Below, one piece after another: positions 1 to 61,132 of a stretch of 61,132 nucleotides of DNA. Source of the DNA: Olsenella phocaeensis (lineage in GTDB: Bacteria; Actinomycetota; Coriobacteriia; Coriobacteriales; Atopobiaceae); NCBI RefSeq assembly GCF_900120385.1, contig NZ_LT635494.1, positions 288,877-350,008 on the forward strand. The letters are read 5' to 3'. A program made the position numbers and the translations under genes. The notes beneath the pieces are model-generated. The model was not told where the DNA came from, ran no database searches, and saw nothing but the letters and a program-made list of their open reading frames with translations. The stretch's first letter is position 1, and every line of letters starts with the position of its first letter.

Positions 1-46
1 GTAGGGCCAGGGACCGCGTACCGCCCGCCAAACCCCGGGCATGCGA

Positions 47-78
47 CTGCCCCCGTAGCCTTAGGGCCACGGGGGCAG
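47..78 (-). terminator. Stem-loop downstream of the ZIP permease gene
   Basis: A perfect 10-bp inverted repeat (arms 47-56 and 69-78, core CCCCCGT/ACGGGGG, 12-nt loop) lies just past the stop of the ZIP gene on the minus strand. There is no clear T run, so it may pause or stabilise rather than act as a classical terminator. The rest of the first 142 bases shows nothing recognisable. Confidence 0.5.
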
Positions 79-142
79 CTCTGCGAGGTGACGCCCTTCG
101 GGTCGAGGCGGGACGTCCCTCTCGCCCGACGATGCCCCTTTC

Positions 143-928
143 CTAGCCCAGGGCCACGTCCAGGGTCATCATGACGGTGAAGCCGAGGGCGAACATGAGC
201 ACGCCCACGTTGGAGTGCTCCCCCTCGCTCATCTCGGGGATGAGCTCCTCCACCACGACGTACATCATGGCTCCCGCGGCGAAGCTCAGGAGGTAGGGGA
301 GGAGGGGCACGACCTGGCGCGCGGCCATGATGGTGAGGACGGCGCCGATGGGCTCGACCACGCCCGAGAGGAATCCTCCCAGGAAGGCGCGGCCCTTGCT
401 GGCGCCCTCGGCGCGCAGCGGCAGCGAGATGATGGCGCCCTCGGGGAAGTTCTGGATGGCGATGCCCAGCGAGAGCGCGAGCGCGCCGGCGAGCGTTATG
501 CCGGAGTTGCCGGTGAGCCAGCCCGCGTACACGACGCCGACGGCCATGCCCTCGGGAATGTTGTGGATGGTGACGGCGAGCACCATGAGGGTGGTGCGCT
601 GCAGGCGGGTCCTGATGCCCTCCGGCTCGTCGTCCTTCGCTCCAAGGTGCAGGTGGGGGAGGATGCTGTCGAGCAGCAGCAGGAAGAGGGTCCCCGCCCA
701 GAAGCCCACGAGGGCGGGCATGAAGGCGAAGCTGCCCAGGCTGGCGGAGTCGTCGATGGCGGGGATGATGAGGCTCCAGATGGAGGCCGCCACCATGACG
801 CCGGCGGCGAAGCCGGTGAGCGCCCTCTGCACCTCCCGTCCCATCTGCCTGCGGGCGAAGAAGACCATGGCGGCGCCCAGCGTTGTTCCGGCGAAGGGGA
901 TGGCGAGCCCCTGTGCTACCTCTGGCAT
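143..928 (-). CDS. ZIP family divalent metal permease (GufA-like)
   Basis: Predicted inner-membrane importer of zinc, iron or manganese, 261 residues and almost wholly hydrophobic with about eight membrane segments. Family signatures are visible: HNIPEG at about residues 122-127 and QNFPEG at about 159-164, the paired metal-site helices. The second motif has Gln where ZupT has His, as in the GufA branch. A short His/Asp-rich loop (PHLHLGAKDDE) lies near residue 95. The start at 928 is preferred over an upstream in-frame ATG (958) because AGGAG sits 7 nt before it. It is monocistronic, with a stem-loop on each side. The metal specificity cannot be read from the sequence. Confidence 0.9.
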   Translation of the reverse strand: MPEVAQGLAIPFAGTTLGAAMVFFARRQMGREVQRALTGFAAGVMVAASIWSLIIPAIDDSASLGSFAFMPALVGFWAGTLFLLLLDSILPHLHLGAKDDEPEGIRTRLQRTTLMVLAVTIHNIPEGMAVGVVYAGWLTGNSGITLAGALALSLGIAIQNFPEGAIISLPLRAEGASKGRAFLGGFLSGVVEPIGAVLTIMAARQVVPLLPYLLSFAAGAMMYVVVEELIPEMSEGEHSNVGVLMFALGFTVMMTLDVALG

Positions 929-962
929 GTGAGTGCTCCTGACGGATGGCGCGTGCAAGATG

Positions 963-985
963 AGCGGGGCCCGATGGACCCCGCT
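963..985 (-). terminator. Stem-loop between two minus-strand genes
   Basis: AGCGGGG (963-969) and CCCCGCT (979-985) form a perfect 7-bp stem between the small membrane protein gene and the ZIP gene. It could end the upstream transcript or fold in the ZIP leader. Confidence 0.35.
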
Positions 986-1039
986 ACAGGCTACCCCTCT
1001 GGAGTGGGCGCTATGCCTCGAATTGCGACTAATCTACTG

Positions 1040-1447
1040 CTATTTTGCCTTCTTCTTCCTGCTGCCGATGCGCTCGAGCGCCGCGGTGTCGCGGCCGGTG
1101 GAATAGAGCACGAGCGCTGCCGTCATGACGAGCATGATGAGCAGCAGGTGCAGGGGGAGGCGCGGCGCCTTCTGGGGCGGGACCACCACGACGAAGGAGC
1201 AGAAGAGGCTCACAAGCAGCGAGATGGAGGCCGCATCGCGCACGCGCTGCCCCACGGCGACGCCACCCAGCATCGTGAGGCAGTGGATGCCCAGCACGAT
1301 GGAGCTGGCGGACCCCACCGCAAACGCCCATCGGGCCGCGAGCAGCGGCGTCTGGGTGAGCGAGAGGACAGCCAGGAAGAGACCCATGGCGCCCAGTGCG
1401 ATGGCGGCGATGGCGACGTACTTGATCTTGCTGAGGTTTGCGCTCAT
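1040..1447 (-). CDS. Small four-helix membrane protein of unknown function
   Basis: A 135-residue hydrophobic protein with four apparent membrane helices (about residues 8-30, 38-62, 70-88 and 95-115) and a basic C-terminal tail ending KKKAK. I do not recognise a family. The start at 1447 (MSANLSK) is chosen over the longer reading frame to 1597 because GGAGG lies directly upstream and the extension is basic, proline-rich and unlike a protein start. It stands alone, followed by a stem-loop, so context gives no function. Confidence 0.7.
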   Translation of the reverse strand: MSANLSKIKYVAIAAIALGAMGLFLAVLSLTQTPLLAARWAFAVGSASSIVLGIHCLTMLGGVAVGQRVRDAASISLLVSLFCSFVVVVPPQKAPRLPLHLLLIMLVMTAALVLYSTGRDTAALERIGSRKKKAK

Positions 1448-1553
1448 GTGACCTCCGGGGCGGTCGGGAAATACGGACTCGAGTTGCAAGTGTACTAGCC
1501 GAGGGGAAGGCTGGGGTCCGAGCTGGGGCCCCAAACGGGCAGACGGTAGCAGG

Positions 1554-1591
1554 AGGGGCCGCGCAGCCCATTCCTGTTTTGCGCGGCCCCT
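1554..1591 (-). terminator. Strong 11-bp stem-loop terminator
   Basis: AGGGGCCGCGC (1554-1564) and its exact complement (1581-1591) enclose a 16-nt loop. It lies between the lipoprotein gene (minus, ends 1661) and the next minus-strand gene, and probably ends the lipoprotein transcript. Confidence 0.6.
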
Positions 1592-1660
1592 CGACACGAG
1601 CAGGCCTTTCGCGGAATCGTGCGCAGGCCTCCCTTGGTTTGCGCGCGAGCGCTAGGGGGG

Positions 1661-2287
1661 CTAGTCCCTCTGGGTCTCCTTGTCGTAGGTCGGGAGGTCG
1701 GGGTCCATCGCGGCGGCGACGGCCCCGTCGTGGTTGTTCCTCTCCTCGCCGGTCGTGGCGTCGGTGTAGCTCACGTAGGCCACGCCCTCGTCCATGAGGA
1801 GTCTCACGTCCTTGGCGTTTGCAAGGTCAACGTCCCTGACGAGGAAGTAGCTGTCGGGGCCGACGCCGAGCCTGAGGTCGTAGCCGCTGGCCCCCTGGAC
1901 CGATTCGTAGGCGAGGGTCTTGGTGCCGCCGTCCGCGAGGTCGACCCCGTCGAAGCTGTTCGTCGCGTCGAAGTCCTGGGCGGTGGCGTCCTTGACGGCG
2001 ACGGAGCTGATGTCGAAGCCGAGGGAGTTGGTGAGAGACACGAGCGTGTCTCCCTTGCCCATGTCTGCCGTGACGGTGGCCTGGGCGTCCTTGCCCTCGT
2101 CGCTGGCAGCCGAGCCGTCTTTTCCGTCCGTCGCTTTGGAGTCCTTGGATTCCGTCTGCTGGGCGTCACTTTCGGCGGGCGTCGTAGGCTGCTGCTGGTC
2201 GCAGCCTGCGAGTGTCAGGGGGCTCAGGGCCAACAGTCCCGCCAGGGCGATGCTGGCGGCGTGGGGCGCGAGCACGTTCCTTCTCAT
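1661..2287 (-). CDS. Predicted secreted lipoprotein, unknown function
   Basis: A 208-residue exported protein. It has a basic N-terminus (MRR), a hydrophobic stretch and a lipobox LAGC with the lipidated Cys near residue 29, so it should be anchored to the outer face of the membrane. Residues 30-75 are a charged, Gln/Ser/Asp-rich linker. The remainder looks like one compact beta-rich domain (GDTLVSLTNSLGFDISSV onward) that I cannot assign. It lies just downstream of two secreted wall hydrolase genes on the same strand, consistent with an envelope role, but that is only context. Confidence 0.75.
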   Translation of the reverse strand: MRRNVLAPHAASIALAGLLALSPLTLAGCDQQQPTTPAESDAQQTESKDSKATDGKDGSAASDEGKDAQATVTADMGKGDTLVSLTNSLGFDISSVAVKDATAQDFDATNSFDGVDLADGGTKTLAYESVQGASGYDLRLGVGPDSYFLVRDVDLANAKDVRLLMDEGVAYVSYTDATTGEERNNHDGAVAAAMDPDLPTYDKETQRD

Positions 2288-2324
2288 CCGTGTCCTCCTT
2301 GGGCGTTCGGTTTGGGCTGGTCGA

Positions 2325-3872
2325 TCAGAAGCCGGCCTGCGCGGCCTCGTAAAGGCCCTTGGCGAGGGCGCGTGCGACCTTGTCCCGGTTTGCCATGTAC
2401 TGGCGAATATCGTAGGGGTTGTCGATGAAGCAGATCTCGAGCAAGGTCGCGGGAAGGCCGCCGTCGCGGCCGCTCACCACAGCGTATTTTGCACTCTTCA
2501 TGCCCCTATTGAGCAGGCCCGTGGAGGCGAGCTGCGCGTGCATGATGGACTGGAGTCGGGCGGAACGCGGGTTGGGCACGCTCTCGTGGCGGTAGCTCTC
2601 GTAGCCAGAGGCGCCTGATCCATCGCTGGCGTTGAAGTGGATGGAGACCAGGGAGGTGCAGCCGCGACTCTTGGCGTCTGCCTGTCGGCCTCTGTAGTCG
2701 GGGCGGCTCGTGCCCTCGCTGGTGCTCTCGAAGACGTTCAAGCCATAGACCTCGCGTGCGTACTTGGCCATGCGAGCCGTGAGGTCGGCCGTGAGCTCCG
2801 CCTCCTGGTAGCCGTTGCCAACGGCGCCAGAGTCCCAAGCTCCGCTACTCCAACCGTGCCCGGCATCCAGATAGATGTAGCTCGTCTCCTTGGGATCGAT
2901 GGCGTAGCCGGCCGCCAGTGCGTACCAGCCGATGCCCTCGGCGCGCCAGCCCAGCCTGACCAGGCTGTCGTTCTCTTCCTCGCTGGTCGTGAAGTTGTGA
3001 GCGCCCGCCTTGGCGTTGGGGTTGTACTGGCGCAGCAGCGCGACGGTCTCGCCGGAGTCCGAGTACCAGCCTATGCCCTCGTCGTGCCATCCCAGCCTGA
3101 CAAGGTCGTCGCGCTCTTCGGCGCTGGTGGTGTAGTGGTGGTCGCCCGCGTTGGGGTTGTAGAGGCGATAGACCGGGACGTTTGAGGTCTCTGGCGCGAC
3201 CCAGCCGACGGATTCGAGCCTCCATCCCAGGGAGCGCAGGTTCGCCACCTCCTCCGCGTTGCTGGTGTAGAAGTGCTCGCCCGAGTTGGGGTTGTAGAGG
3301 CGCATCATCTCGATCGACTTGACGGATGCGGTCTTGGCGAGCTTGCGAAGCTGCAGGGGCACCTCGTCGCGCACGACCTGCGCCTTGCTCGCCACGAGCT
3401 CGTCCACGTCCGTGGTCTTGGAGAGCTCCTCGAGCTCGGTCATGGTCGAGCCACTGTCGTCATCAGCGCCATCGCCGGAGGCGGGCGTCTGCTCGGCGGC
3501 TTTGGTGGTGGGCTCCGCTTTGGTCGCCTCCTGCTGGTCGGTCTTCGTCCCGTCGCCTGCGGGCGCGGAGCCTACCTCGGCGTCCGTTGCCTGTGCCTCG
3601 TTCTCGTCGGCAGGGGCGGGCGACTTGGCTTCCTCGGGGAGAGGCGCCTCCTGGGCGGGAAGCGCAAGCTCCTGCGGAGCCGCAGCCTCCTCTGCGACCT
3701 CCGCATCCAGCATGGGCGCGGACGTCTCCGCCTGCTCGGCCGTAGTCTCCCCAGCTACCACGTTCTGTCCCTCCGTGGGCTCGCCCGCCCAGGCGGGCGT
3801 CACGCCCATGCCCAGCACGACCGTGAGTGCCAGGGCGAGGAGGGCCCTTCTTCTCTTCTTGCTCAGTTCCAT
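2325..3872 (-). CDS. Secreted N-acetylmuramoyl-L-alanine amidase with three wall-binding-type repeats
   Basis: Peptidoglycan amidase cleaving the MurNAc-L-Ala bond outside the cell, 515 residues. There is a signal peptide to about residue 29, then an acidic Ala/Glu/Thr-rich linker (about 30-185). Three tandem repeats of about 40 residues follow (about 190-317), starting RLYNPNSGEHFYT, RLYNPNAGDHHYT and RQYNPNAKAGAHNFT. An Amidase_3 domain fills about 333-512. Zinc and catalytic residues are visible: H339 in DAGHG, E358, H412 in IHFNAS and E479 in LLEICF. The repeats are nearly identical to those of the next gene upstream (3921-5000), and the two probably form one transcription unit with a 48-bp gap. 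Confidence 0.9.
   Translation of the reverse strand: MELSKKRRRALLALALTVVLGMGVTPAWAGEPTEGQNVVAGETTAEQAETSAPMLDAEVAEEAAAPQELALPAQEAPLPEEAKSPAPADENEAQATDAEVGSAPAGDGTKTDQQEATKAEPTTKAAEQTPASGDGADDDSGSTMTELEELSKTTDVDELVASKAQVVRDEVPLQLRKLAKTASVKSIEMMRLYNPNSGEHFYTSNAEEVANLRSLGWRLESVGWVAPETSNVPVYRLYNPNAGDHHYTTSAEERDDLVRLGWHDEGIGWYSDSGETVALLRQYNPNAKAGAHNFTTSEEENDSLVRLGWRAEGIGWYALAAGYAIDPKETSYIYLDAGHGWSSGAWDSGAVGNGYQEAELTADLTARMAKYAREVYGLNVFESTSEGTSRPDYRGRQADAKSRGCTSLVSIHFNASDGSGASGYESYRHESVPNPRSARLQSIMHAQLASTGLLNRGMKSAKYAVVSGRDGGLPATLLEICFIDNPYDIRQYMANRDKVARALAKGLYEAAQAGF
2918..3313 (-). repeat. Three tandem YNPN repeat units inside the amidase gene
   Basis: Each unit encodes about 40 residues beginning (R)xYNPN(S/A) and ending GxGW. 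The GC-rich coding copies of the N-terminal halves are almost base-identical to the three units at about 4480-4881 in the neighbouring gene, pointing to recent duplication or gene conversion. Confidence 0.75.
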
Positions 3873-3920
3873 CTAACCATCCGTTTCGTCGTCGGCGCCA
3901 GCAGTCCTGGCGTCAAGCCG

Positions 3921-5000
3921 CTAAGCCTTGTAGTTGGCGAGCTCGTTCATGAGCGAGGCGATCTGTCCGCCGTAGGTTACCCCGTCCTTTACTCCAGGAA
4001 CTGCCCACTTTCCGGTGAGGTCGTTGACTGTTGGCGCGACGCCGCGAGGCTTCACGTATTTGAAGCGTTTGTCTACGCATTCATTTATCAAAGGCGCATT
4101 GGAGGCATAGGCCTTGAGGTGCTGTACCTGGGCTCTGACGCCAGTTCGAACATCACAAAAACGATTGCCCGGTTCGCCATTGCCCGTGGCACCTAACCCC
4201 GCATAGTTGAACTGGTCGGGGCTGACGTCACCGCCATATTGGAGCCAGCCAGTCTCGTGCATGGCTTGACAGAAGACCACTTCGGCACGAATGCCCTCGG
4301 CGTTCGCCTCCTCATAGACGATTTGGGCGAAGGTCTCGATGGTGGCTGCTCCACCCTTTGACTCAACCTCTGAGGGGTAGCTAAAGCCGTTCTTCTTGCC
4401 CATGGCGCGGTAATACGCAGCCATTCCCGCAGGCGTCGTGGTGCTCACCCCCATGATGGCCCCGTCGACGGCGGGCTTCCCCTCGGCCACGGCGTACCAG
4501 GCCACGCCCTCGGCTTTCCAGCCGGCATTGACCAGGTTGTCGTTCTCGGCGCTGCTGGTCGTGAAGTTGTGTGCGCCCGCCTTTGCGTTGGGGTTGTACT
4601 GGCGCAGGACGGCGACGGACTTGTTGTCGCTGGAGTACCAGCCCACTCCCTCGTAGTTCCAGCCCTTCTCGACCAGGACGTCCCTCTCCTCGACGCTTGT
4701 CGTGTAGTGATGGTCGCCCGCGTTGGGGTTGTAGAGGCGATAGACCGGCGTCGAAGACTTCTGGGGCGCCACCCAGCCGGAGCCCTCGTGGCGCCATCCC
4801 AGGCTGACGAGCCCGCTGGCCTCGGAGGTGTCTGCGGTGTAGAAGTGCTCGCCCGAGTTGGGGTTGTAGAGGCGCTGCATGTCGATGGAGGCGCCGGAGT
4901 TCTGCGCGAGGGCGGGGGAGGCCGCTGCCATCCCGATTGCGAGCGCGAGGCAGGCGGATGCCGCTGCAAGCGCGACGCTTGTGCCGGGGGCATGCTTCAT
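3921..5000 (-). CDS. Secreted endo-beta-N-acetylglucosaminidase with three YNPN repeats
   Basis: Predicted autolysin cutting glycan strands, 359 residues. The signal peptide runs to about residue 32 (cut after ALA). Three repeats of the same type as in the downstream amidase occupy about 41-175. A glucosaminidase (FlgJ/LytG-type) domain covers about 215-355 with the catalytic Glu in HETGW (E249) and the family segment NYAGLGATG near 266-272. AAAGGA precedes the ATG. Here the order is repeats first, enzyme last, as in the neighbour. The DNA encoding the enzyme domain (about 3925-4400) is visibly more A+T-rich than the repeat region, suggesting a mosaic origin. Confidence 0.87.
   Translation of the reverse strand: MKHAPGTSVALAAASACLALAIGMAAASPALAQNSGASIDMQRLYNPNSGEHFYTADTSEASGLVSLGWRHEGSGWVAPQKSSTPVYRLYNPNAGDHHYTTSVEERDVLVEKGWNYEGVGWYSSDNKSVAVLRQYNPNAKAGAHNFTTSSAENDNLVNAGWKAEGVAWYAVAEGKPAVDGAIMGVSTTTPAGMAAYYRAMGKKNGFSYPSEVESKGGAATIETFAQIVYEEANAEGIRAEVVFCQAMHETGWLQYGGDVSPDQFNYAGLGATGNGEPGNRFCDVRTGVRAQVQHLKAYASNAPLINECVDKRFKYVKPRGVAPTVNDLTGKWAVPGVKDGVTYGGQIASLMNELANYKA
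4480..4881 (-). repeat. Three tandem YNPN repeat units inside the glucosaminidase gene
   Basis: Counterpart of the array at 2918-3313. Units start RLYNPNSGEHFYT, RLYNPNAGDHHYT and RQYNPNAKAGAHNFT. The repeated family is typical of secreted proteins of Olsenella-like bacteria and is presumed to bind the wall. Confidence 0.75.
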
Positions 5001-5513
5001 GGCGATGTCCTTTCGATAGGCTTAGGCTGAACATTCTAGCAGCGGCATGGTCGAATGCCCTTGACCTGCGCTTTTGTGCGTAAGAGCCACACGTATTTTT
5101 CAGTTGTGTGGATATGCCGATTGTGTACGACTCCGCATGGCACGGGGCGGGGGTCGTGCATCGCATATGTCACGCACAAGCTGCTCGTGGTCTGCGCGCC
5201 AATTCCCAACGACCTGGTGTTATGCGTCTTTCCCGCGCAAGCCACATGCCATTTGCGCGAGAGGCTGCCGCAACGGGCCGTGCGGACGCGCACCAACGCG
5301 CGACCCGAACTAGCCTCCCACGTCGCGGCGCGTCCGTCCTGGCAGGCCCCTAGCTGGTCTTTGAATTGCTGTTTTCACCAACATATTGTGCGTGGCACAA
5401 AATCAGCAACGAGATGTTGCATGCGCTCGCATGTCCTGGGGCCAAGATATGCTATTGTCACTGGGTCAATTAATCGCGCACGCCCCATTTGCGCCGCAAC
5501 AACGGGAGCAACG
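5001..5513. other. Divergent intergenic region upstream of nrdA
   Basis: 513 bases between the divergent glucosaminidase and nrdA genes, more A+T-rich than the surroundings. On the minus strand TAGAAT (plus-strand 5033-5038) is a possible -10 for the hydrolase gene. CGCGCAA (5234-5240) and TTGCGCG (5253-5259) form a 7-bp inverted repeat. The NrdR-box pair lies at 5376-5422. I see no convincing gene in it; the reading frame that continues upstream of nrdA has no coding character. Confidence 0.6.
5376..5422 (+). promoter_or_regulatory. Tandem NrdR boxes upstream of nrdA
   Basis: Box 1, CACCAACATATTGTGC (5376-5391), matches 11 of 16 positions of the NrdR consensus ACACWATATATWGTGT. Box 2, CAACGAGATGTTGCAT (5407-5422), matches 9 and contains the 15-bp palindrome GCAACGAGATGTTGC. 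The boxes start exactly 31 bp apart, the three-helical-turn spacing typical of NrdR targets. nrdR itself is at 45313-45765. A weak -10 (TATGCT, 5448-5453) follows. Confidence 0.75.
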
Positions 5514-8033
5514 ATGCAGATAGTCAAGAGAAACGGCTCGACGGAGGAATACGACCCCTCCAAGGTCGGCCGCGCCATCCAGAAGGCCTTCGCCGCCACG
5601 TCGGCCCAGCTCGCCGGGGGCGAGCTCGAGGCCCTCGTCACCGCGGTCGAGGCCCGCATGGCCGAGGAGGGCGCCACCACGGTCGAGCAGGTCCAGGACC
5701 TCGTCGAGGAGGCGCTCATGCGCGAGGGGCACTTCGCGCAGGCCAAGGCCTACATCCTGTACCGCTCCCGCCGCAGCGAGCTTCGCCAGCAGCGCCGGGA
5801 GATCGTGCGGCTCGTGGCTGACGAGGGCCTCTCGCCCGTGATCGCCCGCATCCAGCACGACTTCCTGGACGAGGAGTACGCCACGGCGTCGCTCCTCGGC
5901 CGCTTCCGCGGCTTTCTCACCGACGAGCTCGATGCCGACGGCCGCCTTGACGCCCTGGTGCGTGCCGCGGTGGAGCTCACCAGCAAGGACGCCCCCAAGT
6001 GGAGCTACGTCGCCGCACGCATCCTCGCCTACGGACACCACCGCAGGGTCGCGGCCCTCATGGCGGGTCGCTCCGTGGGCTCCTTCTATGACAAGCTGCG
6101 CCTTCTCACCGACCTCGGGCTCTATGGCGAATACATCCTCGAGGGCTATACCAGGGCAGAGATAGACGAGGCCCAGGCGCTCATCGACGACTCCCGTGAC
6201 GACCTCTTTGACTACGCGGGTATGGACCTGGTCCTGCGCCGCTACGTCATCCGCTCCTTCGAGGGGGAGGCGCTGGAGACCCCGCAGGAGATGTTCCTGG
6301 GCATCGCCCTGCACCTGGCCCTGCGCGAGGACCCCGGCGTCCGGCTTGGGTGGGTCGCCCGCTTCTATGACATGCTGAGCCAGCTCAAGGTGACCATGGC
6401 CACGCCCACGCTCTCCAACGCGCGCAGGCCCCAGCACCAGCTCTCGAGCTGCTTCATCGACACGGTGCCGGACTCCCTCGAGGGCATCTACCGCTCGGTC
6501 GACAACTTCGCGCAGGTCTCGAAGTACGGTGGCGGCATGGGCATGTATCTGGGCAAGGTGCGCGCGGCGGGTGGGTCGATCCGCGGCTACAAGGGCGCCG
6601 CGGGCGGCGTCGTACGCTGGATCCGCGTGATCAACGACACCGCCGTGGCGGTGGACCAGCTGGGCGTGCGCTCGGGCGCCGTCGCGGTCTACCTTGATGC
6701 CTGGCACCGCGATCTGCCGGAGTTCCTGCAGCTGCGCACCAACAACGGCGACGAACGCATGAAGGCCCACGACGTCTTCCCCGCGGTCTGTTACCCCGAC
6801 CTCTTCTGGAGGATGGCCAAGGAGGACATGTCGCAGGAGTGGCACCTCATGGACCCGCATGACGTCCTGACCGTCAAGGGCTATGCCATCGAGGACTACT
6901 TCGGCGACGAGTGGGAGAGGCGCTACCTCGACTGCGTGGCGGACCCCCGCATCCCCAAGCGCAGCATGCCCATCCGCGAGGTCGTGCGCCTGATCCTGCG
7001 CTCCGCGGTGGAGACGGGCACGCCCTTCGCCTTCATGCGCGACACGGTGAACCGGGCCAACCCCAACCCGCACGCGGGCATGATCTACTGCTCCAACCTC
7101 TGCTGCGAGATCGCCCAGAACACCTCCGCCATGAAGTCCGTCTCGCGCGAGGTCGTCACCTCGGACGGAGACACCGTGGTGGTGAGCACCACGCGTCCGG
7201 GGGACTTCGTGGTCTGCAACCTCGCGTCCCTCTCGCTCGGCCGCATCGACGTGGAGGACGACGCCGAGCTCGGGCAGACCGTGCGCTCCGTGGTGCGCGC
7301 GCTCGACAACGTGATCGACCTCAACTTCTACGCGCTGCCCTATGCGAGGATCACCAACCACCGCTACCGCTCCATCGGCTTGGGCGTGAGCGGATACCAC
7401 CACATGCTGGCCAAGTGCCACATCAAGTGGGAGAGCGAGGAGCACCTGGAGTTCGTGGACGACGTCTTCGAGCGCATCAACCGCCACGCCATCGAGGCCT
7501 CGAGCGACCTCGCGGCGGAGAAGGGCGCCTACGAGCTCTTCGAGGGCTCCGACTGGCAGACCGGCGCCTACTTCGACAAGCGCGGCTACGTCGGAGGCGA
7601 GTGGGACGTGCTGCGCGCCCGCGTGGCCGGGCAGGGCATGCGCAACGCCTACCTCCTGGCCGTCGCCCCCACCAGCTCGACCTCGATCCTCTCGGGAACC
7701 ACGGCGGGCCTGGACCCCATCATGAGGCGCTTCTTCCTCGAGGAGAAGAAGGGCATGATGCTGCCGCGCATCGCCCCCGAGCTCAGCGTGGGCACCTACT
7801 GGTACTACAAGCCCGCCCACCTCATCGACCAGAGCTGGTCGGTGCGCGCGGCGGGCGTGAGGCAGCGCCACATCGACCAGGCGCAGTCCATGAACCTCTA
7901 CATCACCAACGAGTTCACCATGAGGCAGGTGCTCGCCCTCTACGTCGAGGCCTGGGAGCGCGGCGTCAAGACCGTCTACTACGTGCGCTCCAAGTCCCTC
8001 GAGGTGGAGGAGTGCGAGAGCTGCTCGTCGTAG
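5514..8033 (+). CDS. nrdA: Class Ia ribonucleoside-diphosphate reductase, large subunit
   Basis: Reduces ribonucleoside diphosphates to deoxyribonucleotides with NrdB, 839 residues. An ATP-cone allosteric domain spans about 1-95. The catalytic barrel carries SSCF (the C225 equivalent), NLCCEI (radical Cys and Glu) and VCNLAS (the C462 equivalent). The substrate-loop PTSSTS and the radical-transfer pair YY near the C-terminus (KTVYYVR) are present. The protein ends ECESCSS, the CxxC shuttle that passes electrons from thioredoxin. The start at 5514 is set by GGGAGC upstream and by homology of IVKRNG to ATP cones; a longer open frame back to 5055 is non-coding. Probably repressed by NrdR. Confidence 0.96.
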   Translation: MQIVKRNGSTEEYDPSKVGRAIQKAFAATSAQLAGGELEALVTAVEARMAEEGATTVEQVQDLVEEALMREGHFAQAKAYILYRSRRSELRQQRREIVRLVADEGLSPVIARIQHDFLDEEYATASLLGRFRGFLTDELDADGRLDALVRAAVELTSKDAPKWSYVAARILAYGHHRRVAALMAGRSVGSFYDKLRLLTDLGLYGEYILEGYTRAEIDEAQALIDDSRDDLFDYAGMDLVLRRYVIRSFEGEALETPQEMFLGIALHLALREDPGVRLGWVARFYDMLSQLKVTMATPTLSNARRPQHQLSSCFIDTVPDSLEGIYRSVDNFAQVSKYGGGMGMYLGKVRAAGGSIRGYKGAAGGVVRWIRVINDTAVAVDQLGVRSGAVAVYLDAWHRDLPEFLQLRTNNGDERMKAHDVFPAVCYPDLFWRMAKEDMSQEWHLMDPHDVLTVKGYAIEDYFGDEWERRYLDCVADPRIPKRSMPIREVVRLILRSAVETGTPFAFMRDTVNRANPNPHAGMIYCSNLCCEIAQNTSAMKSVSREVVTSDGDTVVVSTTRPGDFVVCNLASLSLGRIDVEDDAELGQTVRSVVRALDNVIDLNFYALPYARITNHRYRSIGLGVSGYHHMLAKCHIKWESEEHLEFVDDVFERINRHAIEASSDLAAEKGAYELFEGSDWQTGAYFDKRGYVGGEWDVLRARVAGQGMRNAYLLAVAPTSSTSILSGTTAGLDPIMRRFFLEEKKGMMLPRIAPELSVGTYWYYKPAHLIDQSWSVRAAGVRQRHIDQAQSMNLYITNEFTMRQVLALYVEAWERGVKTVYYVRSKSLEVEECESCSS

Positions 8034-8036
8034 TGG

Positions 8037-8074
8037 GCGCGCCCCGTCAGACTCACGGGTTGCCCGGGGCGTAT
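8037..8074 (+). terminator. Stem-loop between nrdA and nrdB
   Basis: CGCCCCG and CGGGGCG form a 7-bp stem in the 104-bp gap, followed by TATATTCTTG, which could be a -10 for a separate nrdB promoter. It may attenuate or stabilise the transcript between the two subunit genes. Confidence 0.35.
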
Positions 8075-8137
8075 ATTCTTGCCGTGCCGCTTCGCTACGC
8101 CAGCATCGCTTCGTCACGCCAAACAGAAAGGCAGGCC

Positions 8138-9196
8138 ATGGCCATAGAGAAGTCCAGCGCCCTCGTGCGCAAGGCGCTCTTCAATCCCCAGGGGGACATC
8201 GAGGTCCGCGACCGCCGCATGATCGGCGGCAACACCACCAACCTCAACGACTTCAACAACATGCGCTACGGCTGGGTGAGCGACTGGTACCGCCAGGCCA
8301 TGAACAACTTCTGGGTCCCGGAGGAGATCAACCTGGCCCAGGACGTGAAGGACTACCCGCGCCTCAGCGAGGCAGAGCGCAGCGCCTACGACAAGATACT
8401 GAGCTTCCTGGTGTTCCTGGACTCCCTCCAGAGCGCCAACCTCCCCAACGTGAGCGCGTACGTCACGGCAAACGAGGTCAACCTCTGCCTGGGCATCCAG
8501 ACCTTCCAGGAGTGCGTGCACTCCCAGAGCTACTCCTACATGCTCGACACGATCTGCTCGCCCGAGAAGCGCAACCAGATCCTCTACCAGTGGCGCGACG
8601 ACGAGCACCTTCTGAGGCGCAACACCTTCATCGGCGACAACTACAACGAGTTCGTCGAGCACCAGGACGCGCGTGCCTTCCTGCACGTGGTCATGGCCAA
8701 CTACATCCTCGAGGGCGTGTACTTCTACTCGGGCTTCATGTTCTTCTACAACCTGGCTCGCAACGGCAAGATGCCCGGCAGCGCCCAGGAGATCCGCTAC
8801 ATCAACCGCGACGAGAACACCCATCTCTGGCTCTTCCGCAACATCATCGGCGAGCTCCAGAAGGAGGAGCCGCAGCTCTTCGACGAGCGGATTGTCGCGG
8901 AGCTGCGCGCCATGCTCGAGGAGGGCGTGCGCCAGGAGGTCGCCTGGGGCCGCTACGTCATCGGCGACCAGATTCCCGGCCTCACGGGCGACATGGTGGA
9001 AGGCTACGTGCGCTACCTGGGCAACCTCCGCTGGAACGCCCTGGGCTACGGCTACCTCTTCGAGGATGCGCGCCACGAGCCGGAGGACATGGCCTGGGTC
9101 AGGCAGTACTCCAACGCCAACATGGTGAAGACGGACTTCTTCGAGGCCCGCTCCACGGCCTACGCCAAGTCCACGGCCCTGGTCGACGACCTGTAG
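8138..9196 (+). CDS. nrdB: Class Ia ribonucleoside-diphosphate reductase, small radical subunit
   Basis: Di-metal radical-generating partner of NrdA, 352 residues. Metal ligands can be read in order: Asp in FLDSLQS, Glu and His in ECVHSQSY, Glu in ILEGVYFY, and Glu and His in RDENTHLW. The Tyr of HSQSY occupies the tyrosyl-radical position, so this is a Tyr-radical enzyme and not the Phe-bearing class Ic type. GGCAGGCC precedes the ATG. It is co-directional with nrdA and the kinase gene 3 bp downstream. Confidence 0.96.
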   Translation: MAIEKSSALVRKALFNPQGDIEVRDRRMIGGNTTNLNDFNNMRYGWVSDWYRQAMNNFWVPEEINLAQDVKDYPRLSEAERSAYDKILSFLVFLDSLQSANLPNVSAYVTANEVNLCLGIQTFQECVHSQSYSYMLDTICSPEKRNQILYQWRDDEHLLRRNTFIGDNYNEFVEHQDARAFLHVVMANYILEGVYFYSGFMFFYNLARNGKMPGSAQEIRYINRDENTHLWLFRNIIGELQKEEPQLFDERIVAELRAMLEEGVRQEVAWGRYVIGDQIPGLTGDMVEGYVRYLGNLRWNALGYGYLFEDARHEPEDMAWVRQYSNANMVKTDFFEARSTAYAKSTALVDDL

Positions 9197-9199
9197 GGG

Positions 9200-9970
9200 A
9201 TGTCGTTGCTCTCGCCAGAGTCACAAAGGGGAAAGGGCGGTCCTCGAGTCGAGCTGCCCCTCCTCATAAACGACCAGGAGGTCCTCGCGAGTTATGCGCG
9301 CGAGGACGTGGAGGGTCTCTTTCTCCCCCTGCTGCGCGAGCTGACGAGACTTCGTGAGGAGGCCCGTGGTCGCGGCGGGCGCGTCGTCGCCTTCCTCGTG
9401 GCGCCCCCGGGCGCGGGGAAGTCCACGCTCGCGAGCTTCCTCCAGGAGCTTTCTTCCGGGCGAGAGGGACTGGCTCCCCTGCATGCCCTGGGGATGGACG
9501 GGTTCCACCGCCCCAACGCCTGGCTGGACGCGCGCCATGTGGGTGACGACCCCGCCGCCCCGTCCCTGAGGAGCGTAAAGGGCGCGCCACAGACCTTCGA
9601 CGTGGGGGCGCTGGAGGCGACGCTGTGTCGCCTCAGGGCGGGGGAGCGCCTGCGCTGGCCTAGCTACAGCCGAGCGACCCACGACGTCTGTGCGGAGGGG
9701 CCCTGGGTCGAGAGCGAGGTCGTGCTCGTGGAGGGCAACTACCTGCTCCTGGACGAGCCGGGCTGGCGTGGGCTCCGCGCGCTCTGCGACGTCTCCGTCA
9801 TGCTGCGGGAGGACTCTGAGGTCCTGCACCGCCGGCTCGTGGCACGCAAGGTAGCGGGCGGGTCGACGTCCGAGGAGGCGGAGGCGCACTACCAGAGGAG
9901 CGACAGCAGGAACGTCGAGCTCGTGCTGGGCCACAGCCTCCCCGCCGACCACACCTGGCATCTGGGCTGA
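9200..9970 (+). CDS. P-loop nucleoside/sugar kinase family protein
   Basis: A 256-residue kinase of the uridine kinase/pantothenate kinase fold (YggC-like branch). Walker A is APPGAGKST at about 68-76, a DGFH substrate loop is at about 98-101, and VEGNYLLL matches the strand-lid motif of the fold. The substrate is unknown. Because it begins 3 bp after nrdB, a nucleoside salvage role is a reasonable inference. The assigned ATG at 9200 has only a weak GGGG upstream, so the true start could be slightly different. Confidence 0.8.
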   Translation: MSLLSPESQRGKGGPRVELPLLINDQEVLASYAREDVEGLFLPLLRELTRLREEARGRGGRVVAFLVAPPGAGKSTLASFLQELSSGREGLAPLHALGMDGFHRPNAWLDARHVGDDPAAPSLRSVKGAPQTFDVGALEATLCRLRAGERLRWPSYSRATHDVCAEGPWVESEVVLVEGNYLLLDEPGWRGLRALCDVSVMLREDSEVLHRRLVARKVAGGSTSEEAEAHYQRSDSRNVELVLGHSLPADHTWHLG

Positions 9971-10140
9971 CCACTCGCTCGACCCCGGCGCCGCTCTTCT
10001 CGACGCGCTCCCCAGCTCCACTCCATCCCTCAGCTCCATGCCGCTCACCGTCATCCCGTCCAACCCCGCCCCCCAGCTCCTGCTTCCGCACCCAGCTCCT
10101 GCTCCCAGTTCCGTTCTCTATGCCTTTCTCTGAAATTGCC
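9971..10140 (+). other. C-rich, G-poor tract after the nrdAB operon (possible Rho entry site)
   Basis: About 150 bases immediately downstream of the kinase gene are markedly C/T-rich and G-poor on the transcribed-sense strand, with at least four CAGCTCC copies. No hairpin terminator follows the operon. This C-over-G bias is the hallmark of rut sites, so Rho-dependent termination is a plausible reading. No coding potential is seen. Confidence 0.4.
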
Positions 10141-10240
10141 CTAACAAAAGGCCAGTTGACGCCTCGACGAAGTCAGAGAGTTGCATAGAGAACGGGGGAG
10201 AGGCGCGTCAGAGTCAGGAAGTTGCATAGAGAACGGGGAG
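10105..10240. repeat. Three copies of a TCAGRGA..GCATAGAGAACGG element (one inverted)
   Basis: GCATAGAGAACGG occurs at 10183-10195 and 10224-10236 in direct orientation (41-bp period) and as its complement at 10111-10123. In each copy a TCAGAGA-like heptamer lies a few bases before it. The elements sit upstream of the MarR gene and are not coding. Confidence 0.7.
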
Positions 10241-10258
10241 AAGGGCGGCAATTCTCCC

Positions 10259-10282
10259 TTGAAACAACTAGTTAGGTATAAA
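10259..10282 (+). promoter_or_regulatory. Possible promoter/operator of the marR operon
   Basis: An A+T-rich segment with the palindrome AACTAGTT (10266-10273) and TATAAA (10277-10282). TTGAAA at 10259-10264 is only 12 bp from the -10-like hexamer, too close for a normal promoter, so the -35 is uncertain. Palindromes of this kind are typical MarR targets. Confidence 0.35.
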
Positions 10283-10297
10283 TTGCCGCGTTCGGGG

Positions 10298-10360
10298 GAG
10301 AAGGACACCAGTCGACAAGAGAAGAACACCGGTCGACAAGAGAAGGACACCAGCCAACGG
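10298..10360 (+). repeat. Three tandem 21-bp repeats in the marR leader
   Basis: Units at 10298-10318, 10319-10339 and 10340-10360 follow GAGAAGRACACCRGTCGACAA. The last unit is degenerate at its 3' end. They lie between the presumed promoter and the marR start, so they would be in the transcript leader. Confidence 0.75.
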
Positions 10361-10393
10361 AATCCGGCCAGTCCGAAGGGAGCGTGACCATCC

Positions 10394-10837
10394 ATGCCAA
10401 GCGCCGACGACTACCTCTTCGCTGCCCTGAGCAGGGCCCGCAACCGCATCTTTCGCGAGAGCGCGGCGGAGGTCCGTCCCTCCGGCCTCACACTCACCCA
10501 GTTCGAGGTGCTCGAGGCGCTGGACGCGCACGGTCCCCTCTCCATGGGCGGGATCCAGGCGGCCATCTTCGGCACCCAGGGCAACGTGCCCCTCGTGGCA
10601 CGCAACCTCGAGCGCGACGGACTGGTGAGCCTGGGCCGTTCCGACACGGACGCACGCGTGCACATGGTGAGCCTCACCGAGGCGGGCCGCACCCTCGTGC
10701 GCGCGACCTACCCACGGGTGATGGGGGCCATCGGCAGGCGGTTCTCTGCATTGGACGAAGGCGAGAAGCGCCAGCTCTGGCTGCTTCTGAGCAAGGTGGC
10801 CCGTGACGACGGTCGCGGGCAGAGGGAGGAATCATGA
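10394..10837 (+). CDS. MarR family transcriptional regulator
   Basis: A 147-residue winged-helix regulator. The fold is recognisable from the N-terminal dimer helix, LTLTQFEVLEAL, the recognition region GNVPLVARNLERDGLV and the wing RSDTDARVHMVSLTEAG. It overlaps the following dioxygenase gene by 4 bp, so the pair is translationally coupled. By analogy with MarR/dioxygenase pairs such as MhqR systems, it probably represses its own operon and responds to an aromatic or quinone compound. The ligand is not known. Confidence 0.9.
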   Translation: MPSADDYLFAALSRARNRIFRESAAEVRPSGLTLTQFEVLEALDAHGPLSMGGIQAAIFGTQGNVPLVARNLERDGLVSLGRSDTDARVHMVSLTEAGRTLVRATYPRVMGAIGRRFSALDEGEKRQLWLLLSKVARDDGRGQREES

Positions 10838-11709
10838 CAGCACGAAACGAGGCCACGCCCAACGGTGCGGCGGAGGCCACGCCCAACGCGGCCACGACCG
10901 AGCCCGCTGCGTACACCGGACGCAGAAGGATGCCCGCCATCTTCGTGGGCCACGGCGACCCCATGATCGCCCTGCGTCACGACGAGCTCACGGAGGGCAT
11001 GTCACAGCTGGGCCGGAGGGTGGTCGAGGAGTTTGGCACGCCCAGGGCCATCCTCATGGCGTCCGCGCACTGGTACACGCATGGAAGCTGGGTCCAAAGC
11101 GTCGAGAGGCCCCGCCAGATCTATGACATGTACGGCTTCCCTGACGAGCTCTATGCCCTCAAGTACGAGCCCTCGGGCCATCGCGCGCTCACCGACGCCG
11201 TCCTTGCCACCAAGGGCATCGAGGTCGCGGTGAGCGACAGCTGGGGTATCGACCACGGGACCTGGGCGCCCCTCGTCCACATGTTCCCGGGGGCAAAGAT
11301 CCCCGTCGTCCAGATCTCCGTCAACGGCGACGAGGACGCCCGCTACGCCTACCGGCTGGGCCAAGGGCTTGCCCACCTCCGCGACGAGGGTTACCTCGTC
11401 ATGGGCTCCGGCAACGTGGTCCACAACCTCTACGAGGCCGACTGGCACAACCCCGGCGGCACGCCCCAGGCCCAGCGTTTCGAGGCCCGCGTCACCGCGG
11501 CCGTCGAGGGGCGCGACGACGACGCGGTCCTCTCGTACGCAAGCCTCCCCGACGCGGACTACGCCGTTCCCACGCCGGACCACTTCCTCCCGCTGCCCTT
11601 CGTGATGGGTGCCGCGGAGGGCGAGAGGCCCCTAGTGTTCAACCACAAGATCAACCTGGGGTCCATGGCCATGACGGGCTACGCCTTCGGCATGGGTGGG
11701 CAGGGGTAG
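10834..11709 (+). CDS. LigB-type (DODA family) extradiol dioxygenase
   Basis: A 291-residue member of the class III extradiol ring-cleavage family (YgiD/4,5-DOPA dioxygenase branch), expected to open catechol-type rings with a single metal. The His clusters of the fold are present: FVGHGDPM near residue 38, SAHWYTHG near 72-79 and IDHGTWAPLVHMFP near 139-152, with NHKINLGSM near the C-terminus. GGAGG precedes the ATG. The first 31 residues are low-complexity, with ATPN twice, and are unusual for the family. The coupled MarR gene suggests a stress or aromatic-detoxification role. Confidence 0.88.
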   Translation: MTARNEATPNGAAEATPNAATTEPAAYTGRRRMPAIFVGHGDPMIALRHDELTEGMSQLGRRVVEEFGTPRAILMASAHWYTHGSWVQSVERPRQIYDMYGFPDELYALKYEPSGHRALTDAVLATKGIEVAVSDSWGIDHGTWAPLVHMFPGAKIPVVQISVNGDEDARYAYRLGQGLAHLRDEGYLVMGSGNVVHNLYEADWHNPGGTPQAQRFEARVTAAVEGRDDDAVLSYASLPDADYAVPTPDHFLPLPFVMGAAEGERPLVFNHKINLGSMAMTGYAFGMGGQG

Positions 11710-11870
11710 CCCTCGGACGGACACGACTGGCCTTGGGCGAACGAGAATGGCCGACTGCTCGCTCGCAGCCGACCGCCGCGCCCCCTGTCGGAGCATCTCC
11801 GGTCGGGGGCGCGTCCTGTGCTAGGCTCGACTGGATGCAGGGGCCAGGCCGTGAGTCCGGGGGAGGAAGC

Positions 11871-12818
11871 GTGATCGAGGCATATCGCACCGAGAATCGC
11901 GTGACCTCCCGCGTGGAAGACATGGGGGACGGCGCGTGGGTCCGCCTCTGCGCGCCCACGCTCGACGAGGTCGACCTCGTCGCTAGGACCTTCGGCCTCG
12001 AGCGCGACGACGTCCTCGCTGCCACCGACCCCGAGGAGAAGGCGCGCGTCGAGTACGAGTACGAGGACGACTCCCTGCTCATCCTCGTCGACGTCCCCTC
12101 GGCGGGGGAGACCCACGGCGAGCGCGCCCGCAACACCGTGCCCCTCTGCATCATCCTCACCAAGTCCAACGTGATCACCATCTGCTCCGAGCGCTTCGCG
12201 CTCCTGGACGACTTCTCGTCCGGCAAGGTGAGGGGCTTCTCCACCTGGAGGCACAGTCGCTTCGTCTGCACCATCCTCCTGCGCCTGGGCGTCTTCTACC
12301 AGCAGGTCCTGGCAGACATCGACCGTCGTCGCCTCGCGCTCGAGGGCCGCATGGACCGCTCCATCAGCGAGGCCGACCTCTTCTCCCTCCATGGGCTCGA
12401 GTCCTCGCTGGTGTACCTCTTCACCTCCCTGCAGGGAAACGCCAACGCCCTGGGAAGGCTCAGGCGCTGCCCGCGGCTCCTGCGCCACGAGGGCCTGGAC
12501 GAACTCCTCGAGGACGCCATCGTGGAGCACCAGCAGGCCCTCGAGATGGCCCAGATCTACCGCAACGTGATCGACGGCACGCGCGACCTCATGTCGTCCG
12601 TCATGGACCTGCGCCTCAACGACGTGATGCGACGCCTCACGGTGATAACGGTCGTCCTCTCCATCCCCACCATCGTCTCGGGCTTCTATGGCATGAACGT
12701 GAGCGACGAGTGGATGCCGCTCGCCAACGTGACGCATGGCTTCACCATAATCTGCGTCGTCACAGCCCTTGTCTGCGTGCTCATCATGTGGCTGCTCAAG
12801 AAGAGGCGCGTCTTCTAG
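11871..12818 (+). CDS. corA: CorA-like magnesium/divalent cation channel
   Basis: A 315-residue member of the CorA superfamily. It has a soluble alpha/beta N-terminal domain, a long helical stalk (about 120-250) and two C-terminal membrane helices with the signature YGMN just after the first (GFYGMNVSDEWMP). The C-terminus is basic (KKRRVF). The GTG at 11871 is chosen because GGGAGGAA sits immediately upstream and the frame before it (to 11733) has no coding character. No Mg-sensing leader is evident. Confidence 0.88.
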   Translation: MIEAYRTENRVTSRVEDMGDGAWVRLCAPTLDEVDLVARTFGLERDDVLAATDPEEKARVEYEYEDDSLLILVDVPSAGETHGERARNTVPLCIILTKSNVITICSERFALLDDFSSGKVRGFSTWRHSRFVCTILLRLGVFYQQVLADIDRRRLALEGRMDRSISEADLFSLHGLESSLVYLFTSLQGNANALGRLRRCPRLLRHEGLDELLEDAIVEHQQALEMAQIYRNVIDGTRDLMSSVMDLRLNDVMRRLTVITVVLSIPTIVSGFYGMNVSDEWMPLANVTHGFTIICVVTALVCVLIMWLLKKRRVF

Positions 12819-13028
12819 GCGCGTTGCAGGTCCGTCACGACCTGGACCGTCACGCCGAAGGTCCCTCTCCATGGGTTTCGCCGGCTCCGCCGCCCTCGAC
12901 GCGACCGATTCTCTCTCTCATGCTTACCCAAAGGTGCCTACTTCCCGCCACGACGCGCAGGCAGGAGAATCGTACCCAGGGGAGGACCTTGGAACGGGGG
13001 AGAGATACAGGCCACGGAGCTGCTTCAG

Positions 13029-13544
13029 ATGCTGAGGGACATGCGGGACGTCTGCTTCGCGACGGTGGACGAGAGGGGACTTCCACAGGTTCGCGTCATA
13101 GACGTGATGCTCGTGGAGGACGGCAGGCTCTACTTCTGCACCGCGCGCGGCAAGGACTTCCATGCTCAGCTGCTGCGCCTCCCGCAGGTGGCGATAGCCG
13201 GCCTCAACGGACAGTGGCAGTTCGTACGCCTCAGTGGCGAGGCGAAGCGCCTTCCCGATGCCCTCCAGAGGCAGACGATAGACCGCATCTTCGAGCAGAA
13301 CCCCTCCATGGAGGGCGTGTATCCGGGCGAGAGTTGCTACGTCCTCGAGGCATTCTTCCTCGACTCCGGCGAGCTGGAGCTCTTCGACTTGGGTCACGAG
13401 CCCGTCTTCAGGCAGAGCTTGGCCCTGGGCGGTGGCGCCGTGTGTGAGAGGGGCTTTCGAATCACGGACGCCTGCATGGGCTGTGGCAGCTGCCAAAGGT
13501 CGTGTCCCCAGAAGTGCATCGAGGCGGGGGAGCTGCCGGCGTGA
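13029..13544 (+). CDS. Pyridoxamine 5'-phosphate oxidase-like flavoprotein with a C-terminal 4Fe-4S motif
   Basis: A 171-residue protein. Residues 1-125 are a split-barrel PNPOx-like domain (CFATVDERGLPQVRVID, LYFCTARGKDF, GEAKRL) that should bind FMN or a related flavin. The C-terminus carries ACMGCGSCQRSCPQKCIEAG, a CxxCxxCxxxC ferredoxin-type cluster motif. Such fusions suggest electron transfer to flavin, but the substrate is unknown. GGAG lies 9 nt before the ATG. A stronger GGGGGAG lies farther upstream (12996-13002) with no ordinary start codon behind it, so a slightly longer N-terminus cannot be excluded. Confidence 0.85.
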   Translation: MLRDMRDVCFATVDERGLPQVRVIDVMLVEDGRLYFCTARGKDFHAQLLRLPQVAIAGLNGQWQFVRLSGEAKRLPDALQRQTIDRIFEQNPSMEGVYPGESCYVLEAFFLDSGELELFDLGHEPVFRQSLALGGGAVCERGFRITDACMGCGSCQRSCPQKCIEAGELPA

Positions 13545-13691
13545 CTGCCGCGATAGGGCTTGGCCCGCGCCCCGCGCGCCCGGGCTGAGTGCGAAAAATA
13601 TGCCCCTGTCAACGTATCATTTGGCGCGAAACGGGCAGACTCCCAGCGTGCGGAAAGACCAGGGAGCCAAGTCATATGGGAGCTGAGGCAC

Positions 13692-14348
13692 ATGGACATA
13701 GAGGCAGGTAGGACCTTCTCGCTTGCGAAGGAGCTCGTGGCCCCTCCGGGATGCACGGTCTCCTCCAAGCTCGCACGGCCCGACGGTGCGCCCTTGGGCT
13801 TCGCCCTCGCGGCGGGCACGGACATCAGCGCGGAAAGCTATACGACGCCCAAGCTGGTGCTCGTGCAGGGCGGCTCGCTCGAGCTCTATGTCAGTGGGGG
13901 AGAGGCGACCACCCTCGGGGCCGGCGAGCTCGCCGTCACGCCCGTCGACGTGCCCGTGGGCGTGCGGACGGGGGTCGGGTGCGGGTACGTAGAGGTGAAC
14001 GTAGGAAGGGAAGCGCAGATGAACGAGGTGCTCAAGGCGGGGGAGGTCCTCAGGCTGGCCAACCTCCTGCCCTACCAGGACGGGTCGATCGTGAACATGG
14101 ACCTCGCGCACAACACGGGGATGAAGCTCGCCCTCATGAGCTTCGACGCGGGTCAGGGGCTCAGCGAGCATTCCGCTCCGGGAGAGGCCATCGTCTTTGC
14201 CTTGGACGGCGAGGCGACCATCGGCTACGAGGGAGAGGAGCACCTCATCCACGCCGGAGAGAACTTCAAGTTCGACGCGGGCGGACGCCACTACGTGCGC
14301 GCGGACAAGCGCTTCAAGATGGCTCTGCTCCTGACGCTGGGAGAGTAG
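13692..14348 (+). CDS. Two-cupin domain protein
   Basis: A 218-residue bicupin. The N-terminal cupin (about 35-105) includes LVLVQGGSLELYVSGG and the C-terminal cupin (about 135-215) includes FALDGEATIGYEGEEHLIHAGE and a terminal HYVRA strand. The C-terminal domain keeps a likely metal-site His (SEHSAPGE). The function is unknown; small bicupins bind metals, sugars or act as sensors. The ATG at 13692 with GGGAG 8 nt upstream is chosen over an in-frame extension to 13560. Confidence 0.8.
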   Translation: MDIEAGRTFSLAKELVAPPGCTVSSKLARPDGAPLGFALAAGTDISAESYTTPKLVLVQGGSLELYVSGGEATTLGAGELAVTPVDVPVGVRTGVGCGYVEVNVGREAQMNEVLKAGEVLRLANLLPYQDGSIVNMDLAHNTGMKLALMSFDAGQGLSEHSAPGEAIVFALDGEATIGYEGEEHLIHAGENFKFDAGGRHYVRADKRFKMALLLTLGE

Positions 14349-14373
14349 GGGAGGTTCCGGCATCGTACGTGCG

Positions 14374-14413
14374 CGGCCCGGTCGAGCGAGCTTGCTCTCG
14401 CCTGACCGGGCCG
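14374..14413. terminator. 10-bp stem-loop between cupin and TusA-DUF3343 genes
   Basis: CGGCCCGGTC and GACCGGGCCG are exact complements around a 20-nt loop that can itself pair (GAGC/GCTC). It lies between convergent genes and probably terminates one or both transcripts. Confidence 0.6.
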
Positions 14414-14443
14414 AATTGCATAGGTGGACCTTTGCCATGGACG

Positions 14444-14510
14444 AATCTTGCGTTCGTGGACGCATGTGGGGCATTCCTATGACGATTCTGTCCACGACTG
14501 CAAGATCGGG
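14444..14510. repeat. Dispersed inverted-repeat element, copy 1
   Basis: AATCTTGCGTTCGTGGAC (14444-14461), a 26-nt spacer, then CTGTCCACGACTGCAAGATC ending CGGG (14510). The arms pair over 17 positions with 15 matches. A second copy with the same arms and the same 26-nt spacer lies at 40687-40753. The spacer sequences are unrelated. Confidence 0.75.
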
Positions 14511-14573
14511 TGCGTCGAAATGCCTGGTTAGGCTAGATGGGCCGCTAGGGGCCCGGACGTGCTGTCGCGCCGC

Positions 14574-14924
14574 CTAGCCCTCGTGCCTCCAGAGGACTTC
14601 GAAGCCGTCGTCCTTCGCCTGTGCTACGAGCTCGAGCTCGTCCTCGCGCGCACCCGCAGGCAGCAGCGCGCCTTCGGTGCCGGGGACATAGCTCGCGCAG
14701 GTGCCGCAGCTGCTGCTGAGCGAGCGCGGCACGGGCATGAGCTCCACCTCCCAGCCCGCCTTCTGGCAGAGGCCGCGGAAGCGCATGGCTGCGAAGCGCG
14801 AGACGTTCTCACGCGGGGCGGGGCTGTCGACCAGCACCTCGAGCTCCGCCTCGTCGCGCAGGGCGTTGCGGGTGAGTACGACGGGCTCGGGGCAGGAAAG
14901 CCCGCGTGCGTCAATGGTCTTCAT
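14574..14924 (-). CDS. TusA-DUF3343 fusion, putative sulfur/selenium carrier
   Basis: A 116-residue soluble protein with two carrier-type modules. Residues 1-48 are TusA/SirA-like, with the sulfur-accepting Cys11 in GLSCPEP. Residues about 45-116 match DUF3343, seen in PVPRSLSSSCGTCASY with Cys73 and Cys76. DUF3343 is annotated as a Se/S carrier-like family and usually stands alone. The gene follows yedE on the same strand, so it may hand selenium taken up by YedE to the desulfurase/lyase enzymes nearby. AGGAGAA precedes the ATG. The domain boundary is tight, so the two modules share a strand or linker. Confidence 0.8.
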   Translation of the reverse strand: MKTIDARGLSCPEPVVLTRNALRDEAELEVLVDSPAPRENVSRFAAMRFRGLCQKAGWEVELMPVPRSLSSSCGTCASYVPGTEGALLPAGAREDELELVAQAKDDGFEVLWRHEG

Positions 14925-14947
14925 GGTTCTCCTATCTTAGGCTGTGA

Positions 14948-14974
14948 CCCGGTCGGAGCTGTGTCGCGACCGGG
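14948..14974 (-). terminator. Stem-loop between yedE and the TusA-DUF3343 gene
   Basis: CCCGGTCG (14948-14955) and CGACCGGG (14967-14974) form a perfect 8-bp stem in the 73-bp gap. It could adjust expression of the downstream gene or protect the yedE message. Confidence 0.4.
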
Positions 14975-14997
14975 CGCGCTGGCACGTGCTGCGTGGG

Positions 14998-15969
14998 TTA
15001 CTCGCTGCGCGAGAGGCTGTTGGCATAGGCGATCGCCAGGACCACGACGATGCCCAGGACCGTGGCGACCATGCCGTTGAAGGTGGGGCCGGAGCCGCTG
15101 GAGGCGAGGCCGAAGTTGTGGCAGAAGGCGGCGCCGGCGACGAGGCCCAGGATGGTGATGGTGCTGTCGGAGTTGCCCTCGCCCGAGAGGACCGTCTGGC
15201 GCAGGGGGCAGCCGCCCAGGAGCGCGCAGGAGAGGCCCAGCAGGAAGGTGCCCAGGGCGTTCCACAGCGCGTCGGTGTGGGCGATGGGCTGCTCGGCGAA
15301 GCCCAGCTTGAAGAAGGTGCCGGGGGTCGCGGCGGTGAGGACGAGGTTGGTCGCGAGCGCCGCCGCGAAGATGGCCACGAAGCCCAGGATGAGCTTGTTG
15401 TCGCGGAAGAGGATCAGGTCGCGGATGCCGCCCACCATGCAGAGGCGGGTGCGCTGGGCGATGGCGCCGACGACCAGGCCGGCGACGAGGCTGATGCCCA
15501 GGGCGGCGTGCAGTGCGCCGGGGCCCTTGCCCGCCTCGGTGAAGTGGATGAACTCGGGGGCGGCGATGGCCAGCACCAGGAGCACGACGGCGATGACGGG
15601 CATGACGGAGCCCTCGACGACGCCCATCTTGTGGGAGCGGGCCAGGCTGTAGCCGCGGTTGAGGAAGACGACGCCGCAGGCGATGCCCAGGACGAAGCGG
15701 GTGACGGGGGCGCTTCCACCCTTGGGGGCGAACTCCTTGTTCGCGACGGCCATGACCGTGCTGCCCAGGATCAGGCCGATGATCTCGGGGCGGATGTACT
15801 GGACCGCTGCGGCGGAGTCAAGCCCCAGCGCACCTGCGGTGTCGCGCATGAAGCAGGCGATGCAGAAGCCCATGTTGCCGGGGTTGCCGAAGTACACGAG
15901 GAGCGACGCGATGACGCCGATCACCGCGCCTCCCACAACGATCGCCGTCTTCTCACTCTTTGCGTCCAC
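14998..15969 (-). CDS. yedE: YedE-family putative selenium transporter
   Basis: A 323-residue polytopic membrane protein of the YedE/YeeE family, with paired half-channel repeats. Characteristic Cys-containing loops are visible: NMGFCIACFMRD near residue 32, QRTRLCMVGGIRD near 180 and GGCPLRQTVLSGEGN near 260. The selenium branch of the family is a predicted carrier of selenium compounds. The GTG start at 15969 has AAAGGAG upstream. Linkage to selD, yedF and lyase-type genes supports selenium over thiosulfate, but the substrate is inferred. Confidence 0.88.
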   Translation of the reverse strand: MDAKSEKTAIVVGGAVIGVIASLLVYFGNPGNMGFCIACFMRDTAGALGLDSAAAVQYIRPEIIGLILGSTVMAVANKEFAPKGGSAPVTRFVLGIACGVVFLNRGYSLARSHKMGVVEGSVMPVIAVVLLVLAIAAPEFIHFTEAGKGPGALHAALGISLVAGLVVGAIAQRTRLCMVGGIRDLILFRDNKLILGFVAIFAAALATNLVLTAATPGTFFKLGFAEQPIAHTDALWNALGTFLLGLSCALLGGCPLRQTVLSGEGNSDSTITILGLVAGAAFCHNFGLASSGSGPTFNGMVATVLGIVVVLAIAYANSLSRSE

Positions 15970-16036
15970 GTTCGTCTCCTTTCCGCCGTCTTCTCACGAG
16001 CGTTGTCTTTGTAGACGAATAACGATTTTTTACCGT

Positions 16037-17155
16037 ATGCTGACAATGTTTGAGTTTGCTGAACCTTTCCCGCCAGCGTCACGCGTACAGGGCACCAACG
16101 TGGGACGCGGAGCCTACCAGGGTGCCTATGGCACCGAGCAGGTCGTCTTCGAGACGCGCGAGCGACTCTGCAGGCTCTTCGGCGGCTCGTACTGCGCCAA
16201 CGTGGTCTTCTCGAAGAACGTGACCGAGTCCCTCAACGTCCTGCTCAAGGGCTACCTGCGACCCGGGGACCACGTGATCGTCTCCTCCATGGAGCACAAC
16301 GCCGTCATGCGTCCCCTGCGCCAGCTAGAGCGCCAGGGCGTGAGCTTCACCCGCGCCCGCTGCGACGGGGAGGGCGCGCTCGACCTGGACGCGCTCGAGT
16401 CCTGCATCACCCCCGCCACCCGCGCCCTGGTCATGACGCACGCGAGCAACGTCTGCGGCACCGTCATGCCCGCACGCGAGCTGGGCGCCTTCTGCCGGGA
16501 GCACGGCATCCGCTTCTTCCTCGACAGCGCGCAGACCGCGGGCGTGCTCCCCATAGACGTGGGCGAGCTGCACGCGGACGCCGTGGCCTTCACCGGCCAC
16601 AAGGGCCTCATGGGTCCCCAGGGCATAGGCGGGCTCGTGCTGGCCGAGGGGCTGGGCCTGGAGCTCGAGCCCCTCGTCTCTGGCGGCACGGGGAGCGTCA
16701 GCCACAGCGAGGAGCTTCCGGACTTCCTGCCCGACCGCCTGGAGGCGGGCACCCAGAACCTGCCGGGCATCTTTGGCCTGCATGCCGCCCTGGGCTGGAT
16801 CGCAAAGACGGGCATCGACGCCATCCATCGGCACGAGATGGCGCTCGCGGAACGCTTCATGGAGGGACTGGCCCCCCTGGAGGAGAGGGGCGTCGCAAGG
16901 CTGGTCGGAAGGCGTGGCAGCGAGGGACGCACCGCCGTCGTGTCCATCCAGACGCCTGGCGACGACGAGGCGACCGTCGCAAAAAAGTTGGATTCCGACT
17001 ATGGAATCATGGTCCGCGTGGGGTTACACTGCGCCCCGTCCGCGCACAAGACATTGGGGACCTACCCCAGCGGCACCATTCGCTTCTCGTTCGGCTACTT
17101 CAACACGGCCGAAGAGGTGGATGCCGCGCTAGAGGCGCTTCGAGACATCTTGTAG
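16037..17155 (+). CDS. Class V aminotransferase (cysteine desulfurase/selenocysteine lyase), paralogue 1
   Basis: A PLP enzyme expected to release S or Se from cysteine or selenocysteine, about 372 residues. The PLP lysine is in FTGHKGLMGPQG and the persulfide/selenide Cys in GLHCAPSAH. Asp and Gln of the cofactor pocket are in DSAQTAG. Unlike paralogue 2 (21032-22168), the N-terminus lacks the YLDNAATT segment and begins MLTMFEFAEPFPP before joining the family at NVGRGAYQGAYG. No frameshifted copy of the missing part is found upstream. It is divergent from yedE. Starts at 16037 or 16046 are both possible and no strong ribosome-binding site is seen. Confidence 0.85.
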   Translation: MLTMFEFAEPFPPASRVQGTNVGRGAYQGAYGTEQVVFETRERLCRLFGGSYCANVVFSKNVTESLNVLLKGYLRPGDHVIVSSMEHNAVMRPLRQLERQGVSFTRARCDGEGALDLDALESCITPATRALVMTHASNVCGTVMPARELGAFCREHGIRFFLDSAQTAGVLPIDVGELHADAVAFTGHKGLMGPQGIGGLVLAEGLGLELEPLVSGGTGSVSHSEELPDFLPDRLEAGTQNLPGIFGLHAALGWIAKTGIDAIHRHEMALAERFMEGLAPLEERGVARLVGRRGSEGRTAVVSIQTPGDDEATVAKKLDSDYGIMVRVGLHCAPSAHKTLGTYPSGTIRFSFGYFNTAEEVDAALEALRDIL

Positions 17156-17240
17156 CTGACATGCGAACCCGGTGAATCCCAGCCCCTCGGGCCTAGGTGA
17201 CGCATAGCCATACAGAGCGTTCAAGGAGAGGAGCTTCATC

Positions 17241-17810
17241 ATGGCTACGAACGTCAGGATCAACGTGCAGGAGGTGAGCCCCCACGAGGTCCAGCGCCTG
17301 GCGGAGGGCTACTACAAGGGCGGCTACTTCTGCGACGAGGCAGTCATGTGCGCCATTCGCGACTGCTTCAAGCTCGACGTGTCCGAGCAGGTCATCACCA
17401 TGGTCTCGGGCATGTCGGTGGGCGTGGGCAAGTCCGGCTGCATGTGCGGCGCGGCCAACGGGGGCGTTGCCGCCCTCGGCCTGCTCTACGGGCGCACCGA
17501 GCAGAACGGCCCGCAGGACCCCAAGGTCGTCAGGTGCATGAGCCTCACCCACGAGCTCCACGACTGGTTCCGCGACAACAACGGCAAGCATGCCCTCTGC
17601 TGCCGCGTGCTCACCCGCGAGTTCGACATGGGCCAGGGCGCCCACAAGGAGCAGTGCATCTACTTCACCGGTCTCTGCGCCTGGAAGGTCGCCAGCATCG
17701 TCTGCCGCGAGGAGGGCGTGACCAACCTCGACGGCGAGGGCAGCGAGCCCCTCGAGCGCCTCAAGATCGAGGACGTCGTCGCGGTCAAGAGGGAGGCCTT
17801 CGTTGCTTAG
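17241..17810 (+). CDS. C_GCAxxG_C_C family redox protein
   Basis: A 189-residue soluble protein of the C_GCAxxG_C_C family. Conserved cysteines are visible: FCDEAV (C31), GCMCGAANGGV (C67 and C69), then single or paired Cys in VVRCMS, HALCCRV and KEQCIYF. The family is predicted to be redox-active and some members are selenoproteins; here all positions are Cys codons. GGAG precedes the ATG. It overlaps the TDT permease gene by 8 bp, so the two are coupled. Function unproven. Confidence 0.85.
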   Translation: MATNVRINVQEVSPHEVQRLAEGYYKGGYFCDEAVMCAIRDCFKLDVSEQVITMVSGMSVGVGKSGCMCGAANGGVAALGLLYGRTEQNGPQDPKVVRCMSLTHELHDWFRDNNGKHALCCRVLTREFDMGQGAHKEQCIYFTGLCAWKVASIVCREEGVTNLDGEGSEPLERLKIEDVVAVKREAFVA

Positions 17811-18759
17811 AAGAGTCCCCCTGCCGCTCGCCGGCGTGATGCTGGGCCTCGTCGGCCTGGGAAACCTGCTCCAGAGCTATGGCGAGCCCATCCGCATGGT
17901 CTGCGGGATCCTCGCCACCGTGATGGGAATCGTCCTGGTGGCGAAGGTCGCGCTGTACCCCGAGGACTTCAGGCGCGACATGGCCAACCCCATGCTCGCC
18001 AGCATCGCGGGCACCTTCCCCATGGCGCTCCTGCTGCTCGCGGGCTACGCCAAGCCGGTGCTTGAGCCCCTGGGCTACCTCCTCTGGTACCTGGGCCTCG
18101 CCCTGCACCTGGCGCTCATCGTGTGGTTCACCGCCCGCTACGTGCTGCACTTCCAGCTGAAGCAGGTCTTCCCCAGCTGGTACATCGTCTATGTGGGCAT
18201 CGTCGCGACATCGATCACCGCCCCCGCCATGGGCAGGGCCGACGTGGGGACGGTCGCCTTCTGGTTCGGCGTCGTCACCTTCGTGCTCGTCTCCGTCGCG
18301 GTGGCACTGCGCTACCTCCGCGTGGGTGAGCCGCCGGTCCCCGCTCGTCCGGTGCTGTGCATCTGCACGGCTCCCGCGAGCCTCTGCGTCGTGGGCTACG
18401 TGCAGTCCGTGACTCCCAAGAGCGTGGGCTTCCTCGTCCTCATGGAGGTCGTCGCCAGCGTAATCTTCCTGGGCGTGCTCACCCAGTTGCCCCGCCTGCT
18501 CGCGGCGAGGAAGTTCGCCCCCAGCTTCGCGGCATACACCTTCCCCCTCGTCATCACGGCGACGGCCCTGAAGCAGACCATGGCCTGCCTGGCCAAGCTC
18601 GGCTCGCCCGCGCCCTGGCTGCAGCTGCCCGTCCTGGTCGAGACCGTCATCGCCACGCTGATCCTCGTCTACGCACTTGTGCGCTACCTCATGTTCGTCT
18701 TCGCGGCGGACGAGGCAGGGGACGGCGAGGGACAGAAGGAGGCCCCGGCGAAGGCCTAG
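17803..18759 (+). CDS. TDT/TehA-like membrane transporter
   Basis: A 318-residue protein with about ten membrane helices matching the tellurite-resistance/dicarboxylate (TDT, SLAC1-like anion channel) family, with the recognisable loop FPSWYIVYVGIVATSITAPA. The TTG at 17803 is supported by GGGAGG 6 nt upstream and overlaps the end of the C_GCAxxG_C_C gene. TDT members move anions such as sulfite, dicarboxylates or tellurite. In this neighbourhood selenite or another oxyanion is a possible substrate, but that is inference only. The C-terminal tail is charged and rich in Glu and Lys. Confidence 0.82.
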   Translation: MLRRVPLPLAGVMLGLVGLGNLLQSYGEPIRMVCGILATVMGIVLVAKVALYPEDFRRDMANPMLASIAGTFPMALLLLAGYAKPVLEPLGYLLWYLGLALHLALIVWFTARYVLHFQLKQVFPSWYIVYVGIVATSITAPAMGRADVGTVAFWFGVVTFVLVSVAVALRYLRVGEPPVPARPVLCICTAPASLCVVGYVQSVTPKSVGFLVLMEVVASVIFLGVLTQLPRLLAARKFAPSFAAYTFPLVITATALKQTMACLAKLGSPAPWLQLPVLVETVIATLILVYALVRYLMFVFAADEAGDGEGQKEAPAKA

Positions 18760-18824
18760 GTGCGATGCCGCGCTGCCGCCGCAGGTGGTCGCCCGGGACG
18801 GCCCGTGGCGGATGGCCCTCTCGC

Positions 18825-19067
18825 CTAGACCCTGATGCGGTGCAGGGAGCTGGGGCTGAGTCCCAGCTCCCGCATCTCGCCCATGACCCGGGCCTCGTCG
18901 GCGGGGTCCGCCTTCCAGACCATGCCGCAGCCGGCGGATATCTGGGGCGGCATGGGGATGAGCCTGCCCGGTACGCCGTCGCGCCTGCAGGCGGCCTCCA
19001 TCGCCATCGCGTCGGTCGTGCGGTCGAACGCTACTATGAGGGTATCCTTGGGAGCGGAGAGGGGCAT
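18825..19067 (-). CDS. Stand-alone DUF3343 Se/S carrier-like protein
   Basis: An 80-residue DUF3343 protein. The family core LIPMPPQISAGCGMVWKA is present with its single conserved Cys47; the segment resembles the second half of the TusA-DUF3343 fusion at 14574-14924. AGGAAGG precedes the ATG. It is transcribed divergently from selD and converges on the TDT gene. DUF3343 proteins usually occur with selenium genes and are thought to carry Se or S, but no activity is established. Confidence 0.85.
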   Translation of the reverse strand: MPLSAPKDTLIVAFDRTTDAMAMEAACRRDGVPGRLIPMPPQISAGCGMVWKADPADEARVMGEMRELGLSPSSLHRIRV

Positions 19068-19207
19068 GTCGTTCCTTCCTGTGCCGGCCTGGGGTGAGGT
19101 TCCGTGGACGGGTGCCCCAGGGGCGCCGTGGTCCAGGACATTCTACGCGCGGGAGCCTTTGGCGGCGGACATGCCGCCCCGCGCACGAGCAGGGGGAGGA
19201 GGCAGCC

Positions 19208-20257
19208 ATGACGGCAAAGAAGGTCCAGCTCACCAAGATGACCAAGGCGGCTGGTTGAGCGGCCAAGATGGCACCTGGTGCCCTCGCTCAGGTTCTGAGC
19301 GACCTACCCAACACGTTCAGCCCGCGGCTGCTCATCGGCTATGACGGCTCGGACGACGCCTGCGTGTACAAGGTGAGCGACGACACGGCGCTCATCAGCA
19401 CCGTGGACTTCTTCCCGCCCATGGTCGACGACCCCTACCTCTTCGGCCAGATCGCCGCAGCGAATGCTCTCTCGGACGTCTATGCCATGGGAGGCACGCC
19501 CACCCTGGCCATGAACCTGCTCTGCTTCCCCAACTGCCTCGACGTGAGCGTCGCGGAAGAGATCCTGAGGGGCGGGGCGAGCAAGGCCATGGAGGCGGGC
19601 TGCACCATAGCGGGCGGCCACACCATCACGGACGACGAGCCCAAGTACGGCATGTGCGTCATGGGCTTCGCGCGTCCCGACGAGGTACTGGCCAACGGCG
19701 GCGCGCGCCTGGGCGATGCCCTCGTGCTCACCAAGCGCGTGGGCTCGGGGCTCCTCAACACGGCCGTCAAGGGCGAGCTGCTCGAGCAGTCCGAGCTCGG
19801 CGAGCTGTACCAGGAGATGAGCACCCTCAACAAGTATGCGGCCGAGGTCGCGCGCGACTTCGACGTGCACGGCTGCACCGACGTGACGGGCTTCGGCCTG
19901 GCGGGCCACCTCTGCGAGATGGCCGAGGGCGCGGGCGTCACGGCGCGCCTGAGCTACTCGGCAGTCCCGCTCTTCGACAGCGCGGCCGACATGGCTCGCA
20001 TGGGAATAGTCCCCGGCGGGGCCTACCGCAACGAGGACTACTTCAAGGACCGCGTGAAGGTGGACGAGGGGCTTGCCGAGGAGGTTCCCGAGGTCGTCTT
20101 CGACCCGCAGTCCTCCGGCGGCCTGATGTTCGCCTTGCCGCCCGAGCAGGCTGACGAGCTGGTGGCGCGCATCCGCGCGACCGGCGTCTCGGCGGCACGC
20201 GTGGGAGAGTTCGTGACCCGCGGTGAGGGGGAGCCCTTCGTCAGGGTCGTCAAGTAG
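19208..20257 (+). CDS. selD: Selenide, water dikinase, a selenoprotein (Sec17, in-frame UGA)
   Basis: Makes selenophosphate from selenide and ATP for selenoprotein and modified-tRNA synthesis, 349 residues. The frame opens at ATG 19208 behind GGGGGAGGAGG and reads through TGA at 19256-19258 as codon 17. The context is AAG-U-AAKMAP, which places selenocysteine at the exact site of the catalytic Cys17 of E. coli SelD, with K20 three residues later. The rest (19268 onward) is a full AIRS-type synthase: YDGSDDACVY, STVDFFPPMVDD, AGGHTITDDEPKYG, TDVTGFGLAGH. Without recoding it would be read as an N-terminally truncated gene from 19268. Confidence 0.93.
19256..19290 (+). promoter_or_regulatory. 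Candidate bacterial SECIS hairpin in selD mRNA
   Basis: The UGA codon itself opens an outer stem, TGAGCG (19256-19261) with CGCTCA (19285-19290). An inner stem GGCAC/GTGCC (19270-19274 with 19278-19282) is capped by CTG. The apical loop begins about 17 nt after the UGA, within the distance range of bacterial SECIS elements read by SelB. Confidence 0.7.
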
Positions 20258-20297
20258 GCAAGCGGGCTAGTAGGCAAGTTGTCTTTCGCAAGACGCT

Positions 20298-20313
20298 GGG
20301 ACTCTGGTCCCAA
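20298..20313 (+). terminator. Small stem-loop between selD and yedF
   Basis: TGGGAC and GTCCCA form a 6-bp stem with a 4-nt loop in the 71-bp gap. Too weak to call as a true terminator; it may tune yedF expression. Confidence 0.3.
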
Positions 20314-20328
20314 GAAGGGAAGCATCAC

Positions 20329-20955
20329 ATGAGCCAGGAAATCATCGACGTCAACGCCATCGGCGACGCCTGCCCCATCCCCGTGGTCAAGACCATGAAG
20401 GCCGTGGCCGCAGCGGCCGAGTGCGCGACCGTCGTCACCTCTGTGGACAACCCCACGGCCGTCAAGAACCTCCAGAAGTTCGCGGGCGAGAAGGGCCTCG
20501 CGTCCTCGGTCGAGGACAAGGGAGACGGCAGCTGGCAGGTGAGCATCCAGGTTGGCGCGGGAGCCGCCGAGGCCGCCAAGGAGGCCGACCCCGCGGACTA
20601 CGCCTGCTGCGCGCCCGGCAACGGCGTGGTCGTGGCCATCACGGCCGACCACATGGGCGAGGGCTCCGACGAATTGGGCCGCACCCTCATGAAGGGCTTC
20701 ATCTACGCCCTCACCCAGCAGGAGGTCCTCCCCAAGTGCGTCCTGTTCTACAACGGCGGCGTCAAGCTCACCACCGAGGGCTCCGACTCCATCGAGGACA
20801 TCAAGGCCCTCGTGGATGCCGGCGTCGAGGTCCTGAGCTGCGGCACCTGCCTCAACTTCTATGGCATCGCCGAGAAGCTCCAGGTGGGCGACGTCACCAA
20901 CATGTACGTCATCGCCCAGCGCCAGATGGAGGCCTCGCACGTGGTCAGGCCCTAG
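20329..20955 (+). CDS. yedF: YedF, sulfurtransferase-like selenium metabolism protein
   Basis: A 208-residue protein with an N-terminal TusA-like domain (about 4-75) and a C-terminal DsrE-like domain (about 100-208). The TusA carrier Cys15 sits in GDACPIPVVKTM. The second domain contains LFYNGGVKLTTEGS and EVLSCGTCLNFYG. This two-domain arrangement defines the selenium-associated YedF family, found with selD and yedE in many anaerobes. AAGGGAAG precedes the ATG. It is followed after 76 bp by lyase paralogue 2 on the same strand. Confidence 0.92.
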   Translation: MSQEIIDVNAIGDACPIPVVKTMKAVAAAAECATVVTSVDNPTAVKNLQKFAGEKGLASSVEDKGDGSWQVSIQVGAGAAEAAKEADPADYACCAPGNGVVVAITADHMGEGSDELGRTLMKGFIYALTQQEVLPKCVLFYNGGVKLTTEGSDSIEDIKALVDAGVEVLSCGTCLNFYGIAEKLQVGDVTNMYVIAQRQMEASHVVRP

Positions 20956-21031
20956 CCAGGCATGCAACGAGCAGTCGTCGCCCCGCTCGCGGTCCATCCG
21001 GGGGCGGGGCGACCCGTATGAGGAGGAAGCC

Positions 21032-22168
21032 GTGATCTACCTGGACAACGCCGCCACCACCATGCGCAAGCCCCAGGTCGTGGTGGATGCCGTGGTCGAG
21101 GCCCTTCAGGGCATGGGCAACGCATCTCGCGGCACGAGCGAGGCCTCGCTCGTTGCCACGAGGGCGGACTACGTGGCGCGCGAGCGCCTGGCCAGGCTCT
21201 TCGGCTGTCCCCGCGCGGACCACGTCGCCTTCTGCTCAAACTCCACCGAGGCCCTCAACGTCACGCTCATGGGCCTGGTGCGCCCGGGCGACCACGTGGT
21301 GAGCACCGACCTCGAGCACAACTCGGTCCTGAGGCCGCTCTATCGCCTGCGCGACGAGCGCGGCGTGCGCCTGGATTTCGCCGGGGCGGACGGGGAGGGG
21401 AGGCTCGACTACGACGCGCTCGAGCGTCTGGTGGTCGACGGAACTCGCCTCGTCGCCGTGACGCACGGCTCCAACGTCACGGGCAACATGGTGGACGTCA
21501 GGCGCGTGGCCGACGTGGCCCACGCCCACGGCGCCCTGGTGGTCCTCGACGCCTCCCAGACCGCGGGCGCGCACGACGTCGACATGGGCAGGCTCGGCGC
21601 CGACGTGGTCTGCTTCACCGGGCACAAGGGGCTCATGGGTCCCCAGGGCACGGGCGGCCTCTGCCTTGCGGAGGGCGTCGACGTCGCCCCGCTCAAGGTG
21701 GGCGGGACGGGCGTCAAGTCCTTCCTCGAGTCGCAGCCCGACGAGTACCCCACCCGCCTGGAGGCCGGCACCCTCAACAACCACGGCATCGCGGGCCTCT
21801 CCGCCGCCCTGGGATGGCTGGAGGAGCTTGGCGTGGAGGTCGTCCGCACGCGCGAGGGCCTGCTGATGCGCCGCTTCTGGGAGGGCGTCCGCTCCGTGGA
21901 CGGCGTCCGCGTCTACGGGGACTTCGGCCAAGCGGAGCGCTGTGCCATCGTCGCCCTCAACGTCCGCGACCACAGCTCCTCCGCCGTCTCGGACGAGCTC
22001 TCGCAGCGCTGGGGCATCGCCACCAGGCCGGGGGCGCACTGTGCCCCGCGCATGCACCGCGCCCTGGGCACCGTCGAGCAGGGCGTGGTCCGCTTCAGCT
22101 TCTCGTACTTCAACACGGAGGACGAGGTGGACGTGGCCATCGCCGCCGTGAGGGAGCTTGCTGCGTAG
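21032..22168 (+). CDS. Class V aminotransferase (cysteine desulfurase/selenocysteine lyase), paralogue 2
   Basis: A complete 378-residue PLP enzyme of the same branch as the 16037-17155 gene. It opens MIYLDNAATT, has the cofactor-pocket Asp in DASQTAG, the PLP Lys in FTGHKGLMGPQG and the catalytic Cys in GAHCAPRMH. The GTG start at 21032 follows AGGAGGAA. Its place after selD and yedF suggests it supplies selenide (or persulfide-bound Se) to SelD. Whether it prefers Cys or Sec cannot be told from sequence. Confidence 0.9.
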   Translation: MIYLDNAATTMRKPQVVVDAVVEALQGMGNASRGTSEASLVATRADYVARERLARLFGCPRADHVAFCSNSTEALNVTLMGLVRPGDHVVSTDLEHNSVLRPLYRLRDERGVRLDFAGADGEGRLDYDALERLVVDGTRLVAVTHGSNVTGNMVDVRRVADVAHAHGALVVLDASQTAGAHDVDMGRLGADVVCFTGHKGLMGPQGTGGLCLAEGVDVAPLKVGGTGVKSFLESQPDEYPTRLEAGTLNNHGIAGLSAALGWLEELGVEVVRTREGLLMRRFWEGVRSVDGVRVYGDFGQAERCAIVALNVRDHSSSAVSDELSQRWGIATRPGAHCAPRMHRALGTVEQGVVRFSFSYFNTEDEVDVAIAAVRELAA

Positions 22169-22199
22169 GTTCTGGCGCCCCTCTCACTTGGTCGTTCAG

Positions 22200-22241
22200 A
22201 ACTCGCCCCAGGTGACAGAAAGTCGTCATCTGGGGCGAGTT
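22200..22241 (+). terminator. 17-bp stem-loop ending the selD-yedF-lyase unit
   Basis: Arms 22200-22216 and 22225-22241 (core CTCGCCCCAG/CTGGGGCGAG) pair at 16 of 17 positions with an 8-nt loop. A very stable structure 32 bp after the lyase stop, without a T run. Confidence 0.65.
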
Positions 22242-22300
22242 GTGTACGGGTTGCACCCCGCATGGGTCCGCTGGCGAGAGGACCTTCTCCAAAATCGCCC

Positions 22301-22330
22301 TTGACTTTCTCTGCTCATACTGTATATGTT
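22301..22330 (+). promoter_or_regulatory. Promoter of the GntR/ABC operon
   Basis: TTGACT (22301-22306) and TATGTT (22325-22330) with 18-bp spacing; TATATG two bases earlier is an alternative -10. The -10 lies inside the operator palindrome. Confidence 0.6.
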
Positions 22331-22354
22331 GTATATATACAGTATGAGCAGAGA
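22308..22354 (+). promoter_or_regulatory. Perfect 20-bp-arm operator of the GntR regulator
   Basis: The arm at 22308-22327 (TCTCTGCTCATACTG...) is repeated in exact inverse at 22335-22354 with a 7-bp spacer. It covers the -10 region and the ribosome-binding site (GAGAGGAG) of the GntR gene, so binding would block the promoter. Autoregulation is the natural inference. Confidence 0.8.
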
Positions 22355-22363
22355 GGAGACGGG

Positions 22364-22744
22364 ATGGAGGTCGTGCTCTCCAACTCCTCGGGGACACCCA
22401 TCTACGAGCAGATAGCCACGCAGGTCAGGTCCCAGATCGTCCAGGGCTCGCTCGAGCCGGGAGAGGCTCTGCCCTCCATACGCAACCTGGCAACCAGCCT
22501 CAGGATCAGTGCCATCACGACCAAGCGCGCCTACGCGGAGCTGGAGGCCCAGGGCCTTGTGGAGACCGTGCCCGGCAAGGGGTGCTTCGTCGCGGGCGTG
22601 GATCCCGAGCTGCTGCGCGAGGAGCGCCTGAGGTCCGTCGAGGAGGCGCTTGCCCTCGCCGCCGCACGGGCGCGCGAGGCGGGAATCGGGTCGGACGAGC
22701 TGCACGAGATGCTCGACCTCGTGCTGGAGGAGGGTGGTCGCTGA
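22364..22744 (+). CDS. GntR family regulator, YtrA subfamily
   Basis: A 126-residue regulator. The N-terminal winged helix contains the GntR signature PIYEQIATQVRSQIVQG, LPSIRNLATSLRISAITTKRAY and the wing VPGKGCFV. Only a short helical tail of about 45 residues follows, as in YtrA-type proteins, and no ligand domain is present. The ATG at 22364 follows GAGAGGAG. It overlaps the ABC ATPase gene by 1 nt. YtrA-type repressors control small ABC operons that respond to wall-active antibiotics. Confidence 0.9.
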   Translation: MEVVLSNSSGTPIYEQIATQVRSQIVQGSLEPGEALPSIRNLATSLRISAITTKRAYAELEAQGLVETVPGKGCFVAGVDPELLREERLRSVEEALALAAARAREAGIGSDELHEMLDLVLEEGGR

Positions 22745-23718
22745 TGTCTGGACACATGGGACGCAAGCTGGCGCTGGGCACCCTGGACCTGAGCGGGGAG
22801 CCCTCGGACCTCAGGGTGAGGGGGCTCTGCAAGTCCTACGAGGGCTTCGAGCTGAGGGACATCGACCTCGACCTGCCCCGCGGGTCGGTGATGGGCCTGG
22901 TGGGGCAGAACGGTGCGGGCAAGACCACCATCATGCGCGCGATCACGGGGGGCCTCGCCCCCGATGCAGGCGAGGTGGAGCTCTTCGGGCATCCCGTTTC
23001 GCAGATGGGTCCCGGCGAGCTTCGCGAGGCGAAGGGGGCGCTCGGCTATGTGAGCTCGACCTGCCCCTATCCGGGCGAGCTCAGCGTGGCACAGGTGGCG
23101 ACCATGCACGCCCTCGCCTACGAGCGCTTCGACTGGAGGCTCTTCCAGGAGCTGTCCGAGCGCATGGGGCTCCTGCCGCACGATGAGCGCCCGCACCGCT
23201 CGCACGCGGCCCGCAAGCGCGTGCGCGAGCTCTCGCGCGGCATGGGCATGAAGCTGCAGCTGGCCTGCGCCCTCGCCACGGGGGCGCGCGTCCTGGTCCT
23301 GGACGAGCCAACGGCGGGGCTCGACCCCATCGTGCGCGAGGAGGTCCTGGGCATCCTGCGAGAGTGGATGGAGCCGGGAGACCGCTCCGCGCTGATCTCG
23401 AGCCACATCACGAGTGACCTCGAGCACGTCGCCGACTACCTCCTCATGGTGGACGACGGAAGGGTCGTGTTCCAGTGCGAGAGGGACCTCGTGGACGACG
23501 TGATGGGAATCGCCCGGCTGAGGGAGGCGGAGCTGGAGCGCGTGCGCGCGGATGGTCTCCTCCGGGGCGGCGGCGCCCGCGTACTGAGGCGCGACCTGTC
23601 CTATGACCTGCTGGTTCCCGACCGCGCGGAGTTCCTGCGCTCCTACCCGCAGCTCGCCTGCGACGCGGCGGACATCGACGAGCTCATGCTGCTCGTCGTC
23701 AGGGGGGAGGAGTTCTGA
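22744..23718 (+). CDS. ABC transporter ATP-binding protein
   Basis: A 324-residue ATPase. Walker A is GQNGAGKTT at about residue 56-64, the signature region reads LSRGMGMKLQLA (a variant of LSGGQ) and Walker B is VLVLDEPT followed by the H-loop SSHIT. A C-terminal extension of about 85 residues lacks known motifs. The start codon overlaps the GntR stop and its stop overlaps the permease ATG, so the three genes are one operon. Confidence 0.92.
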   Translation: MSGHMGRKLALGTLDLSGEPSDLRVRGLCKSYEGFELRDIDLDLPRGSVMGLVGQNGAGKTTIMRAITGGLAPDAGEVELFGHPVSQMGPGELREAKGALGYVSSTCPYPGELSVAQVATMHALAYERFDWRLFQELSERMGLLPHDERPHRSHAARKRVRELSRGMGMKLQLACALATGARVLVLDEPTAGLDPIVREEVLGILREWMEPGDRSALISSHITSDLEHVADYLLMVDDGRVVFQCERDLVDDVMGIARLREAELERVRADGLLRGGGARVLRRDLSYDLLVPDRAEFLRSYPQLACDAADIDELMLLVVRGEEF

Positions 23719-24422
23719 TGGTGTCTCTGCTGTACGTGGATTTCTGCCTCATGGCGCGGAGGCTTCGCCAGATGCTGTGGGTGACGGCGCTGGTCGTCTT
23801 CGTCCCGTTCCTGATTAACTACGTCTCGGGCAGGGAGACGACCGTCTCAATCGACCAGATAGTCGCCTTCCCTATCATCGTGCTCTGCATCGCGATGTAC
23901 TTTGCCCTCGGCTGGGCCTTCGGCGCCGACGAGGCGAGCGGCTGGGAGCAGGGCAGGCTGGCGCTCCCCGTCACGAGGCGGGACGTCGTGCGCTCGCGCT
24001 ACCTCTTCCTGCCCCTCTTCGGCCTGGTCGTGCTACTCTTCGTCGCCCTTCTGGCACTGCTCTGCGCCAGGCTGCTCCCCCTGCTCATGCCACGGGTCTC
24101 GGGGGAGCTCGGCCTTGAGAGCCTCTTCGGCTTCCTGCTGCTTGCATACCTGGTGCTGCACCTGCTCTTCAGCCTGCAGCTGCCCTTCCTCTTCGCCTGG
24201 GGGACTGCCAGGGCGAGGGCGATTGTCGTCCTGCCCTGCCTGGTTCCCTCACTCCTGGCCTTGCTTCCGAATGAGACGCTGCAGGGCATGGGAGCGGGGC
24301 TGACGGGGGTCGTCGGCGCGCTCGGATGGTGGCTCTCCCCCATCGGCGTCCTTGCCTGCGTCGTGGTCTACCTGCTCTCCATGCAGATTTCCTGCAGGCT
24401 CTACCAGGGGAGGGAGCTGTAG
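23718..24422 (+). CDS. ABC-2 type membrane permease
   Basis: A 234-residue protein with six membrane helices forming the permease of the GntR-controlled exporter. The segment ASGWEQGRLALPVTRRDVVRSRY is typical of this ABC-2 class (split here only for description). There is no extracellular domain. Its ATG overlaps the ATPase stop by 1 nt. The exported substrate is unknown; by analogy with YtrBC-like and BcrAB-like pairs it may protect against envelope antibiotics. Confidence 0.88.
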   Translation: MVSLLYVDFCLMARRLRQMLWVTALVVFVPFLINYVSGRETTVSIDQIVAFPIIVLCIAMYFALGWAFGADEASGWEQGRLALPVTRRDVVRSRYLFLPLFGLVVLLFVALLALLCARLLPLLMPRVSGELGLESLFGFLLLAYLVLHLLFSLQLPFLFAWGTARARAIVVLPCLVPSLLALLPNETLQGMGAGLTGVVGALGWWLSPIGVLACVVVYLLSMQISCRLYQGREL

Positions 24423-24447
24423 GGGAGGGGGATGTCGTGCGGGCAGG

Positions 24448-24463
24448 TTGATGCCTGCATCAA
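24448..24463 (+). promoter_or_regulatory. Perfect palindrome upstream of brnQ
   Basis: TTGATGC-CT-GCATCAA is a perfect 7-bp-arm palindrome 26 bp after the permease stop. It could be an operator for brnQ or part of the permease terminator. Confidence 0.4.
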
Positions 24464-24485
24464 GGTGCGGAAAAATTGGTGTGTG

Positions 24486-24529
24486 CTACGGGGTGGACCT
24501 ACCGGATTTCCGGTTGGTTCGCCCCGTAG
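24486..24529 (+). promoter_or_regulatory. 20-bp-arm stem-loop upstream of brnQ
   Basis: CTACGGGG...ACCGG (24486-24505) and CCGGTTGG...CCCCGTAG (24510-24529) pair at 16 of 20 positions around ATTT. It lies about 100 bp before brnQ. It may terminate the ABC operon or act as an attenuator for brnQ. TTATAC at 24583-24588 is a possible -10 between it and the gene. Confidence 0.5.
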
Positions 24530-24626
24530 TGCGCGAATGTCATCGAGAGAGTCTCGGAATGGATGCAAGAAACACGCTATTCTTATACACCGTGTACCTT
24601 CTGAGTGGCCAATCGAAAGGACCGTC

Positions 24627-25970
24627 ATGGCGAAGAGAGACCAGCTGGCATCTGACAGGGGCCTGAGCGCGCTAGGGGCTCGCGACGGCCTGGTCGTGGG
24701 CGTCACGCTCTTCTCGATGTTCTTCGGTGCCGGCAACCTGATCCTGGCGCCGCTCCTGGGCGTGCGCGCGGGCGCACAGACTCCCGAGGCCCTCCTGGGC
24801 TTTATCGTCTCGGCCGTGGGGCTGCCCGTCCTCACCATCGCAGCAATCGCGCTCTCTGGCACGGTCGGCAAGCTCGCCGACCGCATCCATCCGATCTTCT
24901 CGAAGGTCTTCGCGGCGGCGACCTACCTGGCCATCGGTCCCTTCCTTGCCATTCCGCGCACGGCCACGACCTCGTTCGAGATGGTCCGGCCCCTGCTTCC
25001 CGAGGGAACCCCCGCATCTGCGGCCCTCGTGGCCTTCTCGCTCGCGTTCTTCGCCGCGGCCTACCTCCTTGCCATGCACCCCAACCGCCTGACCGAGCTC
25101 ATGGGCAAGGTCTCTGGCCCCACGCTCATCGTCCTCGTGGTGCTTCTCGTCGCCTCGACCCTCGTGTCTCCTCCGGGCACTCCCGCTGCCACGGCCAGCG
25201 CCCCCTACGACGGCGTTGCGGGAGTGGCGGGCTTCGTCTATGGCTACCAGACCATGGACGTGCTGGCCGCCCTGGCCTTCGGCTACGTCATCGCCATGAA
25301 CGTGAGAGAGCTCGGCGTGCGGAGTCCCGAGGGAATAGCGCGACAGGTTGTGCGCTCCGGTGTCATCGCGGGGGTCTGCATGGCGGCGATCTACTGCGGC
25401 TTCGGATACCTGGGAGCATCCATGGGGTCCGTGGTACCCGACGCGACCAATGGAGCCGAGGTCATTGCCGCGGCGGCGGCGATGGAGTTCGGGGGTGCCG
25501 GGAGCGTTCTTGTGGCGGCGATCTTCCTCCTCGCCTGCCTTAACGTGTGCATCGGGCTCATCTGCTCCATCAGCGAGTACTTCTCGACGGAATACGAGCT
25601 CATGCCCTACAGACGCTGGGCCCTGGCCATCGCCGCCCTCTCGTGCCTGCTTGCGAACGTGGGACTCACGACCATACTTGAGTACTCGGTGCCTCTGCTG
25701 TCCGCCCTGTATCCCATCGCCATCGTGCTCGTGGTCATGGGGCTGGTCCAGAGGGGGGAAGGCCACGGCGAGGTGGTTGCTTGGAAGCTCTGCATCACGT
25801 TCTGTGGCGTGGACAGCGTGATCGTGGCCCTTCGCGATGGCTTCGCGAAGGGCGTGGTGCTGCCGTTTGACCTTCTGCCCCTGGCGGGTCTGGGTATGGG
25901 TTGGATCCTTCCGGCAGCCATCGGGTTCATAGCAGGTTGGCTGGCGGAGCGCCTGGCGCATCGCGCATGA
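24627..25970 (+). CDS. brnQ: Branched-chain amino acid/cation symporter
   Basis: A 447-residue LIVCS-family permease importing leucine, isoleucine and valine with Na or H. There are about twelve membrane helices; the opening GLVVGVTLFSMFFGAGNLI is diagnostic, and the loop AIPRTATTSFEM is also conserved. The ATG at 24627 with AAAGGA 5 nt upstream is chosen over an in-frame extension to 24432 that crosses the leader hairpin. Likely regulated through the palindrome and stem-loop before it. Confidence 0.92.
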   Translation: MAKRDQLASDRGLSALGARDGLVVGVTLFSMFFGAGNLILAPLLGVRAGAQTPEALLGFIVSAVGLPVLTIAAIALSGTVGKLADRIHPIFSKVFAAATYLAIGPFLAIPRTATTSFEMVRPLLPEGTPASAALVAFSLAFFAAAYLLAMHPNRLTELMGKVSGPTLIVLVVLLVASTLVSPPGTPAATASAPYDGVAGVAGFVYGYQTMDVLAALAFGYVIAMNVRELGVRSPEGIARQVVRSGVIAGVCMAAIYCGFGYLGASMGSVVPDATNGAEVIAAAAAMEFGGAGSVLVAAIFLLACLNVCIGLICSISEYFSTEYELMPYRRWALAIAALSCLLANVGLTTILEYSVPLLSALYPIAIVLVVMGLVQRGEGHGEVVAWKLCITFCGVDSVIVALRDGFAKGVVLPFDLLPLAGLGMGWILPAAIGFIAGWLAERLAHRA

Positions 25971-26005
25971 CCCTCCGAGGTCCGTCCGTTGGATGGGGAT
26001 GGGAT

Positions 26006-26176
26006 ATGCGTTTGTGTCGACTTCGCATGCCCCAAGGGTGCTCGACCTACCCGGGAAGTGCGTTTGTGCAAGGAAAAAAACAGCTCCGGCGGCATCAAGG
26101 GCGTCCTCTTCCTTGCACAAACGCACTTCCCGTCCATTTTGAGGTCGACTCGACATCTCAAACCTACACAAACAGA
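26006..26176. repeat. Nested long palindrome with a perfect 24-bp core stem
   Basis: The inner arms at 26052-26075 and 26109-26132 are perfect 24-bp complements (core GTGCGTTTGTGC) around a 33-nt loop. Outside them, GTTTGTGT (26010-26017) and ACACAAAC (26166-26173) repeat the same core as a second, outer pair. Four GTTTGTG copies thus alternate symmetrically. No gene is seen in this 257-bp gap. A MITE-like remnant or a large terminator are the main readings. Confidence 0.75.
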
Positions 26177-26227
26177 CTTTACGTTTCGCCACTCGTCGGA
26201 TTGGGGATCTGACGATCTCACCCCGTC

Positions 26228-26665
26228 GTGAAAGACTTGTTACGACGAAGGGAGAGTACGTTGAGGAGTTATAGGAGTCGGAAGCCATTCCTTCTGTATC
26301 CGTCACCTGAAGCTAGGAAAAGGGAGTGGGAATGGGCGGAAGAACATAGTTTTTCCATTGGAGCCTACCGGGATGTCATTGACAAGAATCCGGAGGCTCC
26401 GTTTCAGGACCTTGACGATGCCGCCTTGGTCGCCTACATCAACACTTCATTCAAGGGACGCAAGCTCGAACTGTCTGCCTGGTTCCAAAATTCCGTTTGG
26501 ACAGGTCGAGTCGACTACTCTGGGGTGCGGTTTGCCTTTGAGGTAGGTGCCGACCTCTTCCTCCCAAGCCTTGTGGTAAGCCTGTTAGAAAGCGTCCTGG
26601 AACAGGAAGACGTCGACTGGTGGCTGAGCGAATGCTCTAGGCTGCATGACTCCATGTCGCAATGA
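26228..26665 (+). CDS. Hypothetical protein at the edge of an AT-richer patch
   Basis: A 145-residue soluble protein I do not recognise. It is rich in Trp and acidic residues (EWEWAEEHSF, DVDWWLSEC) with a strongly basic N-terminus (MKDLLRRREST). Codon use is clearly less GC-biased than in neighbouring genes, suggesting acquisition. The start is uncertain: GTG at 26228 has no good ribosome-binding site. Its last 29 bases overlap the end of the convergent HNH nuclease gene. Confidence 0.55.
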   Translation: MKDLLRRRESTLRSYRSRKPFLLYPSPEARKREWEWAEEHSFSIGAYRDVIDKNPEAPFQDLDDAALVAYINTSFKGRKLELSAWFQNSVWTGRVDYSGVRFAFEVGADLFLPSLVVSLLESVLEQEDVDWWLSECSRLHDSMSQ

Positions 26666-27689
26666 ACTGTTCGTAGTGCCTGTTAAGGAGTTCGTCCGAG
26701 GGGCGTAGCTCCTGGTCTTTGGGGGTCATGATTGCTCTGCCCGCATACTGTTCGTAGACAGAGCCCCTGATTGCATCCGCCAAGCGAAGGACGTGGGTCT
26801 CGGGCTCTATCGCGATGAGGTTGGCGTCGTACAGAAGGTGGATGTCTGCGCGCAGGAGTATTCCGTTCTGAACAACCTGAGAGCGACGTCCTCTATAGGG
26901 ATCAATATGGGCGGCCTGCAGGGCGTCGACCACGTCCGTGCTGGACACCGCACAGGTTCCGGAGTAGGCGGCAATGAGGCTCTGCCTGAACTTCGACTGT
27001 CGCTCTCGTTGCAGGGCCCTCACGAAACGTCGCGCCTCCGGATCCTTCTCCTCGCCGAAATCCGCCACGCAAAGCTGCCTGGCCCTTTTTGATTGCGCAT
27101 TGGTCAGTTCATCCATTTGGAACCCAAGGAAGGAGCCCTGGAGCTCCGTCCGTGCATTCACGGGGCCATGGAGCGTGAAGGTTCCCGTCTCTGCGTTGTA
27201 TAGTTCGACAAAGGCCAGGCCCAGCACTTTGTATCCGCCCCGTGTCTTGTCCCTGACCATGACGCCTACGGGTATCCCATCCTCTAGGTTTCTCATGAGG
27301 AATTCGTTTGACTTGTCGGTATCCCTCTTGCCTTCGGCGGTTGCATGCTCCTGGTAGTCCAGGGTCCACGTTCCGTCCTCAGGCCTGAAGATCACGTCCT
27401 TGTCTGCGTAATACCGCTGCCCCTCCGAGTGGACCGAGAGGGCGTACGCGGGGTTGCCAGCACCCTTCGAAGGAAGCTGTCTGTAATTCGGGTGATGGAT
27501 GCCCCTTTGGGATGCCATCTTTACCTCGACGCCCCTTGGCGCATCGTCACCGATCGGCAGGCGTGGGATTGTGCTTCCCTCATGCTCTTGAAACCATGCG
27601 TAGGCTGCGGCGAATTCGGGAGGCGTCATGCCCAGTGCCCTCTTAAGGGAAAGGAAGTTGATCGTGCAGTCGATGACGATGTCTGACAC
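26637..27689 (-). CDS. HNH endonuclease, possibly modification-dependent
   Basis: A 350-residue nuclease. The C-terminal HNH module is clear: TCAVSSTDVVDALQAAHID and NGILLRADIHLLYD, giving C246, H261, N275 and H284. The central region (about 80-175), including RYYADKDVIFRPE and GGYKVLGLAFVELY, resembles the SRA/PUA-type base-recognition domains that precede HNH domains in modification-dependent restriction enzymes; that assignment is inference. No methylase partner is adjacent. The base composition is AT-richer than the genome norm, as is usual for transferred defence genes. Confidence 0.8.
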   Translation of the reverse strand: MSDIVIDCTINFLSLKRALGMTPPEFAAAYAWFQEHEGSTIPRLPIGDDAPRGVEVKMASQRGIHHPNYRQLPSKGAGNPAYALSVHSEGQRYYADKDVIFRPEDGTWTLDYQEHATAEGKRDTDKSNEFLMRNLEDGIPVGVMVRDKTRGGYKVLGLAFVELYNAETGTFTLHGPVNARTELQGSFLGFQMDELTNAQSKRARQLCVADFGEEKDPEARRFVRALQRERQSKFRQSLIAAYSGTCAVSSTDVVDALQAAHIDPYRGRRSQVVQNGILLRADIHLLYDANLIAIEPETHVLRLADAIRGSVYEQYAGRAIMTPKDQELRPSDELLNRHYEQFIATWSHAA

Positions 27690-27866
27690 GGATCCGTCTC
27701 CTCTGCGTACCTAGGGATTGCCTCTTTTATGGTACCGGCTCTTCCATTGTGTAATACAGAGCGCAGTCGGCGACTGGCTTTACATCCGGTCCATTTTCTA
27801 CCGCAGTGCATACTCTGCGTCGGCTCGGGCACAACAAGCTCGTGGACAAAGTCAGGAGGCAGCAAC

Positions 27867-28223
27867 ATGGCACAGGTCAGCATCAAGCGCGTGTACGAGG
27901 ACGCGAGCGAGTCGGACGGATTCAGGGTCCTGGTCGACAGGCTCTGGCCGCGCGGCATGAGCAAGGAGCGCCTGCATCCCGACCTCTGGGCCAAGGGTCT
28001 CGCACCCTCAAACGAGGCACGCAAGGAGTTCGCCCACAAGGCGGAGAACTTCCAGAGCTTCCGCACTCGCTATCTCATGGAGCTCGACCAGAGCGACGAG
28101 GCGGCGGCCTTGGCCGCGGAGCTCCTCTCGCACGAGGTCGTCACGCTGCTCTATGCGGCAAAAGACCCCGAGGTGAACCATGCCGTGATCCTGCGCGACT
28201 GGCTGGAGTCTCGCGAGAAGTAG
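27867..28223 (+). CDS. DUF488 family protein
   Basis: A 118-residue protein of the DUF488 family, shown by the hallmark start (SIKRVYEDASESDGFRVLV then DRLWPRGMSKE). Members are widespread and poorly understood, with a possible link to nucleic-acid or stress functions. AGGAGG lies 7 nt before the ATG at 27867; the in-frame stretch upstream is not coding. Ends at a bidirectional stem-loop shared with the convergent hemolysin III gene. Confidence 0.88.
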   Translation: MAQVSIKRVYEDASESDGFRVLVDRLWPRGMSKERLHPDLWAKGLAPSNEARKEFAHKAENFQSFRTRYLMELDQSDEAAALAAELLSHEVVTLLYAAKDPEVNHAVILRDWLESREK

Positions 28224-28231
28224 ACAGTCTT

Positions 28232-28281
28232 GACGTTTGCTCGTGCCTCGCCCCACGTCATGCACAAGCAAAGCGAACGTC
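28232..28281. terminator. Bidirectional stem-loop between convergent genes
   Basis: GACGTT/AACGTC (outer) and TGCTCGTGC/GCACAAGCA (inner, 8 of 9 pairs) stack into one long hairpin directly between DUF488 and hemolysin III genes. Confidence 0.55.
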
Positions 28282-28315
28282 CGAGGTTCAGGCCGCTCCG
28301 CCGCTGCCCGCGCGC

Positions 28316-28984
28316 CTACAGCACGAAGAGCATGACGGAGAGCGCCATGCACGCGGCTCCCGCAAGCACGAAGAGGTGCCAGACGAAGTGCAGGAAGGGC
28401 ACCCCCTTCGCCACGTAGAACCCCGTTCCCAGCGTGTAGCAGACGCCTCCCGCGACCAGCAGGGCGAAGGCCGGCGTGGGCAGCAGCGCCATCAGCTGCG
28501 GCAGCCTGAACACCACGAGCCAGCCCATGGCCAGGTACACCAGGGCAGACATCCACTTTGGCTGCCTCTCCTTGAGGAAGCACTCCGCCACGATGCCCAG
28601 GATCGCCACGCCCCACACCACCGAGAAGAGCACCAGCCCTCCCTCGTCGCGGAGTGTCACCAGCGCGTATGGCGCGTAGCTGCCGGCGATGAGCACGTAG
28701 ATGGCCGCATGGTCCATGATGCGGAAGACGCGCTTGGCCTTCTCGGGCGCGAGCGCGTGATAGAGGGTGGAGAAGAGGAACTCCAGGAAGAGCGAGATCC
28801 CGAAGACTATCGCCGCGGCGAGCCGGAACCCGCCCCCATGGCTCACCGCCACCACGATCATGATGACCAGTGCGGCGATGGAGAGCAGCGCGGCCACTCC
28901 GTGAGAGATCGAGTTGGCGACCTCCTCGCCCAGACTGTACTGACGCGCCACGCCTCGCGCGTCCTGCCTTGTGTTCTTTGCCAT
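28316..28984 (-). CDS. Hemolysin III/PAQR family membrane protein
   Basis: A 222-residue protein with seven membrane helices, of the HlyIII (bacterial PAQR, YqfA-like) family. Conserved metal-site residues are visible: SISHG, STLYHAL with the Ser and His of the family, RIMDHAAIYVLIAGSYAP and HFVWHLFV near the C-terminus. Bacterial members are proposed to affect membrane lipid homeostasis; the hemolysin name is historical. The ATG at 28984 is used because GGGAGGT precedes it, not the one at 28999. Confidence 0.9.
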   Translation of the reverse strand: MAKNTRQDARGVARQYSLGEEVANSISHGVAALLSIAALVIMIVVAVSHGGGFRLAAAIVFGISLFLEFLFSTLYHALAPEKAKRVFRIMDHAAIYVLIAGSYAPYALVTLRDEGGLVLFSVVWGVAILGIVAECFLKERQPKWMSALVYLAMGWLVVFRLPQLMALLPTPAFALLVAGGVCYTLGTGFYVAKGVPFLHFVWHLFVLAGAACMALSVMLFVL

Positions 28985-29117
28985 GTTCCGACCTCCCATG
29001 CCTCGATCGATCTCTGGGTCCCTGCCACTAGGATGCGCCCACCCGGAGGAGTTTGTCCTCTATTACACCCAGTTGATACAATCTGTTGGTCAGAAAGACG
29101 CAAGAAGGGCCCTCGTC

Positions 29118-29312
29118 TTGTCCACTCCAACGCTCGCTGCAGGCTTCGCCATCCTCGTCGCCTCCGCCCTGCTCGCGATGGTCGCGCCCGAGCTCCCCTG
29201 GAACGACCTCCCGGGGCGGATGGAGCCGCGCTACCTCCTCCTCGAGCTCGCGCGCGCCCTCCGAGACCTGGCCCAGATCCAGTACCGCCACCTTGTGGAG
29301 AAGGTGCAGTAG
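29118..29312 (+). CDS. Small single-helix membrane protein upstream of a PPTase-like gene
   Basis: A 64-residue protein with one membrane helix (about 6-24) and a soluble helical tail (RYLLLELARALRDLAQIQYRH). Third codon positions are overwhelmingly G or C, supporting coding. The TTG at 29118 follows AGAAGGG by 8 nt; the frame is open further back to 28971 but that part overlaps the divergent hemolysin III start. It ends 2 bp before the PPTase-like gene. Function unknown. Confidence 0.5.
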   Translation: MSTPTLAAGFAILVASALLAMVAPELPWNDLPGRMEPRYLLLELARALRDLAQIQYRHLVEKVQ

Positions 29313-29314
29313 CC

Positions 29315-30040
29315 ATGCGCCAGGGGAGAGAGGCGCTCGCATCCGACGCCCAGGTGACCTGCCACCTGCTTGACCTCGGGTCGCTCTGCGAGCTGGGGGA
29401 CCCGCGCGAGCTCGCCGACGCGCTCGAGGGACGCGTCATGCCGCGCTACCTGGACAGAGCGTGCCATGCGCGGCATCCCGGCATGAGGGCCGAGTCCCTG
29501 GGAACGGGCCTCATCCTTGCCGGGTGCATGGGGCTCGTTCGGGACGGGGACCTGCTCGACGGTCCCTACGGGAAGCCCGAGCCCACCTCGGGCGACTGGC
29601 ACCTGGGCATATCCCACACCCACCAGCTCGTGGCCGTGTGCTCCTCTCCCTCGGTGGTGGGGCTCGACGTCGCGTCTGCCTCCGAGGACGTGGACCGCCT
29701 CAAGGTCATGACCTTGAGGCGCGGAGGCCAGGCCCTCGCGCCCAGCCTGGAGGACCAGCCCTCGAGGCTCACGCCAGAGGGGTTCGCCCGCCTGTGGACG
29801 CGCCTCGAGGCGACGCTCAAGGCGGAGGGGACGGGCTTCTACGCGGACCTGCGCGAGCACCAGGACTGGTTCGGCCACTGGCGCTTCCGCTGGGGGCTGG
29901 AGCTGGGGCACGTGGTCTGTGCCGCTACGGCGGAGGGACTCCCGCTCGAGCTCAGGGTCCACGAGCCGGAGGCGCTCCTCGGCTCCGTGCGCACGTGCGC
30001 CTGCCCGCCCGTTTACCCGCCCGAAACCCCCATGCCCTAA
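29315..30040 (+). CDS. Divergent 4'-phosphopantetheinyl transferase superfamily protein
   Basis: A 241-residue Sfp-like protein, expected to attach phosphopantetheine to carrier proteins. Recognisable motifs are YGKPE followed by WHLGISHTHQLVAV, GLDVAS, and LWTRLEATLKAEGTGF. The last matches the W..KEA..K..G.G motif with Arg-Leu in place of the usual Lys-Glu spacing while keeping Glu. GLDVA lacks the second acidic metal ligand of the Sfp GVDIE motif, so activity may be altered. No carrier protein or synthase gene is adjacent; a small membrane protein gene abuts it. Confidence 0.7.
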   Translation: MRQGREALASDAQVTCHLLDLGSLCELGDPRELADALEGRVMPRYLDRACHARHPGMRAESLGTGLILAGCMGLVRDGDLLDGPYGKPEPTSGDWHLGISHTHQLVAVCSSPSVVGLDVASASEDVDRLKVMTLRRGGQALAPSLEDQPSRLTPEGFARLWTRLEATLKAEGTGFYADLREHQDWFGHWRFRWGLELGHVVCAATAEGLPLELRVHEPEALLGSVRTCACPPVYPPETPMP

Positions 30041-30091
30041 GCTCCTGCATCGGTACGAGACGCTTGCCCCCAGGGGCGGTCAGGAGGAGAC

Positions 30092-31168
30092 ATGGCCACG
30101 AAGCAGACCCATCGGATCGCCCTCATCCCCGGCGACGGCATAGGCCCCGAGGTGGTTGCCGAGGGCGTCAGGCTCCTGGACGCGGTCGCCGAGGCGGACG
30201 GTGGCTTCGACTTCGACTTCACGAGCTTCCCCTGGGGCTGCGAGCACTACCTCAGGACCGGCCAGATGATGCCCGAGGACGGCATAGAGAGGCTCAGGGG
30301 CTTCGACGCCATCCTCCTGGGCGCGGTCGGCTTCCCCGGCGTGTCCGACCACGTGTCCCTGCGCGACCTCCTGCTGAGGATCCGCCACGACTTCGACGAG
30401 TACGTCAACGTGCGTCCCGTGCGCCTGCTCAAGGGTGCGCCCTGCCCCCTCAAGGGCGTCGAGCCCGGTCAGATAGACATGACGTTCATCCGCGAGAACA
30501 GCGAGGGCGAGTACGCCGGCTCCGGCTCCTGGCTGTACGCGGGCACCCCGCGCGAGGTCGTGATCCAGGACGGGGTCTTCTCTCGCCACGGGACCGAGCG
30601 CATCATGCGCTACGCCTTCGAGCTGGCACGGCGCGAGCACAGGAGCCTCACGAGCATCAGCAAGGGCAACGCCCTCAACTATTCCATGGTCTTCTGGGAC
30701 CAGGTCTTCGAGGAGCTCTCGGCCGAGTACCCGGAGGTGGAGACCCACAGCTACCTGGTGGACGCGGCGGCCATGCTCATGGTGAGGGACCCTGGCCGCT
30801 TCCAGGTGGTGGTTGCCTCCAACCTCTTCGGCGACATCCTGACCGACCTCGGCGCCGCCATCAGCGGGGGCATGGGGCTCGCCGCGGGGGCCAACCTCAA
30901 CCCCGAGGGACGCTTCCCCTCCATGTTCGAGCCCATCCACGGCTCGGCGCCGGACATCGCTGGACGGGGCATCGCCAACCCGCTCGCCACGCTCTGGTCC
31001 GCGAGCCAGATGCTCGAGCACCTGGGACACGCCGAGTGGGCGCGTCGCGTGCTGGACGCCATCGAGCGCGTGCTGCAGGACAGCGACACCCTCACGCCCG
31101 ACCTGGGCGGGAGCGCCAGCACGAGCGAGCTTGGGGAGCGTGTGGTGCGGGAGCTCCTGCCCGTCTAG
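30092..31168 (+). CDS. D-malate/tartrate-type decarboxylating dehydrogenase
   Basis: A 358-residue NAD-dependent beta-decarboxylating dehydrogenase of the isocitrate/isopropylmalate family. The N-terminal IALIPGDGIGPEV, the substrate-site FIRENSEGEYAG, the Lys/Asn segment SISKGNALNYS and the metal-site SNLFGDILTDLGAA with FEPIHGSAPDIAG are all present. VGFPGVSDHVSLRDLLL fits the D-malate/tartrate (TtuC/DmlA) branch better than LeuB. AGGAGG precedes the ATG. No leu or tartrate genes adjoin it, so the substrate is inferred. Confidence 0.87.
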   Translation: MATKQTHRIALIPGDGIGPEVVAEGVRLLDAVAEADGGFDFDFTSFPWGCEHYLRTGQMMPEDGIERLRGFDAILLGAVGFPGVSDHVSLRDLLLRIRHDFDEYVNVRPVRLLKGAPCPLKGVEPGQIDMTFIRENSEGEYAGSGSWLYAGTPREVVIQDGVFSRHGTERIMRYAFELARREHRSLTSISKGNALNYSMVFWDQVFEELSAEYPEVETHSYLVDAAAMLMVRDPGRFQVVVASNLFGDILTDLGAAISGGMGLAAGANLNPEGRFPSMFEPIHGSAPDIAGRGIANPLATLWSASQMLEHLGHAEWARRVLDAIERVLQDSDTLTPDLGGSASTSELGERVVRELLPV

Positions 31169-31245
31169 CCCCTGGGGGCATGGGGTAGTATGAGGGTCGT
31201 TCAATGCGATTCCGGGCGAGGGCCCGGAGCATCGGAGGCACTCGT

Positions 31246-31986
31246 TTGGGAAAGACCAAGGACAAGATCGAGACCCGCGTGAAGAGCCAGGCGGACCACG
31301 ACGCCGCCATGGCACAGGCCCATGGCACCGCCACCGCTCCCGTGGGCAGCCCCCAGAACCCGTCCAACGCGATCCTCACCGTGGCAAACGTGATCACTGC
31401 CTGCCGCTTCGTGCTCACCATCGTCTTCCTGTGGATGTTCGTCTCGGACATGAACCGCTACGTCGCCCTGGCGTTCTATGCGGTCGCCGCGGTGACGGAC
31501 TTCCTGGACGGGCAGGTGGCGCGCCGCACCCAGACCGTCAGCTGGGTGGGCAAGGTCATGGATCCCATCATGGACCGCGTGCTGCTCTTCACGGGTGTCC
31601 TGGGGCTCATCATCACCGGCGAGCTCCCCGTGTGGGTGGCCTGCTTCGTCATCGGCCGCGACGTCTACCTCTTCCTGGGCGGGCTGCGCCTGCAGCACTA
31701 CCGCCGCCGTCCGGTGGACGTGGTCTTCGTGGGCAAGGCGGCGACGGCGCTCCTCATGTTTGGCTTCTGCGACCTCTTGCTGGGCCTTCCCGTCGTGCGG
31801 GGGCTGGGGGTCACCAGCCTCGGCTGGCTGCCCGGCCTCAACCATGACCCCGCCTGCATGGGCATCTTCTTCGTGTACGCGGGGCTCCTCTGCTCCCTGC
31901 TCGCCGTCCTCGAGTACACCAGGACCGGCATCGCCATCAGACGAGATGCCCTTGCGTCCAGGGCGGAGGACGGCGAGGGCCGATGA
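31246..31986 (+). CDS. CDP-alcohol phosphatidyltransferase (PgsA-like)
   Basis: An integral membrane enzyme that transfers a phosphatidyl group from CDP-diacylglycerol to an alcohol, 246 residues. The CDP-alcohol signature is complete: DFLDGQVARRTQTVSWVGKV followed by MDPIMDR. About six membrane helices follow a charged N-terminal tail. TTG at 31246 is preferred because GGAGG lies 7 nt upstream; ATG at 31204 is the alternative and would add 14 basic residues. The stop overlaps the carboxypeptidase ATG. A second family member (57451-58059) looks like the housekeeping PgsA, so this one may make a different lipid. Confidence 0.87.
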   Translation: MGKTKDKIETRVKSQADHDAAMAQAHGTATAPVGSPQNPSNAILTVANVITACRFVLTIVFLWMFVSDMNRYVALAFYAVAAVTDFLDGQVARRTQTVSWVGKVMDPIMDRVLLFTGVLGLIITGELPVWVACFVIGRDVYLFLGGLRLQHYRRRPVDVVFVGKAATALLMFGFCDLLLGLPVVRGLGVTSLGWLPGLNHDPACMGIFFVYAGLLCSLLAVLEYTRTGIAIRRDALASRAEDGEGR

Positions 31987-33173
31987 GGCCCGCCGGCACC
32001 TGGGGCACGTTCGGACGGGGGACATCCCGCATCGTCCTTGGCGCGTCCCTCGCCCTCGTTCTCGCGGTCCTGTGCTTCCTGGCCCTGCCTGCCCCCGCGT
32101 TCGCGGTCGAGCCCCCCAGGCTCAGCGAGGCCAGGAGCTACGAGGTCATGGACCAGGACGGCAACGTCCTCTTCGCCCAGGACGCCCAAGAGCACATGGC
32201 AATGGCGTCCATCACCAAGGTTATGACGGCCATGGTGGCCCTCGACTCGGGCAGGTCGCTCGACGGCGCCTGTACGGTCGTCGATGGCAGCTACGAGGAG
32301 GGTGCCCAGCTCACGGGGTGGAAGCAGGGAGATGCCCCCACCCTGCGCGACCTGATGATGACCATGCTCGTGTACTCGGGCAACGACTCCGCGGACGACG
32401 TCGCCATCAACGTCGCGGGCAGCACGGACGCCTTCGTGGGGCTCATGAACAAGAAGGCCGCCGAGCTGGGCATGGGGGACACGCACTTCGCCAACCCGCA
32501 CGGGCTCGAGCAGGACGGGCACTACTCCTGCGCCCACGACCTCGTGGTGATGGGCCGCTACGCGCTCGAGCACTACCCCTTCATAGCGCAGGCCGTCATG
32601 ACGCGCAGCTACAGCTGCGTGGTGGCGGGCAAGGAGCGGACCTTCGAGTCGACCGACGACCTCATGGAGAGCTACGGCGGCCTCTGCGGCATCAAGACCG
32701 GCGCCGTGGAGGCGGGGACCACCTTCCTGGGCTCGTCGCGCCGCCACGGCCTGCAGCTCTTCAGCTGCGTCCTGGGCTGCCAGACGCACGAGGGCCGCTT
32801 CACGGACACGGCCGCCCTCATGGACTGGGCCTACGACGAGTACCTGGGCCAGGTCCACCTGGCGCGCAGCAGCTGGCCCATCCGCGTGAGCGGCTGGGCA
32901 CTCGGCTTCTGGGGCAAGGTCGTGGTCACGCCGGAGTGGAGCGTGGGCGGGCGCTGCTACCGCGGCCAGCCCGTCTCGTACTCCACGACCCTGCGCGGGG
33001 AGGGCGAGCTCTGCGACCTGGGAGGGCCCTTCGGCTACTCCTCCTGGACCCAGGACGGGCGGAGCGTGGCCGTAAGCTGCCTGCGCGGAAGCTTGCGACC
33101 CGTGAGCGTGCCGGCCTTCTCTCCCTTCGAACTGCCCCTCTTCTTCGACGTGACCCAGCTCATGGGCGCGTAG
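31983..33173 (+). CDS. D-alanyl-D-alanine carboxypeptidase (S11, PBP5-like)
   Basis: Trims the terminal D-Ala of peptidoglycan pentapeptides outside the cell, 396 residues. A signal peptide ends near residue 41 (AFA). The three penicillin-binding motifs are S76-ITK79, S132-GN and K238-TG. The segment after about 285 is a beta-domain as in PBP5. A further hydrophobic C-terminus is not obvious, though the last residues are Phe/Pro-rich. It is coupled to the upstream phosphatidyltransferase by an ATGA overlap. Confidence 0.93.
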   Translation: MRPAGTWGTFGRGTSRIVLGASLALVLAVLCFLALPAPAFAVEPPRLSEARSYEVMDQDGNVLFAQDAQEHMAMASITKVMTAMVALDSGRSLDGACTVVDGSYEEGAQLTGWKQGDAPTLRDLMMTMLVYSGNDSADDVAINVAGSTDAFVGLMNKKAAELGMGDTHFANPHGLEQDGHYSCAHDLVVMGRYALEHYPFIAQAVMTRSYSCVVAGKERTFESTDDLMESYGGLCGIKTGAVEAGTTFLGSSRRHGLQLFSCVLGCQTHEGRFTDTAALMDWAYDEYLGQVHLARSSWPIRVSGWALGFWGKVVVTPEWSVGGRCYRGQPVSYSTTLRGEGELCDLGGPFGYSSWTQDGRSVAVSCLRGSLRPVSVPAFSPFELPLFFDVTQLMGA

Positions 33174-33180
33174 TCTGGAT

Positions 33181-34026
33181 GTGACCTGCATGCTGCAGAG
33201 CGAACTGCACGAGGAGCACCTGCTCCTGGGAGCGAGCTTCCCCGAGGGGAAGGCGCCGCTCCTGGGGCCCGTCTCGTATGTCACGGAGGGTGCGGACGAC
33301 CCCTTCCGCGGGGGCTGCGCCCTCTGCGACCTCACGGGCACGCTGGTGCTCCTCGCCTCCGGCGGTCCGGCCAGCTCCTGGGCGCAGGCCGCGTTCGCGG
33401 GCGAGCGCCTTGCGGTGGGGGAGTGCTCCTTCCAGCCGGCGCTCCTGGGCGACGGCTCCCTGGCGTCGATTCCCCTCCTGGGGCGCACCGGCGACGACGA
33501 GTACGCGATCTGGGACCTGAGCCCGCGCTCCCAGACCCTGAGCGCCTGGCTGTCGTTCCTGGCCAACGTCGAGCAGGGGGGCTACAAGCCCTACGAGGGC
33601 CTGGGGACCGAGGACGTCACGGACCGGCTCGTCCCGCTCGCGCTCTGGGGAGACTCCGCCGAGGCCGTCCTCAGGGACTACCTGCCGGGCGAGGACACGC
33701 TTCCCGCGGCGGGCAGGCTCGGCGAGCTCCTCCTGGACGGGCGGATAGGCTGCCTCGTCGCACGGCTGCCGCTCGCGGGGGAGGACTGCTCCCTCCTCAT
33801 GGTGCCGCCCACGCTCGTGCGCAGGCTCTGGAGGAGCCTCCTCTCCTTCGGTTCGGTGACGCCGGTGGGGCACGGGCGCGTCCTCTCTCGCCTGAGGGAG
33901 GCGCTGCCCTGGGCGGGCTGGCTCGCCCAGGCAGACCGCGTGACCCCCACAGGGGGCGAGCTCGACGGCCAGGGGCTCCTGCGCAAGACGGACGACTTCG
34001 TGGGCGCGCGCGGCCTGCGTTCGTAG
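33181..34026 (+). CDS. GcvT/YgfZ-like folate-binding fold protein
   Basis: A 281-residue soluble protein resembling the aminomethyltransferase (GcvT)/YgfZ family: CALCDLTGTLVLLASG near residue 46 and LLGRTGDDEYAIWDLS near 100 fit the N-terminal domain, and GLGTEDVTDRLVPLAL is in the expected position. Similarity is partial and catalytic residues for glycine cleavage cannot be confirmed. No gcvH or gcvP is adjacent. It starts 7 bp after the carboxypeptidase stop with GTG at 33181; ATG at 33190 is an equally good start. Confidence 0.55.
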   Translation: MTCMLQSELHEEHLLLGASFPEGKAPLLGPVSYVTEGADDPFRGGCALCDLTGTLVLLASGGPASSWAQAAFAGERLAVGECSFQPALLGDGSLASIPLLGRTGDDEYAIWDLSPRSQTLSAWLSFLANVEQGGYKPYEGLGTEDVTDRLVPLALWGDSAEAVLRDYLPGEDTLPAAGRLGELLLDGRIGCLVARLPLAGEDCSLLMVPPTLVRRLWRSLLSFGSVTPVGHGRVLSRLREALPWAGWLAQADRVTPTGGELDGQGLLRKTDDFVGARGLRS

Positions 34027-34041
34027 ATAATCGGATGGGCG

Positions 34042-34059
34042 CCCGGGCGTGCGCCCGGG
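34042..34059 (+). terminator. 8-bp stem-loop before the MalY-like gene
   Basis: CCCGGGCG-TG-CGCCCGGG is a perfect palindrome in the 55-bp gap between the GcvT-like and MalY-like genes. Confidence 0.4.
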
Positions 34060-34081
34060 ACCCGAGGGAGGGAGAGATGCC

Positions 34082-35326
34082 ATGGGATACGACTTCGAGA
34101 CCCATGTGAGCCGAGAGAACACCGGGTCGGCGAAGTGGGACGCCATGTACCGGCGCAACCCCCGCGTGGGGCACGAGATCGTGCCCCTCTCCGTCGCGGA
34201 CATGGAGCTGCCCAACCCGCCCGAGGTGATCGACGCCCTGAGGTCCTACCTGGACGACGCCATCCTCGGCTACACCGAGCCCACCGACGCCTTCTACGAC
34301 GCGTGCATAGGCTGGCAGGCGCGCCACCACGGCTGGACGCCGGCGCGCGCCTGGCTGGTCACCTCGCCAGGGGTCGTACCGGCCATCTTCAACGCCGTGA
34401 GCTCGCTCACCGAGGAGGGCGACGGCGTCATCATCCAGCCGCCTGTGTACTACCCCTTCCGCATGGCAGTGGAGCGGACGGGGCGCACGCTGGTCACCAA
34501 CCCCCTGAGGCGCGTCGAGCTCGAGGAGGGCGGCCACTCCTACGAGATGGACTTCGAGGACCTCGCCCAGAAGGCGGCCGACCCGAGGAACCGCATGCTC
34601 GTGCTCTGCAGCCCGCACAACCCCGTGGGGCGCGTCTGGAGGGCCGACGAGCTCAGGCGCCTCCTTGACATCTGCGTGCAGAACGACGTCATCGTGGTGA
34701 GCGACGAGATCCACGACGACCTCGTGATGCCCGGGCACGCTCACACGACCATCATGCGCGTGGCGGAGGCGGGGGAGTATGACCACATCCTGGTCTGCAC
34801 CGCCCCCTCGAAGACCTTCAACCTGGCCGGCTGCCAGGCGTCCGCCATCTACATCCCCGACGAGGCCCTGCGCGAGCGCTTCGAGGAGGGCTTCGCCAAG
34901 GTGCCGCTCCTGGAGCTCAATGCCTTCGCCTACGTGGCCACCCAGGCTGCCTACACCAGCTGCGACGAGTGGCTCGAGCAGCTGATCGGGCTCGTGTGGG
35001 CGAACTACCAGATGCTCAGGGGCTTCCTCGCCGCGTACCTGCCCGAAGTCGAGCTCTACCCGCTCGAGGGGACCTACCTCGCCTGGCTCGACTTCGGCTC
35101 CTGGGGGCTCTCGAAGGAGGAGCTCGAGGCCTTCATGTGCGAGGACGCCCTGCTCTTCCCCGACGAGGGCTCGATGTTCGGCCCCGAGGGCGACTGCTTC
35201 GAGCGCCTCAACCTCGCCTGCCCCACCGACGTGCTGGAGGCCGCCCTCGAGCGGCTCGTGCACGCCGCCCGCGAGCGCAGGCTGGGCGCCTTCTCGGGGG
35301 GAGACGAGCCGGGGGACGCGCGATGA
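34082..35326 (+). CDS. malY: MalY/PatB-type cystathionine beta-lyase (C-S lyase)
   Basis: A 414-residue PLP fold-I enzyme. The MalY/PatB branch is shown by VPLSVADMELPNPPEV and YTEPTDAFYDACIGWQARHH. The NPVGR and SDEIHDDLV segments are conserved, and the PLP Lys lies in APSKTFNLAG. Such enzymes cleave cystathionine or cysteine conjugates to pyruvate, ammonia and a thiol through 2-aminoacrylate. The GAGGGAG ribosome-binding site precedes ATG 34082. The downstream ridA overlaps its stop, a functionally sensible pairing. Confidence 0.9.
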   Translation: MGYDFETHVSRENTGSAKWDAMYRRNPRVGHEIVPLSVADMELPNPPEVIDALRSYLDDAILGYTEPTDAFYDACIGWQARHHGWTPARAWLVTSPGVVPAIFNAVSSLTEEGDGVIIQPPVYYPFRMAVERTGRTLVTNPLRRVELEEGGHSYEMDFEDLAQKAADPRNRMLVLCSPHNPVGRVWRADELRRLLDICVQNDVIVVSDEIHDDLVMPGHAHTTIMRVAEAGEYDHILVCTAPSKTFNLAGCQASAIYIPDEALRERFEEGFAKVPLLELNAFAYVATQAAYTSCDEWLEQLIGLVWANYQMLRGFLAAYLPEVELYPLEGTYLAWLDFGSWGLSKEELEAFMCEDALLFPDEGSMFGPEGDCFERLNLACPTDVLEAALERLVHAARERRLGAFSGGDEPGDAR

Positions 35327-35703
35327 AGTACTCCATCCACGCGCCGGGCGTCCCCGACGCGGCGGGGCCCTACTCCCAGGGGACCACGGCGGGGCGCCTC
35401 GTCTTCGCCGCGGGACAGGTCGCTGTCGACCCCGACGACCCCACGCGCATCGTGGAAGGCGGTGCCGCCGCCGAGGCCGAGAGGATCATCGCCCTGGTGG
35501 CGTCGCTCCTCTCCGAATGCGACTGTACCCTCTCCGACGTCGCCCAGACCACGCTCTACCTGACGGACCTGGACGACCTCCCCGCGGTCGACGAGGTGTA
35601 CGGGCGCCACTTCGTGACGCCCGCCCCCGCCCGCTCCGTCGTCGAGGTCGCCCGCCTGCCCCTGGGCGCGCTCGTCGAGATGGACTGCGTCGCCTGCAGG
35701 TAG
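35323..35703 (+). CDS. ridA: RidA family enamine/imine deaminase
   Basis: A 126-residue YjgF/YER057c/UK114 protein that hydrolyses reactive enamines such as 2-aminoacrylate. The signatures AAGQVAVDP and ARSVVEVARLP are present, with the Arg that anchors the substrate carboxylate. The ATG lies inside the malY stop (4-bp overlap), so the enzyme that makes 2-aminoacrylate and the one that removes it are translationally coupled. Confidence 0.93.
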   Translation: MKYSIHAPGVPDAAGPYSQGTTAGRLVFAAGQVAVDPDDPTRIVEGGAAAEAERIIALVASLLSECDCTLSDVAQTTLYLTDLDDLPAVDEVYGRHFVTPAPARSVVEVARLPLGALVEMDCVACR

Positions 35704-35758
35704 CCCAGGCGCAAGCGCTATGATGGTCTACGTACACTCCACATCGAGGGGAGCCGCC

Positions 35759-36190
35759 TTGACGTCCACAAACAACAGCCCCGAGATGGGCGCGACCGAG
35801 ATCTTCCGCATGCCTTCCTCCGACTCCACCTCGCCCGACCTCATGGACCAGGCGAGGCCGTCGAGTCCCACGCTCTCAATCGTGAAGGGGCCCCAGACTG
35901 GTTCCGTCTTCGAGCTGAGCGAGGACGAGATTAGCATCGGCCGTGACCCCAACAGCTCCGTCTTCCTCAACGACATGACGGTGTCGCGCCGCCATGCGCG
36001 CATCGACCTCAGCGGACTCGCCTCCGGATTCGCCACCATCGAGGACCTGGGCTCGCTCAACGGCAGCTGGGTGGATGGCGCCATCGTCAACCGCGCCATG
36101 CTCAAGGACGGCTCCACGATCCAGATCGGCACCTTCCGCATGGTGTTCCACACCAACCAGAAGCCGACCAGGATCGAGACCGGGAACTAG
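35759..36190 (+). CDS. garA: GarA/OdhI-like FHA domain protein
   Basis: A 143-residue cytoplasmic phosphopeptide-binding regulator. The FHA domain (about 38-130) has the conserved G61-R62, S76-RRH79 and LGSLNG (N101) residues. The N-terminal GATEIFRMP resembles the phospho-switch segment of mycobacterial GarA, with T13 as the candidate kinase site; a double Thr is not present. GarA/OdhI proteins control 2-oxoglutarate metabolism. TTG at 35759 with GAGGGGAG 5 nt upstream is preferred; ATG 35720 overlaps a TATGAT promoter-like hexamer. The MerR gene begins 3 bp later, as with mycobacterial garA-Rv1828. Confidence 0.83.
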   Translation: MTSTNNSPEMGATEIFRMPSSDSTSPDLMDQARPSSPTLSIVKGPQTGSVFELSEDEISIGRDPNSSVFLNDMTVSRRHARIDLSGLASGFATIEDLGSLNGSWVDGAIVNRAMLKDGSTIQIGTFRMVFHTNQKPTRIETGN

Positions 36191-36193
36191 GCC

Positions 36194-36943
36194 ATGCCCG
36201 ACGCCGGATACCTGACGATCGGCAAGGTCGTTCGCAAGCTGCAGGCGCAGTACCCCGACCTCTCCATCTCGAAGGTGCGCTACCTCGAGGACGAGGGGCT
36301 GCTCGACCCGTCGCGCACGCCCTCGGGCTACCGCCTGTACTCGCAGCATGACGTGCATCGCCTCGAGACCATCCTCTACCTCCAGAAGACCCGCTTCCTG
36401 CCCCTCTCCGTGATCAAGGAGCGGCTCGAGGGCAACGGCTCCGGGCCGGTGGGGGAGCAGGACGAGGCATTGGGGCTCCCCAGCTCGCTGCGTCTTCCCA
36501 ACGAGGACGAGGAGCTTGCGAAGAAGCTCCACCCCATCGACCGCATGCCCGAGGTGCTGGGCATGTCGGTGAGCTTCGTGCGCCAGCTCTCGGACGCGGG
36601 CCTCATCGCGCTCAAGAGGTCGCCGCACGGCCGCGACCTGGTGGACGGGAAGGACTTCCCGCTCATCAGGGCCTGCGACGAGCTGCGCCACTTCGGCATC
36701 GGCCCCAAGAACCTGAGGCAGTACGTCACGGCCGCCAATCGCGAGAGCGCCATGTTCGAGCAGGCGCTCATCGTGTTCGCCCGCAAGGGCGGAGGGGTCC
36801 AGATGGAGCTCACCAGCGAGAGCCGCCAGCAGTTCGAGCAGGCGTTCCGCCAGATGCTGAGCCTCACCGGCAACGTGCGGGAGGCGCTCATCCGCAGGCA
36901 GGTCTCGCAGACCTTCAGCCAGATGGAGGACAGACAGGACTAG
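36194..36943 (+). CDS. MerR-family regulator (Rv1828-like)
   Basis: A 249-residue regulator. The N-terminal MerR winged helix is [14 protein letters not shown] through [20 protein letters not shown], followed by a dimer helix. It then carries a second helical segment ([17 protein letters not shown] through ARKGGG) resembling the effector-type domain of the Rv1828 family rather than a metal-binding loop. Directly follows the GarA-like gene, the same order as in mycobacteria. Ligand and targets unknown. Confidence 0.88.
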
Positions 36944-36983
36944 CGCGTCGCCCACCAGGACGACCAAGACGAGAGGAACAGAC

Positions 36984-37517
36984 GTGTCCGACCGCAAGCT
37001 CGAAAGCTACATCGTCGACATCCCCGACTACCCCGAGCCGGGCGTGATCTTCAAGGACATCACCCCGCTCCTGGCGGACCCCGAGGGGCTGGCGTCGGCC
37101 GTTGACCAGATCGCAGAGCACTACGAGGGCGCCGGCATCACCAAGGTCGTAGGCGCCGAGGCCCGCGGCTTCCTCATCGGCGCCCCCGTCGCCTACAAGC
37201 TCGGCGCCGGGTTCGTCCCAGCCCGCAAGCCTGGCAAGCTCCCCCGTGCCGTCTACTCCGAGACCTACTCCCTCGAGTACGGCACCGACGAGCTGCAGAT
37301 ACACAAGGACAGCGTCCGCGACGGCGACAAGGTCCTCATCGTGGACGACCTGGTTGCCACGGGCGGCACCGCCGTCGCCACCGCGCGACTGGTCAAGAAG
37401 GCGGGGGCCGAGGTCGTGGGCTTCTCCTTCATCCTCGAGCTTGCCTTCCTGGACCCCCGCAAGACCATCGCCGAGTCATTCGACCAGGAGGTGTTCACCC
37501 TCGTCCAGGTGAAGTAG
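36984..37517 (+). CDS. apt: Adenine phosphoribosyltransferase
   Basis: Salvages adenine with PRPP to AMP in the cytoplasm, 177 residues, the normal family length. [12 protein letters not shown] at the N-terminus, the PRPP loop [14 protein letters not shown] and [10 protein letters not shown] are diagnostic. The GTG start at 36984 follows AGAGGA. It lies 40 bp after the MerR gene and ends at a hairpin with a T run. Confidence 0.95.
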
Positions 37518-37519
37518 GT

Positions 37520-37541
37520 ACGGACCTCCCGTCCGCTTTTG
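37520..37541 (+). terminator. Rho-independent terminator after apt
   Basis: ACGGAC-CTCCC-GTCCG hairpin followed by CTTTTG, immediately after the apt stop. Confidence 0.6.
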
Positions 37542-37637
37542 CAGGGGTTTCAGGCCGGTGGCCGTTCTGTGGAATGGCAGTCGGCCCCTTGCCGGAATCA
37601 TAGAATTGACGGGACTAGCCTACGAAAGGAAATGCTC

Positions 37638-38849
37638 ATGCCCAAGAGCCCATTGGCTCGTTCCTTCGGACGCAGGGCCGCCACGGCTGGCCTGGCCGCA
37701 GTCCTGGCCACTGCCGGGCTGCTCCCCACCATGGCCCTCGCCGATCCGCAGTCCGACCTGGCCCAGGCGTCCGCGACCATATCGTCCCTAAGCTCGGAGG
37801 CGTCCTCGCTGGAGCAGAGCCTGCAGAGCCAGACCGCTGAGCTCGAGCAGACCCGCTACCAGATCGGCCAGAAGCAGAGCCAGATCGAAGAGACCCAGCA
37901 GCAGCTCCAGACTGCCAAGGGCGAGCTGGGCACCACGGTGCGAAGCTCGTACAAGAACGGCTCCGTCTCGCTGCTCCAGATAGCGCTGGGCTCCAACAGC
38001 ATCGGCGACTTCGTCCAGAACGTCTACTATGCCGGCAAGGTGAGCTCGGCGCAGGCCCAGAGCATCGCCCGCGTCAACGACCTCCAGGGCCAGCTCAAGG
38101 GCGAGGAGGAGGAGCTCGAGAGCCGCCAGCAGGGGCAGCAGGCCGCAGTCGACAGCCTCAACTCCCAGGTTGCCGAGTACAACTCCAAGCTCGAGCAGGC
38201 GCGCTCGTACTACAACAGCCTGAGCGCCGAGGTCCAGGAGCAGCTCGCGGCCCAGGCCGCGGCCGAGCGGCAGCAGGCCCAGGAGAGCGGGGGGCAGGCC
38301 TCTGCCGTGAGTCAGGTCATCAGCGAGGCGCACGACGGCGGCACATCGTCTGAGGCGACCCAGGCGGCGGAGACACCCGCCCAGGCCGAGCAGCAGGATG
38401 ACGCCCCCTCCCAGGGTCAGGCTCAGAGCCCGTCCCAGGACGAGACACCCCAGCAGCAGCCCCAGACCCGGCAGGCGACCCAGGAGGAGCCAAGCACCTC
38501 GAAGAACGGCGGCGCCTCGGGCGGCGGTCTCTCCACGGCCTACTCCATGATCGGCGTGCCCTATGAGTGGGCTGGCGCATCCGCCAGCGGCGTGGACTGC
38601 TCCGGCTTGGTCTGCTACAGCTACGGCTACGCCCGCGGCCGCACCACCTACGACATGATCGACTCGCTCAAGTCCACGGGAGACTGGAAGACCAGCATGG
38701 ACGAGCTCCAGGTGGGCGACCTCGTCTTCCCGAGTGACGGTCACGTGGGCATCTACATCGGCGGCGGCCAGATGATCCATGCGCCGTATCCCGGCCGCAC
38801 GGTGTGCATCGCCAGCGTGTACAGCTTCATCGGCGGCGGCAGCTACTAG
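37638..38849 (+). CDS. Secreted NlpC/P60 endopeptidase with coiled-coil domain
   Basis: A peptidoglycan endopeptidase, 403 residues. A signal peptide ends near residue 36 (ALA). A long coiled coil follows (about 40-210; runs of Gln, Glu and Ser), like the regulatory coiled coil of RipA/PcsB-type hydrolases. Then a Gln/Pro/Ser-rich linker and an NlpC/P60 domain (about 295-403). The catalytic set is visible: C321 in VDCSGL, H369 in DGHVGIY and H381 in MIHAP. AAAGGAA lies 7 nt before ATG 37638. TAGAAT (37601-37606) is a possible -10. Probably needed for cell separation. Confidence 0.9.
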   Translation: MPKSPLARSFGRRAATAGLAAVLATAGLLPTMALADPQSDLAQASATISSLSSEASSLEQSLQSQTAELEQTRYQIGQKQSQIEETQQQLQTAKGELGTTVRSSYKNGSVSLLQIALGSNSIGDFVQNVYYAGKVSSAQAQSIARVNDLQGQLKGEEEELESRQQGQQAAVDSLNSQVAEYNSKLEQARSYYNSLSAEVQEQLAAQAAAERQQAQESGGQASAVSQVISEAHDGGTSSEATQAAETPAQAEQQDDAPSQGQAQSPSQDETPQQQPQTRQATQEEPSTSKNGGASGGGLSTAYSMIGVPYEWAGASASGVDCSGLVCYSYGYARGRTTYDMIDSLKSTGDWKTSMDELQVGDLVFPSDGHVGIYIGGGQMIHAPYPGRTVCIASVYSFIGGGSY

Positions 38850-38876
38850 CAGCCGGCAGCCCTTTGGAACTCGACG

Positions 38877-38914
38877 ACGGGCGGGGGCGGACCAGACGGT
38901 TCGTCCCCGCCCGT
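38877..38914 (+). terminator. 10-bp stem-loop terminator after the NlpC/P60 gene
   Basis: ACGGGCGGGG (38877-38886) and CCCCGCCCGT (38905-38914) pair perfectly, with a partly paired 18-nt loop, 28 bp beyond the stop. Confidence 0.6.
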
Positions 38915-39017
38915 GGCATGCGTATGATGTTGGGTCGTCCGGTCTTTGGGCAGTTGGTCTTATCTCGACGATTGGCACGGGGCCGCCGCGGCGGCCAGCA
39001 GGGGAGGTCACGCGCAG

Positions 39018-40628
39018 GTGTTCGCAGACACGATGCAGGGGGAGGTCAGGAGGCGCTTCTCGCGTCGCTTCCAGATAGACATGGTCTGGGAGGGCGCGCT
39101 GGTGGGAATAGCGGGCGGGGGAGTGGTGACCCTCTACCGCATGGCGCTCACGAGGGCGGAGCACATCCTGAGGGGGCTCCTGCCCACCTTCTTCTCCTCC
39201 GGCCTCGGGCTGCTGGGATTCGCCGCCCTCGTGCTCGCCTGCTGCCTCGTCGTCGCCGCGCTCGTTCGCTGGGAGCCCTACACCTCGGGTTCGGGCATCC
39301 CGCAGACGGACGCCGAGGTCATGGGCCGCATGGACATGCCCTGGCACCGCGTCCTCCTCGCGAAGTTCAGCGAGGGCGTGCTTTGCGCCCTCGCCGGCCT
39401 CTCGATGGGCAGGGAGGGTCCCAGCGTGCAGCTGGGGAGCATGGGCGGCAAGGCCGTCTCGCGCCTGCTCAGGAGGAACAGGGGAGAGGAGCGCCTCCTT
39501 GTCACCTGCGGGGCCGCCGCGGGCATGTCCGCCGCCTTCAACGCGCCGCTCACGGGCGTGCTCTTTGCCATAGAGGAGATCCACAAGGAGTTCGCGCCGT
39601 CGCTCATCGTGTCCGCCATGGCGAGCGCCGTGGCGTCGGACTTCCTCGTGTCACAGGTCCTGGGCGTGCAGCCCGTGCTCAAGCTCGCCTTCATCAAGGA
39701 CATCCCGCACGACTACTACCTCTATGTCGTTGCCCTGGGCGTGCTCTGCGGGCTCGCGGGTGCCGTCCACAATCGCGGCATGTTCGCATGTACCGAACGC
39801 CTGTTCGCTAAGATGGGGGAGTTGCCCCTGCAGCTCAGGCTCGCGATTCCCTTCGCGCTGGCCATTCCCGTCGCCTACGCCATGCCCGAGCTGCTCTGTG
39901 GCGGCGACGCCATCGTGGAGCTTCTCTCGGCCCCCGCGGCCGTGCCCCTGGGGACCTTGGCCCTGCTGCTCCTGGGAAAGTACCTCTACACGACGGTCTG
40001 CTTCGGGGCGGGGACGCCCGGTGGCACGCTGTTCCCGCTCTGCGTCATGGGGATGCTCTGCGGAGCCGTCTTCGCAGCCTGCCTGACCCGCGTCACGGGC
40101 GTCCAGTCGCTCTTCATGGCCAACTTCATGGCCTTGGGCATCGCAGGGCTCTTCGCGTCGGTCGTGAGGGCCCCCGTGACGGCCGTGGTGCTCGCCTTCG
40201 AGCTCACGGGCAGCATGGACGCGCTGCTCTCGGTCTCCATCGTCTCCATCGTCTCGTACGTCGTCGCCAACCTCACCAAGACGGACCCGTTCTACGAGAG
40301 GCTGCTCTCCAGGCTTCTCGATCTGACGCCCGTCGACCCCTCCGCCAACGGCGAGCCAGGCGAGAAGGTCCTCCACACCTATACCGTGGGTGCGGGCAGC
40401 AAGCTCGAGGGTCGCACCCTCAGCGAGGTGGGCTGGCCCGACGACTCGCGCATCGTCACGGTGTCCCGCGCGGGAGTGGACATCGTTCCCAGCGGAGAGA
40501 CCACCCTCGAGGCCCTGGACGAGATCCTCGTCATCATGAACACCGACACTGAGGTCGAGACCCAGGAGCTGATCCTGGACTACTGCCGCAGCTCGCTCGC
40601 CACGGGCAAGATTCCGCGCATCGGCTAG
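39018..40628 (+). CDS. clcA: CLC chloride channel/antiporter with C-terminal RCK-type domain
   Basis: A 536-residue CLC family membrane protein. The selectivity motifs GSGIPQ (about 91-96), GREGPS with the gating Glu (about 131-136) and FGAGTPGG are present in order. A soluble C-terminal domain of about 85 residues (GSKLEGRTLSEVGWP, IVPSGETTLEALDEI) resembles TrkA_C/RCK_C, suggesting ligand gating. The start is uncertain: GTG 39018 follows GGGGAGG by 10 nt, while ATG 39033 is the alternative. TATGAT (38923-38928) is a possible -10. Confidence 0.9.
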   Translation: MFADTMQGEVRRRFSRRFQIDMVWEGALVGIAGGGVVTLYRMALTRAEHILRGLLPTFFSSGLGLLGFAALVLACCLVVAALVRWEPYTSGSGIPQTDAEVMGRMDMPWHRVLLAKFSEGVLCALAGLSMGREGPSVQLGSMGGKAVSRLLRRNRGEERLLVTCGAAAGMSAAFNAPLTGVLFAIEEIHKEFAPSLIVSAMASAVASDFLVSQVLGVQPVLKLAFIKDIPHDYYLYVVALGVLCGLAGAVHNRGMFACTERLFAKMGELPLQLRLAIPFALAIPVAYAMPELLCGGDAIVELLSAPAAVPLGTLALLLLGKYLYTTVCFGAGTPGGTLFPLCVMGMLCGAVFAACLTRVTGVQSLFMANFMALGIAGLFASVVRAPVTAVVLAFELTGSMDALLSVSIVSIVSYVVANLTKTDPFYERLLSRLLDLTPVDPSANGEPGEKVLHTYTVGAGSKLEGRTLSEVGWPDDSRIVTVSRAGVDIVPSGETTLEALDEILVIMNTDTEVETQELILDYCRSSLATGKIPRIG

Positions 40629-40977
40629 CTGCCTGCAGGGCTTGGCCCGGAGTCACTCTGCCCATGCGAGCCCAACGGCGAGCCCCAATCTTGCGATCGT
40701 GGACAGAATCGACGCGGGATGGGCGGAAAACTGTCCACGATGGCATAGTCGGGCCAGCGGACAGCCGGACTTGTCGCCGTCGGCACGTCAGAGGTGAGGT
40801 AGGGGCCGTCGCCAAGAGAGCCCCCAGAGAAAGGCGAGAGTCTCTTCTACTTTACATAAGATATATTATCACGGTTATAGGGGAGAAGAGAAGGACGCCC
40901 CCGCCTAGAGGCTCCTCTGGACGGGAGCATTCCTGTGGATGCGATGGCACGAGGCCGCGAGGGCCTGCTTGCCGGCC
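40629..40977. other. Convergent intergenic region clcA/trxB
   Basis: 349 bases between convergent genes. It contains the second copy of the dispersed inverted repeat (40687-40753) and an unusual A+T-rich stretch (about 40849-40880) bracketed by TCTCTTCT (40841-40848) and AGAAGAGA (40884-40891). GAGGCCG and CGGCCTC (about 40951-40980) probably form the trxB terminator. No gene is supported. Confidence 0.55.
40687..40753. repeat. Dispersed inverted-repeat element, copy 2
   Basis: AATCTTGCGATCGTGGAC (40687-40704), 26-nt spacer, CTGTCCACGA (40731-40740), then TGGCATAGTCGGG. It shares 17 of 18 bases of the left arm and the whole CTGTCCACGA core with copy 1 at 14444-14510. Confidence 0.75.
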
Positions 40978-41928
40978 TCAGCAGTCTATGGGCTGTCCCA
41001 GGTAGGAAGCGACGCTCGTGGCGGCGACGGCGCCGTCCGAGGCTGCCGTGATGATCTGGCGCAGCGGTGTCTGGCGCACGTCGCCCGCGGCGAAGAGTCC
41101 GGGCAGGCTCGTCTCCATGCGCTCGTTGGTGACGATGTAGCCGCGCTCGTCCACGTCGACCGACTGGCTCACGAGTTCGGAGGCCGGGATGCGACCCACG
41201 AACACGAAGACGCCAAAGCTGCCCTCGTCGAACTCCTCCACGTGGACGTCACCGGTGAGGTTGTCCCTGAAGCTGACGCTCTTGAGGAGCTTGTCCCCGT
41301 CGACCTTCACGATGGAGGTGTTGAAGCGCACGGAGACCCTCTCGTTCTGCTCGACCTGCCGCTGCACGGCCGCCTGGGCGCGCAGGTGGTCCTTGCGCAC
41401 CACCATGGTCACGTGGTCGGCGAACTTGGCGAGGAACAGGGCCTCCTCGGCGGCCGAGTTGCCCCCGCCTATGACGAAGACCTGCTTGCCGCGGTAGAAC
41501 ATGCCGTCACAGGTGGCGCAGTACGAGACGCCGTGCCCACGGAACTCGTCCTCGCCCTCGAAGCCGCCCGGGCGCGGGGTCGCGCCGCCAGCAATGATGA
41601 CGGCACGTGACTCGTAGCTCACGTCGGACGTGACGACGGCGAACCTGCCCGTCCGCTCGTCCTTGGAGATTGACTCCACCTTGCCCATGACCACGCTTGC
41701 GCCGAGTTCCTCGGCCTGCCTCTGCATGGTATCCGTCAGGGTGAAGCCGTCGGTGTGCGGGACGCCGGGGTAGTTGTCGACCTCGCTGGTGAGGATGATC
41801 TGGCCACCCACGGCCTCCTGCTCCAGGGTCACGGCGTCGAGCAGGGCTCGCGCCGAGTAGATGGCGGCGGAGAGGCCCGCAGGGCCCGCTCCGACGATTA
41901 CGAGGTCCTTCTGCTGCTTCTGGGACAT
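40978..41928 (-). CDS. trxB: Thioredoxin-disulfide reductase
   Basis: FAD/NADPH enzyme that reduces thioredoxin, 316 residues. The FAD motif VGAGPAGLSAA is at about 12-22, the redox pair is CATCDG (about 138-143) and the NADPH motif GGGNSAAEEA follows. The C-terminal FAD segment GLFAAGDVRQTPLRQI is complete. GGGGAG precedes the ATG. Thioredoxin from this enzyme would re-reduce the NrdA C-terminal CxxC; no trx gene is in the window. Confidence 0.95.
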   Translation of the reverse strand: MSQKQQKDLVIVGAGPAGLSAAIYSARALLDAVTLEQEAVGGQIILTSEVDNYPGVPHTDGFTLTDTMQRQAEELGASVVMGKVESISKDERTGRFAVVTSDVSYESRAVIIAGGATPRPGGFEGEDEFRGHGVSYCATCDGMFYRGKQVFVIGGGNSAAEEALFLAKFADHVTMVVRKDHLRAQAAVQRQVEQNERVSVRFNTSIVKVDGDKLLKSVSFRDNLTGDVHVEEFDEGSFGVFVFVGRIPASELVSQSVDVDERGYIVTNERMETSLPGLFAAGDVRQTPLRQIITAASDGAVAATSVASYLGQPIDC

Positions 41929-42123
41929 GGGTTTCTCCCCTCATGGTCTTGTTCGACGTGTCAATACTACCCTATTCAATCGCGCACGATACAACATATG
42001 GGAACTTCATGACAACAATTCGTCGCCAGCTTGCGACAAGACACCCGAACACGAGGGGGCGTCCCGGCACTTTGCCGAGGCGTCCCGGGAAGACCATGGG
42101 GCCTGAGCTGGGGATTCTCTCCC

Positions 42124-43380
42124 CTACTCCACCTTCTCGGCGCGTGGGAGGATGAGGTTGAGCAGTATGCCCACCAGGGTGGCGGTTGCCATGCCGGGCA
42201 GCGTGTAGGAGCCCAGGGGGATGGCGATGCCGGAGGTCTCCATGCCGACGCCCAGGATGATGACCACGGAGGCGATCATGAGGTTGCGGTTCTCGTCGAA
42301 GTCGACCTTGTTGGTGACCAGCATGCGCAGGCCGTTGGAGGCGATGAGGCCAAAGAGCAGGAGGCTCACGCCGCCCATGACGGGCACGGGGATGGAGTTG
42401 ATGAAGGCGGCGAGCTTGGGGCAGAACCCGCCCACGATGAGGGCGAAGCCCGCCGCGTACCAGAAGACCTGCGTGGAGTAGACGCGCGTGACGCTCATGA
42501 CGCCGATGTTCTCCGCGTAGGTGGTGGTGGGAGGGCCGCCCAGGAAGCCCGAGATGACGGTGGAGATGCCGTCACCGGCAAGGGAGCGCGGGAGCATCTC
42601 GCAGTAGTCCTTTCCCACGATCTCCCCCACGGCAAGGAGGTGACCGATGTGCTCGATGACGACGACGATGGCCACAGGCGCAATGAGCGCGATCGCACCG
42701 GGGTCGAAGTGGGGCATCTGCACGGGGGGCAGGCCGACCCAGGCGGCGTCGGCGACGCTCTGGAGGTCGACGAGGCCCAGGAACGCGGCGACCACGTATC
42801 CCACGATGATGGCGAGCAGGATGGGAAGGGTGCCCAGGATGCCACCCATGCTCGAGAACACGACGGCGGCGACGAGGGTTATGGCGGCGACTGCGGCACC
42901 CTCGGCCACGAAGGCGTCGGTCGAGGAGTTGAGCGCCATCTTGACCGCCGTGGCGGAGAGGCCCACGCCGATGACCACCATGACGGCGGCGACGAGCACG
43001 GGCGGGAGCAGGCGGTCGAGCCATCCCGTGCCCACGAGCTTGATTATCCCGGCCACTGCCAGGAACACGAGGCCCGCCACCACGACGCCGGAGAGCGCGG
43101 TGTTGAGGTTGCCGGTGGCGGCGGTCGCCGCGAGGATCGGGCTGATGAAGGCAAAGGAGCTGCCCAGGTAGCTCGGGATCTTGTTGCGCGTCACGAGCAG
43201 GTAGCAGATGGTGCCGATGCCCGAGCACATGATGGCCACGTTGGGGCTGAGCCCGGTCAGGACGGGAACCAGTACGGTCGAGCCGAACATGCTCATCATG
43301 TGCTGGACTCCCAGGGGAATGGCGCGACCCACCGACACGCGGTCGTCGACCCCGATGACCTCTCTCTCTTTCTTGTTCAA
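42124..43380 (-). CDS. uraA: Uracil/xanthine permease (NCS2)
   Basis: A 418-residue NCS2 nucleobase:cation symporter with about fourteen membrane segments. The opening GRAIPLGVQHMMSMFGSTVLVP and the substrate-site region AIVVVIEHIGHLLAVGEI with GGPPTTTYAENIGVM are characteristic of the UraA branch. The TTG at 43380 (MNKKEREV) follows AGGAG; the in-frame extension to 43482 crosses the upstream gene's terminator and is rejected. A 7-bp hairpin, GGCATCC/GGATGCC (about 43408-43428), lies in its leader. Confidence 0.9.
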   Translation of the reverse strand: MNKKEREVIGVDDRVSVGRAIPLGVQHMMSMFGSTVLVPVLTGLSPNVAIMCSGIGTICYLLVTRNKIPSYLGSSFAFISPILAATAATGNLNTALSGVVVAGLVFLAVAGIIKLVGTGWLDRLLPPVLVAAVMVVIGVGLSATAVKMALNSSTDAFVAEGAAVAAITLVAAVVFSSMGGILGTLPILLAIIVGYVVAAFLGLVDLQSVADAAWVGLPPVQMPHFDPGAIALIAPVAIVVVIEHIGHLLAVGEIVGKDYCEMLPRSLAGDGISTVISGFLGGPPTTTYAENIGVMSVTRVYSTQVFWYAAGFALIVGGFCPKLAAFINSIPVPVMGGVSLLLFGLIASNGLRMLVTNKVDFDENRNLMIASVVIILGVGMETSGIAIPLGSYTLPGMATATLVGILLNLILPRAEKVE

Positions 43381-43431
43381 GCAGCGCTCCTCTCCGTCTT
43401 GCGTACGGCATCCGTGCAATGGATGCCCATG

Positions 43432-43457
43432 AAAAAAGGGACCCGGCTCACCGGGCC
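43432..43457 (-). terminator. Rho-independent terminator of the AzgA-like permease gene
   Basis: On the minus strand GGCCCGG-TGAG-CCGGGTC is followed by CC and six T residues. It lies between the two permease genes, so they are probably separate transcripts. Confidence 0.8.
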
Positions 43458-43474
43458 CCGAGGTGCCAGGGACT

Positions 43475-44788
43475 CTAGGCAATCAGGAAGTATACAAGGA
43501 ACGCGGCCGCTGCGACCCACATGAGCGGCTTCACCTTCTTGATGTTGCCCGTGGCTGCGGCGACGAGCACGTAGGCGATGAAGCCCAGGCCGATGCCGCT
43601 CGAGATCGAGTACGTCAGCGGGATGCCGGCGATGATCATGAACGCGGGGAAGCCCTCGAGGATGTTGCCCCACTCGATCTCTGCCGCCTCGCTCATCATG
43701 AGGTAGCCGACCATGACGAGGGCACCGCAGGTGGCTGCGGAGCTGACGACGCTGATGATGGGGGCGAAGAACGCCGCGACCACGAAGAGGAGGCCGGTCA
43801 CGACGGAGGTGAGCCCCGAGCGGCCGCCGTCGGCGGCACCCGAGGCGGACTCGACGAAGGTGGTGATGGACGAGGCGCCGAAGAAGCCGCCCGCGGCTGC
43901 GGCCACGGAGTCGACGATCAGGATGGGCCTGATGTCCTCGACGGTTCCGTCATCGTTAAGGAACTCGCCCTGCTTCGCCACGGCCATGGCGGTGCCCATG
44001 GTGTCGAAGAAGTCGGACATCATGAGCGAGAAGGCGAACACGAGCAGGACGGGCGTGGTGATGACCTTCGCAATGCCCATGACCCCGGTCTCGTCGACCT
44101 GGAAGGGGGCACCGAAGGTGCTGAAGTCGAGGCCCGACACTATGCCCGCCGGAGCGGCGGTGACCCCGAGGGGGATGCCCGCCAGGACCGCGACGATGAT
44201 GCCCAGGAGCAGCGCTCCCTTGATCTGGAGGCATTGGAAGACGACGGTGGCGACGATCGAGACGAGGCCCACGATGAACAGGGGGTTCGAGATGTCCCCG
44301 AAGCTCACGAGGGTGGACTCGTTGGCGACGATGATGCCGGCGTTGGCCATGCCTATCATGGCGATGAAGATGCCGAGGCCCACCGAGATCGCGTGACGCA
44401 GAGATATGGGGATGGCGTCCATGATAGCCTCGCGCAGGCCACAGAGCACCAGGGCGAGGATGGCGACGCCCTCGATGAAGATGACCGCCATGGCGGCGTG
44501 CCAGTCTCCGCCCGCGACCTCGGTCAGCGTGAAGGCGACGACGGCATTGATGCCCATGCCGGAGGCGCAGGCAAGCGGGCGGTTAGCGAAGACGCCCATG
44601 CAGATGGTCATGATGCCGGCGCCCAGGCAGGTGGCCGTGACGGCAGCCGATGCGGGGACCCCGGCGGCGGAGAGCAGCGATGGGTTGACGGCGATGATGT
44701 ATGCCATCGCAAGGAAGGTCGTGAGGCCCGCACGGGCCTCCTGGCCCAGGCTGGACCCTCTCTCGCGCAGCTTGAAGAACGACTCCAT
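43475..44788 (-). CDS. AzgA-type guanine/hypoxanthine/adenine permease
   Basis: A 437-residue NCS2 family purine permease. The AzgA-branch start FFKLRERGSSLGQEARAGL continues with TTFLAMAYIIAVNP; ACASGMGINAVVAFT and FDTMGTAMAVAKQG are further hallmarks. About twelve to fourteen membrane segments. ATG 44788 follows GGAGGGG. It should feed Apt-type salvage. Transcribed from dut toward uraA and ended by the terminator at 43432-43457. Confidence 0.9.
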   Translation of the reverse strand: MESFFKLRERGSSLGQEARAGLTTFLAMAYIIAVNPSLLSAAGVPASAAVTATCLGAGIMTICMGVFANRPLACASGMGINAVVAFTLTEVAGGDWHAAMAVIFIEGVAILALVLCGLREAIMDAIPISLRHAISVGLGIFIAMIGMANAGIIVANESTLVSFGDISNPLFIVGLVSIVATVVFQCLQIKGALLLGIIVAVLAGIPLGVTAAPAGIVSGLDFSTFGAPFQVDETGVMGIAKVITTPVLLVFAFSLMMSDFFDTMGTAMAVAKQGEFLNDDGTVEDIRPILIVDSVAAAAGGFFGASSITTFVESASGAADGGRSGLTSVVTGLLFVVAAFFAPIISVVSSAATCGALVMVGYLMMSEAAEIEWGNILEGFPAFMIIAGIPLTYSISSGIGLGFIAYVLVAAATGNIKKVKPLMWVAAAAFLVYFLIA

Positions 44789-44873
44789 GACTACCCCTCC
44801 TTCCGCACCCATTTCTCTGCGTCGCCTGGACCGTGGATGCATCGGGAGCAAGCAACGTCGGCCTGGTGGGACC

Positions 44874-45320
44874 CTATGCTCCCGAGGACCCAAACCCCCC
44901 GGAACCCCGGTCGGTCTGGTCGAGCTCGTCGACCTCGACCAGCCGAACGAGAGGGACCCTCTGGATGACGAGCTGGGCTATGCGCTCGCCCTTCGCGATG
45001 GCGATTGGCCTCTTGGGATCGAGGTTGATGGCGCAGACCTTGAGCTCCCCGCGGTAGTGGGCGTCGATGAGGCCGGGGGTGTTTGCCATGGAGAGCCCCT
45101 CGCGCAGGGCAAGGCCGCTTCTTGGCTGGACGAAGCCGGCGTAGCCCTCGGGGATGGCTATGGCGAGTCCCGTCGAGACCAGGCGGCGCTCGAGGGGCTC
45201 GAGGACCACGTCCTCGTTGGACCTGAGGTCAAGCCCGGCATCGCCCGCATAGGCATAGCTGGGTAGGTCGACCGAGGGGTCGAGCCTCTTGATGGGAAGT
45301 TCGATCCTGTCGTCACTCAT
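44874..45320 (-). CDS. dut: dUTP diphosphatase
   Basis: Hydrolyses dUTP to dUMP, 148 residues, trimeric type. The five family motifs are all readable: [41 protein letters not shown] and [10 protein letters not shown]. Its start overlaps the nrdR stop by 8 bp, so the deoxynucleotide regulator and this dNTP-pool enzyme are co-translated. Confidence 0.96.
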
Positions 45321-45765
45321 TGATGAGGCTCCGTAACTCTTGGCTGAACTCGTCCAGGTCCTTGAAGTCGCGGTAGACGGAGGCGAAGCGCACGTAGGCT
45401 ACCTTGTCGATGTCAACGAGGCGCTGGAGGACCATCTTGCCCAGCTCCTCCGAGGGAACCTCCGACCTGCCGTGGTCACGCATCTCGCTCTCTATGCCGT
45501 CGATGAGGGCACCGAGCCTGTCCACGGGCACGTCGCGCTTCACGGTCGCGGCAAGGAGGCCGCGCATGACCTTCTGTCGGTCGAAGGTCTCTTTGTGACC
45601 GTCCTTCTTGACGACCATCAGGGGCATCTCTTCCCTGCGCTCGTAGGTCGTGAAGCGCTCGCCGCAACGTATGCACTCGCGCCTGCGTCGGATGGCGTCG
45701 TTACTCTCGGACGGTCTCGAGTCAACGACCTTGGATTCCTCGCAACCACACTTTGGACAGCGCAT
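45313..45765 (-). CDS. nrdR: NrdR, repressor of ribonucleotide reductase genes
   Basis: A 150-residue regulator: zinc ribbon (CPKC...CIRC, Cys at 3, 6, 31 and 34) plus an ATP-cone domain (about 47-137) that senses dATP/ATP. The ATP cone starts [26 protein letters not shown] precedes the ATG. The likely target is the paired boxes at 5376-5422 upstream of nrdA. Gene order LysM-nrdR-dut beside lexA matches actinobacterial synteny in part. Confidence 0.96.
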
Positions 45766-45844
45766 GTTCCTCCCCTGACGTCATTCTCATAAGGAAAGAT
45801 AACACAGGAAACCCAGAGATTCGGCACAGAAGGGACATACGGAT

Positions 45845-45878
45845 GCCCCTCCCCCCACGAACGCAAGGGAGGAGGGGC
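45845..45878 (-). terminator. Stem-loop between the LysM gene and nrdR
   Basis: GCCCCTCC (45845-45852) and GGAGGGGC (45871-45878), extended by CCC/GGG, make a strong hairpin in the 136-bp gap, so nrdR probably has its own promoter. Confidence 0.55.
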
Positions 45879-45901
45879 GAGCGGAGGGCTCAGGACCTGG
45901 G

Positions 45902-46354
45902 CTACCGGCCTTGGGGCACGACGAGCGACTGGCCTGGTTGGAGGGGTCCCGCACCAAGGTCGTTGTGCGCGTCGATCCAGCGCGAGACCGCCGCGGTGTC
46001 CGCGCCGTCGACGTCGATGCGACTCGCTATGCCCCATACGGAGTCCCCTTCCTGCACGGTGACGCTCGCGGGAGAGACGTCGGCGAAGGCAGACTCGAAC
46101 GCGGCCTGCCGGCGTTCCTGGACAAGCACGCCTCCCACGAAGAGGAGCATCCCCACGGCGACGGCGACGGCGAAAAACGAGACCGAAGCCATGAGGGGGA
46201 GCCCATGGCCCGTCGTGTCGCGCCCGCGCTCGTCGACTCCCCTGCCGCCCTCGTGGACGACGAGGCGTGGCCTACCGTTGGCCTGGAGCTTGAGCGCGAG
46301 AGACCCCTCGCAGCCGTAGCCCGCCTGACCCGCGTAGATCTTCGCCGTTTCCAT
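45902..46354 (-). CDS. LysM-domain membrane protein, putative SOS-linked division inhibitor
   Basis: A 150-residue protein: a 50-residue cytoplasmic tail, one membrane helix (about 54-78) and an external LysM domain (about 96-148; VTVQEGDSVWGIASRIDVDG ... LQPGQSLVVP). It is divergent from lexA across a region with LexA-like boxes, the same place occupied by Mycobacterium Rv2719c (ChiZ) and by YneA-type SOS division inhibitors. That position, more than sequence, suggests it delays division during DNA damage. AAGGAAG precedes the ATG. Confidence 0.82.
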   Translation of the reverse strand: METAKIYAGQAGYGCEGSLALKLQANGRPRLVVHEGGRGVDERGRDTTGHGLPLMASVSFFAVAVAVGMLLFVGGVLVQERRQAAFESAFADVSPASVTVQEGDSVWGIASRIDVDGADTAAVSRWIDAHNDLGAGPLQPGQSLVVPQGR

Positions 46355-46419
46355 CCTTGCTTCCTTCCCTCGTGGCTGACGACGTAGTTATACGGGGAGC
46401 CCGGGACATAAATGGCCGC

Positions 46420-46448
46420 TTCAAAACTCAGAACGCATGTACTATACT
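46420..46448 (+). promoter_or_regulatory. lexA promoter
   Basis: TTCAAA (46420-46425) and TATACT (46443-46448) are separated by 17 bp. A LexA-like box lies in the spacer. Confidence 0.6.
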
Positions 46449-46494
46449 AGGTACGTACAGTTGTTCGGTCAAGCAAAAACAGAACATGTGTTTC
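46430..46494. promoter_or_regulatory. Two LexA-like boxes in the lexA/LysM divergent region
   Basis: AGAACATGTGTTTC (46481-46494) and AGAACGCATGTACT (46430-46443) resemble the Gram-positive LexA box CGAAC-N4-GTTCG; each keeps GAAC-N4-GT. The first lies downstream of the lexA promoter, the second inside it. Both could serve the divergent LysM gene. Confidence 0.65.
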
Positions 46495-46529
46495 TCTCGC
46501 GGCAAGGCCTATTCACAGGAGGAGTGGAC

Positions 46530-47183
46530 ATGCCCAAGGACCGGCTCAGCAAGAGGCAGGCTGCCATCTACGAGTACATCTGCTCCTACACGGGCGAGCA
46601 CGGCTACCCGCCCTCGGTGAGGGAGATCGGCTCCGCCGTGGGGCTTGCCTCCCCCTCTACCGTCCACATGCACCTCAAGGTCCTGCAGGAGCGGGGGCTC
46701 ATCAAGAGGGACTCCAAGAAGCCCCGCACCATCGAGGTCGTCACCGAGGAGCCGACTGCGACGCATGAGGGCGTACGGCTCGCCGAGGTTCGCCAAGACC
46801 CCAGCAGCGGCATCACCTCGCTGCCCCTCGTCGGCCGCGTGGCCGCGGGCCAGCCCATCCTTGCCGAGCAGAACGTGGAAGAGTCTCTCTCCCTTCCCAC
46901 CAGCATCGTGGGTGACGCCAGTTCGTTCATCCTCAGGGTCCATGGCAGCTCGATGATCAACGCCGGCATCTTTGACGGCGACCTCATCGTGGTGAGGGAG
47001 CAGCGTGACGCCCATGACGGAGAGATCGTCGTGGCCCTCATCGATGACTCCGCCACCGTGAAGACCTTCTACAGGGAGAAGGACCGCATCCGCCTTCAGC
47101 CCGAGAACGACAGCATGGAACCCATCTACGCGAAGAACCCCGCCATCTTGGGCAGGGTGACCGCACTGATCAGGTCTCTGTGA
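46530..47183 (+). CDS. lexA: LexA, SOS repressor
   Basis: A 217-residue self-cleaving repressor. The N-terminal winged helix (about 1-66; YPPSVREIGSAVGLASPSTVH) is followed by the S24 peptidase domain. The cleavage site is A106-G107 in RVAAGQP, the catalytic Ser is in HGSSM (S141) and the Lys in ATVKTF (K178). GGAGGAG lies just before ATG 46530. It is probably autoregulated through the boxes upstream and represses recA through the box at 56753-56766. Confidence 0.96.
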   Translation: MPKDRLSKRQAAIYEYICSYTGEHGYPPSVREIGSAVGLASPSTVHMHLKVLQERGLIKRDSKKPRTIEVVTEEPTATHEGVRLAEVRQDPSSGITSLPLVGRVAAGQPILAEQNVEESLSLPTSIVGDASSFILRVHGSSMINAGIFDGDLIVVREQRDAHDGEIVVALIDDSATVKTFYREKDRIRLQPENDSMEPIYAKNPAILGRVTALIRSL

Positions 47184-47980
47184 CGCCGTCCGCCCGCTGC
47201 GAGCGGGCTTGTCCGGCAGCCGCTGGCGAGGACGGGGGCGCATCGCCTGCGCACAGGCGCATACGCGCCCTCGATGCGCTGAGGGGTCTCGCGGTCGTCT
47301 CCATGGTGCTCTTCCACCTCTGTTACGACCTGCGCTACCTGTGTGGCGTCGGGATGCCGTGGTTCGGCGGATTCTCGCAGGACCTCTGGCGTGCCAGCAT
47401 CAGCTGGACCTTCCTCCTCATCGCGGGAGCCATGTGCCCGCAGTCGAGGAACAACCTCAGACGGGCCCTTCGCTACCTTGCCTGTGCCGCCCTCGTCTTC
47501 GTGGCAAGCCTCCTGGCCGGCGTGGACACACCCATAAGCTTTGGCATCATCTTCTGCATGGGCGCAAGCACGCTGGCCGCATGGCTCGTCTCGGAGCTGG
47601 GACTTCCGAGGGGCAGGCCGGCCGAGGCCCTCCTGCTCTTCCTCGCCTTCCTCCTCGCCCTGGGCATCCCCTCGGGAGGCGTGGGGCTGGGCGACCGCGT
47701 GTGGATTGCGCTGCCCAGGGCCCTCTATTCCACCCCGTGGCTCTCTTGGCTGGGCTTCCCGGGACCCACCTTCGCCTCGGGGGACTACTATCCCCTGCTC
47801 CCCTATTCCCTGCTCTTCCTTTCGGGGGCGTCTCTCGGTGGGTGGCTCGTGGCGCGAGGGTATCCCGACTGGGCCTACGATGCCACCTGCCCTCCCCTGG
47901 AGTTCGTGGGCAGGCATGCGCTGGCCGTCTACCTCCTGCACCAGCCCCTCATCCTCATCGCCCTGGGCCTCTGGGCCTAG
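47180..47980 (+). CDS. DUF1624/HGSNAT-like multipass membrane protein
   Basis: A 266-residue protein with about seven membrane helices. RIRALDALRGLAVVSMVLFHLCYDLRY is the typical opening of the DUF1624 (heparan-alpha-glucosaminide acetyltransferase-like) family (quoted in two overlapping parts: RIRALDALRGLAV and VLFHLCYDLRY). A C-terminal GRHALAVYLLHQP is also conserved. Members may acylate envelope glycans. The GTG start overlaps the lexA stop by 4 bp, so it is co-translated with lexA, which could make it SOS-responsive. Its stop overlaps the convergent hflX stop region. Confidence 0.82.
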   Translation: MTPSARCERACPAAAGEDGGASPAHRRIRALDALRGLAVVSMVLFHLCYDLRYLCGVGMPWFGGFSQDLWRASISWTFLLIAGAMCPQSRNNLRRALRYLACAALVFVASLLAGVDTPISFGIIFCMGASTLAAWLVSELGLPRGRPAEALLLFLAFLLALGIPSGGVGLGDRVWIALPRALYSTPWLSWLGFPGPTFASGDYYPLLPYSLLFLSGASLGGWLVARGYPDWAYDATCPPLEFVGRHALAVYLLHQPLILIALGLWA

Positions 47981-49287
47981 CTTCCGGCCACGTCCGAGGC
48001 GCGCACGACATAGGGGGCCAGGGTCTCTGCCATGCGACTCGACGCCCTGACCGTTGCCATGAGGCCCCCTTGGACGTATTCCTCGCGCACGACCTGACAG
48101 CGCTCGTGGACCATCTTCATGAGAAGCCCCTTGTCGTAGGGGACGAGCGCCGTGATTGTCACATCGTCACGTGACGCTTCCTGGGCGATGCGATAGAGCA
48201 GGCCGCGCAGGCCCCAGGAGTCAAGGGCAGAGAGCAGCACCGCGTCGGGATGCGAGGCAGAGAGCACGTTCCTCTCGTCCGCGTCCAGGAGGTCGCACTT
48301 GTTGTAGACGACGACGGAGGGAATCTTGTCGGACTCGATGTCGGCAAGCACGTCGTCCACGGCCGCGAGCTGCTTCCGTGCGTTGGAATCTGAGGCGTCC
48401 ACGACCTTGAGCACGAGGTCGGCGGCCCTGACCTCCGCCAGGGTTGACTTGAAGGACTCGACCAGCGTGGTGGGCAGCTTCTGGATGAAGCCCACCGTGT
48501 CAGTGAGGGTGATCTTGCGTCCCTCCTCGAGCTCGAGCCTCCTCGTGGTGGGGTCGAGCGTCGCGAAGAGCTCGTCCTTCGCATAGACCTCCGAGCCTGT
48601 GAGCTGGTTGAGGAGGGTCGACTTGCCCGCGTTCGTGTAGCCCACAAGCGTGACGCGATAGATTCCGGAGTCCCATCGGGCCTTGCTCTGGACCCTACGG
48701 CGCCCTTCGAGCTCCCTGAGCTCGCGCCTCAGCCACGAGATGCGGTCGCGCACGAGGCGTCGGTCGACCTCGAGCTGACTCTCTCCCTGCCCGAAGCGGC
48801 TTCCGATGCCCCCTCGCGTCTGCTCCCCCACGAGGTGGCCCCACATGCCCCTGAGTCGGGGAAGGACGTACTGGAGCTGGGCGAGCTGCACCTGCAGGCG
48901 CCCCTCGTGCGTGGTCGCATGCTGGCCGAAGATGTCGAGTATGAGGGCCGTTCGGTCGATCACCTTGGTCGGCTCGCCCAGGATCCTCTCGAGATTCGAC
49001 TGTTGCGAGGGGCTGAGCTCGTCGTCGAAGATGACGACGTCTGCGCTGAGGTTCCTCACGAGGCTGACGAGCTCCTGCGCCTTGCCGCTGCCTATGAAGG
49101 TGCGGGGGACGGGCGAGTCGAGGCGTTGCGTAACGGTGCTGACGACCTCGGCCCCGTCGGTCTTGGCAAGTCTTCCCAGTTCGGCCAGGGAGTCCTCGAG
49201 GGGCCAGCCTCCCCTTCCGAGGTCGACGCCCACGAGGATGGCACGCTCCGGGACGGGTACGGTGGAGAGGGGCTCGAACCGGCTCAC
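47977..49287 (-). CDS. hflX: HflX ribosome-associated GTPase
   Basis: A GTPase that splits or rescues stalled ribosomes, 436 residues. The N-terminal HflX domain includes FDDELSPSQQSNLE and QLAQLQYVLPRLRGMW. The GTPase motifs are GYTNAGKST (G1), DTVGFI (G3) and NKCD (G4). It shares a 4-bp overlap with the end of miaA and is the last gene of a spoVS-miaB-miaA-hflX unit. Confidence 0.95.
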   Translation of the reverse strand: MSRFEPLSTVPVPERAILVGVDLGRGGWPLEDSLAELGRLAKTDGAEVVSTVTQRLDSPVPRTFIGSGKAQELVSLVRNLSADVVIFDDELSPSQQSNLERILGEPTKVIDRTALILDIFGQHATTHEGRLQVQLAQLQYVLPRLRGMWGHLVGEQTRGGIGSRFGQGESQLEVDRRLVRDRISWLRRELRELEGRRRVQSKARWDSGIYRVTLVGYTNAGKSTLLNQLTGSEVYAKDELFATLDPTTRRLELEEGRKITLTDTVGFIQKLPTTLVESFKSTLAEVRAADLVLKVVDASDSNARKQLAAVDDVLADIESDKIPSVVVYNKCDLLDADERNVLSASHPDAVLLSALDSWGLRGLLYRIAQEASRDDVTITALVPYDKGLLMKMVHERCQVVREEYVQGGLMATVRASSRMAETLAPYVVRASDVAGS

Positions 49288-50219
49288 AGCAGCCCTTCCC
49301 CCCTCAGGGTCTCGACGACCCGACGGGCCGCCTCGCCCTCGTCCAGACGGTCATAGTCGAGCGTGCTCGCTCGTCCGTCTCGCCTGATCCAGGCGATCTG
49401 GCGCTTGGCATAGCGCCGGGTCCTCCGCTTGATGGCGTCGACCGCCTCCTCGAGCGTGCAGTGCCCCTGCAGGTGGTCGATGAGCTCCTTGTAGCCTATG
49501 GCCTGGGCCGCCGTCTTTGAGAGCGCATGTCCCGTCCCCAGGAGGCCGCGTAGCTCGTCGAGGAGCCCGTCTGCCATCATCTGCCCGACGCGCGCGTCTA
49601 TGCGCGCGTACAGCCTGGCGCGGTCCATGTGGATGGCGAAGATCCTGGTGCGGTAGTGCGGCTCGCGATGCTTGAGCCCCTCGTGCTTGGTGGCATAGGA
49701 CTGGCCGAGGTCCACGAGCTCGAGCGCCCTCACGACGCGCTTGAGGTTGTTGGGATGGACGAGCTCCGCGCTGGCGGGGTCAAGCCTCCTGAGCTCGTCG
49801 TGGAGCGCCTGCGGCCCGTGCTTGCGCGCGAACTCCTCCCAGCGGGTCCTGCTCTGGCTGGCCCCCCCGGCGGGAAAGTCCATCTCGTCGATGACGGCGT
49901 CGAGGTAGAGCCCCGTGCCGCCACAGAGGACGGGCGCGCAGCCCTGCGTGATAAGCCCGTCGACGCAACGGCGCGCGTCCCTCTGGAAGAGGCTCGCGGA
50001 GTAGTCGTCCCAGGGGTCGCAGACGTCCACCATGAGGAGCGGGCAGCGCCTCTGGTCGGGCGGGGTCTTGGCGGTCCCCACGTCCATGCCGCGGTAGACC
50101 TGCATGGCGTCGACCGAGACGACGGATGACCCCAGCTGGAGCGCGACGCGCTCGGCGAGCGAGCTCTTGCCCGAGGCCGTCGGCCCCACGATGGCGATCA
50201 CGGGGCCCGCGGGCGTCAT
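49284..50219 (-). CDS. miaA: tRNA dimethylallyltransferase
   Basis: Adds the isopentenyl group to A37 of tRNAs, 311 residues. GPTASGKSS (P-loop), DAMQVYRGMDVGTAK and GGTGLYLDAVID are conserved. The ATG at 50219 overlaps the miaB stop (ATGA), so the two enzymes of the ms2i6A pathway are coupled. An in-frame extension to 51005 is antisense-like and rejected. Confidence 0.96.
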   Translation of the reverse strand: MTPAGPVIAIVGPTASGKSSLAERVALQLGSSVVSVDAMQVYRGMDVGTAKTPPDQRRCPLLMVDVCDPWDDYSASLFQRDARRCVDGLITQGCAPVLCGGTGLYLDAVIDEMDFPAGGASQSRTRWEEFARKHGPQALHDELRRLDPASAELVHPNNLKRVVRALELVDLGQSYATKHEGLKHREPHYRTRIFAIHMDRARLYARIDARVGQMMADGLLDELRGLLGTGHALSKTAAQAIGYKELIDHLQGHCTLEEAVDAIKRRTRRYAKRQIAWIRRDGRASTLDYDRLDEGEAARRVVETLRGEGLL

Positions 50220-51580
50220 CGTGCCTCGCCCACCATGGGACCGCGCAGGTACCAGGTCTTCGCCTCGTCCACGCGGACGTCGCAGAGCCTGCCCACGAGC
50301 TCGGGGGCTCGCCTTCCCTCGGGCAGGGGGAAGAGCACAGTCTGGCCCTTGGGACTCCTGCCCATCATCACGGCGTCGTTGCGCTTGGAGCTTCCCTCGA
50401 CGAGCGTCTCCACGACCTGGCCTCGCTCCCTCTGGTTGGCAGCGAAGGCAAGCTCCTCGACAAGCTTGGCAAGGCGGTCGAAGCGGTCCTGTATCACCTC
50501 GCGGGGCGTGTCGTCCTCGATCTTGGCGGCAGGCGTGCCCGGGCGCCTCGAGTATATGAAGGTGAAGGCGGAGGAGAAACCCACCTCGCGCACGAGCGAG
50601 AGGGTGTCCTGGAAGTCCTCCTCGGTCTCGCCGGGGAACCCCACGATGAGGTCGGTCGAGAGGGCGATGTCCGGAATCGAGTCCCTGAGCTCGCGCACGA
50701 GATGCAGGTACCCCTCCCGGGTGTAGCTGCGATTCATGGCCTTGAGCACGCGCGTGCTGCCGCTCTGGACGGCCAGGTGGAGCTGGGGCATGACGGAGGG
50801 GACCTCTGCCATGGCGGCGATCGTCTGGGAAGAGAGGTCCTTGGGGTTGGACGAGGTGAAGCGGATCCTCTCGATGCCGGTCTTCCCCACCTCGCACAGG
50901 AGCTCGGCGAAGCGAGGCTTCCCATAGAGGTCCCGGCCATAGGAGTTCACGTTCTGCCCCAGGAGGGTGACCTCCCTCACGCCGTCCCTCACCAGGGACG
51001 AGCATTCGGTCACGACGCGTTCGAGGACGCGGCTGCGCTCGCGACCGCGCACATAGGGCACGATGCAGTAGGTGCAGAAGTTGTTGCAGCCGGTCATGAT
51101 GGGCACCCAGGAGTGGAAGCCCTGCGCGCGCTTGCTGGGAAGGTCTGTCGAGAAGCCCCTGCCCTCCTCGCCGACGTCCACCTCGACCTCCCCGGGACGT
51201 CCCAGGGCGTCACAGAGGAGCTGGGGCAGCGATGCGAGGGCGGAGGTGCCGAACACCACGTCCACGTTGGGGATCTTCCGGGCGAGCTCGGCCCCGTCAC
51301 GTTGCGCGATGCAGCCTCCGACGGCGACGACGCGCCTGCCGCTGGGGGGCGCGGGGAGCCTCACGAGGTTGGAGGCCTCGCCGTAGAGGTGCGTGTCGGC
51401 CTTCTCCCTCACGGAGCAGGTCATGAAGAGGACGATGTCGGCGTCGTCAGGGGAGTCGACCTGGATGCAGCCGCAGTCGTCTAGGAGGCCCGCGACCCTC
51501 TCGGAGTCGTGCAGGTTCATCTGGCAGCCGAAGGTCCTCACATGGTAGTTGAGCCCCACGAGCTGGGGTATGCGCGCCAC
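50216..51580 (-). CDS. miaB: tRNA-2-methylthio-N6-dimethylallyladenosine synthase
   Basis: Radical-SAM methylthiotransferase, 454 residues, acting after MiaA. The N-terminal UPF0004 domain carries FGCQMN, MTCSVREKA and GGCIAQRDG with the three auxiliary-cluster cysteines. The radical-SAM motif is CNNFCTYC. A TRAM domain closes the protein (about 385-445). Its start touches the spoVS stop. Confidence 0.96.
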   Translation of the reverse strand: MARIPQLVGLNYHVRTFGCQMNLHDSERVAGLLDDCGCIQVDSPDDADIVLFMTCSVREKADTHLYGEASNLVRLPAPPSGRRVVAVGGCIAQRDGAELARKIPNVDVVFGTSALASLPQLLCDALGRPGEVEVDVGEEGRGFSTDLPSKRAQGFHSWVPIMTGCNNFCTYCIVPYVRGRERSRVLERVVTECSSLVRDGVREVTLLGQNVNSYGRDLYGKPRFAELLCEVGKTGIERIRFTSSNPKDLSSQTIAAMAEVPSVMPQLHLAVQSGSTRVLKAMNRSYTREGYLHLVRELRDSIPDIALSTDLIVGFPGETEEDFQDTLSLVREVGFSSAFTFIYSRRPGTPAAKIEDDTPREVIQDRFDRLAKLVEELAFAANQRERGQVVETLVEGSSKRNDAVMMGRSPKGQTVLFPLPEGRRAPELVGRLCDVRVDEAKTWYLRGPMVGEAR

Positions 51581-51897
51581 TAGGAGATCATCTCCTGGGG
51601 CTCGGGATTCACGTGCGTCGCCGCCTGGGGGACGAGGCGGTGGACGTACACCGCGATCCTGATCGCCGTGCGCATCTCGCCGTTGATCTCTATGTCGGCG
51701 AAGGTGGGGGCGCAGGAGATGTCGACGCCCGTGGGGATGAGGAAGCCGCGGGCGATCGCGAGCGCCTTGATCGCCTGGTTGACGGCACCGGCGCCCACAG
51801 CCTGCATGTTGACCGGAACTCCGTCCTTGACCATGCCGGCGACCGCGCCTGCGACGGAGGCCGGAGACGACTTGCTAGAGACCTTCAGAAAATCCAT
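51580..51897 (-). CDS. spoVS: Stage V sporulation protein S family protein
   Basis: A 105-residue Alba-fold protein. The SpoVS opening MDFLKVSSKSSPASVAGAVA is diagnostic, and GAGAVNQAIKALAIARGFL is conserved. ATG 51897 is chosen; the longer frame to 51939 adds a non-conserved leader. On the minus strand TAGAAT (plus 51966-51971) is a possible -10. SpoVS proteins are common in non-sporulating bacteria and probably bind RNA or DNA. It sits between rny and miaB, as in Bacillus-type order. Confidence 0.95.
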   Translation of the reverse strand: MDFLKVSSKSSPASVAGAVAGMVKDGVPVNMQAVGAGAVNQAIKALAIARGFLIPTGVDISCAPTFADIEINGEMRTAIRIAVYVHRLVPQAATHVNPEPQEMIS

Positions 51898-52001
51898 CGA
51901 TTGACTCCTGTGGAACGGGGGTGTCACGTTTGTCCGCAAGATGCTGCATTTTGCATATGGAGAACATTCTAGGTATTTTGCAGGAGATGCGAAAGGAGGT
52001 G

Positions 52002-53081
52002 CTAGTCCCCCTCGTCCACCTCGAAGGTCACGGTCACCCTGCCATGCGAAACCCGAACCCTCGGCTCTGACGCCAGGCTGAGGTAGTAGCGTTGCGCCAG
52101 AGGGGCGAAGTCCCTCTCCATCGTGCGCGAGAACTCGCCCAGGTCCTCGGGGGAGATGCGCAGGCCCCTCCGGTCGCGGGCGAGGTCCACCTTACGTCCA
52201 GCCCGGCTCGCACGGCGCGACTTCCGGAAGTGGCTGGCAACGCTCCGGACGGGGGTCACCTGACCAGCGAGGATGCGATGGGCCGTCCGCTCGGACATGT
52301 CGAGGCCGAGGGACGAGGAGACCTGGAGCAGCTCCCCGGCATCTGCCGCGAGCTTGAGGCGCTCGAGCACGGGCAGGTCGTCGAGCGAGTCGATGAAGAG
52401 CAGGGCGCTTCCCTCCACGCTCAGACGCACGTTGCTCCGTGCCGTGGCCACGATCTCGGCAGGAGACCCGAGGTAGAGCTCGCAGCCACGGTCCTCCTGG
52501 GAGAACTCGCAGCAGCAGCGGATGATGTTGCGAGGCCCCCTGAAGCCGAGGGAACCACCCTCGTCCTCGACGAGGGTGGGCCAGGTGGATTGGTCACTGC
52601 GCTCCTGGAGCGAGTCCACGTCGAAGACCGCCTGGATGCTCGAGCCCTTCTGGGGGGCCGAGTCCACGACGCGGGCGCTGAGGGCGTTCTCCCTGATGGA
52701 ATAGAGCGCCATGCCACGGCCGTGCACTCCCCAGCGGTCCAGGTGGACGGAGTCGAGCTTGGAGGTGACGCGCGCGTCGAAGACGCGCTCGTGCATCTCG
52801 CGCGGTATGCCCGCCGCGTCGTCGAGCATGGTGATGGTCCGCACGGAGCCCTCGCGGGAGCTCGCCAGATAGATGTGGCGAGCTCCCGCGTCCCGGGCGT
52901 TGCGGAGCATCTCTATGACGGCGTCCTCGACCCAGCGAATGTCGTGCTTGGCCTGGCGCCGCTCCGCCTCGGCGACGCGAAGGCGGACGTAGCCCCCACC
53001 CAGGCTCTCCTCGACCTTGAGCGAGCGGTCGCCCCCATGGGAGGCGACGAAGCGCGCGAGGTCGGAGGGGTCCTGGGCCAT
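52002..53081 (-). CDS. GHKL (HSP90/MutL/histidine-kinase fold) ATPase of unknown role
   Basis: A 359-residue protein with an N-terminal Bergerat ATP-binding fold (about 35-160). N-box: EDAVIEMLRNARDAGA (E57, N61). G1 box: LDDAAGIP (D87, D88, G91). G2 box: RWGVHGRGMALYSI (G118-G123). This layout fits MutL/HSP90-like ATPases more than kinases, and no phosphoacceptor domain is seen. The C-terminal half (about 170-359) is unrecognised, with a basic stretch (SHFRKSRRASRAGRK) that could contact nucleic acid. It begins 9 bp after the rny stop, so it probably belongs to the rny operon. Confidence 0.75.
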   Translation of the reverse strand: MAQDPSDLARFVASHGGDRSLKVEESLGGGYVRLRVAEAERRQAKHDIRWVEDAVIEMLRNARDAGARHIYLASSREGSVRTITMLDDAAGIPREMHERVFDARVTSKLDSVHLDRWGVHGRGMALYSIRENALSARVVDSAPQKGSSIQAVFDVDSLQERSDQSTWPTLVEDEGGSLGFRGPRNIIRCCCEFSQEDRGCELYLGSPAEIVATARSNVRLSVEGSALLFIDSLDDLPVLERLKLAADAGELLQVSSSLGLDMSERTAHRILAGQVTPVRSVASHFRKSRRASRAGRKVDLARDRRGLRISPEDLGEFSRTMERDFAPLAQRYYLSLASEPRVRVSHGRVTVTFEVDEGD

Positions 53082-53090
53082 GCTGCGTTC

Positions 53091-54641
53091 CTACTTGGCC
53101 ACGCCGACGGCGCGGGACTCGCGGATGACGACGACGCGGACCTGGCCGGGGTACTGCATCTCGTCCTCGATCTGCTGGGCGATGTCGTGGGCAAGCACCG
53201 TGGCCTCGGCGTCAGAAATCTTCTCGGGCTCGACCATGACGTGAAGCTCGCGGCCTGCCTGCATCGCGTAGGTCCTCTCGACGCCATCGTGGGCGTTCGA
53301 GATCTCCTCGAGCTTCTCGAGGCGCTTGATGTAGGTCTCAGCGGACTCCCGGCGCGCACCGGGGCGGGCTGCGGAGATGGCGTCTGCCGCCTGGACGAGC
53401 ACGTCCAGGACCGAGCTGGGCTCGACGTCCGCATGGTGCGCCTCGACGGCGTGGACGATCTCGGGCCTCTCGCCGTAGCGACGGCAGAGGTCGGCGCCTA
53501 TCACGGCGTGCGGGCCCTCGACCTCGTGGTCGATGGCCTTGCCGAGGTCATGCAGGAGGCCCGCCCGCTTCGCGGGTGCCTCGGGGATGCCGAGCTCCGA
53601 GGCCATGATCCCGCAGAGGGCGGCGACCTGGACGGAGTGCGAGAGGACGTTCTGGCCGAAGGAGGTGCGGTAGCGGAGCGCCCCAAGGGTCTTCACTAGC
53701 TCGGGGTGCAGGTCATGGATGCCACAGTCGAAGGCGGCCTGCTCGCCGGCCTCCTGGACGCGCTCGGAGACGAGGGACTCCGCCTTCTTGTACATCTCCT
53801 CGATGCGAGCGGGGTGGATGCGTCCGTCCGCGATGAGGTTCTCGAGGGCGACGCGGGCGGTCTCGCGACGGACGGGGTCGAAGCTCGAGAGGATGACCGT
53901 CTCGGGCGTGTCGTCGATCACGAGCGAGACGCCCGAGACCTGCTCGAAGGTGCGGATGTTGCGCCCCTCGCGGCCGATGATGCGACCCTTGAGGTCGTCC
54001 GAGGGGATGTGGACGGAGGTGACGGTGATCTCTCCGGCCTGGTCCGCCGCGCAGCGCTGGATGGCGGTGGTCACGATCTCGCGGGCGGTCTTGTCGGCCT
54101 GGGCGCGCACGCGCTGCTCAGACTCCCTCAGAATCTGTGCCTCCTCGCGCACGGACTCGGCGCGCACGCGGTCGAGCAGCTCCTTGTGGGCGTCCTCGCG
54201 CGTGAGGTCGGCGATGCGCTCGAGCTCGGCGGACTGGCGCGCGACGAGGCCGTCGACCTCGACCTTGCGCTTGTCGAGCTGCCCCTGAAGGCTCGAGAGC
54301 TGGTGCTCCTTGCGGTCGAGCGAGTCGTTGCGCCTGTCAAGCGACTCCTCGCGCTGCATGATGCGGCCCTCGAGGGCCTGGAGCTCGGCCTTGCGGGCCT
54401 TCTCCTCCGCCTCCGAACGCTGCTTGAGCTGGAGTATCTCCTCGCGAGCCTCGATGAGCGCGGACTTCTTGGCGGAATCCGCCTCGCGTCGGGCGTCGTC
54501 GTTGATGCGCCGCGCCTCGGCCTCCGCGTCGCTCACCGCCGACTTGGCGGCGATCACCTTGGCGTTGCTCTGGCTGTTCGCGTAGAACCACGCGGCGGCG
54601 GCTCCCAGCAAGAGACAGATTGCCCCGATTGCAATAGTCAT
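53091..54641 (-). CDS. rny: Ribonuclease Y
   Basis: Membrane-anchored endoribonuclease initiating mRNA decay, 516 residues. One N-terminal membrane helix (about 2-20), a long coiled coil (about 25-200), a KH domain (IIGREGRNIRTFEQVSGV) and an HD domain with HSVQVAALCGIMASEL and LLHDLGKAIDHE. GAGGAGCAACC precedes the ATG. Its 272-bp upstream region contains hairpins but no clear gene. Confidence 0.95.
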   Translation of the reverse strand: MTIAIGAICLLLGAAAAWFYANSQSNAKVIAAKSAVSDAEAEARRINDDARREADSAKKSALIEAREEILQLKQRSEAEEKARKAELQALEGRIMQREESLDRRNDSLDRKEHQLSSLQGQLDKRKVEVDGLVARQSAELERIADLTREDAHKELLDRVRAESVREEAQILRESEQRVRAQADKTAREIVTTAIQRCAADQAGEITVTSVHIPSDDLKGRIIGREGRNIRTFEQVSGVSLVIDDTPETVILSSFDPVRRETARVALENLIADGRIHPARIEEMYKKAESLVSERVQEAGEQAAFDCGIHDLHPELVKTLGALRYRTSFGQNVLSHSVQVAALCGIMASELGIPEAPAKRAGLLHDLGKAIDHEVEGPHAVIGADLCRRYGERPEIVHAVEAHHADVEPSSVLDVLVQAADAISAARPGARRESAETYIKRLEKLEEISNAHDGVERTYAMQAGRELHVMVEPEKISDAEATVLAHDIAQQIEDEMQYPGQVRVVVIRESRAVGVAK

Positions 54642-54913
54642 GGTTGCTCCTCTGATGGTCGTGCGTTTGCGTAGGGTTCAGGAGACCCCCACGTTAGGGG
54701 GAACCCGCCATCCAAGGGGCAACCCGTCCACTGGTATGCAAAAGATCGGATAGAGAAGGTCATATAAGACGTCTGTCGTGCATCCGACGGACGAGAGGCA
54801 ACTCAAATGGCACGATAAATCATAAGTTTAGGCGGCCCATGCGTCAAACAGACGTACGGTGAGCGTCGCCCGTGACGGGCCCCAGCCGGACAAGGAGTCC
54901 GAGTGATGGGACC
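54642..54913. other. Intergenic region between recX and rny
   Basis: 272 bases of mixed composition. CCCCC-ACGTTA-GGGGG (about 54689-54704) and CGTCTGTCG/CGACGGACG (about 54770-54793) are hairpins; the first would sit in the rny leader. The segment around 54810-54835 is A+T-rich (TAAATCATAAG) and may hold the rny promoter. No gene is evident. Confidence 0.45.
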
Positions 54914-55606
54914 TCAGGACCCTCCGTCGTCCTCGTCCAAGACCCTTCTCGCGGCGCTCGACGCGACCGCACCGGAGAAGCCGCGGCCCATGAGGAAGCG
55001 CACGCACTGGGCGTAGGGGTCCCTCCCCCTGAAGGAGCGACGGAGCGCGACCTCGAAGGCACGCTCGCCCTCGTCCTCGGGGTCAAGGTAGTCGTAGGGC
55101 CAGCCGGGAAGCTCGCCCACCTCGATGCCGCGACGGGCGAGCTCGAGCTCGATGCGGCGCCTTCCCCAGCCGGCGGACAGCTTGGACCTCACGAAGACGT
55201 CTGCGTAGCGACGGTCGTCTATGAGCTTCGCCTCGACATAGCGTGCCACGAGCTCGGAGCACAGGCGACCGGGGTAGCCATCGTCCCTGAGCTTGCGCTC
55301 CATCTCTTGCGAGGAGTAGTCCCTGCGGTCGAGCAGGGACTCCACGCGCCTGCGCGCACAGTTTCCCTCGACCTCGGAGAGGACGTAGACGAGCTCGGCC
55401 CTCGAGGAGGGGGGCTCGCTGCGGTCTGCGAGCGAGCGTTCGAGCGCCTTGGCCACCGCGACGGGTAGGGAGAGGGTCTCCTCTCCCCTCTCCGAGCGGA
55501 TTGCCAATGTGGCACGGGGCCTCCTCGCCCCGAGCACAGCGGCCTGGCGCTCGGGGAGAATCAGCTTCCAGCTGACGCCCGCCCCCCGTAATTCGACAGA
55601 AGGCAT
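54914..55606 (-). CDS. recX: RecX, modulator of RecA
   Basis: A 230-residue RecX family protein with the usual helical repeats; [19 protein letters not shown] and [21 protein letters not shown] are characteristic. It is about 70 residues longer than the shortest homologues because of an N-terminal extension. It lies 9 bp after the recA stop and would be co-transcribed with it, hence SOS-induced. Confidence 0.92.
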
Positions 55607-55615
55607 GCCAGGAGG

Positions 55616-56716
55616 CTAGGAGAGCTCGCCCTGCGAGGACGTGTCGAGCGAGACGGGCTCGCCCACGCGCTCGTCGCCCAGCTCGAGGCCGCAGGCCATG
55701 CGCACCTTGTGGTCGATCTCTTCCATGAGGTCGGGATTGGCGGCGAGGAAGTCCTTCGCGGCCTCCCTGCCCTGCCCGAGCCTCTCCACGCCATAGGTGT
55801 ACCAGGCGCCGGACTTCTCGACCACCTCGTAGTCCACCGCCATGTCGAGGAGCGAGCCCTCCTTGGAGATGCCGGTGCCGTACATGATGTCGAACTCAGC
55901 CTGCTTGAAGGGTGGTGCGACCTTGTTCTTGACGATCTTGACGCGGACGCGGTTGCCCACGTTCTCGCCGTTGCGCTTGATGGAGTCGATCCTGCGGATG
56001 TCCATGCGCACGGACGAGAAGAACTTGAGCGCCCGTCCGCCGGGCGTGGTCTCGGGGCTGCCGAACATGACGCCGATCTTCTCGCGCAGCTGGTTGATGA
56101 AGATGCAGGTGGTCTTCGACTTTGAGAGCGAGCCGGCGAGCTTGCGCAGCGCCTGGCTCATGAGGCGGGCCTGGAGGCCTACCGTGGTGTCGCCTATCTC
56201 CCCCTCTATCTCGGCCCTGGGCACGAGGGCGGCGACGGAGTCGACGACCACCACGTCTATGGCCCCGGAGCGCACGAGCATGTCACAGATCTCGAGCGCC
56301 TGCTCGCCCGTGTCGGGCTGCGAGATGAGGACCTCGTCGATGTCGACGCCGATACGGGCGGCGTATCCTGGGTCGAGCGCGTGCTCCGCGTCGATGAACG
56401 CGACCACTCCGCCCAGGGCCTGCGCCTCGGCGAGGATCTCGAGCGAGAGGGTCGTCTTGCCCGACGACTCGGGGCCATAGATCTCTATGATCCTCCCCCT
56501 GGGCACGCCGCCGATTCCGAGCGCGGCGTCCAGGGCGAGCGACCCTGTGGGAATCGCCTCGATCTCCAGGTCAGGACCCCCGTCGCCGAAGCGCATGATG
56601 GCGCCCTTGCCGAACTTCTTCTCTATCTCTGACGTGGTGGCGTCGAGGACCTTGTCCCTCTCCTCGCCATAGGTCTTCTGGTGCACCTCGCGCGTGACGC
56701 TCTTGCTCTTTGCCAT
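55616..56716 (-). CDS. recA: RecA recombinase
   Basis: DNA strand exchange protein and co-protease for LexA, 366 residues. The P-loop [28 protein letters not shown], the L2 region [21 protein letters not shown] and the acidic C-terminus are present. ATG 56716 with GAGGAGAG upstream is used; the longer frame to 56773 crosses the LexA box. Regulated by LexA through the site at 56753-56766. Confidence 0.97.
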
Positions 56717-56752
56717 GGGCTCTCCTCGCTCGTCTTCGTAGCGAATGGTATA

Positions 56753-56766
56753 CGAACATGCGTTCT
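56753..56766. promoter_or_regulatory. LexA box in the recA promoter
   Basis: CGAACATGCGTTCT matches CGAAC-N4-GTTCG at 9 of 10 fixed positions. On the minus strand it lies between TTGACC (plus 56768-56773) and TACCAT (plus 56745-56750), which are 17 bp apart, so LexA would block recA transcription. Confidence 0.85.
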
Positions 56767-56921
56767 GGGTCAACGGACAAGGACAGCATACGACCGAAGG
56801 CTCGCGGGAGGCTCGCTGGCAGCTTGCCGCAGTCTGGCGCCAGCTGCAGGCCAGCCGTGCCCACCCCTCGCGAGCTGCGAAAGGGAGGTCCAGCGAGACG
56901 AGGCTGCCAACAGGGGCCGGC

Positions 56922-57458
56922 CTATGCCGAGGCGGGCGTCACAAGGGCTTCACGCAGGAGGGAGAGCGCGACGTGGACGGCCTTGGCCCGCACCTCCTCG
57001 CGACCCCCCTCGAAGCGACAGAGGCGGGAGGCGCTCGCGCCGTGGGCGGAGGAGACGCCAAACCAGACGGTGCCGACGGGCTTGCCGGGCTCCGCGCCTC
57101 CGGGTCCGGCGATTCCCGTGACGGAGACGCAGACGTCTGCGCCCAGCACGCGCCTGGCGCCTTCCGCCATCATCCGGGCGCACTCGGAGGAGACGGCACC
57201 CAGGGATGGCTCGTCGAGCACCTCCGGAGAGACGCCCAGGACCCTGCGCTTGACCTCGATGGCGTAGCTCACGACGGCGCCCCGCACGACGGCGGAGGAG
57301 CCGGCGACGGAGGTCAGGGCCGCGGACACGAGCCCTCCCGTGCAGGACTCCGCCGTGCCGACGCTCAGCCCCGCCCCGACCGCCGCGGCGACGACCGCCG
57401 CGGCCTCGCGTCCCAGCTCCTCCCTGGTGGGAAGAGGGACGTCCGACGCCCTAGTCAT
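56922..57458 (-). CDS. cinA: CinA C-terminal domain, nicotinamide-nucleotide amidase
   Basis: A 178-residue single-domain PncC/CinA-C protein that deamidates NMN for pyridine-nucleotide recycling. [20 protein letters not shown] has the catalytic Ser/Thr region; [20 protein letters not shown] is also conserved. The MoaB-like N-terminal domain of full CinA is absent. It sits just upstream of recA on the same strand and overlaps pgsA by 8 bp. Confidence 0.93.
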
Positions 57459-58059
57459 CGGCGTCCTCCGTGATGTACTTCCACGACTTGGCGAAGTAGT
57501 CGACGCCCGACCAGGCGGTGAGGACGACCGCGACCCAAAGCAGGGCGAACGAGACCGCGGACACGACGAAGGCGACGCCCGAGATGGGGATGGCCCTCAG
57601 CAGGAGGAGCCCGGAGATCGAGACCATGGTGGTGGCGGTCTTCCACTTGCCGAGGCTGCTCGCGGCGATCACCACGCCCTTGGAGGCGACGACCATGCGC
57701 AGCCCCGACACGAGGAACTCGCGGGCGACGACGACCAGGAGCACCCAGGGGCTCACCATCTGCGCCTCGAGGAGGTAGCAGAGTGAGACGACCACGACGA
57801 GCTTGTCCGCGATGGGGTCGAGGAACTTGCCGAAGGTCGTCACCTCCCCCCTGCTACGGGCGAGGTGCCCGTCGAGCTTGTCGGTGAGCGAGAGGAGGAT
57901 GTAGAAGACGGCGACCACGAGGGCCCCCTCGTAGTGGTTGGGGGCCGCCCCCCAGTCCCGCGAGAGTTCGGCCACGAGGAGCCAGACGGGGACGAGGACG
58001 ACGCGGGCGCAGGTGACGACGTTCGCGGGCGTCCAGATGGACTTCTTGCCCTTGGACAT
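57451..58059 (-). CDS. pgsA: CDP-diacylglycerol-glycerol-3-phosphate phosphatidyltransferase
   Basis: Makes phosphatidylglycerol phosphate, 202 residues with about five membrane helices. The CDP-alcohol motif is complete: DKLDGHLARSRGEVTTFGKF then LDPIADK. The order rimO-pgsA-cinA-recA is conserved in many Gram-positive genomes and marks this as the housekeeping enzyme, unlike the second family member at 31246-31986. Confidence 0.95.
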   Translation of the reverse strand: MSKGKKSIWTPANVVTCARVVLVPVWLLVAELSRDWGAAPNHYEGALVVAVFYILLSLTDKLDGHLARSRGEVTTFGKFLDPIADKLVVVVSLCYLLEAQMVSPWVLLVVVAREFLVSGLRMVVASKGVVIAASSLGKWKTATTMVSISGLLLLRAIPISGVAFVVSAVSFALLWVAVVLTAWSGVDYFAKSWKYITEDADD

Positions 58060-58071
58060 TGGGTGCCTCCC

Positions 58072-59397
58072 CTACTCTACGATGCTGCCGACGAGCTCGT
58101 AGCAGAACGAGTCCTCGAGGCGAACGCGCACGACGTCTCCCACCGCCGCCTCGCCGCAAGGGATGTGCACCGCCCCGTCGCAGTCGGGGGCCTGGAACCA
58201 GGCGTGGCCGACGAGCTCGGGGCCATCCTCGCCCTCCTCGACGCCGTCGACGATGACGTCGCAGGTCTCTCCGACGTGGCGCGCGGTGGCGGCGAAGCCC
58301 AGCTGCTCGGCCACGTCGAGCAGCCGCTGCGCGCGCTCCAGCTTCACGCCCTCGTCCACCTGGTCGGGAAGGCTCGCGCCGAGCGTCCCCTCCTCACGGG
58401 AGTAGGGGAAGACCGAGGTGTAGTCGAACTCGAGCTCCTGGACGAAGTCGAGGAGCTCGTCGGACTCCTCCTCGGTCTCGCCGGGAAAGCCCACGAGCCC
58501 CGTCGTCCTGAGGACCATGCCGGGAATCTGCTCCCTGAGCCGGGCGAAGAGCTCGCGGAGCTCCGGCGCCGACCCGCTCCTCCTCATGCTTGCGAGGACG
58601 CGCCCGTTGCAGTGCTGGATGGGGATGTCTATGTAGGGCAGGACCTCGTCCACGTCGCGGATGGTGGCGACGAGCTCGTCGGTCATGCCCTCGGGCTGGA
58701 GGTAGAGAACCCTCACCCAGCCGCCATAGGGCCGCACGACCCCCGCGACCGACCTCAGGAGCGAGGCGAGGGTGAGTCCCTCGCCCAGGTCGCTCCCCCA
58801 GATGCCGGTGTCCTGCCCGATGAGCACGACCTCTCGCACGCCGCCCTCCATGAGGCCCCTGACCTCGTCCAGGATCTCTTCCTCCGGACGGGAGAAGTAG
58901 CGTCCGCGGATGTAGGGGATGGCGCAGAAGGCGCAGAAGCGGTCGCAGCCGTCAGAGATCTTGACGTAGGCGCTCGCGCCCTCGACGGTGCGCAGGACGC
59001 GCCCCACGCCCAACGCGACCTCCCCCTGGGGGGCCTCCTTGCCCAGGACGGACCTCACGACGTCGACGATGTCATCCTCCTCGTCGGCGCGCACGAAGGC
59101 GGCGACCTCGGGGAGCTCGGAGGGCAGGCTGTCGCCATAGCGGGAGGGGACGCAGCCGCACATGACGATGGGGAGCTCCCCCACGCCCCCGCGCGAGCGC
59201 TCCGCGAGGTCGAGCGTGGCGTCGATCGACTCGGAGGTCGCCGAGGCGAGGAAGGAGCAGGTGTTGATGATGGCCACATCGGCATCGTCGACGCCCTCGG
59301 CCTCGCCGAAGCCGGCGGTCCCGAGGAGCGCCCTCATGCGATCGGTGTCGACCTCGTTCTTCGCGCAGCCAAGGGTGACGTACAGGCAGTTGCTCAT
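58072..59397 (-). CDS. rimO: Ribosomal protein S12 methylthiotransferase
   Basis: Radical-SAM enzyme modifying Asp of ribosomal protein S12, 441 residues. The N-terminal cluster cysteines are in LGCAKNEVDTDRM, INTCSF and MCGCVPSRY. The radical-SAM motif is CDRFCAFC. QPEGMTDELV and a C-terminal TRAM domain complete the fold. It is distinguished from MiaB (also in this window) by LGCAKNEVD and CAFCAIPYIRG. Confidence 0.95.
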   Translation of the reverse strand: MSNCLYVTLGCAKNEVDTDRMRALLGTAGFGEAEGVDDADVAIINTCSFLASATSESIDATLDLAERSRGGVGELPIVMCGCVPSRYGDSLPSELPEVAAFVRADEEDDIVDVVRSVLGKEAPQGEVALGVGRVLRTVEGASAYVKISDGCDRFCAFCAIPYIRGRYFSRPEEEILDEVRGLMEGGVREVVLIGQDTGIWGSDLGEGLTLASLLRSVAGVVRPYGGWVRVLYLQPEGMTDELVATIRDVDEVLPYIDIPIQHCNGRVLASMRRSGSAPELRELFARLREQIPGMVLRTTGLVGFPGETEEESDELLDFVQELEFDYTSVFPYSREEGTLGASLPDQVDEGVKLERAQRLLDVAEQLGFAATARHVGETCDVIVDGVEEGEDGPELVGHAWFQAPDCDGAVHIPCGEAAVGDVVRVRLEDSFCYELVGSIVE

Positions 59398-59403
59398 GGT
59401 TTC

Positions 59404-59901
59404 CTATCTGTAGTTCGTGAACTGGAGGGGTTGGCCGTAGTCGCCGTCGCGCAGGTGGGAGATGACCTCCTGGAGCACGTCGCGGGAGGCGGAGCTGACC
59501 CTCAGCTTGTCGCCCTCGACCGTGGGCTTGCACTTGAGCTTGAGGTCGCGGATGTCCTTGGCGATGCGCTTGGCGGTGTCCTGGTCGATGCCTTGGACGA
59601 GGTGCCCGCGCTGCCGCACGGAGGAGCCGGCCGCCGGCTCGGGCTTGTCCCAGCGCAGGGCCGCGAGGTCGATCTGGCGCCTGGCAAGCTTCGAGCCCAT
59701 GACGTCGATGACCTGGGAGGCCACGAACTCGGACGGGGCCGAGATGGTGAAGGCCCCCTCCTTCTTGGAGAACTCGATCGTGGCGCCGGTCTGCCTGAGG
59801 TCGTAGCGCTGCGTCAGCTCGCGCGCGGCCTGCTGGTACGCGTTGTCCGCCTCCTGGAGGTCGACGGTCGAGACGATGTCGAAGCTAGCTTCCTTGGCCA
59901 T
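59404..59901 (-). CDS. yajQ: YajQ family nucleotide-binding protein
   Basis: A 165-residue protein of normal family length. FDIVSTVDLQEADNAYQQA and GKRI-equivalent region KRIAKDIRDLKLKCKP are conserved, as is the C-terminal DGDYGQPLQFTNYR. YajQ proteins bind nucleotides, in some species cyclic di-GMP, and RNA. It lies 6 bp from rimO and is probably co-transcribed. Confidence 0.93.
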   Translation of the reverse strand: MAKEASFDIVSTVDLQEADNAYQQAARELTQRYDLRQTGATIEFSKKEGAFTISAPSEFVASQVIDVMGSKLARRQIDLAALRWDKPEPAAGSSVRQRGHLVQGIDQDTAKRIAKDIRDLKLKCKPTVEGDKLRVSSASRDVLQEVISHLRDGDYGQPLQFTNYR

Positions 59902-59951
59902 GCTTCCTCCCCTTCCTGGTGGTTGAATGCGATGGGTCCCTGGGGCAGCGC

Positions 59952-61132
59952 CTACTCGACGGTGGAGCCGGAGGACTCGTCACCGCTGGTGGACGCGGTC
60001 CCACCCTCGCCTGGCGCGTCCGAGGCCGACGCGTCGGAGGAGGACGTGTCGGCCTTGCCCTTCGCCGTCGACTCCGCGGGATTGGCCGAAGGCTTCGTGC
60101 CCTGGATCGTGATGGAGCCTATGCCGGACGACTTCGAGCTGAAGGACTGCTGGGTCCCGTTCTTGGTCACGGTCGCCGCAGTGGTGTCGCTCACCTGCAC
60201 GGTGATCGACTCCGTCACGACGAAGCTCTTCTCCCAGGGTCCCGTGACCTGCTCGGCGATGACGCTCGTGCCGTCGCTCTCTATCTCGAGCCAGGTGGTC
60301 GCCCCGTCGGCGACCTTGACGTCCACCTTGGTCTCGGTCTCGGCCTCCTTGGCCTCCTTCTGGGCCTTGGCGTCCTCGGCGGCCTTCGCCGCCTCGTCCG
60401 CAGCCTGGCTGCTCTGGCCCTGCGTGCCGGACGTCGTCGCAGTGGTTTCGGACGACGAGTCGGTGGGCGTCGTGCTCGTCGTGGTGACGGCGACGGAACG
60501 GGCGTCGGAGGAGGACGGGGCGCGCACGCAGGACTTGACCGACCCGATGATGATCAGGGTAAGGAGCAGCGCACCCGCGATGACCACGGTTGCCATGGTC
60601 CGCCGGGCGTCCGAGAAGTACGCCTCGACGACCCCCGCGACTCCCGAGCGCCGTGGGGCGCCGCCCCTCCCCCGCTCCCTCAGGCTCTCCCTTCCCTCGC
60701 CTCCGCGGCGCCTCACGTTGGGGCGCTCCGCGCGCGCGATGTTGCGGGAGGAGCGACGCCCCGTGCGCGTGGAGGCGGCCTCATAGGGTCGGGCGTCCCC
60801 GTAGCGCAGGTCGTCGGTGTAGGCGTCCGCGTCGACGAGGCGGGTGGTCACCCTGTCGGCGTTGCCCCGGGGCACCACGACCTCCTCGCGGTAGCTTCCG
60901 GGGATGGCGCGGCCCTGCTCGGGGCGTCGGCTGCGGTGCGTCCGTGCCCTGGAGCCGGGGCGGCTGCTGACGTCACGTCCCGTGTAACGCCTCGTGGGCG
61001 CGGCAGGCAGGTCCCCGCCGACGTCACCGCCCTGGTGGTAGCGCGAGGGACTCTGCCGTTGGTTGACGAGCGGGCTCGACTGCTGGCGCGAACGGACGGG
61101 GGAGGTGGTCGCGAAGCCCGTGACGTCGCCCG
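59952..61132 (-). CDS. RodZ-like bitopic membrane protein (5' end outside the window)
   Basis: The reading frame stays open to the window edge, so the N-terminus is missing; at least 393 residues are present. A very basic, Arg-rich cytoplasmic region precedes one membrane helix (TMATVVIAGALLLTLIIIGS). A Thr/Ser/Ala-rich linker and coiled segment follow, then a beta domain (VDVKVADGATTWLEIESDG through SGIGSITIQG) resembling the RodZ C-terminal DUF4115 domain, and a Ser/Asp-rich tail. A helix-turn-helix domain typical of RodZ could lie beyond the edge. GTG at 60878 is an internal codon, not the start. Confidence 0.65.
   Translation of the reverse strand, partial: GDVTGFATTSPVRSRQQSSPLVNQRQSPSRYHQGGDVGGDLPAAPTRRYTGRDVSSRPGSRARTHRSRRPEQGRAIPGSYREEVVVPRGNADRVTTRLVDADAYTDDLRYGDARPYEAASTRTGRRSSRNIARAERPNVRRRGGEGRESLRERGRGGAPRRSGVAGVVEAYFSDARRTMATVVIAGALLLTLIIIGSVKSCVRAPSSSDARSVAVTTTSTTPTDSSSETTATTSGTQGQSSQAADEAAKAAEDAKAQKEAKEAETETKVDVKVADGATTWLEIESDGTSVIAEQVTGPWEKSFVVTESITVQVSDTTAATVTKNGTQQSFSSKSSGIGSITIQGTKPSANPAESTAKGKADTSSSDASASDAPGEGGTASTSGDESSGSTVE

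Follow-up and report, generated by a model that had tools for sequence, protein, structure and literature searches.

A selD gene of Olsenella phocaeensis with UGA at the catalytic Cys17 site and tandem hairpins downstream, a probable selenocysteine-containing SelD

The selD locus and its selenium-related neighbors

The window analyzed here, a stretch of 61,132 nucleotides from the Olsenella phocaeensis contig NZ_LT635494.1, contains a gene for selenide, water dikinase (SelD) among several other genes related to selenium (Table 1). The selD frame comprises 349 codons up to the stop at 20255-20257, and its sole interruption is the TGA of codon 17. When this TGA is translated as selenocysteine (Sec), the product scores 380.4 bits against the TIGR00476 profile (cut-off 125), and residues 8-314 match profile positions 2-310; the match is thus full-length and exceeds the curated cut-off. 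Both the AIRS and the AIRS_C domain are present according to the profile search, and the E. coli SelD structure 3u0o (PDB) matches the protein with an E-value of 2e-73. Codon 17 aligns to Cys17 and codon 20 to Lys20 of E. coli SelD, and the alignment with 3u0o together with Aquifex SelD (2yye) places both residues of the catalytic Cys/Sec17 and Lys20 pair.

Table 1 Features of the selD locus and its surroundings (positions in the window)
Feature	Position	Strand	Evidence or remark
YedE family putative selenium transporter	14998..15969	-	TIGR04112, 394 bits (cut-off 200)
Second cysteine desulfurase / SclA-like protein	16037..17155	+	lacks the first ~24 family profile positions
Shine-Dalgarno GGGGGAGGAGG	19192..19202	+	sequence; ends 5 nt before ATG 19208
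selD, selenide, water dikinase, 349 aa with putative Sec17 (U)	19208..20257	+	TIGR00476; E. coli SelD 3u0o
UGA codon 17, on catalytic Cys17	19256..19258	+	TGA or TGC/TGT in relatives
Proximal hairpin H1, GGCAC-CUG-GUGCC	19270..19282	+	covariation
Distal hairpin H2, CGCUCAGGUUCUGAGCG, loop (G)GU[U/C](C)	19285..19301	+	covariation; published SECIS model
yedF (selenium-metabolism sulfurtransferase-like), adjoins selD	20329..20955	+	TIGR03527, 207 bits (cut-off 110)
Cysteine desulfurase / selenocysteine lyase-like (am_tr_V_EF2568 family)	21032..22168	+	TIGR01977, 387.9 bits (cut-off 377); start inferred

A sequence-only reading of this locus had proposed a frame from ATG 19208 that passes TGA 19256 in the context AAG-U-AAK, with Sec at the catalytic Cys17 site and Lys20 kept. 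The sequence agrees on all three of the former points, and the alignment to 3u0o bears out the positions of the latter two. The Shine-Dalgarno sequence that it placed before the ATG is present, and the truncation it expected from gene callers does occur, as the mechanical open reading frame starts at 19268 and yields 329 aa. The window selD offers a clean example for gene-call correction.

One possible alternative is that the UGA acts as a true stop; synthesis of SelD would then begin at ATG 19268 and yield a 329-aa protein that lacks the N-terminal loop, with the upstream frame left as a leader. The mechanical frame begins at this codon, and the catalytic core domains lie downstream of it. 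However, such a product would lack both residue 17 and Lys20, dozens of genomes preserve the 16 codons upstream of the UGA at the protein level, and the strong Shine-Dalgarno sequence precedes 19208 instead; reading the sequence upstream of ATG 19268 revealed none. We regard a start at this codon as very unlikely.

The genes for YedE, YedF and two Sec-lyase-like proteins around selD argue for real selenium use. The product of the lyase-like gene downstream of yedF also scores 331 bits against the SclA model, which is under the cut-off of that model. In the second such gene, at 16037-17155 on the plus strand, the profile match begins at position 25 and the usual N-terminal YLDNAATT segment is missing; this gene may be either a variant form or a degenerate copy. 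A short YedF-like frame on the minus strand (14574-14924) lies beside yedE and matches only the first 47 profile positions, under the cut-off.

Conservation of codon 17 and the tandem hairpins

Among the 81 closest SelD loci (the 80 nearest and the window), codon 17 is TGA in 39, TGC or TGT in 42, and nothing else in any of them. UGA thus occupies the Cys site in a family with both Cys and UGA homologues, as expected for a Sec-containing SelD. With more loci from the order Coriobacteriales added, the counts become 87 TGA, 26 TGC and 19 TGT. The TGA rows come from Olsenella, Collinsella, Enorma and clostridial MAGs, and the Cys rows from Thermophilibacter/Olsenella and Clostridium/Lachnospiraceae. 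The leader KxxLTxMTxA[AS]G upstream of codon 17 is kept, and the 16 preceding residues are conserved as protein. A SelD tree of 92 rows requires three Sec/Cys label changes, with Cys clades nested within Sec rows. This topology suits Sec-to-Cys losses, although the tree is rooted by midpoint and does not prove the direction of change; such losses in SelD have been reported previously (PMC1794560). Coriobacterial-type SelD genes with both hairpins and with tRNA-Sec 0.2 kb downstream were also observed on Flavonifractor and Faecousia MAG contigs (L028, L044 and L045), reflecting either gene transfer or misbinned contigs.

This conservation bears on the possibility that the TGA is a nonsense change from TGC or TGT in a Cys SelD, due to pseudogene formation or to sequencing error in an assembly that is a draft with scaffold joints. 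The same TGA recurs across several families, in MAGs as well as in independent isolates, which refutes such an origin. Moreover, the remaining frame is intact, and the UGA is followed by hairpins that are absent from the Cys relatives. A damaged or misread Cys gene is therefore extremely improbable.

With the U of the UGA numbered +1, the two hairpins extend from +15 to +27 (H1) and from +30 to +46 (H2). Each is fully paired in 17 of 18 distinct coriobacterial-type Sec rows and in none of 40 Cys rows. In H1, the wobble base of Ala22 covaries with the wobble base of Gly24 (AU, CG, GC and UA), a pattern for which the protein cannot account. The H2 stem links the wobble position of Ala27 to the first position of codon 31 (for Ser, Gly or Arg), and its loop is closed by a pair, +36/+40, that reads GC, AU or GU among the rows. 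The covariation of the hairpins runs largely through synonymous codon positions. Over 15 rows, 98.9% of the cells are paired, and 23 cells carry double changes compared with 7.4 in shuffles; sliding the partner by 1-3 columns reduces the pairing to 29-53%. When codons were permuted among rows with the amino acids preserved, none of 3000 permutations reached the observed pairing, and the result was the same with one row per lineage.

Random recodings of the window for the same peptide with local codon usage produce H2 in 0.35% and H1 in 22% of cases, so that only H2 is striking when the window is considered alone. Single-sequence folding of the window was not significant (z from -0.26 to -1.10), and an Rfam search around selD with E up to 10 matched no SECIS family. 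A long stem around H1 (UGAGCG/CGCUCA) was dropped, as its partner bases are changed in most relatives.

The published bacterial SECIS model calls for a stem of 4-16 bp, a loop of 3-9 nt with G in its first two places, a distance of 16-37 nt after the UGA and an energy of at most -7.5 kcal/mol (PMC13188914). H2 conforms to it, with 6-7 bp, the loop (G)GUU(C) 32-33 nt after the UGA and -9.1 kcal/mol, while H1 alone fails, with G third in the loop and -5.6 kcal/mol. In 11 of 13 clostridial Sec rows, full pairing occurs in a helix shifted downstream by one nucleotide (+16 to +28), and by inspection this helix recurs in most of the order's other coriobacterial SelDs, usually without H2. Collinsella FdhA and GrdB of the same lineage carry GG at +22/+23. 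On balance, we somewhat favor H2 as the SelB site in the clade of the window, in which case H1 might be a spacer or a helper.

Selenocysteine machinery in the host and across the order

The host genome (an assembly of 2.28 Mb, 95% complete draft) also encodes tRNA-Sec, selA and the beginning of selB, arranged head to tail at C1:1058.9-1061.5 kb. The tRNA-Sec scores 80.8 bits against a gathering score of 47. SelA and tRNA-Sec thus accompany selD in the same genome, as expected for a Sec-containing SelD. The selB frame comprises 189 N-terminal residues and then passes through a single-N scaffold joint into a LysR-type regulator gene; the C-terminal mRNA-binding (wing) domain of SelB was not found in the host draft assembly. 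At the corresponding position, five relatives carry long SelB frames, of ~630 aa in four and 452 aa in the fifth, and an intact selB is likely in the host. The sequence-only reading had named absence of selA, selB and selC as a refutation. They are not absent: selA and tRNA-Sec are both there, and selB is there in part, as its N-terminus.

Single-N scaffold joints interrupt both selA and selB, and selA is partly doubled in the assembly. Around the cluster (L003 1-16001, corresponding to C1:1052000-1068000), the single-N joints, repeated copies of a nusA-like gene and the doubled selA are scaffold artefacts. Because of these artefacts, gene callers would report fused or truncated proteins in the region.

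A further alternative is a genome-wide reassignment of UGA to an amino acid such as Trp, Gly or Cys, in favor of which no evidence was found. Against this, the UGA lies exactly at the Cys site common to the relatives, tRNA-Sec and selA are present in the genome, and table 11 gives open frames for the other window genes that were examined. Reassignment in place of Sec can be considered extremely improbable.

To analyze co-occurrence, 219 genomes across the order were sampled, in which SelD matches were scored as 74 with and 50 without an internal TGA. Before correction, selA was found in all 74 genomes with TGA-SelD, and tRNA-Sec above the threshold used in 70 of them, while two of the 50 scored without TGA had both selA and tRNA-Sec (G071 and G039). 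The G071 SelD does carry TGA, since its match had begun downstream, and the G039 SelD has TGT. In the corrected table, selA occurs in 75 of 75 TGA-SelD genomes versus 1 of the 49 without TGA, counts in which sister genomes are not independent, so that their Fisher value cannot be read at face value, and in which 'Cys' is inferred for most of the 49. The constant presence of selA in genomes with UGA-SelD also argues against a start at ATG 19268. Neither selA nor tRNA-Sec was found in 48 of the 49 genomes whose SelD has no TGA. In a single bacterial order, a SelD with UGA is thus accompanied by the Sec machinery in almost every case, and a SelD lacking UGA by the absence of this machinery, which makes a known idea testable. 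G039 (L131) is the sole sampled genome in which selA and tRNA-Sec accompany a SelD with Cys (TGT), which may reflect a recent change from Sec to Cys. SelD without TGA and without selA or tRNA-Sec was observed in one family, for example in G056, G060 and G104.

We also searched for other selenoproteins. FdhA and SelU gave no match in the 95% complete host draft, and FdhA gave none in genomes of the host's family at the threshold used. GrdB gave no match in the host genome either, in a search that was silent in control genomes too, though its profile gives the GrdB of G128 512 bits. Codon statistics over the window and the sel-cluster stretches revealed no convincing further UGA gene in the host, by a method that missed the window SelD. 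SelD is therefore the only selenoprotein found in the host genome, from a non-exhaustive list of three families searched genome-wide (FdhA, SelU and GrdB). It is tempting to speculate that SelD is the host's only selenoprotein and that the Sec machinery chiefly makes its own supplier, in a loop that is nearly closed and has no evident user beyond it. We consider this unlikely; if true, it would make the question of what maintains the Sec code more pressing.

Proposed mechanism and comparison with known systems

Together, our sequence comparisons make it nearly certain that the gene is a functional selD in which codon 17, a UGA, would be decoded as Sec by SelA, SelB and tRNA-Sec. In the proposed model, this machinery of the cell would read the UGA under the guidance of a hairpin just downstream, and Sec17 would stand in for the catalytic Cys17 within the flexible loop at the N-terminus. 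There, Sec17 may take part with Lys20 in the synthesis of selenophosphate from selenide and ATP. The selenophosphate would then pass through SelA into Sec-tRNA and thus into more SelD. Since selD has a copy number of 1 in the host genome, with no second SelD, the active site of SelD would itself depend on selenium. Such a positive loop, which the sequence suggests, might have a regulatory effect.

Sec-containing SelD is widespread and well known. It was among the selenoprotein families counted early and ranked as the second most widespread prokaryotic family, after FdhA (PMC1794560, PMC13188914). The window adds a member to this long-known group. Like known Sec-containing SelDs, it has its putative Sec at the Cys17 site in the N-terminal selenium-binding loop, keeps Lys20, has a hairpin after the UGA and occurs with selA and selC. 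The selenium genes of the host resemble the coriobacterial selenium clusters of Slackia heliotrinireducens (PMC5322559), which likewise comprise selD, yedF, yedE, genes for Sec-lyase-like proteins and selA-selB, where a LysR-type gene adjoins selB. The host selD, however, lies ~750 kb from selC-selA-selB, whereas in the nearest relatives selC is 0.2-1.5 kb downstream of selD.

Another member of the host's family, G128, carries a glycine reductase operon with an in-frame UGA in both grdB and grdA, beside selD-selC-selA (L132 9087-15991). These two selenoprotein genes have a UGA followed by a hairpin, like the window selD, but the host genome gave no GrdB match in the search in which control genomes were silent.

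The window selD differs from known Sec-containing SelDs in its two adjoining, covarying hairpins, the distal one of which fits the SECIS model. A small literature search found no specific description of a tandem SECIS in selD. The details that are new here are the lack of FdhA, SelU and GrdB matches in the host assembly and the clade-specific tandem hairpin. The tandem hairpin is a modest but well-defined variant, and mutations in it could reveal which element SelB binds.
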